Below are positions 1 through 42,231 of a DNA stretch of 42,231 nucleotides, in pieces (position 1 is the first letter of the stretch; every line of letters begins with the position of its first letter). Source of the DNA: Porticoccaceae bacterium (lineage in GTDB: Bacteria; Pseudomonadota; Gammaproteobacteria; Pseudomonadales; Porticoccaceae); NCBI GenBank assembly GCA_029212965.1, contig JARGOV010000006.1:53303-95533 (forward strand). The letters are read 5' to 3'. Position numbers and translations under genes: made by a program. The notes under the pieces were generated by a model. That model saw nothing but the letters and a program-made list of their open reading frames with translations, made no database searches and was not told the DNA's origin.

Positions 1-2
1 TT

Positions 3-308
3 TCATGGGAGGTGTGCCTTTGGATATTTGCCTCGGGTTCCTTTGTTTTACTCTGGTTTAAAGTTTTCAAGCCAAGCATGGTCGATAAAACGAAAGCGGG
101 TATTTCTCGTGACGCCGCCCTGGGAGAAGTGGGTCAAGTAGTGAAAGCGCCTCACGGTGATGGTCGTGGGGTGGTGCGTTTTACCATGCCGGTGCTGGGT
201 GAGGATGAATGGGATTTTATTTGTGTAGAAGAGGTTGCTGAGGGTGATAAGGTACTTATTAAGGACTTTTCTGGTAATACTCTTATTGTCTCCAGATTGG
301 GAGGCTAG
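3..308 (+). CDS. NfeD-like membrane/OB-fold protein, C-terminal part (5' truncated by window edge)
   Basis: Frame is open to the window edge (SWEVCLWIFASGSFVLLWFKVF...). A TM segment is followed by a beta-rich GEVGQVVKAPHGDGRGVVRF...GDKVLIKDFSGNTLIVSRL segment typical of the NfeD C-terminal domain. Confidence 0.6.
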   Translation, partial: SWEVCLWIFASGSFVLLWFKVFKPSMVDKTKAGISRDAALGEVGQVVKAPHGDGRGVVRFTMPVLGEDEWDFICVEEVAEGDKVLIKDFSGNTLIVSRLGG

Positions 309-334
309 GGCTTGCTAGTTGCCGCCGTTATTGC

Positions 335-1711
335 ATGGAACAAAGTAGATTTGAGCGGGTGATGTCGCCGGTTGCACAGCAGCTACAGGTGCTTTTGCCC
401 ACTTTGGAGCAAGCTCAACGCATTTATGTGGGCTATAGTGGTGGACTTGATTCCCATGTGCTTTTACACGGGGCAGTGACTCTTCTGGGAGCCAAGCGGG
501 TCACTGCGCTTCATGTTAATCATCAATTGAGCGAGCAAGCTTGCGATTGGGTCGAGCATTGCGGGCAAATCTGTCAAGCCTTGAATGTGAATTTACAAAC
601 CCGTGTTGTGGATGTTTGCCAGCAAGTATCCAGTACCGAAAATACGGCCCGCGAGGCCCGTTACCAAGTCTTCGAGAAGACCCTTGGCGACGGCGATATC
701 CTCTTGCTCGCCCACCATCAAAATGATCAGGCTGAGACTGTACTTTATCGCTTGTTGCGCAATTCCGGGCCTCGTGGTTTGGCAGGTATTCCCCTCACGC
801 GGGAGGTGGGGCGGGGTCGTTTGTTAAGGCCCTTGTTGTCATTAGCGCGTAGTGACTTGGCAAGCTATGCCCGAGAACACCAGCTCAACTGGATTGACGA
901 TCCTTCCAACACCGACCCGATACACGACCGCAATTACTTGCGCCACCAGGTGATGCCAGCGCTGAGCGAGCGCTGGCCAGGCTATGCAAGCCGTATTTCC
1001 GCTAGTGCCCGCCTCTGCCAGCAGGCCGATGAGTTGAGCAAAGACCTGGCGGAAATTGATCTTAACGGCCTTGATGACAAGCAAGAGCGTTTGGGTCGGA
1101 GTATTGACCTCTCTGGCCTCCTCGTTCTGTCGGCTTTGCGCCAGGCCAATGTGCTACGCCACTGGGCGAATTTGTATTGTCAGTCGCCACCGGGTTATCA
1201 CAGCGTTATGGCCGTTCTGCAAAGCGTATTGTCTGCAGGACAAGATAGGAAGCCCTTGGTAGTCTGGTCCGGTGGTGAGTGGCGTCGCTTTAAGGAGCGA
1301 TTGTTTTTGCTGCCCAGCGGTTGGAGTGAGAAAGCGCCAGAGGCCTGCGAGTGGCAGCCTAAATCGCCCTTAACATTAGCCGACGGAAGCGTTTTAAGCG
1401 CCATATTGACGAATGGACCGGGGCTAAAGTTATCGCCGATTGAACGGTTATTGGTCAAATTCCGCAGCGGTGGCGAACGCTGTCAGCCTGCCGGCAGGGT
1501 GGGTAGTCGTAGTTTGAAGAAGCTATTGCAGGAGTATCCGCTTGAACCATGGCTGCGTAATAGAGTGCCTTTGATTTATACGTGTCATGCTGACGATAGA
1601 AAAGGCGAGCAGTTGATCGCTGTGGGCGATCTGTGGGTTTGTCAGGGCTTTGCTGTTGCCTCTGGTGAGGGAGTCTATCGTTTGCGTTGGAACAGGTTAT
1701 CTGAAACGTAG
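335..1711 (+). CDS. tilS: tRNA(Ile)-lysidine synthetase
   Basis: PP-loop motif YVGYSGGLDSHVLLH; LLLAHHQNDQAETVLYRLLRNSGPRGLAGI; TilS C-terminal domain FRSGGERCQPAGRVGSRSLKKLLQE. Confidence 0.95.
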   Translation: MEQSRFERVMSPVAQQLQVLLPTLEQAQRIYVGYSGGLDSHVLLHGAVTLLGAKRVTALHVNHQLSEQACDWVEHCGQICQALNVNLQTRVVDVCQQVSSTENTAREARYQVFEKTLGDGDILLLAHHQNDQAETVLYRLLRNSGPRGLAGIPLTREVGRGRLLRPLLSLARSDLASYAREHQLNWIDDPSNTDPIHDRNYLRHQVMPALSERWPGYASRISASARLCQQADELSKDLAEIDLNGLDDKQERLGRSIDLSGLLVLSALRQANVLRHWANLYCQSPPGYHSVMAVLQSVLSAGQDRKPLVVWSGGEWRRFKERLFLLPSGWSEKAPEACEWQPKSPLTLADGSVLSAILTNGPGLKLSPIERLLVKFRSGGERCQPAGRVGSRSLKKLLQEYPLEPWLRNRVPLIYTCHADDRKGEQLIAVGDLWVCQGFAVASGEGVYRLRWNRLSET

Positions 1712-1848
1712 TTTGTCTTGGTCTTTGCCCCCGTCATTAGGCACGACAAAAACAGTGAATTACGTCGGCTCGGATTGTGGCTAGTCCACTTTTCTGTTAA
1801 TCTGACGCCCCTTCTACAGCCCGTGGCAGCGTCGTGTTACGTCGATAA

Positions 1849-4383
<2,535 letters not shown>

Positions 4384-4438
4384 CGCACAATGGTTAACAG
4401 CCAACGCTAATATTTTGTAGCTCAAAAATAAGTACTGA

Positions 4439-5740
<1,302 letters not shown>

Positions 5741-5784
5741 CCTTTAGGTACCTTAACTAAGAACCTTGGCGGTTGGGTGATTGA

Positions 5785-6069
5785 ATGCGCTGGCTACTGC
5801 TCGCTCTGGTTCTTATTCTGGCACTTTTTCAATATTGGTTTTGGTTGGGTGAGGGCGGCCTGTTGAAACAGTCAGCCCTCGAAAAACAGGTGTTGGAGCA
5901 GCGACAAGAAAATGCCATTTTGAAAGAGCGCAACTCTGCTCTGGAAGCAAAAGTGAGATACCTCAAAGATGGTCTCGAAGGTATTGAAGAGCGTGCCCGA
6001 CACGACCTCGGCATGATTAAAGAAGGTGAAACCTTTTATATGTTGCCAGATAAAAATACTTCGCAGTGA
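5785..6069 (+). CDS. ftsB: Cell division protein FtsB
   Basis: 94-aa bitopic protein with N-terminal TM and coiled coil (LEKQVLEQRQENAILKERNSALEAKVRYLKDGLEGIEERARHDLGMIKEGETFY); eno-ftsB-ispD-ispF order. Confidence 0.93.
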   Translation: MRWLLLALVLILALFQYWFWLGEGGLLKQSALEKQVLEQRQENAILKERNSALEAKVRYLKDGLEGIEERARHDLGMIKEGETFYMLPDKNTSQ

Positions 6070-6109
6070 TTCTTAATTGTGACGCACTGATGATGAAAAG
6101 CCACCGATA

Positions 6110-6847
6110 ATGAAGTGCTGGTTGATTGTTCCTGCCGCAGGTAGCGGCTCACGTTTTGGTGGTGAACGACCGAAGCAATACGCCTCCCTCGCCGGGAGAA
6201 CGGTCATCGAGCAAACCCTTGCGCGACTCCTTGCAGTAGAGACGCAGGCATTAGTCGTGGCGGTCAACCCCGACGATCATTACTGGCCATCCCTCGATAT
6301 TTTAAAGCACCCGAAAATTCGCGTCAGCGCTGGCGGAGTGGCGCGTTCAGACTCAGTTTATCTCAGCTTACAGAGCATCGCCGATGAAGCCGACGAGATG
6401 GATTGGGTGCTAGTGCACGATGTCGCCCGCCCCTGTGTGCGTGTTGCCGATATTCGCCGATTGATTGAGACGCTGTCAGCCCACCCTGTAGGTGGTTTAC
6501 TGGCGTCACCTGTCAGCGCGACATTAAAACGCGTTGGGGGTTTACAAGGCCCGACGACTTCATCATTGCAGACCGCCGGCACAGTACTCGAAACGGTATC
6601 GCGGGAGCACTTATGGGCGGCTGCCACGCCGCAAATGTTTCGCTTTGGTTTGTTGATGAAAGCCCTAAAAGGGTGTCGTGATGGAGGTGTTAGCCCGACT
6701 GATGAAGCGGCAGCTATTGAGCGCCTCGGCCTACAGGCAGAAGTCGTTGAAGGTCACAGTGATAATTTGAAAATCACCCACGGGGCAGACCTGGCCCTGG
6801 CAGAGGCGGTGCTCGCTTACCAGCAACAACAGCAACGAGAGCGATAA
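6110..6847 (+). CDS. ispD: 2-C-methyl-D-erythritol 4-phosphate cytidylyltransferase
   Basis: [57 protein letters not shown]. Confidence 0.97.
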
Positions 6848-6851
6848 TAAG

Positions 6852-7355
6852 ATGATTCGTGTCGGTCAGGGTTTTGATGTGCACGCTTTTGGTGATTGTG
6901 CTTGCGAAGGTGGTGCTGAGCCTGTGCATATTGTACTTGGTGGCGTGAATATTCCTTTTGACCGCCCGTTGCTCGCCCACTCCGATGGCGATGTGTTACT
7001 GCATGCGCTTTGCGATGCCTTGCTCGGTGCGGCGGGTTTGGGTGATATTGGTCGTCACTTTCCCGATACAGATTCACGCTACAAAAATATTAGTAGCCGG
7101 CATTTACTGCGAGAGGTCATGGTCTTGCTCACCCAACATCGTTGGCAGCTCGGTAATGCCGATTTAACTATTATTGCCCAGGCGCCGCGTATGGCGCCGC
7201 ACAGGGGGGCTATGGCGGAGAATATAGCGGCTGATCTGGCCTGTCGTTGTGAACAAATCAATGTCAAAGCGACCACCACGGAAACCCTCGGCTTTACTGG
7301 CAGGGGTGAGGGCATCGCCTGCTTGGCGACAGTCCTTCTTGAGTCGCTCGATTGA
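6852..7355 (+). CDS. ispF: 2-C-methyl-D-erythritol 2,4-cyclodiphosphate synthase
   Basis: [64 protein letters not shown]. Confidence 0.97.
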
Positions 7356-7459
7356 GTGATAGCTGAAAGCCTTGGTTTCGTGCTCACTGCTTGCCTTAAG
7401 CTGAAAGGGGTAAACAAGAAGCAAACTCACCGGTGCGCAGGTAATCTCAGCGATAGGCT

Positions 7460-7509
7460 ATAGCCCCTGGGTAAATATAGCCCTGGGTAAATATAGCGCC
7501 TGGGCAAAG
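7460..7509. repeat. Three imperfect ~17-bp tandem units (ATAGCCCCTGGGTAAAT / ATAGCCCTGGGTAAAT / ATAGCGCCTGGGCAAAG) in the ispF-truD gap
   Basis: Read directly: units at 7460-7476, 7477-7492 and 7493-7509. Confidence 0.85.
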
Positions 7510-7556
7510 ATGCTAGAAGAAAACGATGAAACAATATTGGATTGTGAGACCTATTA

Positions 7557-8537
7557 ATGCCTCAAACTAAGCCCCAATTTTCGCGCAATTTTGCCCACGC
7601 CTATCCAGTATTGGCGGGTTCTGCCGAGCTAAAGACGTTGCCTGAAGACTTTGTGGTGGAAGAAATATTTGATGAGACGAGCTTTAGCGGAGAGGGGAAA
7701 CACGTTTGTCTGCAAATTCGTAAACGTGAGCAAAATACCCGCTGGGTAGCTGCGGCGCTGGCAGTAGTGGCGAATGTTGCTGAAGCGGATATTGGTTTTT
7801 GTGGCATGAAAGATCGCCATGCGATTACCACGCAATGGTTTAGTGTCACCCATGCCGATGAGTGGCGTATATCTCCGTTGGCAATACCCGGTTGCGAAGT
7901 GCTGCAAGTGGTGAGACATCAACGCAAATTGCGCCGGGGTAGTCATCAAGGTAATCACTTTGCCATTCGCCTGCGCAAGGTCAGTGAGTCTAGTGACAGT
8001 AAGAGACTTGATGAGCGCTTGAAACTGATCGCAGAAAAAGGCGTGCCGAATTACTTTGGCGAGCAACGCTTCGGTATTGAAGGTCAAAATTTAGTGGAAG
8101 CTGATCGCTTGTTGCGCCGTTGTCGCCACCGGAAAATGGCGGGGCGCCAGGCAATCTACATCTCAGCGGCCCGCTCCTATTTGTTTAATCAGGTGCTTGC
8201 AGAGCGGGTGAAACAAAACAACTGGTCGCAAGCATTAGAGGGCGAGATTGTCCCCCAGGGGCCTTTGTGGGGGCGTGGCAGGAGTTGTTCAAAGGGTGCC
8301 TTGTCGCAACTGGAAAACAATATCTTGGCCGATTATCAACCGTGGTGTAACGCACTTGAGCATCTTGGCCTCGAGCAGCAACGGCGCGATCTACAGTTGT
8401 TACCCCAAGGTCTGGAATGGCAGTGGCAGGGTCAGGACCTATGTTTATCTTTCAAACTCTCGATTGGTACTTATGCAACAACGGTGCTACGAGAGTTATT
8501 GCAAGTCGATACGCCAGCGCCAAGGGCTGTGCTATAG
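7557..8537 (+). CDS. truD: tRNA pseudouridine(13) synthase
   Basis: DIGFCGMKDRHAITTQWFSV (TruD motif); PNYFGEQRFGIEGQN; position after ispF. Confidence 0.96.
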   Translation: MPQTKPQFSRNFAHAYPVLAGSAELKTLPEDFVVEEIFDETSFSGEGKHVCLQIRKREQNTRWVAAALAVVANVAEADIGFCGMKDRHAITTQWFSVTHADEWRISPLAIPGCEVLQVVRHQRKLRRGSHQGNHFAIRLRKVSESSDSKRLDERLKLIAEKGVPNYFGEQRFGIEGQNLVEADRLLRRCRHRKMAGRQAIYISAARSYLFNQVLAERVKQNNWSQALEGEIVPQGPLWGRGRSCSKGALSQLENNILADYQPWCNALEHLGLEQQRRDLQLLPQGLEWQWQGQDLCLSFKLSIGTYATTVLRELLQVDTPAPRAVL

Positions 8538-8572
8538 TTTCGGCGGTTTTTTGCTAAATTTTTGTAGAGAAA

Positions 8573-9259
8573 GTGAGGGGGAGCATAGTGGGCTCAGTGG
8601 ATTTTGACGGGGTGGGCATGACCTCGCAACGCACTCGTGGGCGCCTTGTTCAGCGGCTTAAAGATCAAGGCATTACAGATCAAAAGGTGCTCGATGTTAT
8701 ACGCGTGACCCCACGTCATTTATTTCTCGACGAAGCTCTTTCCCATCGTGCCTACGAGGACACGGCCCTGCCTATTGGTCACGCTCAGACAATTTCCCAA
8801 CCCTATATCGTCGCTTTAATGACGCAGATCTTGCTGTCTCGCGGGCCTCTAAAGCGTGTCTTAGAAATTGGTACTGGTTCAGGCTATCAGGCCGCAATAC
8901 TGGCGCAGCTGGTGGATGAAGTCTATTCCGTCGAGCGAATTAAACCGTTGTTAATTAAAGCGCGAAGCTTATTTCGTCAGCTACGGTTGCGAAATATCAT
9001 TACTTCTCACAGCGATGGTGGTGTTGGTTGGTCTGAAAACGGGCTTTACGACGGTATTATTGCCACTGCCGCTCCTGAACAGGTGCCTGATGAACTGCTT
9101 TATCAATTGGCGCCTGATGGGTTGCTAGTTATTCCTGTAGGTACTGGCGAGCAACAGGAACTGCGACTGATATCTCGTCAGGGCGATACTTATAAGTTTG
9201 AAGAGGAGGTTATTGAGCGTGTACGTTTTGTGCCGCTACTTGGCGGCACATCCCGTTGA
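8573..9259 (+). CDS. pcm: Protein-L-isoaspartate O-methyltransferase (start may be 8588 or 8618)
   Basis: [74 protein letters not shown]. Confidence 0.95.
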
Positions 9260-9271
9260 TGGTGGCATAGC

Positions 9272-10192
9272 ATGAATAATTTTAGTACTTATTTAGTATT
9301 GTTCTTAAAGGGTATGGCCATGGGTGCTGCAGATGTTGTGCCCGGTGTTTCAGGCGGTACGATCGCTTTTATCTCAGGTATTTACGAAGAATTACTTCGC
9401 TCAATTCGCGCTTGTACCCCCCTTGCTTTGGTTAGCTTGTTCCGTGATGGTCCGCGGGTTTTTTGGCGGCGTATTAATGGGACTTTTTTGGTTGTGCTGT
9501 TCAGTGGCATCTTGTTAAGTATTCTTACTTTGGCAAAATTTATCACCCATTTCCTCCATGAGCACCCTTTATTACTGTGGTCATTTTTCTTTGGCCTAAT
9601 AGTGGGGTCTATTGTCTTGATTTGGCAGCAGTTAGAGCATAAAAGTGTTTGGGAATATTTATCTTTGCTATCGGGTCTGTGTGCTGCTCTGGCCGCCGCA
9701 TTTGCTCCACCTGTGCAGCCAGAGCCAACATTCTTGTCTGTTTTTGGCGCAGGTATGTTAGCGATTTGCGCGATGATACTGCCGGGTATATCAGGCAGTT
9801 TTATTCTACTTTTGCTGGGTATGTACTCGGTGATACTTGGAGCTATTAGCCGAGCAGACCTTTCTTTACTGGCGATATTTTCCCTCGGTTGTGTTGTTGG
9901 GCTTATGGTATTTTCACGTTTTTTGTCATGGCTTTTGAAGCGTTTTTATGGGGTGACATTGTCAGTCCTGACAGGTTTTCTAGCTGGCTCTCTTGTTATG
10001 GTTTGGCCCTGGAAATATTCAACATTAGGGACTGACAAAGAGTATGCAGATGCATTGCATTTATTGCTGCCTTCGCAATATGAGCAGGCGGCTGGTGATG
10101 CGCAATTGTTTGCAGTGCTCAGTTTGATGGCAGTCGGCTTTGCTGTGGTGATAATACTGGAATACATTGGTAATAAACGAGCACCACTTTGA
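9272..10192 (+). CDS. DUF368-family membrane protein (PopT-like undecaprenyl-phosphate translocase family)
   Basis: FLKGMAMGAADVVPGVSGGTIAFISGIYEELLRSI and ILPGISGSFILLLLGMY repeated DUF368 motifs; polytopic. Confidence 0.9.
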   Translation: MNNFSTYLVLFLKGMAMGAADVVPGVSGGTIAFISGIYEELLRSIRACTPLALVSLFRDGPRVFWRRINGTFLVVLFSGILLSILTLAKFITHFLHEHPLLLWSFFFGLIVGSIVLIWQQLEHKSVWEYLSLLSGLCAALAAAFAPPVQPEPTFLSVFGAGMLAICAMILPGISGSFILLLLGMYSVILGAISRADLSLLAIFSLGCVVGLMVFSRFLSWLLKRFYGVTLSVLTGFLAGSLVMVWPWKYSTLGTDKEYADALHLLLPSQYEQAAGDAQLFAVLSLMAVGFAVVIILEYIGNKRAPL

Positions 10193-11045
10193 CAGGTTTG
10201 ATTTTGGGAGCAAGAAAATATCTACCTTGCTAGGTTTTTTCTTTCGTCGCGGGAATAGTACCAGCCAGTGGGCAATTCTCATTGTGGTGTATTGCCTTTT
10301 TCTTACCGCTTGTGGCTCGACTCCAGCGCCAGTCATTAGCCGCACTCCTCCGCCAAGTCAGTCGATCAATTACCATGTCGTCGGTCAGGGAGATACGTTA
10401 TTTGCGATTGCCTGGCGCTATGAATTAAGTGTAGAGGCTTTGGCACGAGCTAATGGTTTGTCACACCCTTATCACATTTATTCTGGCCAGCGTTTAACGT
10501 TGGATATAAAGCGAACTAACATAAAGGTCTCTAAACCTGAGCCAACAGTAAGAGTGACTAACTCTATTCCTAGTAACGTTGTTAGGTCCAAGGTAGTAAT
10601 TCCTAAGGTAACAAAAGCAAAAGAACAAAAAACGGCACGAGTTGGTCAGCGAAAACCCTCTTCATTGCCCAAAGGGGAGTGGCGTTGGCAGTGGCCGGTA
10701 AAGGGAAAAGTGGCTCGGCATTACGATAGCAATCGTATCTTTAAAGGTTTGAATATTCAGTCTGTTAAAGGGCGCAAAATTGGCTCTGCGGCTCCTGGGG
10801 TAGTGGTTTACGCGGGAAGAGGGCTTAGGGGTTACGGTCAATTACTCATTATTAAACACAGCGAGACTTTCCTAAGTGCCTACGCCCATAATCGGAAAAT
10901 GTTTGTGAAGGAAGGGCAAGCAGTAGCTGCAGGCCAAAAAATAGCAGAAGTTGGCGGTGATCCCGAAAACAATGGGCGCTTGTATTTTGAAATTCGCAAG
11001 AACGGCAAGCCTGTCGACCCGATTCGCTTACTACCACGTTTGTAA
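10167..11045 (+). CDS. nlpD: NlpD-like lipoprotein: LysM plus M23/LytM domain (true start may be downstream of 10167)
   Basis: Lipobox FLTACGS; LysM YHVVGQGDTLFAIAWRYELSVEALARANGL; LytM GVVVYAGRGLRGYGQLLIIKHSETFLSAYAHN; position after pcm. Confidence 0.9.
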   Translation: MVINEHHFDRFDFGSKKISTLLGFFFRRGNSTSQWAILIVVYCLFLTACGSTPAPVISRTPPPSQSINYHVVGQGDTLFAIAWRYELSVEALARANGLSHPYHIYSGQRLTLDIKRTNIKVSKPEPTVRVTNSIPSNVVRSKVVIPKVTKAKEQKTARVGQRKPSSLPKGEWRWQWPVKGKVARHYDSNRIFKGLNIQSVKGRKIGSAAPGVVVYAGRGLRGYGQLLIIKHSETFLSAYAHNRKMFVKEGQAVAAGQKIAEVGGDPENNGRLYFEIRKNGKPVDPIRLLPRL

Positions 11046-11065
11046 GAAGTCGATGGCACTATGGT

Positions 11066-11094
11066 ACCAACCTTGTTTATAAAGGTGGTTTTTT
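11066..11094 (+). terminator. Rho-independent terminator of nlpD
   Basis: ACC(A)ACCTT-GTTTATA-AAGGTGGT stem (single A bulge) running into T6, about 20 bp after the nlpD stop. Confidence 0.75.
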
Positions 11095-11200
11095 GACAGC
11101 CGGATCAAAGTTTTGAAACCCTATAGCTAAGAAATGATACTTAACGTAATTGATTACGCTTTGTTAAGACCAGAAAACCTTACTTGAGCATACTGCCAAG

Positions 11201-11243
11201 TTGAATGGATTTTTCTTTATATCAATAGGAAAAATCCATTCAA
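11201..11243. repeat. Perfect 15-bp inverted repeat (hairpin) in the non-coding leader upstream of the EPS locus
   Basis: TTGAATGGATTTTTC (11201-11215) and GAAAAATCCATTCAA (11229-11243) are exact reverse complements with a 13-nt spacer. Confidence 0.9.
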
Positions 11244-11700
11244 GGTTGGTGATGCTAAAGTACTTTTGATGGCTTAAATCGGGAATGAAGGGTTCTTGCC
11301 GACGCAATAAAGGCTTTGATACCACACTTAATCGCAGCTGAAGCGGCCTTGACTTGTTTTAGTGGTTACGGTTTGTAGAAAGTTATGACGGGCGGAGCTA
11401 TTTTATCTCGGTGTGCCTAGAATAAGTTGGTGATAATAAATAAGAGATGACGCTGGGTTGGAATGCTGAGCCTATGCTCAAATCGCTAAAATTATTTTTG
11501 ATAAAAATTAGTTCAACGGTCAGCCAGAGAGGGAATATAAACTAAGTATGTAAAAATTGCAAAGAATGTGAGCGTTGTCGCGCTCTAATCGTCGACGAAA
11601 TAGGCTTAATTAGTGATTATCGGTAGTCTTCGAAAAATCTCGCGTGGTAAGATCTGTGTTGTTTAGTGTGCTTACAAAAACTGAAGAAATAAAGGAGTAT

Positions 11701-12336
11701 GTGACGGTGCAAACTACTACGTGGTTGTCGAGTAAAGTTGCTTTTGTGCTGGGGTTGATGTTGACCCTTTCCGCCTGTGGAGTGACCCCGCATCCACCGC
11801 TCACGGCTGATCAAATCAATCCCTTACAGGATTTCGACTATATCATTGGACCGGGAGATGAGATCGAGATTTTTGTCTGGGGTAATGAAGAATTGACGAC
11901 AACTGTTGAGGTGAGGCCCGATGGTAAAATCACTACTCGCCTAGTTGAAGATATTGTTGCGAGTGGTAAAACACCGACGGTATTGGCCCGTGACATTGAA
12001 AAGGCTTATTCGGAGTATGTGCGAAGTGCTGTTGTCAGTGTCATTGTGGAGGATTTCATCAGTATCCCCTCACAGCAGATTCGTGTGGTCGGTGAAGCCG
12101 CCAAGCCTTTGAATATTCCCTTTAGTAAGCACATGACCTTGCTTGATCTGATGATTGAAGTGGGTGGTTTGACAGATTACGCTGATGGTAACCGGGCTAT
12201 ATTAATTCGCTACTTCAATGGCAAGCAGGAGTCTTATACCTTGCGCCTCGATGATATGCTGGAAGATGGCGACATTTCTGCAAATCTGGCTTTATATCCT
12301 GGTGATATTGTTATTATTCCCGAGTCTTGGTTTTAG
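11701..12336 (+). CDS. XrtA/PEP-CTERM-system polysaccharide export lipoprotein, Wza-like (start 11701 or 11707, GTG)
   Basis: AAAGGAG at 11691-11697; lipobox LTLSACG; Poly_export/SLBB pattern DYIIGPGDEIEIFVWGNEELTTTVEVRPDGKITTRLVEDI. The ORF-track start at 11644 lacks a comparable RBS. Confidence 0.88.
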   Translation: MTVQTTTWLSSKVAFVLGLMLTLSACGVTPHPPLTADQINPLQDFDYIIGPGDEIEIFVWGNEELTTTVEVRPDGKITTRLVEDIVASGKTPTVLARDIEKAYSEYVRSAVVSVIVEDFISIPSQQIRVVGEAAKPLNIPFSKHMTLLDLMIEVGGLTDYADGNRAILIRYFNGKQESYTLRLDDMLEDGDISANLALYPGDIVIIPESWF

Positions 12337-12372
12337 GCTTATTGAGCATTGGTGGAAGAGGGATAATACCTT

Positions 12373-13938
12373 ATGCAAGATTTGCTGGATCAATTTTATG
12401 AGTATTTGTGGGGTATCTGGCGCTATCGCTGGGCCGGACTTGTATGTGCTTGGGTGGTAGCTTTGACTGGATGGCTTTGGGTCGTCCAGATGCCAGAGCA
12501 GTATGTAGCAAAAGCCCGCATCCATATTGACAGTAGTAGTATTCTTCGGCCATTGCTGAGAGGTCTCGCTATACAGCCAGATATCAATCGCCAAGTAGCC
12601 CTGATGAGTAAAACGCTCTTTAGTCGACCTAATATGGAAAAGCTAATGCGCATGACGGATCTTGACTTGCAGGTGAACAATGATCTACAGAAGGAGGCTT
12701 TGCTAAACCGCTTGCGTGGCTCTCTTCTCTTATCAAGTGGTGGTCGCGGTAGTAGCGATATTTATTCGATTTCATTCAAACATGAAGATAGAGAAGTCGC
12801 CAAGAAAGTCGTGCAGTCTGTGATTACTGTGGTGGTCGAAAACACATTGGGCGACAAGCGTGAGGACAGCGCTGGAGCGCAAGAATTTCTTGATGAGAAA
12901 ATAGCAGATTACGCAAGTCGTATGGCCGAAGCAGAGGCTCGCTTAGCTGACTTTAAACATAAGCATGCTGGTGTACTGCCGGGTCAAACAGGTGGCTATT
13001 ATGAAAACCTGAGTGCTGCTAATACGCAACTTCGTGAAGCCCAATTGCAGCTTAATGAAATAAATAATCGTCGACGCGAAATGAAGCGTCAGTTGGAAGA
13101 CCTTGCAAAAGACGATGAAGAATTTGGTTTTGGTGAATTTGACTCCCCAGAAATCGCATCCTCTTACGATAGCCGAATACTTTCTTTGGAAAGTAAACGC
13201 GATGAGTTATTGATGCGCTATACAGAGCGTCATCCAGCAGTTATTCAAACGAGTTCTTTAATTACCCAGTTAAAAATGGATAAGCAGGCGGAATTAGACG
13301 AATTAGCTGTGCAGACTCAGGGAGAAGATATGCCAAGTATGGGGCTGCAAACCAGCCCTGTGTATCAGCAGATGAGAGCAATGCTTTCTGAGACTGAAGC
13401 ACGCGCTGCAGAATTAAAAGTTCGGGTCGGCGAATACAGGAATCGTGTTGCATCGCTTGAAAAGATGGTCGGCAGTATTCCCCGTGTAGAGGCAGAGTTT
13501 AAGGAATTAAACCGTGATTATGGTGTCATTTCACGGCAGCATAATACTTTGCTGCAGCGAAGAGAATCTGCTCGCCTTTCTGGCGATGTTGAGCAGAATG
13601 CGAGTGGCGTTAAGTTCCGAGTAATCGACCCACCTTTTGTTCCGCTTGAACCGACCGAGCCAGACAAGCTTTTACTGCATTCGGGTGCTTTTATTGCAGC
13701 GATTGGTTTGGGTGGTGGCTTTGCTTTGTTGTTGTCACTATTGCGTCCGGTTGTATGCAATCGGCGAAGCCTTGAGCGTTTAGCGGGCTTTCCGGTCTTG
13801 GGTAGTGTGTCGATGATTGCTTCTGTGAGTGACAAGAAAAAAGCACTGCACGAAAAATTGCTTTTTGCGTCGATGGTTCTCTGTTTATTCCTGACCTTTG
13901 CAGGAGTTAACCTCGGCCAAAGTCTTCTCTCTACTTAA
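12373..13938 (+). CDS. XrtA-system polysaccharide chain-length determinant (Wzz/GNVR family)
   Basis: Two TM segments flanking a long coiled coil; N-terminal LWGIWRYRWAGLVCAWVVALTGWLWVVQMPEQYVAKARI; 521 aa; precedes the BY-kinase. Confidence 0.9.
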   Translation: MQDLLDQFYEYLWGIWRYRWAGLVCAWVVALTGWLWVVQMPEQYVAKARIHIDSSSILRPLLRGLAIQPDINRQVALMSKTLFSRPNMEKLMRMTDLDLQVNNDLQKEALLNRLRGSLLLSSGGRGSSDIYSISFKHEDREVAKKVVQSVITVVVENTLGDKREDSAGAQEFLDEKIADYASRMAEAEARLADFKHKHAGVLPGQTGGYYENLSAANTQLREAQLQLNEINNRRREMKRQLEDLAKDDEEFGFGEFDSPEIASSYDSRILSLESKRDELLMRYTERHPAVIQTSSLITQLKMDKQAELDELAVQTQGEDMPSMGLQTSPVYQQMRAMLSETEARAAELKVRVGEYRNRVASLEKMVGSIPRVEAEFKELNRDYGVISRQHNTLLQRRESARLSGDVEQNASGVKFRVIDPPFVPLEPTEPDKLLLHSGAFIAAIGLGGGFALLLSLLRPVVCNRRSLERLAGFPVLGSVSMIASVSDKKKALHEKLLFASMVLCLFLTFAGVNLGQSLLST

Positions 13939-13968
13939 AAGGAGTTTCGAATTGAGTAAGGGTATCTG

Positions 13969-14916
13969 ATGAGTATCATTGAAAAAGCAGTAGAAAGGCT
14001 CAATTCCAACGAGCCTGATAAACCGCAGGCTCGCCCAATTTCTGAAACCAGAGACGCCCATGTGAGTGGGGAGAGTCATTTTGAAAGAGCTGAGGTGCCT
14101 TTTGAGGAAGTTAAGCCCCAAATACCCAAACCTTTTATAGCGTCGAATGCGTCAAGATCAGTAGGTATCGAGATTAGTTTTTCTGAACTAGCCGAGCGGG
14201 GTATGGTGACACCTGATTCCCCCCGCAGCCCCATTGCTGAAGAATATCGTTCTATAAAGCGCCCTTTGTTGACCAACATTGAAGGCAAGGGGGCCGCCGC
14301 TATTCGCCATCCTAACCTGATTATGGTGACTAGCGCACTGCAGGGTGAGGGTAAAACTTTTTCGGCAGTGAATTTAGCTATGAGCATTGCCATGGAGCAA
14401 GACAAAACTGTTTTGCTGGTTGATGCCGATATTTCCAAAGCCAGTGCAGCTAGGTTGCTGGGTGTACCTGATAGTAGCCCAGGTTTAATTGATGTACTTG
14501 AAGAAGAAAGCTTGCATATTGGCGATGTTATTTTGCCGACGAATATTCCGAATTTACGTATTGTACCAGCTGGGCGTGTACATGAGAGGTCAACTGAGTT
14601 GCTAGCTAGTCAGAGTATGTATCGTGTAGCTGCCGAACTGGCCGAAAGGTATGCAGACCGGGTGGTGATTTTTGATTCCCCGCCCCTATTACTGACTAAT
14701 GAAGCTCATGTTGTCGCGAGTCTAGTTGGACAAGTCGTATTTGTTATAGCTGCCGAGCAAACTTCTCAGCGCGCTGTTAGTGAAGCACTGAGTATGCTGG
14801 GTGATGAGGCGATGGTGGGGATGATCTTGAACAAAACCAAGCATTCATTCACTAGTAAATACGGATACGGATACGGATACGGGTACGGATACGGAAACAC
14901 TCGGGATAAAAACTAA
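13969..14916 (+). CDS. XrtA-associated tyrosine autokinase (BY-kinase)
   Basis: Walker A-like SALQGEGKTFSAVNLAMSIA, VLLVDADISKAS, VVIFDSPPLLLTNEA; Tyr-rich C-terminus KYGYGYGYGYGYGNTRDKN. Confidence 0.93.
   Translation: MSIIEKAVERLNSNEPDKPQARPISETRDAHVSGESHFERAEVPFEEVKPQIPKPFIASNASRSVGIEISFSELAERGMVTPDSPRSPIAEEYRSIKRPLLTNIEGKGAAAIRHPNLIMVTSALQGEGKTFSAVNLAMSIAMEQDKTVLLVDADISKASAARLLGVPDSSPGLIDVLEEESLHIGDVILPTNIPNLRIVPAGRVHERSTELLASQSMYRVAAELAERYADRVVIFDSPPLLLTNEAHVVASLVGQVVFVIAAEQTSQRAVSEALSMLGDEAMVGMILNKTKHSFTSKYGYGYGYGYGYGNTRDKN
14860..14895 (+). repeat. Hexanucleotide tandem repeat (TACGGA)x6 (one TACGGG variant) encoding (YG)6
   Basis: Read directly at 14860-14895, in frame at the kinase C-terminus. 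Confidence 0.95.
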
Positions 14917-14936
14917 GTTGTCGTTAGGGATAATTA

Positions 14937-16373
14937 ATGCACAAGCATTGGAACAAAGTAATAAGGTATTTTGTCGCAGTTTGTTTGATGGGCTTGCCTT
15001 GCACTGCAGTAGCCACAAAGTGGCGAGTGAGTTCAGGGGTGGGAGTTAGTGAACGTTATACTGATAACTACGACCTTTCAGCGACTGATAAAAAAAATAA
15101 GTTTGTTACCGTTGTTTCTCCTGATATTAGTCTGTCAGGTAGTGGTGGGGGGCGGATAGACTATGATGTGCTGGCTTCTCTGACACATCACGAATCGAGC
15201 GATGGTAATGATTCTACAAATCCCGCGCTAAGTGGTAATGCGAATGCCGAGCTGGTTGATAACATCTTTTTCTTTGATGTCAGTTCAATCGTTAATCAAA
15301 ACCGTGTGGACCCTTTCCGTACTACTGGCGATGACGATTTTTCTCGCTCCCAGTCTGATAATGTTACAACGACGTACAGTTACACATTGAGCCCTTATCT
15401 TGTGGGGCATATTAATAGTTTTGCCGATGTTGAATTACGTTATAGCTATGATGAGCAATGGAATTCTGATAATGATGTCAGTGACAGCAGCCGTCAGGCT
15501 GTTTCCTTTAATTTGAATAGTGGTCGTGACTTCTCTGTATTTGATTGGGGACTGGTGGGTAATTATAGCAAGACTGATACTGATGATAGCGATAGTAGTG
15601 GTCAAAGCAATGATGATGAACTCAAGTCCGCTGATCTTCGGCTGGGCTACCGTGTTAATCGAAAATTGCGATTTAGAGGCTCTGTTGGCCGGGAGTGGAA
15701 TGATTTTGATTCAGTGCGCTCAGACATTGATGGCAATCGTTGGGATTTTGGTGCGACCTGGACACCTAATAAAAGAACGACGGTCGATATTGGTTATGGT
15801 GACCGTTTTTTTGGTAGTACGCCAACTGTGGATATTTCATACCGAAGAAAAAAGAGTGTTTTTACTGCGAGCTATTCTAAAGAGCTGACGGATGCCCGGA
15901 CTTTGCGAAGTCAGAGAGGTATCGTCGATGAAGACCTTTTTGGCAACCCTATTAATCCGGTTACTGGTGATCCTGTTTTTGTTTTTCCCGATGAGGGCCA
16001 GACTGTCGACGAAAGAATGTCTTTTTCTTGGGCCCTTCAGGGTAAGAGAAGCTCAATAACTTGGAGAGGCGATCATTCTACTCAGCAGCCCCAAAGCTCT
16101 AGAGAAGAGGTTGTGTTTATTTCATCCAGCATTGAATTGACACGTCGTCTTACGAGTAAACTTAGCTTTGATACTGGTTTTGACTGGGAAAATCAGGAAA
16201 ATGAACTCGATGAGGAGTTTGAAACTTGGCGGTTTAATATAGGCTTAAGTCGTCCTTTAGGCAGTAAAAGTAATGTTAATTTGCGATACACCTATACTGA
16301 CAGGGATTCTGATTTGCCTGGCGATGGTTATAAGGAGAACCGGGTGATTTTAAATTATAGGATTAATTTTTAA
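14937..16373 (+). CDS. XrtA/PEP-CTERM-system outer-membrane beta-barrel protein
   Basis: Signal peptide (FVAVCLMGLPCTAVAT), SSGVGVSERYTDNYDLSATDKKNKFVTVVSPDISLSG, alternating beta-strands, C-terminal ...NLRYTYTDRDSDLPGDGYKENRVILNYRINF ending in aromatic F. Confidence 0.85.
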   Translation: MHKHWNKVIRYFVAVCLMGLPCTAVATKWRVSSGVGVSERYTDNYDLSATDKKNKFVTVVSPDISLSGSGGGRIDYDVLASLTHHESSDGNDSTNPALSGNANAELVDNIFFFDVSSIVNQNRVDPFRTTGDDDFSRSQSDNVTTTYSYTLSPYLVGHINSFADVELRYSYDEQWNSDNDVSDSSRQAVSFNLNSGRDFSVFDWGLVGNYSKTDTDDSDSSGQSNDDELKSADLRLGYRVNRKLRFRGSVGREWNDFDSVRSDIDGNRWDFGATWTPNKRTTVDIGYGDRFFGSTPTVDISYRRKKSVFTASYSKELTDARTLRSQRGIVDEDLFGNPINPVTGDPVFVFPDEGQTVDERMSFSWALQGKRSSITWRGDHSTQQPQSSREEVVFISSSIELTRRLTSKLSFDTGFDWENQENELDEEFETWRFNIGLSRPLGSKSNVNLRYTYTDRDSDLPGDGYKENRVILNYRINF

Positions 16374-16398
16374 AATTACCTGCTAGGGAAGTAAAAAT

Positions 16399-17538
16399 TT
16401 GTCTCAAACAGTAAGAAAGAAAATACTTTGTATAGTTGGTGCAAGGCCAAACTTTATGAAGATAGCTCCAGTCATCAGAGCGCTTAATAACGCTCAGTAC
16501 CCCTTCGATGTTCGTTTACTGCATACTGGCCAGCACTATGATGCAGCAATGAAGCAGTCTTTTTTTGATCAGCTAAATATTCCCGAACCCGATTTTGACT
16601 TGGGTGTGGGTTCAGGTTCTCACGCTGTGCAGACTGCAGAAATAATGAAGCGCTTTGAGCCAGTTATGGACGACTTAAGTCCCGATACTATCTTGGTAGT
16701 TGGCGATGTCAATTCTACAATTGCCTGTGCATTGGTGGCGGTTAAGAAGGGTGTGCCTGTTATACATGTCGAAGCGGGCTTACGTAGCGGTGATCGCAGC
16801 ATGCCTGAAGAAATAAATCGCGTGTTGACCGATCAAATATCAGACTTGTTACTCACGACAGAAAAAAGTGCTGAAGAAAATTTACAACTTGAGGGTATCG
16901 ACAGAGAAAAAGTGCATTTTGTCGGTAATGTAATGATTGATACCTTGCATCATAACTTGAGTCGTGCAGTTTCATCTGTAGACACTATAAATAGTTGTCT
17001 TGATGTTGAGCAGGCTACGCCAACTCCTGTGGGCTACGGTTTGTTGACGTTACACCGCGCTGCTAACGTTGACGATCCTGTTGTGTTGGAGCGATTGCTG
17101 CGTACGCTTGTCGCCCTTGCTGAAGATTTACCACTACTTTTTCCCGTACACCCAAGAACCAGGCAGTGTATTGATAATGTGGGTTTAAGCGAGCTTTTAC
17201 TCGGCAGTAAACTGCTTCTAATACCTCCTCAGGCCTATTTGAATATGCTCGGTTTAATGAAAGATGCCCGTTTGGTTTTGACAGATTCGGGTGGTATTCA
17301 GGAGGAAACAACGGCTCTAGGTGTGCCCTGTATAACGCTGCGAGAAAACACTGAAAGGCCGATTACTGTTCAGGAAGGAAGCAATACTATCGTTGGATCT
17401 AATCCGGAAAAAATTAGGTCATGCTTCGATGAAATTATGAAATCGGGAGGTAAGGCGGGTCGTACTCCTGAATATTGGGATGGCAGGGCTGCTGAACGGA
17501 TCGCTGAAATTATCGGTAATTGGCTGTATAAAACGTAG
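16399..17538 (+). CDS. wecB: UDP-N-acetylglucosamine 2-epimerase (TTG start)
   Basis: CIVGARPNFMKIAPVIRAL; LLHTGQHYDAAMKQSFFDQL; HVEAGLRSGDRSMPEEINRVLTDQISDLL; TDSGGIQEETTALGVPCITLRENTERP. Confidence 0.95.
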   Translation: MSQTVRKKILCIVGARPNFMKIAPVIRALNNAQYPFDVRLLHTGQHYDAAMKQSFFDQLNIPEPDFDLGVGSGSHAVQTAEIMKRFEPVMDDLSPDTILVVGDVNSTIACALVAVKKGVPVIHVEAGLRSGDRSMPEEINRVLTDQISDLLLTTEKSAEENLQLEGIDREKVHFVGNVMIDTLHHNLSRAVSSVDTINSCLDVEQATPTPVGYGLLTLHRAANVDDPVVLERLLRTLVALAEDLPLLFPVHPRTRQCIDNVGLSELLLGSKLLLIPPQAYLNMLGLMKDARLVLTDSGGIQEETTALGVPCITLRENTERPITVQEGSNTIVGSNPEKIRSCFDEIMKSGGKAGRTPEYWDGRAAERIAEIIGNWLYKT

Positions 17539-17591
17539 ATAGGCTAATTTTTATGGTAGAGCGTTACATTTGGGCTACTTAAGTTTGTGGT

Positions 17592-18464
17592 GTGGTAATG
17601 ACAAGTGATTTGAACATGAATACTGCTGCGGTTCACAATGCAATGACAGTCGATGTAGAAGATTATTATCATGTTTCTGCGTTTGAAAAACATATCTGTC
17701 GAACAACCTGGAATGATTTTGATTGCCGGGTCGAAGCGAATGTTGAACGGATTTTACAGCTTTTTGATCAGAAGTCGGTGAAGGGGACCTTCTTTACTCT
17801 GGGCTGTGTCGCGGAACGCTATCCTGGAATGGTAAGAAAAATAGTTAAACACGGTCATGAACTAGCTAGTCATGGCTGGGACCATCAGCGTGTAACATCT
17901 CAAAAACCCGATTGCTTTAAAAGTGATGCGCTTAAAACGCGAATGTTGCTAGAAGATATTTCTGGACAAGTAGTAAAAGGATATCGAGCAGCGAGTTATT
18001 CGATTGGGTCTGAAAATCTTTGGGCCTTTGATGTGCTAGCAGATGCGGGCTATGAGTACAGTTCCAGTATTGTGCCTATTCATCACGATCATTATGGTAT
18101 GCCCGGTGCACCGCGATTTTCTTTTCGGGCCGCTAATGATCGCATTCTTGAAATCCCGATAAGCACGGTGCCCGTTATGCGTCGTAATATTAATTGCGGG
18201 GGGGGAGGCTGGTTTCGATTTTTTCCTTATAGGTTTACACATTGGGCTCTTAAACAGGTTAATGAAAAGGAACACCAATCTTGTATTTTTTATTTTCACC
18301 CGTGGGAGATTGATGAAGGGCAACCAAGAATTGAAAACTTGGAGCGCAAAACACATTTTCGTCACTACCTTAATTTACATAAAACGCATCCACGCTTAGA
18401 GCGCTTACTCGACGATTTTAGCTGGGGTCGAATGGATAATATTTTTTTGGGGCCTGTGCAATAA
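17592..18464 (+). CDS. XrtA-system polysaccharide deacetylase
   Basis: MTVDVEDYYHVSAFE; GTFFTLGCVAERYPGMVRKIVKHGHELASHGWDHQRVTS; NCGGGGWFRFFPYRFTHWAL; FYFHPWEID. Confidence 0.92.
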   Translation: MVMTSDLNMNTAAVHNAMTVDVEDYYHVSAFEKHICRTTWNDFDCRVEANVERILQLFDQKSVKGTFFTLGCVAERYPGMVRKIVKHGHELASHGWDHQRVTSQKPDCFKSDALKTRMLLEDISGQVVKGYRAASYSIGSENLWAFDVLADAGYEYSSSIVPIHHDHYGMPGAPRFSFRAANDRILEIPISTVPVMRRNINCGGGGWFRFFPYRFTHWALKQVNEKEHQSCIFYFHPWEIDEGQPRIENLERKTHFRHYLNLHKTHPRLERLLDDFSWGRMDNIFLGPVQ

Positions 18465-19514
18465 ATGCCTACACAAGGAAAGTTAATGGGGCTTGAGGTT
18501 TGTCGTTTGAAAGAAGCAGACTGTTCGCGTTGGGATGCTTTTGTTGAAAACTGCTCGGAGGCGACATTTTTTCACCGCTCCGCCTGGAAAAGTGTATTGG
18601 AACGTGCTTTTGGCCATCGAACTTATTATTTATACGCTGAGCAGTATGGGGAAATACAGGGCTTGCTACCCCTTGCACAAGTTAAAAGCTTGTTCTTTGG
18701 AAACACGCTAGCCTCACTGCCTTTTTGTGTCTATGGTGGCATTATTGCCAATAACGACGCGGCCAGAGTTGCCTTGCGAGAAGCGGCTTGTGACTTAGCC
18801 AGTCAGCTAAAAGTCGATGCTTTAGAGATGCGAAATACACACGCCTCGGGGCAAGATTGGCCAACAAAAAAACTCTATGTAACTTTCAAGAAAGAAATTG
18901 ATGTTGATCCCGATGTCAATATGAAGGCGATTCCTCGCAAACAGCGGGCAGTAGTGCGAAAAGGCATTAAGGCCGGTTTAGTGAGTGAGATTGATCCGGG
19001 TTATCAACGCCTATATCACATTTATTCTGAGAGTGTTCGCAATCTGGGGACGCCAGTATTTTCGGCTAATTACTTTCGGATATTGCGGGAAGTTTTTGCT
19101 CAGGATTGCGAGGTGCTGATGATTACTCACCAGGGACAAGATATTGCGGGGGTGATGAGTTTCTATTTTAAAGACCAGGTGTTGCCTTACTATGGTGGCA
19201 GTATTGCTGATGCGCGCACTTTAAAAGGTAATGATTTCATGTACTGGGAGTTGATGCGCCGATCGGGAGAACAAGGTATCCGCATTTTTGATTATGGCAG
19301 AAGCAAAGAGGGAACTGGGCCCTATAGCTTTAAAAAGAACTGGGGCTTTACTCCGGAGCCGTTGTCTTACGAATATTTTCTAGTCCAAGCCAAAGCTTTG
19401 CCTGATATTAATCCCTTAAACCCTAAATACCGTTTTTTTGTTAATAATTGGAAAAGACTACCTCTACCTGTTGCTAATCTGATTGGCCCAATGCTATCTA
19501 AAAACTTGGGTTAA
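18465..19514 (+). CDS. FemAB-like, XrtA/PEP-CTERM-system associated N-acyltransferase
   Basis: FFHRSAWKSVLERAFGHRTYYLYAEQ; KGNDFMYWELMRRSGEQGIRIFDYGRSKEGTGPYSFKKNWGF. Confidence 0.9.
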   Translation: MPTQGKLMGLEVCRLKEADCSRWDAFVENCSEATFFHRSAWKSVLERAFGHRTYYLYAEQYGEIQGLLPLAQVKSLFFGNTLASLPFCVYGGIIANNDAARVALREAACDLASQLKVDALEMRNTHASGQDWPTKKLYVTFKKEIDVDPDVNMKAIPRKQRAVVRKGIKAGLVSEIDPGYQRLYHIYSESVRNLGTPVFSANYFRILREVFAQDCEVLMITHQGQDIAGVMSFYFKDQVLPYYGGSIADARTLKGNDFMYWELMRRSGEQGIRIFDYGRSKEGTGPYSFKKNWGFTPEPLSYEYFLVQAKALPDINPLNPKYRFFVNNWKRLPLPVANLIGPMLSKNLG

Positions 19515-19519
19515 GAGCG

Positions 19520-20746
19520 GTGTCAAAACAAAACTCAGTTAAGCCTTCTTTGCTTTTTCTTTGTCACAGGGTTCCTTTTCCTCCGAACAAAGGCGATAAA
19601 ATTCGTTCTTATCATTTACTGCGTTATCTCAGTGCTCATTATCAAGTATACCTTGGCGCCTTTGTCGATGATCCTTTCGACTGGCAATATGCTGATAAGC
19701 TTGAAAAACTCTGTGAGGAGGTGAAGCTAGTTAAACTTAAACCAAGGTCTGCGCGGATAAAGAGTTTGCGGGCTTTATGTAACGGCCAAGCTTTGTCGTT
19801 ACCCTATTATTCGAGTCGTGAAATGCGCCTCTGGGTCAACCAGTTACAGAGTAATAACAATATTCAGCGAGTCGTTGTTTTTTCTGCTGTTATGGCTCAA
19901 TACGTAGACGGAAAAAATTACTCTGCTAGTAAAAAAATCGCTGATATGGTCGATGTGGATTCTGAAAAGTGGCGTGAATATTCCCTGCAGAAACCCTTTC
20001 CTATGAATTTGATGTATCACCGTGAAGCTAAGTGTTTACTCAAATATGAAAGCCAAGTGGCCGAAAGCTTTTATTATAGTTTATTTGTTTCTACTGTTGA
20101 GGCGGGCAAGTTTATAGAATTAGCCCCTCACGTTGCTGCGAGGGTTGGTAGTTATAGCAATGGTGTTGATGCAGATTACTTTAATCCTCATCAGACGTTG
20201 CGCTCACCCTATAGCCATGATGAGTCTACAGTAGTCTTTACAGGCGCAATGGATTATTGGCCGAATATTGATGCGGTAAGCTGGTTTACCCGAGAGGTTT
20301 TCCCTGCAGTTGTTGCCCGTAATCCGCAAGCTCAATTTTACATTGTCGGTAGTAATCCATCAGCCCAAGTACGTAAACTGGCTGAATTAGCTGGTGTGGT
20401 TGTCACTGGTCGAGTTGAGGATGTACGTCCTTATCTGGCGTATGCTGACGTCACGATTGCCCCGATGCGTATTGCCCGGGGTATTCAAAATAAAGTGCTT
20501 GAAGCGATGGCGATGGCTCGTCCTGTTGTCGTTAGCGAAGCGGGAATAGAGGGGATTAGCGCTATTCATGGCGAGGAGGTGCTCGTCGCAAATCAAGCCA
20601 GTGACTATATTCGTTATATAGATGATGTGTTGAAAAAAAAATATAAAACCTTAGGGCCATCTGCGCGGCTCAGAGTAATGCGTGACTTTAGTTGGGAGAA
20701 TAATTTGCCGTTAGTCGGGCAGTTACTTGAGCAACATTCAGCATAA
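19520..20746 (+). CDS. XrtA-system glycosyltransferase (TIGR03087-type)
   Basis: LFLCHRVPFPPNKGDKIRSYHLLRYLSAHYQVYLGAFVDDPFDW; VVFTGAMDYWPNIDAVSWF; MRIARGIQNKVLEAMAMARPVV. Confidence 0.92.
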   Translation: MSKQNSVKPSLLFLCHRVPFPPNKGDKIRSYHLLRYLSAHYQVYLGAFVDDPFDWQYADKLEKLCEEVKLVKLKPRSARIKSLRALCNGQALSLPYYSSREMRLWVNQLQSNNNIQRVVVFSAVMAQYVDGKNYSASKKIADMVDVDSEKWREYSLQKPFPMNLMYHREAKCLLKYESQVAESFYYSLFVSTVEAGKFIELAPHVAARVGSYSNGVDADYFNPHQTLRSPYSHDESTVVFTGAMDYWPNIDAVSWFTREVFPAVVARNPQAQFYIVGSNPSAQVRKLAELAGVVVTGRVEDVRPYLAYADVTIAPMRIARGIQNKVLEAMAMARPVVVSEAGIEGISAIHGEEVLVANQASDYIRYIDDVLKKKYKTLGPSARLRVMRDFSWENNLPLVGQLLEQHSA

Positions 20747-20765
20747 TACTTAAGGCAAGAACAGT

Positions 20766-22343
20766 ATGGGTGATTTTAAAAATTTAGTTAGTAATAAAGA
20801 GAAGTTTTTCGACAAGCGTTATGTGTTTGTTGCTGTAGCTTATTGCCTTGTTATCACACTGGTTTTTTATTCTACTGTTGAATCAATGGTTGCCATATGG
20901 TGGCGCTCAGAAACGTTTACCCACGGCTTTTTAATCGTACCCATTGTTATTTGGTTGGTATGGGAAAAGCGGCAAGCGCTGGCACGATTGTCTCCATCAT
21001 TCCAATACCTAGCCTTGATACCCTTATTACTCTCCGGTGTTATATGGCTTTTGGGAAATGTTATGGATGCCGCAGTTGTGCAGCAAATTGCACTAATTGC
21101 GGTCATCGTGAGTGGATTATGGGCTATTTTAGGTAACCAAGTGGCTTGGGCCATAGCCTTTCCATTGGCGTTTTTATTTTTGGCGGTTCCGGTTGGCGAA
21201 GGCCTTGTTCCTGCTCTTATGGAGTTTACGGCTGATTTTACCGTCGGCTTACTTAAATTGACGGGTATTCCGGTTTATCGTGAAGGCTTATTTTTCACCC
21301 TGCCCAGCGGTAATTGGTCCGTCGTTGAAGGCTGTAGCGGTGTTCGATATTTGATCGCCTCAGTTACCCTTGGCTGCTTATTCGCTTACTTGAGTTATCA
21401 AAGTTTACTAAAGAGAGGGCTTTTCATTGCCGCGGCCTTTATTGTGCCAATTATCGCCAACGGGCTCCGTGCTTATATGATCGTCATGATAGGCCACCTC
21501 AGTAGTATGAAACTGGCTACTGGCGTTGATCATTTGATATACGGCTGGGTGTTTTTTGGCCTGGTAATGTTTGTGTTATTTGCAGTGGGTTCTATTTGGC
21601 GAGATCGAGAAAGTTTAGTAGATAGTACCTCAGCACAAGTGGGTGATGAGGCCGTAGCGCTACAAACGAACGTAAACCCTTATCTTCGTGCGATAGTCGT
21701 TTTATTATTTGCCTGTGCATGGCCTATTACAGCCTACCTAATACAGAGTCAATCTATCCAAACGGCCTTTACTGCTTTGAAAGCGCCAGAGAGTCGTGAA
21801 GGATGGGTTCTTCAAGACAGAGAGAGCTGGCAGTGGCGTCCTGTGGTGAAAGGTGCTGATAGTGAGTTTCACCAGTTTTATAGTCGTGATGGAATTACAG
21901 TCAGTATTTATGCCGGGCAATATTTAACGCAAAATCAAAACAAAGAATTGATCAATAGTCAAAATGTCTTTGTGGTCCAAAAATCTCCCGATTGGCGCAT
22001 CGTCGGTCGTTCTAAAGTGGCGATCAATCTGGAGGAGGAAACCGTCGAAGTCGATCAGGCTCGCCTTAAAGGCAGTGACACTAATTTACTGGCTCTACGC
22101 TGGTATCGTCTTGGTGATAGATACACTGCCAACCCTTATATTGGTAAGTTGCTAGGGGGGCTAGCAAAACTTACTTTCGACCGGCGTGATGGTACTTACA
22201 TCACTGTCACTACTCAGATCATTGATGAAGCGAATTTACCTTTTGAGGTCCTGCAAGACTTTATTAACACCATGCTCCCTAGTCTGGAAGCCCAGCTCGA
22301 CCGTGTTGTGGGTATTGGCCTTGAAGGCTCAGAGTTTGAGTAA
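20766..22343 (+). CDS. xrtA: Exosortase A fused to an EpsI (DUF3485) domain
   Basis: WWRSETFTHGFLIVPIVIWLVW; catalytic Cys VVEGCSGVRYLIASVTLG; Arg IVPIIANGLRAYMIVMIGHLSSMKLATGVDHLIYGWVFFGLVMF; soluble C-terminal domain of ~200 aa. Confidence 0.95.
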   Translation: MGDFKNLVSNKEKFFDKRYVFVAVAYCLVITLVFYSTVESMVAIWWRSETFTHGFLIVPIVIWLVWEKRQALARLSPSFQYLALIPLLLSGVIWLLGNVMDAAVVQQIALIAVIVSGLWAILGNQVAWAIAFPLAFLFLAVPVGEGLVPALMEFTADFTVGLLKLTGIPVYREGLFFTLPSGNWSVVEGCSGVRYLIASVTLGCLFAYLSYQSLLKRGLFIAAAFIVPIIANGLRAYMIVMIGHLSSMKLATGVDHLIYGWVFFGLVMFVLFAVGSIWRDRESLVDSTSAQVGDEAVALQTNVNPYLRAIVVLLFACAWPITAYLIQSQSIQTAFTALKAPESREGWVLQDRESWQWRPVVKGADSEFHQFYSRDGITVSIYAGQYLTQNQNKELINSQNVFVVQKSPDWRIVGRSKVAINLEEETVEVDQARLKGSDTNLLALRWYRLGDRYTANPYIGKLLGGLAKLTFDRRDGTYITVTTQIIDEANLPFEVLQDFINTMLPSLEAQLDRVVGIGLEGSEFE

Positions 22344-23517
22344 ATTAGACGCACTATCTGCTAAGACGGCACCGCCTCTGATTGCCCATGTCGTCTATGC
22401 ATTAGGTACAGGTGGGCTGGAAAATGGTCTGGTGAATATCATCAACCGAGCTTGCCCCCAACGCTACCGTCACGCCATTATTTGTCTTACCAAGACTGAT
22501 GGTTTCGAAAGTCGTATTACTGCGCCAAATATTGAAGTGATTTCACTGCACAAACGTCCCGGGCATGACTTTTTAGTGTACTGGAGATTGTGGCGAACGC
22601 TAATCAGGTTGCGTCCGGCCATTGTCCACACACGTAATTTAGCAGCCTTGGAAATGCAAGTAATTGCGGCTTTAATACCGGGAGTTAGGCGTGTTCACGG
22701 CGAGCATGGCCGAGATATTCACGACATTGATGGCAGCAATAAAAAATACAACTTACTTCGCAAGGCTCTGCGTCCTCTTGTTCATCGCTATATAGCTGTT
22801 AGCCAGGATTTAGCACAGTGGCTAGCTAAAGTTGTAGAGGTGCCGATTGCGAAAATAGAGCAAATTTATAATGGTGTCGATCAGAAAATCTTTGTGCCGG
22901 GTTCTATAGGAACCTCTCTCCCAGTTAGCTTTATGGCGCATGATATACAGGTGATTGGTACAGTTGGCCGTCTCGCCGAAGTAAAAGACCAACGTACTCT
23001 TATTGAAGCTTTTGCTCTACTCGTACAAGACAATGCAATAAATAAGCAACTACGTTTAATAATTGTTGGTGACGGTCCGATGTATCAAACTTTATGCGAT
23101 AAAATTACCGAGTTAGGTTTGTGTGAATATGTGTGGATGCCTGGTGATCGAGAGGATATTCCCGAATTGCTACGCACGATGGATGTGTTTGTTTTACCCT
23201 CTCTGGGCGAAGGTATTTCTAATACTCTTCTTGAAGCTATGGCAACAGGTTTACCGCTTGTTGCAACGCATGTTGGTGGTAACCCAGAATTAATTGAAGA
23301 GGGCGTTAATGGTTGTTTAGTGCCTGTTGGCGATGCGAGGGTCCTGTCTAGTCATTTAAGGGAAATTCTATCTAAGCCTGAAACATTGGCTTTATTCGGT
23401 GAAAATAGCTTACGTAAAGCCACACAAAGTTTTGACTGGAGTCACACAGTCGAGCAATATCTCGCCGTTTACGATCAGTTACTTGGAATTGGCACAATTA
23501 CTACCCTTGAGCATTAA
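22336..23517 (+). CDS. XrtA-system glycosyltransferase (TIGR03088-type, GT4); start TTG 22336 or 22321 overlapping the xrtA stop
   Basis: PPLIAHVVYALGTGGLENGLVNIINRACPQRYRHAIICL; HGEHGRDIHDIDGSNKKYNLLRKALRPLVHRYIAVSQDL; GEGISNTLLEAMATGLPLVATHVGGNPELI. Confidence 0.9.
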   Translation: MSKLDALSAKTAPPLIAHVVYALGTGGLENGLVNIINRACPQRYRHAIICLTKTDGFESRITAPNIEVISLHKRPGHDFLVYWRLWRTLIRLRPAIVHTRNLAALEMQVIAALIPGVRRVHGEHGRDIHDIDGSNKKYNLLRKALRPLVHRYIAVSQDLAQWLAKVVEVPIAKIEQIYNGVDQKIFVPGSIGTSLPVSFMAHDIQVIGTVGRLAEVKDQRTLIEAFALLVQDNAINKQLRLIIVGDGPMYQTLCDKITELGLCEYVWMPGDREDIPELLRTMDVFVLPSLGEGISNTLLEAMATGLPLVATHVGGNPELIEEGVNGCLVPVGDARVLSSHLREILSKPETLALFGENSLRKATQSFDWSHTVEQYLAVYDQLLGIGTITTLEH

Positions 23518-23564
23518 ATCAGCAAGCTATAAATGATGAACCAGCGGGAGCGCTTAATAAAATA

Positions 23565-25454
23565 ATGTGTGGTATAGCAGGAATATTAGATACCCGGGGG
23601 CAACGAGATATTGATCGTGACTTGCTGGAACGTATGAATCAATCACAATTCCATCGTGGCCCGGATGAAGGTGGGCAGCACTTTGAACCAGGTCTTGGTC
23701 TGGCCCATCGGCGTTTATCGATTATTGACCTCTCTTCTGGCCAACAGCCGATGTATAACCACGATAAAAGTGTTTGCGTGGTTTTTAATGGTGAGATTTA
23801 TAATTTCCCGAGTTTGAGAAAAGAGCTCGAAGCGAAAGGCTATGCGTTTAAAAGTCATTGTGATACTGAGGTCATTGTTCATGGTTGGAGCGCCTGGGGC
23901 GAGGCTTGTGTTGAAAAATTCAGAGGCATGTTTGCATTTGCAATATGGGACAGGCAGCAACGCAGCTTATTTTTAGCTCGTGACAGGATGGGTATTAAAC
24001 CCTTGTTTTATTCGCTCTTACCCGATGGTCAGTTTATCTTCGGATCAGAACTAAAAGTACTTAAATGTCATCCAAGCTTGCCAACAAAAATTAACCCTCA
24101 GGCTGTAGAGGATTATTTTTCTCTCGGTTATATCCCAGAGCCAAAAACCATTTATCAAGGTGTTTGCAAACTCTATCCCGGGCATACTCTGACCATTACG
24201 CAAGGAGAGGGCGAATTACGCCCAAATGAATACTGGGATATTCCCTTTGCTCCCGTGCCCTTTAGTTCAAAACAAGATTTAGAAGAAGAGCTTATTCATC
24301 GTTTGCGAGAAGCAGTCGATATTCGGATGGTTGCCGAAGTGCCGCTCGGTGCTTTTTTATCCGGCGGTGTTGATTCGAGTGCTGTGGTGGCAATGATGGC
24401 CGGTTTACAAAATGAACCTGTGAATACCTGCTCTATTGGCTTTGATGTTAAAGGCTACGATGAGTCGATACATGCACAGGAGGTAGCCGAGCAATATCAT
24501 ACCCGCCACCATGTCAATACGGTCGATCCCAATGACTTTGATTTAATTGAGGAGCTAGCCAACCTTTATGATGAGCCTTTTGCTGATAGCTCTGCACTTC
24601 CAACTTATAGAGTTTGTCAGTTGGCGAAACAACGTGTAACAGTTGCGTTATCGGGTGATGGAGGTGACGAACACTTTGCTGGTTATCGTCGCTATCGTTG
24701 GCATATGAATGAGGAAAAAATGAGAGGCCTGCTACCAGACACAATACGTCAACCGCTGTTTGGCTTTGCAGGACAAATTTATCCAAAGCTTGGTTGGGCG
24801 CCTCGTCTATTTCGTGCCAAAACTACGTTTCAGTCTATGGCGCGTAATCCAATCGAAGGTTATTTTCATAACTTTTCGACGCTTATCGACGAGCAGAGAG
24901 AGCAACTTTTTAGCGGCGCCTTTAAACGCGAGTTGCAAGGCTATAAAGCTTATGAAGTCTTTCATCATTATGCGGCGAAAGCACCGACCGATGACCCTTT
25001 GTCAATTGTTCAATATATTGATATGAAAACTTATCTAACAGGCGATATTTTGACTAAGGTTGACCGCGCAAGTATGGCTCATTCTTTAGAGGTACGTGTG
25101 CCCTTGCTCGACCACAAGTTCGTAGAGTGGGTATCTGGAATACCTTCCTCAATGAAATTAAAGGGGCAGCAGGGCAAAGCGATTTTCAAATCATCACTCG
25201 AACCCCACTTGAGTAATAATATTCTTTATCGAGATAAAATGGGTTTTGCTGTACCGTTAGCGCGTTGGTTTCGTGGCCCATTAAAGAAAAAGCTTTATGC
25301 AAGCTTATTTGACGGCGGGCTATCTGCAACTGGGATGTTCGATAGCAAGTATCTTGAGAAATTGTTTGACCAGCATCAGTCGGGGCAGCGTGATAACAGT
25401 GCGGCTTTGTGGACACTACTTATGTTCAATGAAAGTCTAAAAAGCTGTGAATAG
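23565..25454 (+). CDS. XrtA-system amidotransferase (asparagine synthase (glutamine-hydrolysing) family)
   Basis: MCGIAGILDTRG (Cys2 nucleophile); FNGEIYNFPSLRKELEAKGY; PLGAFLSGGVDSSAVVAMMA; GDGGDEHFAGYRRYRWH. Confidence 0.93.
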   Translation: MCGIAGILDTRGQRDIDRDLLERMNQSQFHRGPDEGGQHFEPGLGLAHRRLSIIDLSSGQQPMYNHDKSVCVVFNGEIYNFPSLRKELEAKGYAFKSHCDTEVIVHGWSAWGEACVEKFRGMFAFAIWDRQQRSLFLARDRMGIKPLFYSLLPDGQFIFGSELKVLKCHPSLPTKINPQAVEDYFSLGYIPEPKTIYQGVCKLYPGHTLTITQGEGELRPNEYWDIPFAPVPFSSKQDLEEELIHRLREAVDIRMVAEVPLGAFLSGGVDSSAVVAMMAGLQNEPVNTCSIGFDVKGYDESIHAQEVAEQYHTRHHVNTVDPNDFDLIEELANLYDEPFADSSALPTYRVCQLAKQRVTVALSGDGGDEHFAGYRRYRWHMNEEKMRGLLPDTIRQPLFGFAGQIYPKLGWAPRLFRAKTTFQSMARNPIEGYFHNFSTLIDEQREQLFSGAFKRELQGYKAYEVFHHYAAKAPTDDPLSIVQYIDMKTYLTGDILTKVDRASMAHSLEVRVPLLDHKFVEWVSGIPSSMKLKGQQGKAIFKSSLEPHLSNNILYRDKMGFAVPLARWFRGPLKKKLYASLFDGGLSATGMFDSKYLEKLFDQHQSGQRDNSAALWTLLMFNESLKSCE

Positions 25455-25493
25455 GGTGTTTAAGATTGCTATAAGTAATATAAGTAGGAAAGT

Positions 25494-26414
25494 ATGATGT
25501 TGATGAACCCTATCCGTATAGTGCGTGCAATTGTCACGAATTTACTGGCGCTTTTACTTCCGCGTTACTATTTGCAAATAACGGGGCAGACTGGCCGAGG
25601 TAGAGGAGATACAGACCCACTTGAGGTCGCTGAGTACTATTATCAATGCTTTTTAGATTATATAGAGCAAATGTCAATATCACTTAAAGAGCTGCCTGAG
25701 TTCTTAAAGGGTAAAATACTACTCGAATATGGGCCCGGAGATACCCCCGGAGTAGCCATACTTTTCTATGCTTATGGAGCTGAAGAGGTGGTCTTGATCG
25801 ACCGCTTTCCTATGCTTAGCCTAAACGCCTCTAACATTGCTATTATTTCAGCATTGATTGAAAAATTACCTCCTGTTGAAAAAAATCGAGCATTGGGGAT
25901 TTTTCAACGAACCGGAGATCCTCAATCAGGATTTAGAGAAGAAATACTCAATTATAGAATTCATTCGAAAGGTTTGTCTTGCCTTGAGGAAGCTGTTGAC
26001 ATAATTTATTCCAGAGCTGTGCTTGAGCACGTTGCTGACTTGGAGGCTTCCTTTTCAGATATGTCTTGTGCTTTGAAGCCGGGTGGTTTGGCTATACACC
26101 AGGTGGATTTGAAAAGTCACGGTTTACACCAAAAAAGTATTTTAGATTTTCTCATTTGGCCTTCATGGTTGTGGTATGTGATGTACTCAGCTAAAGGGGT
26201 GCCTAACCGTTGGCGATTTAACAAGTATCAAGATGTTGTTGCTAAAACAGGCTTAATCACCACAAAAATTAAGTGTATGGGTATGGCTTCATTACAAGAC
26301 ATAAATGAAGTTAAAAATAAATTGGCATCAGTATTTTCAGATGTTTCTGATGAAGACTTAAGATGTTTGGGTTTTTGGATTCTTCTTCACAAGCCTCAAG
26401 AACCTCCCAAATAG
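25494..26414 (+). CDS. SAM-dependent methyltransferase
   Basis: ILLEYGPGDTPGVAILFYAYGAEEVVLIDRF and VDIIYSRAVLEHVADLEASFSDMSCALKPGGLAIHQVDL. Confidence 0.8.
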   Translation: MMLMNPIRIVRAIVTNLLALLLPRYYLQITGQTGRGRGDTDPLEVAEYYYQCFLDYIEQMSISLKELPEFLKGKILLEYGPGDTPGVAILFYAYGAEEVVLIDRFPMLSLNASNIAIISALIEKLPPVEKNRALGIFQRTGDPQSGFREEILNYRIHSKGLSCLEEAVDIIYSRAVLEHVADLEASFSDMSCALKPGGLAIHQVDLKSHGLHQKSILDFLIWPSWLWYVMYSAKGVPNRWRFNKYQDVVAKTGLITTKIKCMGMASLQDINEVKNKLASVFSDVSDEDLRCLGFWILLHKPQEPPK

Positions 26415-26427
26415 TAAGGCCTTGTCC

Positions 26428-27636
26428 ATGAAAATTCTTCATATACTTGATCACTCCATCCCTCTGCACAGTGGTTACACTTTTCGCACGCGGGCTATTC
26501 TTGAACAGCAGCGGGTTATGGGTTGGCAAACTTTTCATTTAACCTCCGCGAAGCATCAGGGTGCTATCCTGGATGTGGAAAACATCGATGGTTTTGAATT
26601 TTTTCGTACTCGCGCTAGCTCAAATTTTTTTTCAGGACTGCCCATTTTAAATCAACTAATCATTGTGCGTAGTCTAGAAAAACGGATAGACGAGGTGATT
26701 AAAGAGGTTAATCCTGATGTGCTTCATGCTCATTCTCCTGCACTCAATGGGCTGGCAGCAGTTAGAGCTGGGCGTCGAAATAGAATCCCTGTGGTCTACG
26801 AATGTCGTGCTTTTTGGGAGGATGCCGCTGTCGATCACGGCACCAGTAATGAAGGGGGTCTGCGTTATCGCATGACCAAAGCACTTGAAACTTACGTGTT
26901 TCGTCATGCTAACGCGGTAACTACTATTTGTGAGGGCTTACGTGGCGACATTATTAGTCGAGGTATCGCTGCCAATAAAGTGAAGGTAATTCCCAATGCT
27001 GTCGATATCGAGCGCTTTACATTTGGTGTTGAGGCGGATAATGATCTGAGAAAAACACTACATTTGGATGGCAAGAAAGTACTGGGCTTTATTGGTTCTT
27101 TTTATGCGTATGAAGGTTTGCCATTATTGCTCGATGCCATGCCAACTATGATCAAGCATTCACCCGACATACGCCTATTGCTCGTTGGCGGAGGGCCTCA
27201 AGAAGCACTTATTAAAAAAAAGGTCACTGAATTAGATTTGGAAAATGAAGTCATTTTTACTGGACGGGTGCCCCACGATCAGGTACAGGCTTATTACAAT
27301 CAAGTTGATGTTTTTGTTTATCCCCGGCTTGCGATGAGACTGACAAATTTGGTGACGCCGTTAAAACCTCTTGAGGCTATGGCTCAAGGGCGCTTGGTCG
27401 TTGCTTCCGATGTGGGTGGGCACAAAGAGCTGATTCGCGATCGTCACAACGGCTATTTATTTAAAGCAGGTGATGTAGATGACCTTGCTCAAACGGTGAC
27501 AGGCTTGCTCTCTGAAGAAGAAAAATGGCCTGAATTAAAAAGGGCGGGGCGTCAATACGTAGAGACGGAACGTAATTGGCAGGTGAGTATTGCCAATTAT
27601 CAGTCGGTTTATCCTGAGCTGGTAGTGGGGTGTTAG
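26428..27636 (+). CDS. XrtA-system glycosyltransferase (TIGR04063/Daro_2409-type)
   Basis: MKILHILDHSIPLHSGYTFRTRAILEQQRVMGWQTFHLTSAKH; VDVFVYPRLAMRLTNLVTPLKPLEAMAQGRLVVASDVGGHKELI. ATG at 26428 preferred over TTG at 26422. Confidence 0.92.
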   Translation: MKILHILDHSIPLHSGYTFRTRAILEQQRVMGWQTFHLTSAKHQGAILDVENIDGFEFFRTRASSNFFSGLPILNQLIIVRSLEKRIDEVIKEVNPDVLHAHSPALNGLAAVRAGRRNRIPVVYECRAFWEDAAVDHGTSNEGGLRYRMTKALETYVFRHANAVTTICEGLRGDIISRGIAANKVKVIPNAVDIERFTFGVEADNDLRKTLHLDGKKVLGFIGSFYAYEGLPLLLDAMPTMIKHSPDIRLLLVGGGPQEALIKKKVTELDLENEVIFTGRVPHDQVQAYYNQVDVFVYPRLAMRLTNLVTPLKPLEAMAQGRLVVASDVGGHKELIRDRHNGYLFKAGDVDDLAQTVTGLLSEEEKWPELKRAGRQYVETERNWQVSIANYQSVYPELVVGC

Positions 27637-28844
27637 GCGTGGAAAAGAAGCCAACAAGACTGTTGGTGTTTACATCGCTTTTTCCTAGTAAGGTACACCC
27701 GGGAGCCGGTTTGTTTATTCGTGAACGTATGTTTCGTGTTGCTAAGCACCTACCATTGGTTGTGGTATCGCCAGTCCCGTGGTTTCCTTTGCAAGGCTTG
27801 ATACGCTATTTTAGACCCGGTTATCGCCTTCAGCCACCAAAAGTTGAAGAACAGCAAGGTGTCATGGTCTACCATCCGCGATTTCTAGCCGTACCAGGTG
27901 TACTGCGGGAGCTTGATGGACTATCGATGGCTCTATGTAGTCTGCTTCTTTTACTGCGCTTGAAGCGTCGTTTTAAATTCACTTTGATTGATTCTCACTT
28001 TGCCTGGCCCGATGGCTACGGTGCCACATTGTTGGGGCGATTGTTTCGTGTTCCCGTAACGATCACACTACGTGGTACAGAAGTCCCTCATGCTAAAGAC
28101 GTCTTTAAGCGCAATAAAATACTACAGGCCTTGGGTCGAGCAGTATACGTATTTTCTGTTGCCGATTCGCTTAAACGCCACGTTGTTGGCTTGGGTGCCA
28201 GCGCTGAAAAAATTCAGGTCGTCGGCAATGGTGTCGACACCGAACGCTTTGTTAACGAATGTCAAGTTGAAGCTCGAAAACGTTATGATCTACCTCCAGA
28301 TGCTAAAGTTTTGGTGACAGTTGGAGGACTGGTTGAGCGCAAGGGCTTTCACCGAGTGATCGAATTGATACCTGCCCTACTTGAAGAGTTTCCTCGGTTG
28401 TACTATCTAGTGGTGGGAGGTGCGTGTGCAGAAGGTGATTGGAGGGAACGTCTCGAAAATCAAGCGAATGAGTTAGGCGTGCGCGACAGGGTATTCTTTA
28501 CTGGTCCGGTTGCCCCTGATTTACTTCGTTGGCCGCTTTCTGCTGCAGATATTTTTGTTCTGCCAACATCTAATGAAGGGTGGGCCAATGTCTTTTTGGA
28601 GGCAATGGCCTGTGGCTTGCCCGTAGTAACGAGTGATGTGGGGGGGAATCCGGAAGTCGTTTGTAATGATGATTTAGGTATTGTGGTTCCTTTTGGTCAC
28701 TCTCAGCTCCTTTATGATGCCGTCGCAGCTGCACTCAACAAAAAATGGCAACGGGAGAAAATTATGACTTACGCCAAAAATAATAGCTGGGATAACCGGG
28801 TCGAACATTTATTATCTGCATTTGCAGAAATTAATAAGCGTTAA
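27630..28844 (+). CDS. Glycosyltransferase family 4, EPS locus
   Basis: LLVFTSLFPSKVHPGAGLFIRERMFRVAKHLPLVVVSPVPWFP; DIFVLPTSNEGWANVFLEAMACGLPVVTSDVGGNPEVV. Confidence 0.88.
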   Translation: MLGVEKKPTRLLVFTSLFPSKVHPGAGLFIRERMFRVAKHLPLVVVSPVPWFPLQGLIRYFRPGYRLQPPKVEEQQGVMVYHPRFLAVPGVLRELDGLSMALCSLLLLLRLKRRFKFTLIDSHFAWPDGYGATLLGRLFRVPVTITLRGTEVPHAKDVFKRNKILQALGRAVYVFSVADSLKRHVVGLGASAEKIQVVGNGVDTERFVNECQVEARKRYDLPPDAKVLVTVGGLVERKGFHRVIELIPALLEEFPRLYYLVVGGACAEGDWRERLENQANELGVRDRVFFTGPVAPDLLRWPLSAADIFVLPTSNEGWANVFLEAMACGLPVVTSDVGGNPEVVCNDDLGIVVPFGHSQLLYDAVAAALNKKWQREKIMTYAKNNSWDNRVEHLLSAFAEINKR

Positions 28845-28870
28845 TCGGAGTAAAATAGAAAGGAGATTCT

Positions 28871-29725
28871 ATGAATCAGGAGCAAGTCAGTGACTTCGTG
28901 CCGATTCTAGCGGGAGGTGGGACGCGCCTCTCTGCTCACATAGGTATTCTTCATGCCTTGGAAACATTAGGGGTCAAGTTTGACCATCTAGTGGGGGTGT
29001 CCGGAGGCAGTATTATTGGCGCTCTTTACGCGTCAGGGATTTCTTTGCCAGATCTTAAGCAGCTAGCTCTTGACACCAACTTTTCGAAATTCAAGGGCTA
29101 TTCTATTCTTCATTTATTGAGAGCCGGTGGATTAAGTACGGGTGATGGTTTTGAACAATGGGTCGAAGGTTTACTCGATGGCCTTTGCTTTAAAGATCTA
29201 CCGCGTAATCTGCATATTGTAGCTACTGACGTGTTGACAGGCAGCCCGGTGGTTTTTAATAAAATCCTGACGCCAGATCTTAAAGTATCAAAGGCAGTGC
29301 GCTATTCCATGTCCATCCCTCTGCTATTTACTTTTAATCAACACAAAAAACATATCTTAGTTGACGGCAGCATTCTTGCTGAAGATGCTTTACACCGAGA
29401 CTGGTCGGGGAGGGGCACGCCTGTTGTCTGTTTTCGTATGCGGAGTGCGGAATTATCTAATAATGTGGTGGTCGATGGATTGTTTCCTTTGAAAGGCTAT
29501 TTGACATTACTTATTCGTACTTTTATGAATACGATTTCTCGCGAATATATCAACGATAAATTTTGGGACCACACCGTTGTCGTGAATACTGGAGGAATTT
29601 CGCCTATTGAATTTAATCTGAGTGATGTGGATAAAGAAAAGCTATTTTTGCAGGGCTATAACACGGCTATGGAGGTTATACCTTTTAAAATATTTGCCGC
29701 GAAAAATGCAAGAGAGAAATGTTAA
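28871..29725 (+). CDS. Patatin-like phospholipase/acyl hydrolase
   Basis: Oxyanion region ILAGGGTRLSAHIGILHALE; nucleophile GVSGGS (GxSxG); Asp motif LVDGSI. Confidence 0.85.
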   Translation: MNQEQVSDFVPILAGGGTRLSAHIGILHALETLGVKFDHLVGVSGGSIIGALYASGISLPDLKQLALDTNFSKFKGYSILHLLRAGGLSTGDGFEQWVEGLLDGLCFKDLPRNLHIVATDVLTGSPVVFNKILTPDLKVSKAVRYSMSIPLLFTFNQHKKHILVDGSILAEDALHRDWSGRGTPVVCFRMRSAELSNNVVVDGLFPLKGYLTLLIRTFMNTISREYINDKFWDHTVVVNTGGISPIEFNLSDVDKEKLFLQGYNTAMEVIPFKIFAAKNAREKC

Positions 29726-29744
29726 ATTCACTACTCCTTTTTAA

Positions 29745-31538
29745 TTAACATCTAATGCGTAGCATATCATTGCAGAAAATTTTCATAGCATCATGTTGCC
29801 AATTGCCAGTTAAAATACCAAAAATTCTTAATTTGCGTATGTTTTTATAGTACTCTATTTTTTTTAGTGTGTTGTTCTCTAGGGGGAAACGTCCGTCGGA
29901 GACGACAAGTATGTCGCTTTTTTCCCATCCTTCTTCAGTTTGTTTTTGCAGTGCCAGATTAATTACTTGGTGCAGGTCAGTGCCGCCATGGAATGAAAAC
30001 TGTAAAAACGCCAATAGCTCGGTCAGCCCCCCACAACGCAAATCGAGTTGGTGACAGGTGGTGTCTCGAGGGCCACTAAAGGAAAATAGGTGGCAGGGAC
30101 GCTGTTCACGATGGGCAATGTTTAGCGCTTCAAGAACGGCCGCTTTGGCAATGTACTCTGGCTCACCCTGCATTGACCCGGAGGTGTCGAGACAGACAAT
30201 AATGGGGCCTCGACCGAGGCTGGATTTATCCCTTTGCGCCTGACTATTGAGGGAGCCTCTTTTCATCAATGCCCCTTTGTTTTTCTCTCCAAGGCTATGC
30301 TTACCCCGGTGTTGATAGAGTAACAGTAAGCGCTCTGCACGCCTGGCATGCCAAAGCGTTTTCAATGTTGGGTGGCAGAGCAGGACCGTTTCTGAGGGCA
30401 GCATGCGGTTAATATCGTCACCGCGCTCGATGCCGTCCATTTCGAGGGTTTTACGTGGGACTTTCTTATGGCGCTGATTCTGTCCTTGGGCATTTGAAAG
30501 AATCTGCGTTTCAGCACGACGGCTTGCTGCGGCAAAATTGGCATCGCCGGCAATTTCCTCTTTACGCCCTAAGGCGTTAATAAAATGAATTAATTCGGGT
30601 TGCTCTTTAATGCGCTGGCGATAGCGGATAATGTCGCGCCATCCCTGAGAGCTAAGTAACCCCGTACTCAAGTCCCAGCCCCGCCCTGGGAGTTTTTTAA
30701 TTGCTGTGCTTTGCTGAGTGAGTGCAAGCCCAGTGGTGTTTTCTCGCTGTTTGTTTTTATGCGCTATTTCTTGTTCTAGCCTGCTCAGCAGCTGCCATTG
30801 ATTAGCGATACCCTGCCAACGCTGTTGCAGATTGTCGATAGCGTCTTTTCCAATGCTATCTTGTTTGTCATCGTGTGCCTCACCTTGCGGAAATGGTTCG
30901 CTGTGAGTTTGTTGTGTTTTAGTGTTGTTAGCATCATCTGTTGTATGAGCTGGACTTTGCAGGTTGGCAGTAGAAGGGGCGTGGTCGTGTTGAGCTAAGC
31001 CTTCAGGCCGGTTTTTAAGGTCTTTTGGCTGTCGAGTTTTTGTTTCTTTATTGTGCCCGCTATCGGGTGATGATGAGCTGTCATAGGAGCCGCTGCGGCT
31101 TGTCGGCATTTGTACGTGGTCTGCCAAGCCCTCTTCATCGCGAAAGGACGACGCTTTATCTTTGATGTTCTGGCGTTGCGCGAGCTTATCGTGAAATTTA
31201 TTCGCCGTTTTAGTGAGGTAGTCTTCGGCGCTACTAACACCCTCGCAAATATCTTTAAGCACGCTATCCGTAATATCTTCCTGGCCCCGGCAAAAGTCGG
31301 GCAGTTCGAGAGTTTCGATACGCATTAACAGTGTCTTGCACAGCGTTTTTTCTGGCCAACACAGGCTGTCCATTTCCGGTAACTCTCCGGAGAGAAGCTT
31401 TTCGCGCCATTGTAATATGCCCCGTGCCCGCGTCAGCAATGAGCCGTGAGTGTGGGTAATGACGACATCGTAGAGGGTGTCGGGTAGGGTATCGAGTGCG
31501 GAAAATTCTTGCTCAAGCTGGCCCAGATTAAGACGCAT
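29745..31538 (-). CDS. VWA-domain protein, ViaA-like (partner of MoxR ATPase)
   Basis: MIDAS motif IVCLDTSGSMQGEPEYIAKAAVLEALNIAHREQRPCHLFSFSG; GGTDLHQVINLALQ; ILVVSDGRFP; adjacent to the MoxR ATPase. Confidence 0.85.
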   Translation of the reverse strand: MRLNLGQLEQEFSALDTLPDTLYDVVITHTHGSLLTRARGILQWREKLLSGELPEMDSLCWPEKTLCKTLLMRIETLELPDFCRGQEDITDSVLKDICEGVSSAEDYLTKTANKFHDKLAQRQNIKDKASSFRDEEGLADHVQMPTSRSGSYDSSSSPDSGHNKETKTRQPKDLKNRPEGLAQHDHAPSTANLQSPAHTTDDANNTKTQQTHSEPFPQGEAHDDKQDSIGKDAIDNLQQRWQGIANQWQLLSRLEQEIAHKNKQRENTTGLALTQQSTAIKKLPGRGWDLSTGLLSSQGWRDIIRYRQRIKEQPELIHFINALGRKEEIAGDANFAAASRRAETQILSNAQGQNQRHKKVPRKTLEMDGIERGDDINRMLPSETVLLCHPTLKTLWHARRAERLLLLYQHRGKHSLGEKNKGALMKRGSLNSQAQRDKSSLGRGPIIVCLDTSGSMQGEPEYIAKAAVLEALNIAHREQRPCHLFSFSGPRDTTCHQLDLRCGGLTELLAFLQFSFHGGTDLHQVINLALQKQTEEGWEKSDILVVSDGRFPLENNTLKKIEYYKNIRKLRIFGILTGNWQHDAMKIFCNDMLRIRC

Positions 31539-31560
31539 GTTAGTCTCTGAGTTAGCTCAG

Positions 31561-33183
31561 CTAGGCTGTTTTACTGCTTGAGTAAGTTGACGTTGATGTC
31601 GATTGGCGTGATGCCTTCCGCTTGCCAAGCTGCTGGTAGGCGGCAATAACGTTTTGCAGGCGGCGTTCAAAATTGGACACTTTTTGCAAATTATCACTCA
31701 AGACTTGTCTCGCGCTACCGAGCACAGAGGAGGTGATCCACAGGTGCTGGCCCAATGCTTGTTCAATGGCAGCGTCGCTGTGCTCCAGGCTGTTACGTAA
31801 AGTGGCTATGTCGGCGGCCAATTTTTTATTTTCATCGAGTCGGCCTTGAATAAAGGTGTCCGAGTGTACGGTGGGCTCCAAGCATGGCGGGTTTTGGTGG
31901 CGCAATATTAAGCGGTTGGCAGGGTGGGCAATATACTGGTCTATATGCTGCCAGTGGCCGTCGATATGACACTGCTGATAATGCTGGTCAAAAAACCTAT
32001 CACTCAACTCGCGCTTAGTATAACCCTGGTTGTCGTTGCTGCGGTCATCTTGATCGGGGGGTGATAAATACAGCGCCAGACCGTCGCGGTGGCGCCACTC
32101 TCGCTCGATCTCTGTGGTGGTTTTTTGGCCTTCGCGGTTGTAATAGAGGCGTTGACCTTTGTCGTTGTTGATTTGGGTTTGACTCTTTTGATCAGTTTGT
32201 AGGGTGCTTTCCCAGGTGGCGATTAATTTTTCCAGTCGCTCGGTTTTAAAGCCACTGCCAGCGCCAATTTGCGTGCTCAACCAACGCTCAATAATGGGCT
32301 GCTCGGCGGGTGTATTCCACAGGCAATGTTGCAGCAGGTAACAGTCCCATAGCGACACCTGTGTTGCGCTACCTGTTTTGCTCGGTGGCTCGCCATGGGT
32401 TTGGGCATTGGTGAAGGCGGCTACTTTTAATAGTTTGACGACCTTGCGCCAGCGCCGATCCGAGACCTCGATATTTTGTGTCGCGAGATAGAGGCGAAGG
32501 GCTTTAAGTAATGACAAGGCATCATCGGATAGTGACACCGTGCGCGCCGCTATTTGTAGGTTATCGACTTCGGCGTGACTTAAGCGATCCAGCAAATCGG
32601 GTTCGCGGCTTTGGTCATCGAGTTCTAGCAAAGCGACAAAGTTTTCGTCAGCGACCGACTCTACTGCGTGGCGGCAGATAAAGCGGTCATAGAGCGCTTG
32701 TAGTTCGTCGTCTTCGGGCAGCTCGTTGCTGGCACCGACAACGGAGATCAGGGGCACTTTTACCCGGCAATCACCGTTGTCAAACTCCCCTTCGTTGAGC
32801 AGCGTGAGTAAAGTGTTGAGTATGGCGCTATTGGCTTTGAATACTTCGTCGAGAAAGGCAATATTCGCCGTCGGCAGGTAGCGCTCGGTGAGGCGTTGAT
32901 AGCGATCACTTTCCAAGGCCTTAATCGATAGTGGCCCGAATAATTCGTCGGGTACCGAAAAACGCGTTAACAGGCGCTCGAAATAATGGCCCGGTTGAAA
33001 GGCTAAATGCAAGCGGCGGGCGAGCACACTTTTGGCCGTGCCGGGTGGCCCTATCAGCAGAGTGTGTTCACCACTGAGAGCGGCTAATAAGGTTAAGCGG
33101 GCCGCCGTCTCCCGCTCCAGTAAGCCACTTTCCATGCACCCCAGTAAGCGTTGTAGGCGCGCTTTTAGCGGATCTTTTTCCAA
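31561..33183 (-). CDS. MoxR-family AAA+ ATPase, RavA-like
   Basis: LLIGPPGTAKSVLARRLHLAF (Walker A); ERLLTRFSVPDELFGPLSIKALESDRYQRLTERYLPTANIAFLDEVFKANSAILNTLLTLLNEGEF; VGASNELPEDDELQALYDRF. Closely matches the E. coli RavA motif pattern from memory. Confidence 0.88.
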   Translation of the reverse strand: MEKDPLKARLQRLLGCMESGLLERETAARLTLLAALSGEHTLLIGPPGTAKSVLARRLHLAFQPGHYFERLLTRFSVPDELFGPLSIKALESDRYQRLTERYLPTANIAFLDEVFKANSAILNTLLTLLNEGEFDNGDCRVKVPLISVVGASNELPEDDELQALYDRFICRHAVESVADENFVALLELDDQSREPDLLDRLSHAEVDNLQIAARTVSLSDDALSLLKALRLYLATQNIEVSDRRWRKVVKLLKVAAFTNAQTHGEPPSKTGSATQVSLWDCYLLQHCLWNTPAEQPIIERWLSTQIGAGSGFKTERLEKLIATWESTLQTDQKSQTQINNDKGQRLYYNREGQKTTTEIEREWRHRDGLALYLSPPDQDDRSNDNQGYTKRELSDRFFDQHYQQCHIDGHWQHIDQYIAHPANRLILRHQNPPCLEPTVHSDTFIQGRLDENKKLAADIATLRNSLEHSDAAIEQALGQHLWITSSVLGSARQVLSDNLQKVSNFERRLQNVIAAYQQLGKRKASRQSTSTSTYSSSKTA

Positions 33184-35084
33184 ACTACAATATCCTTGAT
33201 ATGGCGGTACAAAGTGCTCGGGCTGGTGGTGCGAATCGTCTCAAGTAGTTCGTCGAGCTTAAACTTGCCATGCAGTTCACGCACCACGCCAACTTGCTCC
33301 ATATCGACCAGACCCGATTCTCGGGCGTGCTCTTCAAAGGCTTTGTTCTTCCAGAAAAAGGCACCGGGCATGGTGGTGGGTATCACCAGCACAAAGAACA
33401 GCGAGCGGCTTATGGCACCAGCGCTTATCATCAATAGTGCCAATGTCCACCAGGCGGTGAAAGCCAGGTTGCCACCGGGGGCAGTGACGAGCAAGAGCAA
33501 GGCCGTGGCGAAGCTCAGGCCGAGTAAGACATTGCGGGTGATCCAGGCCTTGCCATATTGCGTGGTCTGTAAATACCAAGAGGCTGCGCCTTCATTTTCA
33601 AGGCTGCCCATGGCGCGGCTGTGGGCGATATGGCCGATCAGTTCAAGGCCAAGGCCGAGGGCAATCAGTACCATTAAAGGGCTGGCCAATGCCAACAGGG
33701 CTTGCTCGTTACTGATTAAGGGCAAGCTAATAAGACCTGTCAGCAGCGCGCCAAAACTGACGGTGTTGCCAAAAAACGCGCTACCGGTCTGCCAGTGATC
33801 CCAGAAGGGTCGGGCCTTAATGCGGTAGATCTTGTACATGTAATAGAGACCAATAAGACCGCTAAGGGCGCCGAGCACACCTGAGGCATTGGCGAGAAAG
33901 TTGAACAGCGTATTGTCAAAAATGGAGAAAAAGCCATAGGCCATCAAAAAGGTATAGAACCCTGAGACGCCGGCAATTTCGCGACTCAGCGGCGATAGGC
34001 GCAGGTTATTAAAGCCCCGGTAAAAACGATGGGGTTTACCCAGGTGCATGTTCAGCTTGAAAAGGCCGTAAGTGAGCAGGCTAAACATAATACCCAGTAG
34101 GGGGAGTTTGACGGCGCTGCTATTGAGGGCACTTAACGCCTCAATATTGATCAGGCCGGCGCTGACAATGATTAAAAAAGCGCCGAGCACTGCTTGGGTA
34201 CTGAGGGTAAAAATGACGTGGGCACTTTCGTGTGAAGTGAGTAGCTTGCGCCAGTTAAAGTGCTTCTTGTCACCACTTTTTTTGTCGACCTTGGGCTTGA
34301 AAATACCGACGCTATCGTCTTTGTGGTATTTCATGGGCATGGCGTCAGTGCGGGTCATTTCCCGGTGAGTCGAGCGGGTCTGTTGAAAACGAATGTTGGG
34401 TTGGGTGATGTCGGTGGTGGGGAAACCGGGAATCGCCGTTTTTGCCTCAATGCGATTTTCGGGAATATTTTCGACCACGCCAAAATCCAGCGCGTTACCC
34501 AAACAGGCCGAGACACAGGCGGGCTTAAGGCCGACTTCAAGGCGGTCAACACACATATTACATTTGGTGACCTGCCCTTTGACGGGGTCGAGCTGGGGTG
34601 CGTTATAGGGGCAGACCCAGGTGCAGTAACCACAGCCAAAACAAATATCAGGGTCTTGCAGCACGGCGCCGTATTCGGCGTACTTGGTGTAGGCGCGCGT
34701 GGGACAGCCTTTCAAGCACACCGGATCGTCGCAGTGGTTGCAGGCCATGGAAATATTGATGCGCTGGTAGTCCGGGTAGGTGCCGCCCTCGACAAAGCCC
34801 ACCGAGCGGAAGGCAATATGGGCGGGGTTGTCGTTCTTTTCACTACAGGCCGCTTCGCAGGCATGGCAGCCGATGCAGTTGTCGGCGTTGAGAAAAAACC
34901 CGTGCTGCTTGTAACGGTTGGGGTTGTCGCCAATGCCGGGGTCACCATTGATGTTTAAACTCTGGCAGTGCAGCTCACTGTCTTCATCGATTAAATCAAT
35001 TAAATTGCCGTGTTGGTTTACCGCTTTGGTTTCTTTATCCCAAAGGAAGCTGTATTCGGGTTCGTCACTGCGTACGTCTAACAT
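33165..35084 (-). CDS. Fused DmsB-like four-cluster ferredoxin + DmsC-like membrane anchor
   Basis: Cys clusters CIGCHACEAAC, CNHCDDPVCLKGC, CFGCGYCTWVC, CNMCVDRLEVGLKPACVSAC, followed by an ~8-TM DmsC-like domain (AHVIFTLSTQAVLGAFLIIVSAG...KLNMHLGKPHRFYRGFNNLRLSPLSREI). Confidence 0.9.
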   Translation of the reverse strand: MLDVRSDEPEYSFLWDKETKAVNQHGNLIDLIDEDSELHCQSLNINGDPGIGDNPNRYKQHGFFLNADNCIGCHACEAACSEKNDNPAHIAFRSVGFVEGGTYPDYQRINISMACNHCDDPVCLKGCPTRAYTKYAEYGAVLQDPDICFGCGYCTWVCPYNAPQLDPVKGQVTKCNMCVDRLEVGLKPACVSACLGNALDFGVVENIPENRIEAKTAIPGFPTTDITQPNIRFQQTRSTHREMTRTDAMPMKYHKDDSVGIFKPKVDKKSGDKKHFNWRKLLTSHESAHVIFTLSTQAVLGAFLIIVSAGLINIEALSALNSSAVKLPLLGIMFSLLTYGLFKLNMHLGKPHRFYRGFNNLRLSPLSREIAGVSGFYTFLMAYGFFSIFDNTLFNFLANASGVLGALSGLIGLYYMYKIYRIKARPFWDHWQTGSAFFGNTVSFGALLTGLISLPLISNEQALLALASPLMVLIALGLGLELIGHIAHSRAMGSLENEGAASWYLQTTQYGKAWITRNVLLGLSFATALLLLVTAPGGNLAFTAWWTLALLMISAGAISRSLFFVLVIPTTMPGAFFWKNKAFEEHARESGLVDMEQVGVVRELHGKFKLDELLETIRTTSPSTLYRHIKDIVVWKKIR

Positions 35085-35147
35085 AGGGGCCTTGAAACCT
35101 TAGAGTTGATGGACGTTATTAACAACATAAAAATCAGAGCGGGGTGC

Positions 35148-37352
35148 TTAAAATGCCCGGCGCTCGCGACTCATTTGTGCCGCTGCTTGTTGATCGGCAA
35201 TCGGTTCAATCATCACTGCCGACTGCTTGTAGGCGGGCTGGCGTGAGTGGGGGTCGAGCAAACCAAGAGTTAAGCGGTTAACACAGTCGAAAAAGTGAAA
35301 GGGAATAAACACCATGTCCTTGGGGACGCGTTGGGTGCACATGGCCATAACAATGGCATCGCCACGACGGGACACACAACGCACATAGTCCTGATGTTGA
35401 ATGCCCAGTTCTCGGGCGGCATCGGGGTTAATTTCCATAAAGGGAATGGGGCTGTACTTGTTGTTGTTGCCGATTTTTCCGGTCTTGGTGCGGGTGTGAA
35501 AGTGCTCGACAAGGCGACCAGTATTGAGCCAGTAGGGGTATTTCTCATCGGGTACTTCATTGTTATCGATAAACGGTAGGGGTACTAATTTGGCCATGCC
35601 ATCGGCAAAGGAGAAAGTACCGTTTTCCGTGTAGAGCCGCTTGCCACCTTGTAGCGGTTCTTCGCCGCGCTCCGCTTCCTCTGCGGTATAGGGCCATTGA
35701 ATGCCGCGCTTTTCTTCAATCAGGTCGTGACTCATGCCAGAGATATCCAGCAAACGGCCTTTGGAAAGCGACTTCATTTCTTCGAAAACAGCAGCCGGCT
35801 TGTCGGGAAAGTTCATCTTGGCCGACTGCTCAAACCGTTGCGCCAAGGCGTTAAAAATCGCCAAATCAGATTTCGACTCACCCGGTGCATCGGTGGCCTT
35901 GCGCACGATGTTGACGCGCCGTTCGGTATTGGTAAATACGCCCTCTTTCTCCGCCCAGGTGGCTGCGGGTAAATAGAGGTGGGCGTATTGTACTGTCTCG
36001 ACATCGGCATAGGAGTCTTGCACCACGAGGAAGTCGAGCTTTTCAAGGGTTTTGCGGATGCGCGCGGTATTGGGTAGCGAGGTCATGGGGTTAGTGGCCA
36101 CCAACCACAGGCCCTTGATTTCACCCAGCTCAATGGCAGGGAAAATATCGGTTTCGGCAAGGCCGCGCTTTTTCGGGAAAAACTCAGGGTCGACATTCCA
36201 GTACTTGGCAATATCTTCTCTATCTTGGGGGTTTTCTAACGCGCGATAGCCGGGCAAGCCTGAACATGAGGACCACTCTCGCGTGCCCATGGCATTGCAC
36301 TGCCCAGTAATTGACAGGCTGGTGCCACCGGGCTTGCCAATATTGCCGGTGAGTAAATTGATGTTGTTGATACCGACCACACCGTCAGAACCATGGGTAC
36401 TTTGGTTGATGCCCATGGTCCAGATACTCATGGCGGCATCGGCCTTGGCGTAAATGCGTGCGACGTTACGAATGGTGTCGGGGTCGATACCGCACACCTT
36501 AGAGGCACTGTCGGGGTCAAATTTGGCGACTTCACTCTCGAGCTGCTCAAGGCCGACGGTGTTAGCTTCGATATAGGCGCGATCTTCCAGACCCTCGTCG
36601 AGAATGACATGCATTATTGCGTTTTGCAGTACGACATCAGTGCCGGGCGTGACGGCGAGGTGGATATCGGCATTTTGCGCCAGCATAGTGACCCTGGGGT
36701 CGACCACGATGAGGGGGAAGTGGCGTTTTTCCTGGGCCTCTTTCATGCGCCAGTAAATAATGGGGTGTTGCTCGGGCAGGTTCGAGCCCCAAGCCATCAA
36801 GACATCGGTATGGTCAAAATCTTCATAGCTACCGGGGGGGCCGTCAGAGCCAAAAGAGCGCTTGTAGCCCGATACTGCCGAGGCCATACACAGGGTGGTA
36901 TTGCCGTCGTAATTATTAGTGCCAATGACGCCGCGTGTGAGTTTCCCCAGGGTGTAAAATTCTTCGGTCAGCAATTGTCCGGTGGAGACAATGGCAAAAG
37001 AATCGCGGCCGTGTTTTTGCTGAATATCACGGATTTTATCCGCCATGGTGTCGAGGGCGTCATCCCAGCTGGTTTCACGATAAGCCTCGCCAATTTGCTC
37101 GCGTATGATCGGCTTGTCACCACGACCGGCCGAATCAAACAGCTCGTGCTCGAAAATACCTTTTACGCAGAGTTTGCCACGGTTAACATCGGCACCACCC
37201 ACGCCTCGGGAACCGACAATTTTGCCCTCGGCGTTTTTGCCGATCTCAATTGAACAGCCCACTGAACAATAACCACAGGTGGAATAAGTCCACTCGGTGA
37301 TTTTTTTGTCGACCATGACAATAGGGTTTTTTGTATTGCGTCCAAGGAGCAT
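35148..37352 (-). CDS. nasA: Assimilatory (Nas-type) molybdopterin nitrate reductase catalytic subunit
   Basis: [4Fe-4S] motif CGYCSVGCSIEIGKN...GKLCVKG; Mo-ligand region NTTLCMASAVSGYKRSFGSDGPPGSYEDFDHTDV; MGINQSTHGSDGVVGINNINLLTGNIGKPGG; no Tat signal. Cluster with nirBD. Confidence 0.9.
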   Translation of the reverse strand: MLLGRNTKNPIVMVDKKITEWTYSTCGYCSVGCSIEIGKNAEGKIVGSRGVGGADVNRGKLCVKGIFEHELFDSAGRGDKPIIREQIGEAYRETSWDDALDTMADKIRDIQQKHGRDSFAIVSTGQLLTEEFYTLGKLTRGVIGTNNYDGNTTLCMASAVSGYKRSFGSDGPPGSYEDFDHTDVLMAWGSNLPEQHPIIYWRMKEAQEKRHFPLIVVDPRVTMLAQNADIHLAVTPGTDVVLQNAIMHVILDEGLEDRAYIEANTVGLEQLESEVAKFDPDSASKVCGIDPDTIRNVARIYAKADAAMSIWTMGINQSTHGSDGVVGINNINLLTGNIGKPGGTSLSITGQCNAMGTREWSSCSGLPGYRALENPQDREDIAKYWNVDPEFFPKKRGLAETDIFPAIELGEIKGLWLVATNPMTSLPNTARIRKTLEKLDFLVVQDSYADVETVQYAHLYLPAATWAEKEGVFTNTERRVNIVRKATDAPGESKSDLAIFNALAQRFEQSAKMNFPDKPAAVFEEMKSLSKGRLLDISGMSHDLIEEKRGIQWPYTAEEAERGEEPLQGGKRLYTENGTFSFADGMAKLVPLPFIDNNEVPDEKYPYWLNTGRLVEHFHTRTKTGKIGNNNKYSPIPFMEINPDAARELGIQHQDYVRCVSRRGDAIVMAMCTQRVPKDMVFIPFHFFDCVNRLTLGLLDPHSRQPAYKQSAVMIEPIADQQAAAQMSRERRAF

Positions 37353-37494
37353 GTGATTAAACCTTTCAAAGCAAAGAAAATTTACCTAATAAAATAAATA
37401 ATATGCCAAGCCAGAACCCCGCTGTAGCAGCGCTGGATTGTTAATGTGCCGGCCTTTAACGATCAACTTGCTCGGAATTGCATGCATAACGTTA

Positions 37495-38406
37495 TTAAGG
37501 CATCAGCAGACTATTTTTACTAACCAGTACGACATTGCCACCCACCCGTAGTGTGGTAGGTTTATTGGCGTGATTGTCCATTTCAATAGCCAGTACACTG
37601 CGCCGGGTTTCGGGGGTGCCTCTGTCGATAATAAAGGTGTAAGTCCCCTCACGAATAGCATCATGTGAGCCGAGGTAGCCGGTAAAACACGACATTGCAG
37701 AGCCGATAGGTGGATCTTCATGCACGCCGATGCTGGGGCCTAAAAGGCGGGCATGGAAGTCGGTATCGCTGTTGTCGGTTTTATTACTAAACACCAGTAT
37801 TTCCTGGGCAGCCATGGCTGGCGCACTCGACTGGCTCCAGGCCTTCATGTCGAAGCGCGCCTTGCGCACGGCAGCCTGGGAGGTCAGTGGTAGAATTAAA
37901 TAGGGTAGGTCAATAGACACCAAGCGAGTTTGAAAGGTGCGGGTGTCGATATCACTTTCGTCAATGGATAGCAGAGCGGCAAGCTCACTAGCACGGGGTG
38001 TATAGCGGTCGACCACCGGGTCGCTGGACAGGGTGAACTGTACAAACAAAGGCTCGCCTTCAGTTTGCTCAATGTTAACGTTCAAGTCACCGGTCTTTTG
38101 TTGAAAACAAGCCGTAGCTTTGCCGTTGTTGAGGGTAATGAGCCCTTCTTCAACCAGGGCTTTAGCGGTGGCGAGTACCGGGTGGCCCGCAAAACTGACT
38201 TCTTTAAGCGGTGTGAAGATACGCAGCTTAAAGTGATTGTCCTGTTCACCGGGGCTGACAAAAACGGTTTCCGAAAGATTTAGTTCTCTGGCAATCAGCG
38301 ACATTTGCTGGTCGTCAATCTTTGCCGCAGCGGGAAAGACGGCAATTTGTGCACCTTGAAAAAGGGTTTGGGTAAAAACATCAGCAGTGTAAAAAGTATG
38401 AGACAT
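37495..38406 (-). CDS. PhzF-family isomerase/epimerase
   Basis: YTADVFTQTLFQGAQIAVFPAA; RELNLSETVFV; LRIFTPLKEVSFAGHPVLATAKAL; EDPPIGSAMSCFTGYL. Confidence 0.88.
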   Translation of the reverse strand: MSHTFYTADVFTQTLFQGAQIAVFPAAAKIDDQQMSLIARELNLSETVFVSPGEQDNHFKLRIFTPLKEVSFAGHPVLATAKALVEEGLITLNNGKATACFQQKTGDLNVNIEQTEGEPLFVQFTLSSDPVVDRYTPRASELAALLSIDESDIDTRTFQTRLVSIDLPYLILPLTSQAAVRKARFDMKAWSQSSAPAMAAQEILVFSNKTDNSDTDFHARLLGPSIGVHEDPPIGSAMSCFTGYLGSHDAIREGTYTFIIDRGTPETRRSVLAIEMDNHANKPTTLRVGGNVVLVSKNSLLMP

Positions 38407-38421
38407 AGCAGAATCCTTGGC

Positions 38422-38808
38422 TTAGCCGGCAACCAGTACGTTGCCGTCGGCAATTTTGACGGGAAAGGTGGCAATAGACACGCTTTCATCTTCAAAACAT
38501 TGCCCTGTGGCCAGATTAAAATGCTCTTTTAACACGGGTGATGCAACGGCGAGTTGTTCGCCGATGCTACAGAGAATACCCCGAGACAGCACATTGGCTT
38601 CACTGAAGGGATCGAAGTTGCTAATCGCATAAACCGCATCATTGGCGCTGGTGCGAAACAGGGCGATTTGTGTTTCCCTCGGGGTGTCGGCATGGAGTAG
38701 GGCTGCGACACCCGCATTGCAAGGTAAGTCTTCCAGGGCACAAATACTGATCCAGTTTTGGTCTGTTGTCACATTATCTTCCTGTACATTTTTAGTGGGG
38801 TCTTTCAT
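38422..38808 (-). CDS. nirD: Nitrite reductase (NADH) small subunit
   Basis: NWISICALEDLPCNAGVAALL...IALFRTS...VYAISNFDPFSEANVLSRGILCSIGEQLAVASPVLKEHFNLATGQCFEDE; 4-nt ATGA overlap with nirB. Confidence 0.95.
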   Translation of the reverse strand: MKDPTKNVQEDNVTTDQNWISICALEDLPCNAGVAALLHADTPRETQIALFRTSANDAVYAISNFDPFSEANVLSRGILCSIGEQLAVASPVLKEHFNLATGQCFEDESVSIATFPVKIADGNVLVAG

Positions 38809-41333
38809 GCGCTAACGAGCTCTTTTTCATCTTTTCGAGCGGGGCGAATTTGCCCGCGTTCCTCAACGAAGACAACGTTGCTGTCAGCTTTATTGCTGTT
38901 AATAAACGGACGGAACATCAACACTTTTTCTTCATCGTCGATGGTGGTTTTCCACTCGCATTGATAAGTGTCGATGACTTTAGCCATTTCGGCCTCGAGC
39001 TTTTCACCAATACCCAGGGAGTCGCTGATAATCACCTCGCGCAAATAATCGACGCCGCCATCCATGTTATCCATCCAGGTAGAGGTGCGCTGTAAGCGAT
39101 CGGCCGTTTGTACGTAGAACATCAAAAAGCGGTCGGTGTATTTGATCAGGGTTTCTGTATCGAGATCAGTGGCAAATAGATCTGCGTGACGCGGGCGCAT
39201 GCCGCCGTTGCCACAGACATACATATTCCAGCCGCTTTCAGTGGCAATGATGCCCACATCTTTACTCTGGGCCTCGGCGCACTCGCGGGTGCAGCCGGAG
39301 ACGGCAGACTTAATTTTGTGCGGCGAGCGCAACCCTTTGTAGCGGTGCTCAATTTGCAGTGCCAGCGCGACACTGTCGTTTTGGCCGTAACGACACCAGG
39401 TGCTACCGACACAGGATTTAACCGTGCGCAGGGACTTACCGTAGGCGTGGCCGGTTTCAAAACCTGCGTCGACCAGTTCTTTCCATATTTGGGGCAGTTG
39501 CTCGAGCCGCGCACCGAATAAGTCGATACGTTGTCCCCCGGTCACCTTGGTGTAAAGGTTGTATTTCTTGCCTACTTCACCGAGCACGATTAGCTTCTCG
39601 GGGGTGATTTCGCCACCGGCAATGCGCGGCACAATGGAGTAGGTGCCGTCTTTTTGCATATTGCCCAAGTAACGGTCGTTGGTGTCTTGCAGACCGAGAT
39701 GCTCGGGTTCGAGAACGTAGTCATTCCAGCAGGAAGCTAAAATAGAGGCAGCGGTGGGTTTGCAAATATCACAGCCGTAGCCACTACCGTGTTGAGCTAA
39801 CAGGTCGCTAAAGGTTTTTATTTCACCAACCCGCACCAGGTGGTAAAGCTCTTGGCGGGTGTGGGGAAAGTGCTCGCAAATGTCGGTGTTGACCTCGAGC
39901 CCCATTTTTTCGAGTTCGTTGTTGAGCACTTGGCCGACGAGTGTTTTACAACCCCCGCAACTAGTACCGGCATTGGTCGCTAAGGTGAGGTCGCCCAGCA
40001 CGGTGGCACCGTCGGAGACAGCCTGGCACAACTGACCTTTAGTGACATCGTTACAGGAACAAATTTGTGCGCCGTCAGGCAGCATATCGACGCCCATGCC
40101 GGTGGCGCCATTGCCATCGCGCTGGGGCAAAATCAGGGCATCGGGGAATTCCGGCAGGGGGATATCGTTGAGAGCCATTTGCAACAAGGTGCCGTAGTCG
40201 GCAGCATCGCCGACTAGCACAGCACCTAGCAGCCGAGTGTTGTCTGCACTGACGACGATCTTTTTATAAATCTCTTCAGTGCCGTTAACGTAGGTGTATT
40301 CTTTGGCGTTGGGGGTGTTGGCGTGGGCGTCACCGATACTCGCTACATCAATACCCATTAGCTTTAACTTGGTGCTCATGTCGGCACCCGAAAAGGCATT
40401 GTCTTCGGCATTGATGTGGTCGCAGGCAACCTGAGCCATTTTATAGCCGGGGGCAACCAGACCGTAAATGCGTCCGCTCCACATCGCGCATTCGCCGATG
40501 GCGTAAACGTCGGGGTCCGACGTTTGGCAGTGATCATTGACTACGATGCCGCCACGTTCACCCAGTTCCAGCTTGCAGTCCCGTGCCAGCGCGTCCTGCG
40601 GGCGAATACCGGCGGAGAACAGCAGCATGTCGGTTTCTATCTCGGAACCGTCAGCAAAGCTCATTTTGTGGAAGCGCTCATCACCGTCGCCGATGTTTTG
40701 GGTGTTCATGCCCAAATGGACTTTGACCCCCAGGTCTTCAATTTTTTGGCGCAGCATCGCGCCACCGCCGTCGTCAATTTGCACGGCCATTAGGCGTGGT
40801 GCAAATTCAATAACGTGGGTTTCCAGACCGAGGTCAACCAGGGCTTTCGCCGCTTCAAGGCCGAGTAAGCCACCGCCGATCACAGCACCCACTTTCGAAT
40901 TTTTAGCGGCAGCCTGCATGTCCTCGAGGTCGTCAATGGTGCGATAGACAAAGCAGTTGTCGCGGTCGTGGCCGGGTATGGGGGGCACGAAAGGAAAAGA
41001 GCCGGTGGCTAGTACCAGTTTGTCGTAGCTCAGTACCTCGCCCTTTTCGGAGGTGACCGTTTTGGCGCTGCGGTCGATGCTCACGGCTTTGTCGCCGAGG
41101 AGGACACGAATACCGTGCTGCTCGTAATAACCAGGTTCGACCAACGACAGGTCGTCGGCACTACGGCCGCAAAAGAACTCGCTGAGATGAACGCGGTCGT
41201 AGGCGATGCGGCTCTCTTCACAGAAGGTAGTCACTTCAAAGGCCGAGTATTGTGGGCTATTGACCATGGCTTCCAGGAACTTATGGCCAACCATGCCGTT
41301 GCCGATGACAAGAACGCGCTGTTTGTTACTCAT
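38805..41333 (-). CDS. nirB: Nitrite reductase (NADH) large subunit (ATG 41333 preferred; ORF open to 41351)
   Basis: RVLVIGNGMVGHKFLEAMV; BFD CSCNDVTKGQLCQAV...AGTSCGGCKTLVGQVLNNEL; siroheme/4Fe-4S VKSCVGSTWCRYGQNDSVALALQIE...AVSGCTRECAEAQSKDVGIIATESGWNMYVCGNGGMRPRHADL. Confidence 0.97.
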   Translation of the reverse strand: MSNKQRVLVIGNGMVGHKFLEAMVNSPQYSAFEVTTFCEESRIAYDRVHLSEFFCGRSADDLSLVEPGYYEQHGIRVLLGDKAVSIDRSAKTVTSEKGEVLSYDKLVLATGSFPFVPPIPGHDRDNCFVYRTIDDLEDMQAAAKNSKVGAVIGGGLLGLEAAKALVDLGLETHVIEFAPRLMAVQIDDGGGAMLRQKIEDLGVKVHLGMNTQNIGDGDERFHKMSFADGSEIETDMLLFSAGIRPQDALARDCKLELGERGGIVVNDHCQTSDPDVYAIGECAMWSGRIYGLVAPGYKMAQVACDHINAEDNAFSGADMSTKLKLMGIDVASIGDAHANTPNAKEYTYVNGTEEIYKKIVVSADNTRLLGAVLVGDAADYGTLLQMALNDIPLPEFPDALILPQRDGNGATGMGVDMLPDGAQICSCNDVTKGQLCQAVSDGATVLGDLTLATNAGTSCGGCKTLVGQVLNNELEKMGLEVNTDICEHFPHTRQELYHLVRVGEIKTFSDLLAQHGSGYGCDICKPTAASILASCWNDYVLEPEHLGLQDTNDRYLGNMQKDGTYSIVPRIAGGEITPEKLIVLGEVGKKYNLYTKVTGGQRIDLFGARLEQLPQIWKELVDAGFETGHAYGKSLRTVKSCVGSTWCRYGQNDSVALALQIEHRYKGLRSPHKIKSAVSGCTRECAEAQSKDVGIIATESGWNMYVCGNGGMRPRHADLFATDLDTETLIKYTDRFLMFYVQTADRLQRTSTWMDNMDGGVDYLREVIISDSLGIGEKLEAEMAKVIDTYQCEWKTTIDDEEKVLMFRPFINSNKADSNVVFVEERGQIRPARKDEKELVSA

Positions 41334-41465
41334 GATATTTTGTAGTCCCATTAAATACGGTTTAAAGATAAATCAGAGGCTATCGAACTAGAGCTTAAGC
41401 ATGAATTGTGCCAGCCTTGGTGGTAGTCGGCTTTGCCGGTTCAGACTAGCTGTAAAATATTCATT

Positions 41466-41503
41466 CTGGAGACTCTCCAGGCTCTGAGTTGTTTGCTAAG
41501 CAA
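41466..41503. promoter_or_regulatory. Two adjacent dyads in the nirB-can intergenic region: CTGGAGACTCTCCAG (41466-41480) and TTGCTAAGCAA (41493-41503)
   Basis: Palindromes read directly; the function as operators is inference. Confidence 0.4.
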
Positions 41504-41728
41504 GAGATTCTCGATATCGCAACCAGCTGGTTTTAATGCGTTTGTGTACCGACAGAGTGCTCTGACTGGCAGGCGGAAGGGTTGTTGTTCTTTTTTTGAT
41601 GGTTGTTTTTGGTGCGAGCGCCTTATAAGAGGGCATTTTATGGGGCGGTAAAACGATTTGAGGGGTGATTGGGCATTGCAATTTATCGGCTAAGAAGAGA
41701 TTTTGCTAAAATTATTTGATGAGGCACA

Positions 41729-41752
41729 ATGCCAACTTTAAGCCTTTGGCAT
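41729..41752. promoter_or_regulatory. Inverted repeat ATGCCAA-N10-TTGGCAT upstream of the carbonic anhydrase gene
   Basis: Exact 7-bp arms 41729-41735 and 41746-41752; function inferred. Confidence 0.35.
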
Positions 41753-41803
41753 AACGCTGTTCTTATGGCCAAATATTTAAACAACACAGGTTAAAGAGAC
41801 ACT

Positions 41804-42231
41804 ATGAGTGAGTTGGAGCATCTTTTAGCGAGTAATAAACGTTGGGCCAAGAATGTCCAAAATGAAAAGCCCCACTTCTTTAGCGACTTGTCACAGCAGC
41901 AGGCGCCTGAGTATTTGTGGATCGGTTGCTCTGACAGTCGGGTCCCTGCTAATCAGATTACCGGCCTGTTGCCCGGTGAAGTTTTTGTGCACCGAAATAT
42001 AGCCAATGTGGTGGTGCACTCCGACTTGAACTGCCTTTCAGTGGTGCAATTCGCCGTTGAAGTCCTGAAAGTCAAGCACATTATTGTCTGCGGCCACTAC
42101 GGTTGTGGCGGCGTAAAAGCAGCGATGGAAGACAAAGACCACGGTTTAATCGATAACTGGTTGTGCCATATCCGCGACGTCCACCGTTTTCACCGCCAAG
42201 CTATTGATAGCTGTGCTAACGAAGATGACCA
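41804..42231 (+). CDS. can: Beta-class carbonic anhydrase, 3' truncated by window edge
   Basis: Translated by hand: MSELEHLLASNKRWAKNVQNEKPHFFSDLSQQQAPEYLWIGCSDSRVPANQITGLLPGEVFVHRNIANVVVHSDLNCLSVVQFAVEVLKVKHIIVCGHYGCGGVKAAM. Zn ligands in CSDSR and HYGCGG. Absent from the ORF track because it has no stop in the window. Confidence 0.95.
   Translation, partial: MSELEHLLASNKRWAKNVQNEKPHFFSDLSQQQAPEYLWIGCSDSRVPANQITGLLPGEVFVHRNIANVVVHSDLNCLSVVQFAVEVLKVKHIIVCGHYGCGGVKAAMEDKDHGLIDNWLCHIRDVHRFHRQAIDSCANEDD

Follow-up and report, generated by a model that had tools for sequence, protein, structure and literature searches.

What does a RavA-ViaA-like gene pair do in an operon for the reduction of nitrate, and on which of the enzymes encoded there does it act? 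This question is raised by a stretch of 42,231 nucleotides from a Porticoccaceae bacterium, the window of our analysis, in which genes for a MoxR-type AAA+ ATPase and a VWA protein follow the genes for a nitrate reductase.

Gene arrangement and the two proteins

As seen in Table 1, seven genes with intact open reading frames follow each other in the order NirB-NirD-PhzF-NasA-DmsBC-MoxR-VWA (5′ to 3′). NirB is the first operon gene visible, and the contig ends about 0.9 kb past it. Pfam and NCBIfam assigned the products to bpMoxR/AAA_5/AAA_lid_8 and RavA-like (ATPase), VWA_2 and ViaA-like (VWA protein), Fer4_11 and DmsC (fusion protein), Molybdopterin (catalytic subunit), NirD and NirB. The PhzF-family isomerase is a recurrent member of the operon (loci L025-L028, L032, L087, L088, L214-L217).

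Table 1. Features of the nitrate-reduction operon, with positions in the window
Feature	Position	Strand	Basis
VWA protein, ViaA-like, 597 aa	29745-31538	-	VWA_2; ViaA model PRK10997 below cut-off
MIDAS DTSGS, VWA protein aa 451-455	30174-30188	-	conservation in 25 relatives; completed by T520, D548
DKLAQRQ...ADHV motif, VWA protein aa 117-142	31113-31190	-	present in most nitrate-linked VWA proteins
MoxR AAA+ ATPase, RavA-like, 540 aa	31561-33183	-	PF20030/PF07728/PF17868
Walker A GPPGTAKS, ATPase aa 45-52	33028-33051	-	conservation in 25 relatives
DmsBC/MoxR overlap, 19 nt, TTG start	33165-33183	-	sequence; same arrangement in 9/13 other loci
DmsB-DmsC fusion	33165-35084	-	Fer4_11 and PF04976 DmsC, above cut-off
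NasA-like Mo-bisMGD nitrate reductase catalytic subunit, 734 aa	35148-37352	-	Fdh-alpha/NasC/NapA-type matches below equivalog cut-offs
PhzF-family isomerase	37495-38406	-	TIGR00654 above cut-off
NirD-like Rieske subunit	38422-38808	-	TIGR02378 above cut-off
NirB, NAD(P)H nitrite reductase large subunit	38805-41351	-	PRK14989 1378 bits, TIGR02374 1121 bits, both above cut-off

NirB and NirD overlap by 4 nt. The TTG start of MoxR lies inside the DmsBC gene; the sequence upstream of Met17 offers no alternative start, and the residues preceding Met17 are conserved. The loci that share this arrangement include those of Halothiobacillaceae and Methylococcaceae bins, while several of the remaining loci show an overlap of 4 nt instead. 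Since the TTG start lies in the overlap and this arrangement is kept across loci, translation of DmsBC and MoxR is likely to be coupled. The MoxR stop and the VWA start are separated by 22 nt. The gene positions, the overlap and this gap agree with what the first-pass annotation had given, and its description of a RavA-ViaA-type pair wired into a nitrate-reduction operon is upheld by the intact reading frames, the family matches and the conserved linkage described below.

In the ATPase the Walker A and Walker B motifs are intact, the latter with E113, and G45, G48, A50, K51 and S52 are invariant in 25 relatives. The protein matched the NCBIfam RavA model PRK13531 with 272 bits, below the cut-off of 681, and the closest solved structure by sequence was RavA (296 bits, AAA+ part only); no sequence match to RavA was obtained for the C-terminal part. 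Structures of the ATPase and the VWA protein were modelled from alignments of 25 sequences. The best Foldseek matches of the ATPase model (pLDDT 87.5) were RavA chains, with 519–536 alignment columns and E values down to 3e-28, and the predicted fold follows the RavA domain plan, an AAA+ part and a helical domain broken by a LARA-like beta insertion. The TM value of about 0.6 against RavA indicates that the domain orientation differs. Assignment to the NorQ/CbbQ (CGN) subfamily, characterized by a single AAA+ module, was rejected, as a helical hairpin and a beta insertion are predicted and the best fold is RavA.

In the phylogenetic tree the ATPase is placed outside the enterobacterial/Vibrio RavA clade (support 100/97 on the RavA side and 87/94 on the ATPase side), and the companions of the nitrate-linked ATPases are HEPN-linked pairs and two solo pairs. 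The closest relatives with other neighbours adjoin HEPN and R-M genes, or are solo pairs in high-GC genomes. Kinship to MoxR families with unrelated conserved neighbours, which the first-pass annotation had considered to speak against its proposal, was thus found in part: the closest relatives do differ in their neighbours, and a single clade of nitrate-linked ATPases is neither demonstrated nor rejected (AU test, p 0.33).

The model of the VWA protein has a mean pLDDT of only 62.7 and comprises a helical N-domain (5–111), a disordered linker (112–227), a helical middle region (228–441) and the VWA domain (446–595). The ViaA model PRK10997 matched with 163 bits (cut-off 500) over aa 268–575, which covers the middle and VWA regions only and leaves the N-terminal region unmatched; comparison with solved structures is restricted to the VWA part. 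The MIDAS residues D451, S453, S455, T520 and D548 are invariant in 25 relatives. The DKLAQRQ...ADHV motif is located at the start of the linker. Most nitrate-linked copies have it, the two displaced ones included; it is degenerate in L095 and absent from L102/L107 and from HEPN-linked or solo relatives.

The pair resembles RavA-ViaA of Escherichia coli in its tandem genes, in the RavA fold predicted over the whole ATPase chain, including helical hairpin and beta insertion, and in the ViaA-like middle and VWA regions. It differs in scoring below the NCBIfam cut-offs, in the position of the ATPase outside the RavA clade, in the ATPase C-terminal part and the ViaA N-domain, both unmatched by sequence, in the long disordered linker bearing its own motif, and in being fixed in a nitrate operon.

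Linkage and distribution of the pair

In order to find further loci, GTDB species genomes were scanned with the MoxR alignment by two strict peptide patterns, which detect near relatives only. All 10 loci obtained had DmsBC directly upstream, and NasA wherever the contig extends; the VWA gene was directly downstream of MoxR in 9 of the 10, one frameshifted. A sample of 369 gammaproteobacterial genomes was searched with ATPase and DmsBC profiles. Nitrate-type ATPases (at least about 596 bits) were present in 10 genomes, each less than 500 nt from DmsBC, and the next best match reached 360 bits; a further ATPase fragment (G564), located at a contig start, has a VWA gene after it. When these two sets were combined with order-level finds, and duplicates were removed, 19 full-length nitrate-type ATPases from at least 8 family-level groups remained, and all 19 lie beside DmsBC. 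No full-length copy away from DmsBC was found in the genomes searched. Because all full-length relatives found elsewhere also adjoin DmsBC, the adjacency of MoxR and DmsBC exceeds chance by far. Linkage restricted to this strain, which the first-pass annotation had named as evidence against its view, is ruled out by both searches.

The VWA gene was present in all 8 searched genomes with the ATPase. In two genomes of Halothiobacillaceae type (G450, G560) it is found outside the operon, with 584–593 bits; these displaced copies retain the motif and have no nitrate genes as neighbours. The carriers are some marine and other gammaproteobacteria, in which the two genes of the pair close an operon for the reduction of nitrate to ammonium. 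Most of the genomes are metagenome bins, in which missing genes and contig ends matter, and all counts refer to the samples.

The pair is by no means a constant companion of the enzyme. DmsBC was detected in 60 of the 369 gammaproteobacterial genomes, and only 10 of these have a nitrate-type ATPase, while 50 have none. On a tree of 80 DmsBC sequences the label with or without ATPase changes at least 6 times, by gain or loss. Within the family of the window's bacterium, the loci read from its own genus bear the pair; the operon of sister genera still comprises NirB-NirD-PhzF-NasA-DmsBC, but their genomes contain no nitrate-type ATPase. The lack of the ATPase in most DmsBC genomes and in the sister genera suggests that this enzyme family can work without the pair. 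Judged from gene content, the pair is an accessory and not an obligatory maturase, and the idea of a required maturation factor finds no support, as most NasA-DmsBC operons lack the pair. A dependence of the pair on a C-terminal tail of DmsBC was also rejected, since some loci that bear the pair have no such tail.

The nitrate reductase as probable client

The NasA-like protein has an active site Cys155-Met156 that is invariant in relatives and corresponds to the Cys-Met pair of nitrate reductases, while the aligned formate dehydrogenases have Cys-His at this position. It has no C-terminal [2Fe-2S] BFD domain, and its short N-terminus shows no twin-arginine signal, which suggests a cytoplasmic location. 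No classical or other NasA was found in the same genome. The active site and the linkage to NirBD suggest that the enzyme reduces nitrate to nitrite. The DmsB part of the fusion is ferredoxin-like with four Cys clusters (16 Cys in the alignment), and the DmsC part is a quinol-type membrane anchor. A cytoplasmic nitrate reductase fed by quinol would be the natural reading of this combination. According to a published survey, four-cluster Fe-S and membrane-anchor subunits do not occur together with the Nas/Nap/Fdh branch (PMC7331816). The NasA-DmsBC arrangement would contradict this generalisation, and the operon was either overlooked in the survey or described elsewhere.

The first-pass annotation had considered the molybdenum nitrate reductase, its Fe-S/anchor subunit and NirB as clients. 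NirB and NirD do come first in the operon, both in the window and in many relatives, which would fit an action on the sirohaem/Fe-S protein NirB or on NirBD. However, in five genomes (G084, G004, G450, G560, G593) NirB is located on a separate contig and MoxR is still found with NasA-DmsBC, and MoxR occurs alike beside close (about 70–95% identical) and remote (38–40%) types of NirB. On this linkage NirB was rejected, and we regard it as a very improbable client. The same data point to the Mo enzyme NasA together with its Fe-S/anchor subunit DmsBC as the probable client, as part of the earlier proposal had it.

Sequence comparison of NasA provides a further lead. NasA of the window shares 80–84% identity with several distant lineages that bear the pair, and only 73–77% with genera of the same family that lack it; NirB and DmsBC show no such pattern. 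For the closest mixed-state pairs the divergence of NasA, given the DmsBC distance, exceeds that of nearly all same-state pairs, in comparisons that are not independent of each other. The NasA tree groups 12 MoxR-linked sequences (support 88/94). However, the family grouping withstood the AU test (p 0.30), and patterns at fixed sites were almost balanced (15 versus 12). Profile scores were not used here, since MoxR-linked sequences had served to train the NasA profile. The test and the site counts reduce these striking distances to a hint that NasA may have coevolved with the pair.

Possible action of the pair and its significance

MoxR/VWA pairs of several kinds are known. NorQ-NorD of Paracoccus denitrificans likewise consists of an AAA+ protein and a protein with N-domain, disordered linker and C-terminal VWA-MIDAS domain, encoded beside the enzyme that they activate; activation of the client by NorQD requires both the ATPase and the MIDAS, while the NorD MIDAS is dispensable for NorQ binding (PMC9976466). 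It differs from the pair in that NorQ, of the CGN MoxR subfamily, has one AAA+ module only and no RavA-type C-terminal domains, and that the client is nitric oxide reductase. CoxD-CoxE of aerobic CO dehydrogenase also includes a MoxR ATPase, CoxD, for which a role at the active site of a Mo enzyme was predicted (PMC2997495), but CoxD belongs to the APE2220 subfamily, the enzyme is of the xanthine oxidase type and the role concerns Cu/S insertion. The nearest relatives of the ATPase include those of uncharacterised RavA-like/VWA/HEPN triads (L207, L208, L021, L022), which differ by an adjoining RiboL-PSP-HEPN gene, often by type I R-M-like genes, by the lack of nitrate genes, and by a VWA protein without the DKLAQRQ...ADHV motif.

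MoxR-vWA ternary conflict systems are distinguished by a third component, for instance VMAP or iSTAND, and by variable effectors (PMC7159879). The pair was rejected as a member, as the operon has no extra large component and the flanking genes vary by genome; the AAA+ domain nonetheless matches PF20030 (bpMoxR). That a captured defence module is hitch-hiking in the operon appears highly unlikely to us. Near relatives do lie beside a HEPN_RiboL-PSP gene, with type I R-M-like genes in L208, L021 and L022, but the nitrate loci contain neither a HEPN nor an R-M gene, PADLOC gave no defence-system match for the pair, and the overlap and the operon position are conserved across families.

Our best assignment is a MoxR/VWA remodelling pair, of a known kind, with a probable NasA-DmsBC client that is unrecorded in the open-access literature searched. 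There we found no paper linking MoxR with assimilatory nitrate reduction and no experiment on the pair, so a chaperone function is what we infer.

On balance we favour the view that the pair serves as a remodelling machine dedicated to NasA-DmsBC, the cytoplasmic nitrate reductase anchored in the membrane, and likely assembles or re-activates this enzyme. This view, including the direction of the effect, is drawn by analogy with the systems above and not by membership in one of them. The ATPase would form a hexamer of the RavA type, and the VWA protein would be the adaptor bridging the ATPase ring and NasA-DmsBC. Its middle region may dock on the helical domain of the ATPase, comparable to the middle domain of ViaA on RavA, and its MIDAS may hold NasA or the DmsB part at an acidic patch. 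Another contact, specific for the client, could be made by the N-domain together with the DKLAQRQ...ADHV motif. Driven by ATP hydrolysis, NasA-DmsBC would change its conformation, which most likely would aid assembly or re-activation of the Mo/Fe-S enzyme where it is otherwise unassembled or inactive. We more tentatively propose, and hold with slightly less conviction than doubt, that the pair is a separate RavA-like/ViaA-like branch acting as a facultative factor for the re-activation or assembly of this quinol-linked enzyme.

The main rival to assembly or re-activation is a brake or quality control, by which the pair would bind NasA-DmsBC and repress the enzyme or take it apart at times when nitrate reduction is unwanted. 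A regulatory role of this kind agrees better with the patchy distribution than that of an indispensable maturase. CbbQO and CoxDE, however, are operon-embedded MoxR/VWA pairs that activate the neighbouring enzymes, and so does NorQD (PMC9976466). In E. coli the middle domain of ViaA stimulates RavA, the VWA domain binds FrdA of the membrane-bound, quinol-linked fumarate reductase, and RavA-ViaA were reported to lower Frd activity in vitro, which would favour repression, but the same paper notes that another group disputes this effect on Frd activity (PMC10585395). Taken together, we consider a brake unlikely, though it deserves attention. Still less probable, in our view, is a general action on respiratory Fe-S complexes or the membrane, with co-transcription only matching the conditions. 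E. coli RavA-ViaA touch both Nuo and Frd, and the nearest relatives of the pair adjoin unrelated genes, but a general factor would often be unlinked, which is at odds with the strict placement of all full-length copies beside DmsBC.

There is disagreement over how RavA-ViaA affect respiratory enzymes, in part because the E. coli genes are separate from those of any client. A relative that is tied to one enzyme in some lineages and not in sister genera allows comparison of matched operons with and without the pair, and thus offers a way to distinguish assembly, repair and restraint as the effect of such machines on Fe-S/Mo enzymes. The NasA-DmsBC operon itself, widespread among the sampled gammaproteobacterial genomes, would link the quinol pool with the assimilation of nitrate.

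Distribution and neighbours of the NasA-DmsBC operon

The operon that joins genes for a 734-aa NasA-like molybdopterin enzyme and a DmsB-DmsC fusion (NasA-DmsBC) with NirBD is widespread in gammaproteobacteria, being found in 60 of 369 sampled genomes of the class that were searched with profiles. A survey of the DMSO-reductase family nevertheless states that the Nas/Nap/Fdh branch, to which this enzyme belongs, lacks association with subunits of the DmsBC type (PMC7331816). In two loci the NasA-DmsBC genes adjoin a gene for a classical NasA-like enzyme of about 880–920 aa, and some cells may therefore have two nitrate reductases.

A gene for a DsrC/TusE-like protein is often located downstream of NasA-DmsBC, which suggests a sulfur-relay or redox link of the operon. 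The instances include L102 and L107 and, as small ORFs behind DmsBC, L105, L106, L108, L110, L117, L119, L124 and L130. The operon is also accompanied by a PhzF-family isomerase, encoded either after NirD or after the VWA protein.

Features in the window and in loci from other genomes (local coordinates)
Feature	Locus	Position	Remark
NasA-DmsBC	window	33165-37352	
Classical NasA-like enzyme	L090	2964-5618	C-terminal [2Fe-2S] BFD domain confirmed
Classical NasA-like enzyme	L097	2548-5310	
DsrC/TusE-like protein	L102	8101-8472	between DmsBC and MoxR; PF04358 confirmed
DsrC/TusE-like protein	L107	8098-8469	between DmsBC and MoxR
PhzF-family isomerase	window	37495-38406	
PhzF-family isomerase	L087	7222-8136	
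PhzF-family isomerase	L088	8568-9482	
Compact solo MoxR/VWA pair	L209	7353-10224	high-GC genome
Compact solo MoxR/VWA pair	L210	7512-10360	high-GC genome
RavA-like ATPase, VWA and RiboL-PSP-HEPN proteins in tandem	L207	7598-11256	
Same triad	L208	7216-10823	
Same triad	L021	7833-11485	
Same triad	L022	7505-11134	

Low-G+C stretch of the window

Between about 8000 and 30000 the G+C content is 0.43–0.48, compared to 0.51–0.54 on either side. By eye, this stretch has asparagine-synthase-like and glycosyltransferase-like ORFs and looks like a polysaccharide cluster.

Solo MoxR/VWA pairs and HEPN triads

Neither the linker motif of most nitrate-linked VWA proteins (DKLAQRQ...ADHV) nor nitrate genes accompany the two solo pairs. 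Type I R-M-like genes lie near the triads of L208, L021 and L022. PADLOC returned two marginal hits and otherwise no match for the tested triad proteins of L207 and L022. The RavA-like/VWA/HEPN triad is a candidate for an undescribed defence module.

Follow-up and report, generated by a model that had tools for sequence, protein, structure and literature searches.

Assimilatory nitrate reductases of the NasA/NarB type, as known from Klebsiella, Synechococcus and Rhizobium, depend on ferredoxin, flavodoxin or NAD(P)H flavoproteins as electron donors, and the transfer frequently proceeds via a C-terminal BFD [2Fe-2S] domain. NarGHI is quinol-driven, has its nitrate site in the cytoplasm and employs a four-cluster Fe-S subunit. 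Its catalytic subunit NarG is Asp-ligated, and NarI is a di-haem cytochrome b that oxidises quinol on the periplasmic side, whereby energy is conserved. Anchors of the DmsC family are found in DmsABC and YnfFGH (DMSO and selenate reductases), in which DmsA is Tat-exported, DmsC is oriented N-out and subunits B and C are encoded by separate genes. They are also found in SoeABC of the Allochromatium vinosum type, in which the molybdoenzyme faces the cytoplasm and is accompanied by a four-cluster Fe-S subunit. Quinol oxidation is blocked when His65 of DmsC is replaced, and Glu87 is important as well (PMC8076601). According to phylogenetic work, no NasA/NasC, AioA or NapA has a four-cluster Fe-S subunit and a membrane anchor as partners (PMC7331816), and NC-type enzymes were described to draw on low-potential electrons and not on quinols (PMC13381448, 2026).

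The window analysed here, i.e. the whole stretch of 42,231 nucleotides from a Porticoccaceae bacterium, harbours a nasA-like gene next to a gene for a fused DmsB-DmsC-like protein (Table 1). The operon order along the reverse strand is nirB, nirD, a PhzF-family gene, nasA and the fusion gene, with a gap of 63 bp between the last two. The gene coding for the RavA-like ATPase starts within the fusion gene, with an overlap of 19 nt, and the RavA/ViaA-like pair may act as an assembly helper. The coordinates of nasA and the fusion gene in an earlier interpretation made without database searches (the sequence-only reading) turned out to be exact. Its assignment of nitrite turnover to NirBD is in line with the presence of both genes in the operon, each scoring above its NCBIfam cut-off.

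Table 1 Coordinates of the features at the nasA-fusion locus (positions in the window)
Feature	Position	Strand	Basis
nasA-like catalytic subunit, 734 aa	35148..37352	(-)	Pfam; 43-member alignment; tree and active-site motif; Tat check
Fused DmsB-DmsC-like electron-transfer and membrane anchor protein, 639 aa	33165..35084	(-)	Pfam/NCBIfam; 47-member alignment
Fe-S domain of fusion, residues 65-207, 16 Cys for four [4Fe-4S], predicted cytoplasmic	34464..34892	(-)	Cys conservation; positive-inside topology
DmsC domain of fusion, residues 285-567, 8 TM helices, predicted N-in/C-in	33384..34232	(-)	PF04976; AlphaFold helices
Putative quinol-site residues H347 and E369 of fusion	34044-34046 (H347); 33978-33980 (E369)	(-)	Equivalents of DmsC His65/Glu87
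nirB, NAD(P)H nitrite reductase large subunit	38805..41351	(-)	NF011565, 1378 bits, above cut-off
nirD, nitrite reductase small subunit	38422..38808	(-)	TIGR02378, 104.7 bits, above cut-off
PhzF-family protein, role unknown, between nirD and nasA	37495..38406	(-)	PF02567
RavA-like MoxR ATPase, possible assembly factor	31561..33183	(-)	PF20030/AAA_5; NF010054 (RavA), 271.8 bits, under its cut-off
ViaA-like VWA protein, partner of RavA-like ATPase	29745..31538	(-)	NF008230 (ViaA), 163.5 bits, under cut-off

The NasA protein features an N-terminal [4Fe-4S] motif and Mo-bis-MGD domains (MopB domains according to Pfam). Its molybdenum ligand is Cys155, followed by Met156, and both residues are invariant in 43 of 43 aligned homologs. 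The active-site motif NTTLCMAS carries the Cys-Met pair of Nas/Nap enzymes and not the Cys/Sec-His pair of formate dehydrogenases (FDH). In the phylogenetic tree, NasA grouped with Nas/Nap to the exclusion of FDH with a node support of 100/100. Judged from these sequence comparisons, NasA of the fusion loci forms a clade of its own, with good support, within the Nas/Nap nitrate reductase group. Scores against two NCBIfam equivalogs were below the cut-offs (NF047855: 503 bits, cut-off 1100; NF041323: 498 bits, cut-off 1000), as was the case for a canonical proteobacterial NasA (466 and 399 bits). The narG model yielded only 60 bits compared to a cut-off of 1084, and the ligand is Cys. As the sequence-only reading had claimed, a Tat signal and a C-terminal [2Fe-2S] extension are lacking: a Tat-like motif occurred in none of the 43 homologs and no Fer2_BFD domain was found in NasA by Pfam search. 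The AlphaFold model of NasA was of mediocre quality and no result rests on it.

In the fused protein, Fer4 dicluster domains precede PF04976 (DmsC; residues 285–565, E-value 3.7e-19), whereas no NrfD-family Pfam match was obtained. The Fe-S domain matched TIGR02951 with 161.7 bits, which is under the cut-off of this model. All 16 cluster-forming cysteines and PF04976 were retained in 47 of 47 homologs, none of which had a Tat-like motif. The proposed fusion of four [4Fe-4S] clusters to a multi-TM DmsC-like domain was hence borne out. The AlphaFold model was good for the membrane domain, with eight helices in the DmsC part, and of low confidence, i.e. unreliable, for the Fe-S domain. A fold search pointed to a resemblance of the modelled membrane domain to the quinone subunits ActC/PsrC, with weak E-values only and no match at E ≤ 0.001. 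In the trees, both the B and the C domain formed clades separate from the Soe-like set. The Fe-S domain is nearer to DmsB than to SoeB, but long branches meet at this point and an origin from either Soe or Dms remains unresolved.

A periplasmic location of the ferredoxin domain would have refuted the sequence-only reading. Instead, positive-inside analysis predicted a cytoplasmic location in 47 of 47 homologs. The number of Lys and Arg residues in the loops on the Fe-S side and the opposite side was 10.4 and 0.7 for the fusion, 9.2 and 1.3 for Soe-type proteins and 2.6 and 6.6 for Tat-exported Dms proteins. The pattern of the fusion is the same as in all nine Soe-like proteins, a reference set (n = 9) that owes its name to the order of the genes and the lack of Tat signals, not to activity. 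Proteins of high Fe-S similarity at two loci (L120 and L124), which had initially resembled SoeB, were excluded from the Soe references, since their catalytic subunits are Tat-bearing and no DmsC is adjacent. In seven of seven Tat-exported DMSO reductases the charges are opposite and the Fe-S domain is predicted to be outside, indicating that the DmsC fold is inverted in the fusion relative to Dms. H347 and E369, the equivalents of DmsC His65 and Glu87, are invariant in 47/47 fusions.

The pair shares the overall architecture, the predicted N-in topology and the conserved His/Glu quinol site with SoeABC. It differs from it in a catalytic subunit of the Nas/Nap type instead of SoeA, in the location of B and C on one polypeptide with domains outside the Soe-like clade, and in its partner pathway, which is that of nitrate and not of sulfite. 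DmsABC and YnfFGH have the same Fe-S and DmsC domain families and quinol-site residues, whereas export, anchor orientation and gene structure differ from the Tat-less NasA and the single, predictedly inverted fusion. The cytoplasmic location, the Cys-Met ligand, the Nas/Nap affiliation and the nirBD/NarK/ANTAR context are common to NasA/NarB, but the fusion-linked clade lacks BFD and has a conserved N-terminal extension of about 20 residues and a membrane Fe-S partner. The cytoplasmic nitrate site and the four-cluster Fe-S subunit are reminiscent of NarGHI, as is the quinol drive, which is only proposed here; in contrast to NarG, NasA of the pair is Cys-ligated.

The fusion was detected in 58 of 370 genomes of the class. 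All 58 encode a NasA of the fusion-linked clade, and comparison of coordinates showed the two genes to be adjacent in 57. The fusion is a family of its own, in which even the lowest-scoring full-length protein reaches 781 bits and the next match outside it has 178 bits. It adjoins NasA in 73 of 75 named loci, so that the pairing is not a matter of chance. The NasA clade is likewise well separated, with at least 1100 bits for full-length or near-full-length matches, whereas full-length proteins from other groups do not exceed 589 bits. Only four genomes harbour a NasA of this clade without the fusion, three of which are cut at a contig end. The genes are located on separate contigs in genome G013, and NasA lacks an adjacent fusion in G165. 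The pair is conserved across many bacteria that live in the sea or oxidise methane or sulfur, including the methanotroph Methylomonas methanica (locus L048), with nirBD, a NarK-type transporter and an ANTAR regulator as neighbours across genomes (e.g. an ANTAR response regulator at locus L039). NirB is encoded upstream in 39 of 47 loci and absent there in eight. The PhzF-family gene is a conserved companion (upstream in 30/47 loci), and a RavA-like ATPase is found directly downstream in 21/71.

The host genome (94% complete) contains only one DmsC and a NarK-type transporter, which adjoins the pair in other genomes. Its only MopB enzymes are NasA and an NAD-type formate dehydrogenase on contig C64. 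The latter was initially assumed to be NuoG, an assignment dropped on account of its FdsA-like N-terminus (judged by eye, without a profile). No other nitrate reductase and no NarG were found in this genome. The operon lacks a NasB/NasC-type flavoprotein or other separate reductase, as previously noted, and no BFD domain was found in the genome outside NirB, although at this completeness a donor gene may have escaped detection.

We consider it probable that NasA and the fusion are the two subunits of a membrane-bound quinol:nitrate oxidoreductase that faces the cytoplasm and feeds NirBD. The DmsC domain would oxidise quinol at its cytoplasmic side and hand the electrons to the four [4Fe-4S] clusters located on the same chain, from where they would reach the [4Fe-4S] cluster and Mo-bis-MGD of NasA. 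Nitrate would then be reduced to nitrite in the cytoplasm and nitrite to ammonium by NirBD with NAD(P)H. The cost of the first step would be quinol, where the usual enzymes use NADH or ferredoxin. Because both half-reactions would face the cytoplasm, the reaction is expected to be electroneutral without proton pumping. The computationally testable steps of this route, which the sequence-only reading had suggested, agree with it (topology, quinol site, co-occurrence and clade). Gene structure, conservation, co-occurrence, clade, predicted topology, the conserved quinol site and genomic context are directly supported. The physical complex, its activity and substrate, the donor and direction of electrons, and the assimilatory role are inferred in the absence of biochemical data.

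The best NCBIfam match of NasA was TIGR01591 (Fdh-alpha, 575 bits, under its cut-off), which would suggest a quinone-linked formate dehydrogenase or another oxidoreductase in place of a nitrate reductase. Since a canonical BFD-bearing NasA also ranks Fdh first, this ranking is uninformative. An FDH identity was rejected on the basis of the Cys-Met motif (LCMAS) and the tree, and with the NirBD, NarK and ANTAR context also opposing it, we regard such a reading as scarcely tenable. The DmsC domain could be a mere anchor, and the electrons of the Fe-S domain could come from a soluble ferredoxin or an NAD(P)H flavoprotein whose gene lies outside the locus; known Nas enzymes rely on such donors (PMC13381448). 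At locus L022 the fusion is indeed followed by a flavoprotein similar to NirB's N-terminal half, together with a canonical NasA. However, a mere anchor would not need quinol-site residues that are invariant in a membrane domain otherwise mostly variable across homologs, and NirB is the only BFD flavoprotein of the host; this explanation appears improbable.

The electron path could also be as proposed without assimilation being its main role. It could serve as an electron sink, or in ammonifying (dissimilatory) nitrate reduction, and thereby relieve an over-reduced quinol pool at low oxygen. NirBD is able to act in assimilation or dissimilation, and canonical NasA of the NAD(P)H type (BFD-bearing where checked) is kept beside the pair at L022, L126 and L128, which would be redundant if both only assimilated. 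The suggestion that the fusion stands in for NasB or ferredoxin thus holds for the host genome, but not for these relatives, in which NasA of the pair may have a specialised or different role. We nevertheless hold a non-assimilatory main role to be unlikely: the host has no other nitrate reductase, the companions, including the ANTAR regulator and the NarK-type transporter, are typical of assimilation, and with both sites facing the cytoplasm, as inferred from predicted topology, no energy would be conserved.

For the pair of NasA and the fusion, no description was found in the literature, the search being limited to open-licence papers. With somewhat more reserve than for the single locus, we lean towards the view that the pair represents a widespread, unrecognised class of assimilatory nitrate reductases. 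This class would be a separate clade of cytoplasmic Cys-ligated (NC-type) enzymes, driven by quinol via an inverted DmsC fused to its Fe-S subunit and sparing NADH where it is expensive, as in methanotrophs and sulfur oxidisers. If true, this would argue against the notion that quinone-linked subunits are never found with Nas enzymes. If confirmed, the pair would provide an annotation rule for the electron donor of BFD-less NasA and a second case besides Soe of a cytoplasm-facing DmsC-type subunit, useful for the study of orientation flips in membrane proteins. In many Gammaproteobacteria, whether marine, methane-oxidising or sulfur-oxidising, nitrate assimilation would also come at a different cost in electrons.

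The sequence-only reading had described a Nas-type reductase encoded beside a protein in which a four-cluster [4Fe-4S] domain is fused to a DmsC-like multi-TM domain (hereafter the fusion). Pfam assigned three MopB domains to NasA, with no further domain C-terminal to the dinucleotide-binding domain, and Fer4 dicluster domains followed by DmsC (PF04976) to the fusion. Both fusion domains are present in 47 of 47 homologs and a BFD domain is absent from all 43 aligned NasA homologs; the gene pair and its domain make-up were therefore confirmed, at the exact coordinates listed here.

Coordinates of the NasA/fusion gene pair and neighbouring genes
Feature	Position	Strand
Partial gene at window end	41804-42231	
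nirB	38805-41351	minus
nirD	38422-38808	minus
PhzF-family gene	37495-38406	minus
nasA	35148-37352	minus
Fusion gene	33165-35084	minus
RavA-like gene	31561-33183	minus
ViaA-like gene	29745-31538	minus

The PhzF-family gene, located between nirD and nasA, also precedes the fusion in 30/47 related loci. The partial gene matches in position a carbonic anhydrase upstream of nirB in a close relative (L003). A small DsrC/TusE-like gene immediately follows the fusion in one locus (L080:9914-10252); in another (L126:12157-12498), it lies about 0.4 kb downstream of the fusion.

The two proteins occur together almost without exception. A scan of named genomes yielded 482 relatives, of which the best 80 were retained, all gammaproteobacterial by title or uncultured. 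These include Methylococcales (Methylomonas, Methyloglobulus), Crenothrix, Cycloclasticus, Thiotrichaceae, the Solemya velum symbiont and marine MAGs. Of the 75 loci that could be judged, 73 have NasA immediately upstream of the fusion and in the same orientation. An even draw of 370 genomes from the class yielded a full-length fusion in 58, clearly separated in score from ordinary Fe-S subunits (781 vs 178 bits). A matching NasA was found in 58/58 of these genomes, and comparison of coordinates placed the pair adjacent in 57, the two genes being on separate contigs in G013. In the reverse direction, four genomes carry a member of the NasA clade without the fusion; the matches in G242, G160 and G059 end at a contig end, and the one in G165 is flanked by other genes. 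A draw of 398 genomes from the phylum added the fusion in five genomes other than the host. Two of these five belong to other classes, and all five fusions adjoin the end of a fusion-linked NasA.

In a tree of 34 proteins, the fusion-linked NasA clade groups with Nas and Nap, apart from formate dehydrogenases (support 100/100). The clade is separate and well supported, its sister group within Nas/Nap being unresolved. Its metal-ligand motif, NTTLCMAS, contains Cys-Met as in Nas and Nap, whereas the aligned formate dehydrogenases have Cys-His, or His following the selenocysteine position. The first-ranked NCBIfam model for NasA is Fdh-alpha, below its cut-off; this ranking carries no weight, since one canonical BFD-bearing NasA is ranked in the same way. 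NirBD is encoded in the same operon, and NirB lies upstream in 39/47 loci. Loci with a NarK-type transporter next to the pair include L040 and L039 (the L039 protein is marginally below the family cut-off); L039 also encodes an ANTAR response regulator, and the host genome has a NarK-type transporter away from the pair. Tree, motif and gene context thus allow nitrate to be inferred as the substrate with good support, although this has not been shown. A PP2C phosphatase-protein kinase fusion was observed beside the NarK-type transporter in L128 (1108-2826, Pfam) and in L040 (1943-3703, judged from the N-terminus only).

DMSO reductase (DmsABC) has an exported catalytic subunit, and the N-terminus of its DmsC is outside. 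Membrane domains were aligned, and Lys and Arg were counted in loops on the N-terminus side and on the opposite side. Calibration was done with seven DMSO-reductase-type systems with Tat-exported catalytic subunits (Tat-like N-termini printed for six), for which N-out is expected; the opposite side was more positive in 7/7 (mean 2.6 on the N-terminus side vs 6.6). The charge is reversed in nine Soe-like anchors, whose Fe-S subunits lack a Tat motif (9.2 vs 1.3), and more strongly so in 47/47 fusions (10.4 vs 0.7). These charges predict a cytoplasmic location for the Fe-S domain, on the same side as NasA, as the model of the earlier reading requires. Since the fusion has short opposite-side loops, a single sequence would be weak evidence; it is the contrast with aligned DmsC proteins that carries the argument.

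In E. coli DmsC, His65 and Glu87 have important roles in quinol oxidation and binding (PMC8076601). The corresponding residues of the fusion, H347 and E369, show no variation in 47/47 fusions and occur in every Soe-like and Dms protein examined. The AlphaFold model shows eight high-confidence helices in the DmsC domain and is unreliable for the Fe-S domain. Its best fold matches, which are weak, include ActC, ActF and PsrC, subunits of the NrfD-like superfamily, to which the DmsC domain also belongs.

Only two MopB proteins are encoded in the 2.76 Mb host genome, which is 94% complete: NasA and one on contig C64, whose start resembles, by eye, FdsA of NAD-linked formate dehydrogenase. The genome has a single DmsC domain, that of the fusion, and BFD domains in NirB only. 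Hence this 94% complete assembly offers neither an obvious alternative catalytic partner for the fusion nor a BFD-type flavoprotein that could donate electrons to NasA.

Several relatives (L126, L128, L022 and, by similarity, L127) have a canonical NasA next to the pair, with its BFD domain confirmed for L128 and L022; L022 also encodes a flavoprotein resembling the front half of NirB. The two types may serve different conditions, and with a canonical enzyme adjoining the pair, a role of the fusion-linked NasA as an electron sink cannot be excluded. Residues 1-22 of the fusion-linked NasA form a near-invariant extension (MLxGRxxKN...DK....W.Y) ahead of the Fe-S motif. It is lacking in those canonical NasA proteins whose sequence begins with the motif, and is possibly a contact to the fusion.

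The closest working analogue of the pair is SoeABC, a cytoplasmic sulfite oxidase (PMC6397845). Membership of the pair in Soe or Dms was rejected by the tests made. All component families are already known; their combination is undescribed in the searchable literature, which comprised open-licence papers only, so it may already have been described in other papers.

In this operon, the RavA-like and fusion genes share 19 nt at the end of the latter, and E. coli RavA-ViaA, which binds respiratory complex I, is tied to Fe-S assembly (PMC3893208). By this analogy, an assembly role of the RavA-like/ViaA-like pair, possibly for a membrane Fe-S complex, is plausible. It directly follows the fusion in only 21/71 loci and is thus not a core part of the system.

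In the simplest model, for which no complex was modelled, electrons would pass from quinol via the DmsC domain and the four [4Fe-4S] clusters to the [4Fe-4S] cluster of NasA and on to Mo. NasA would reduce nitrate to nitrite and NirBD nitrite to ammonium. With both sites cytoplasmic, nitrate reduction would take up the quinol protons on the side where they are released, and hence no energy conservation is expected; the gain would be that an electron pair is spent at quinol potential instead of NADH. As inferred from the taxa in the named-genome scan, quinol use would suit organisms in which NADH is costly, such as methanotrophs and sulfur oxidisers.
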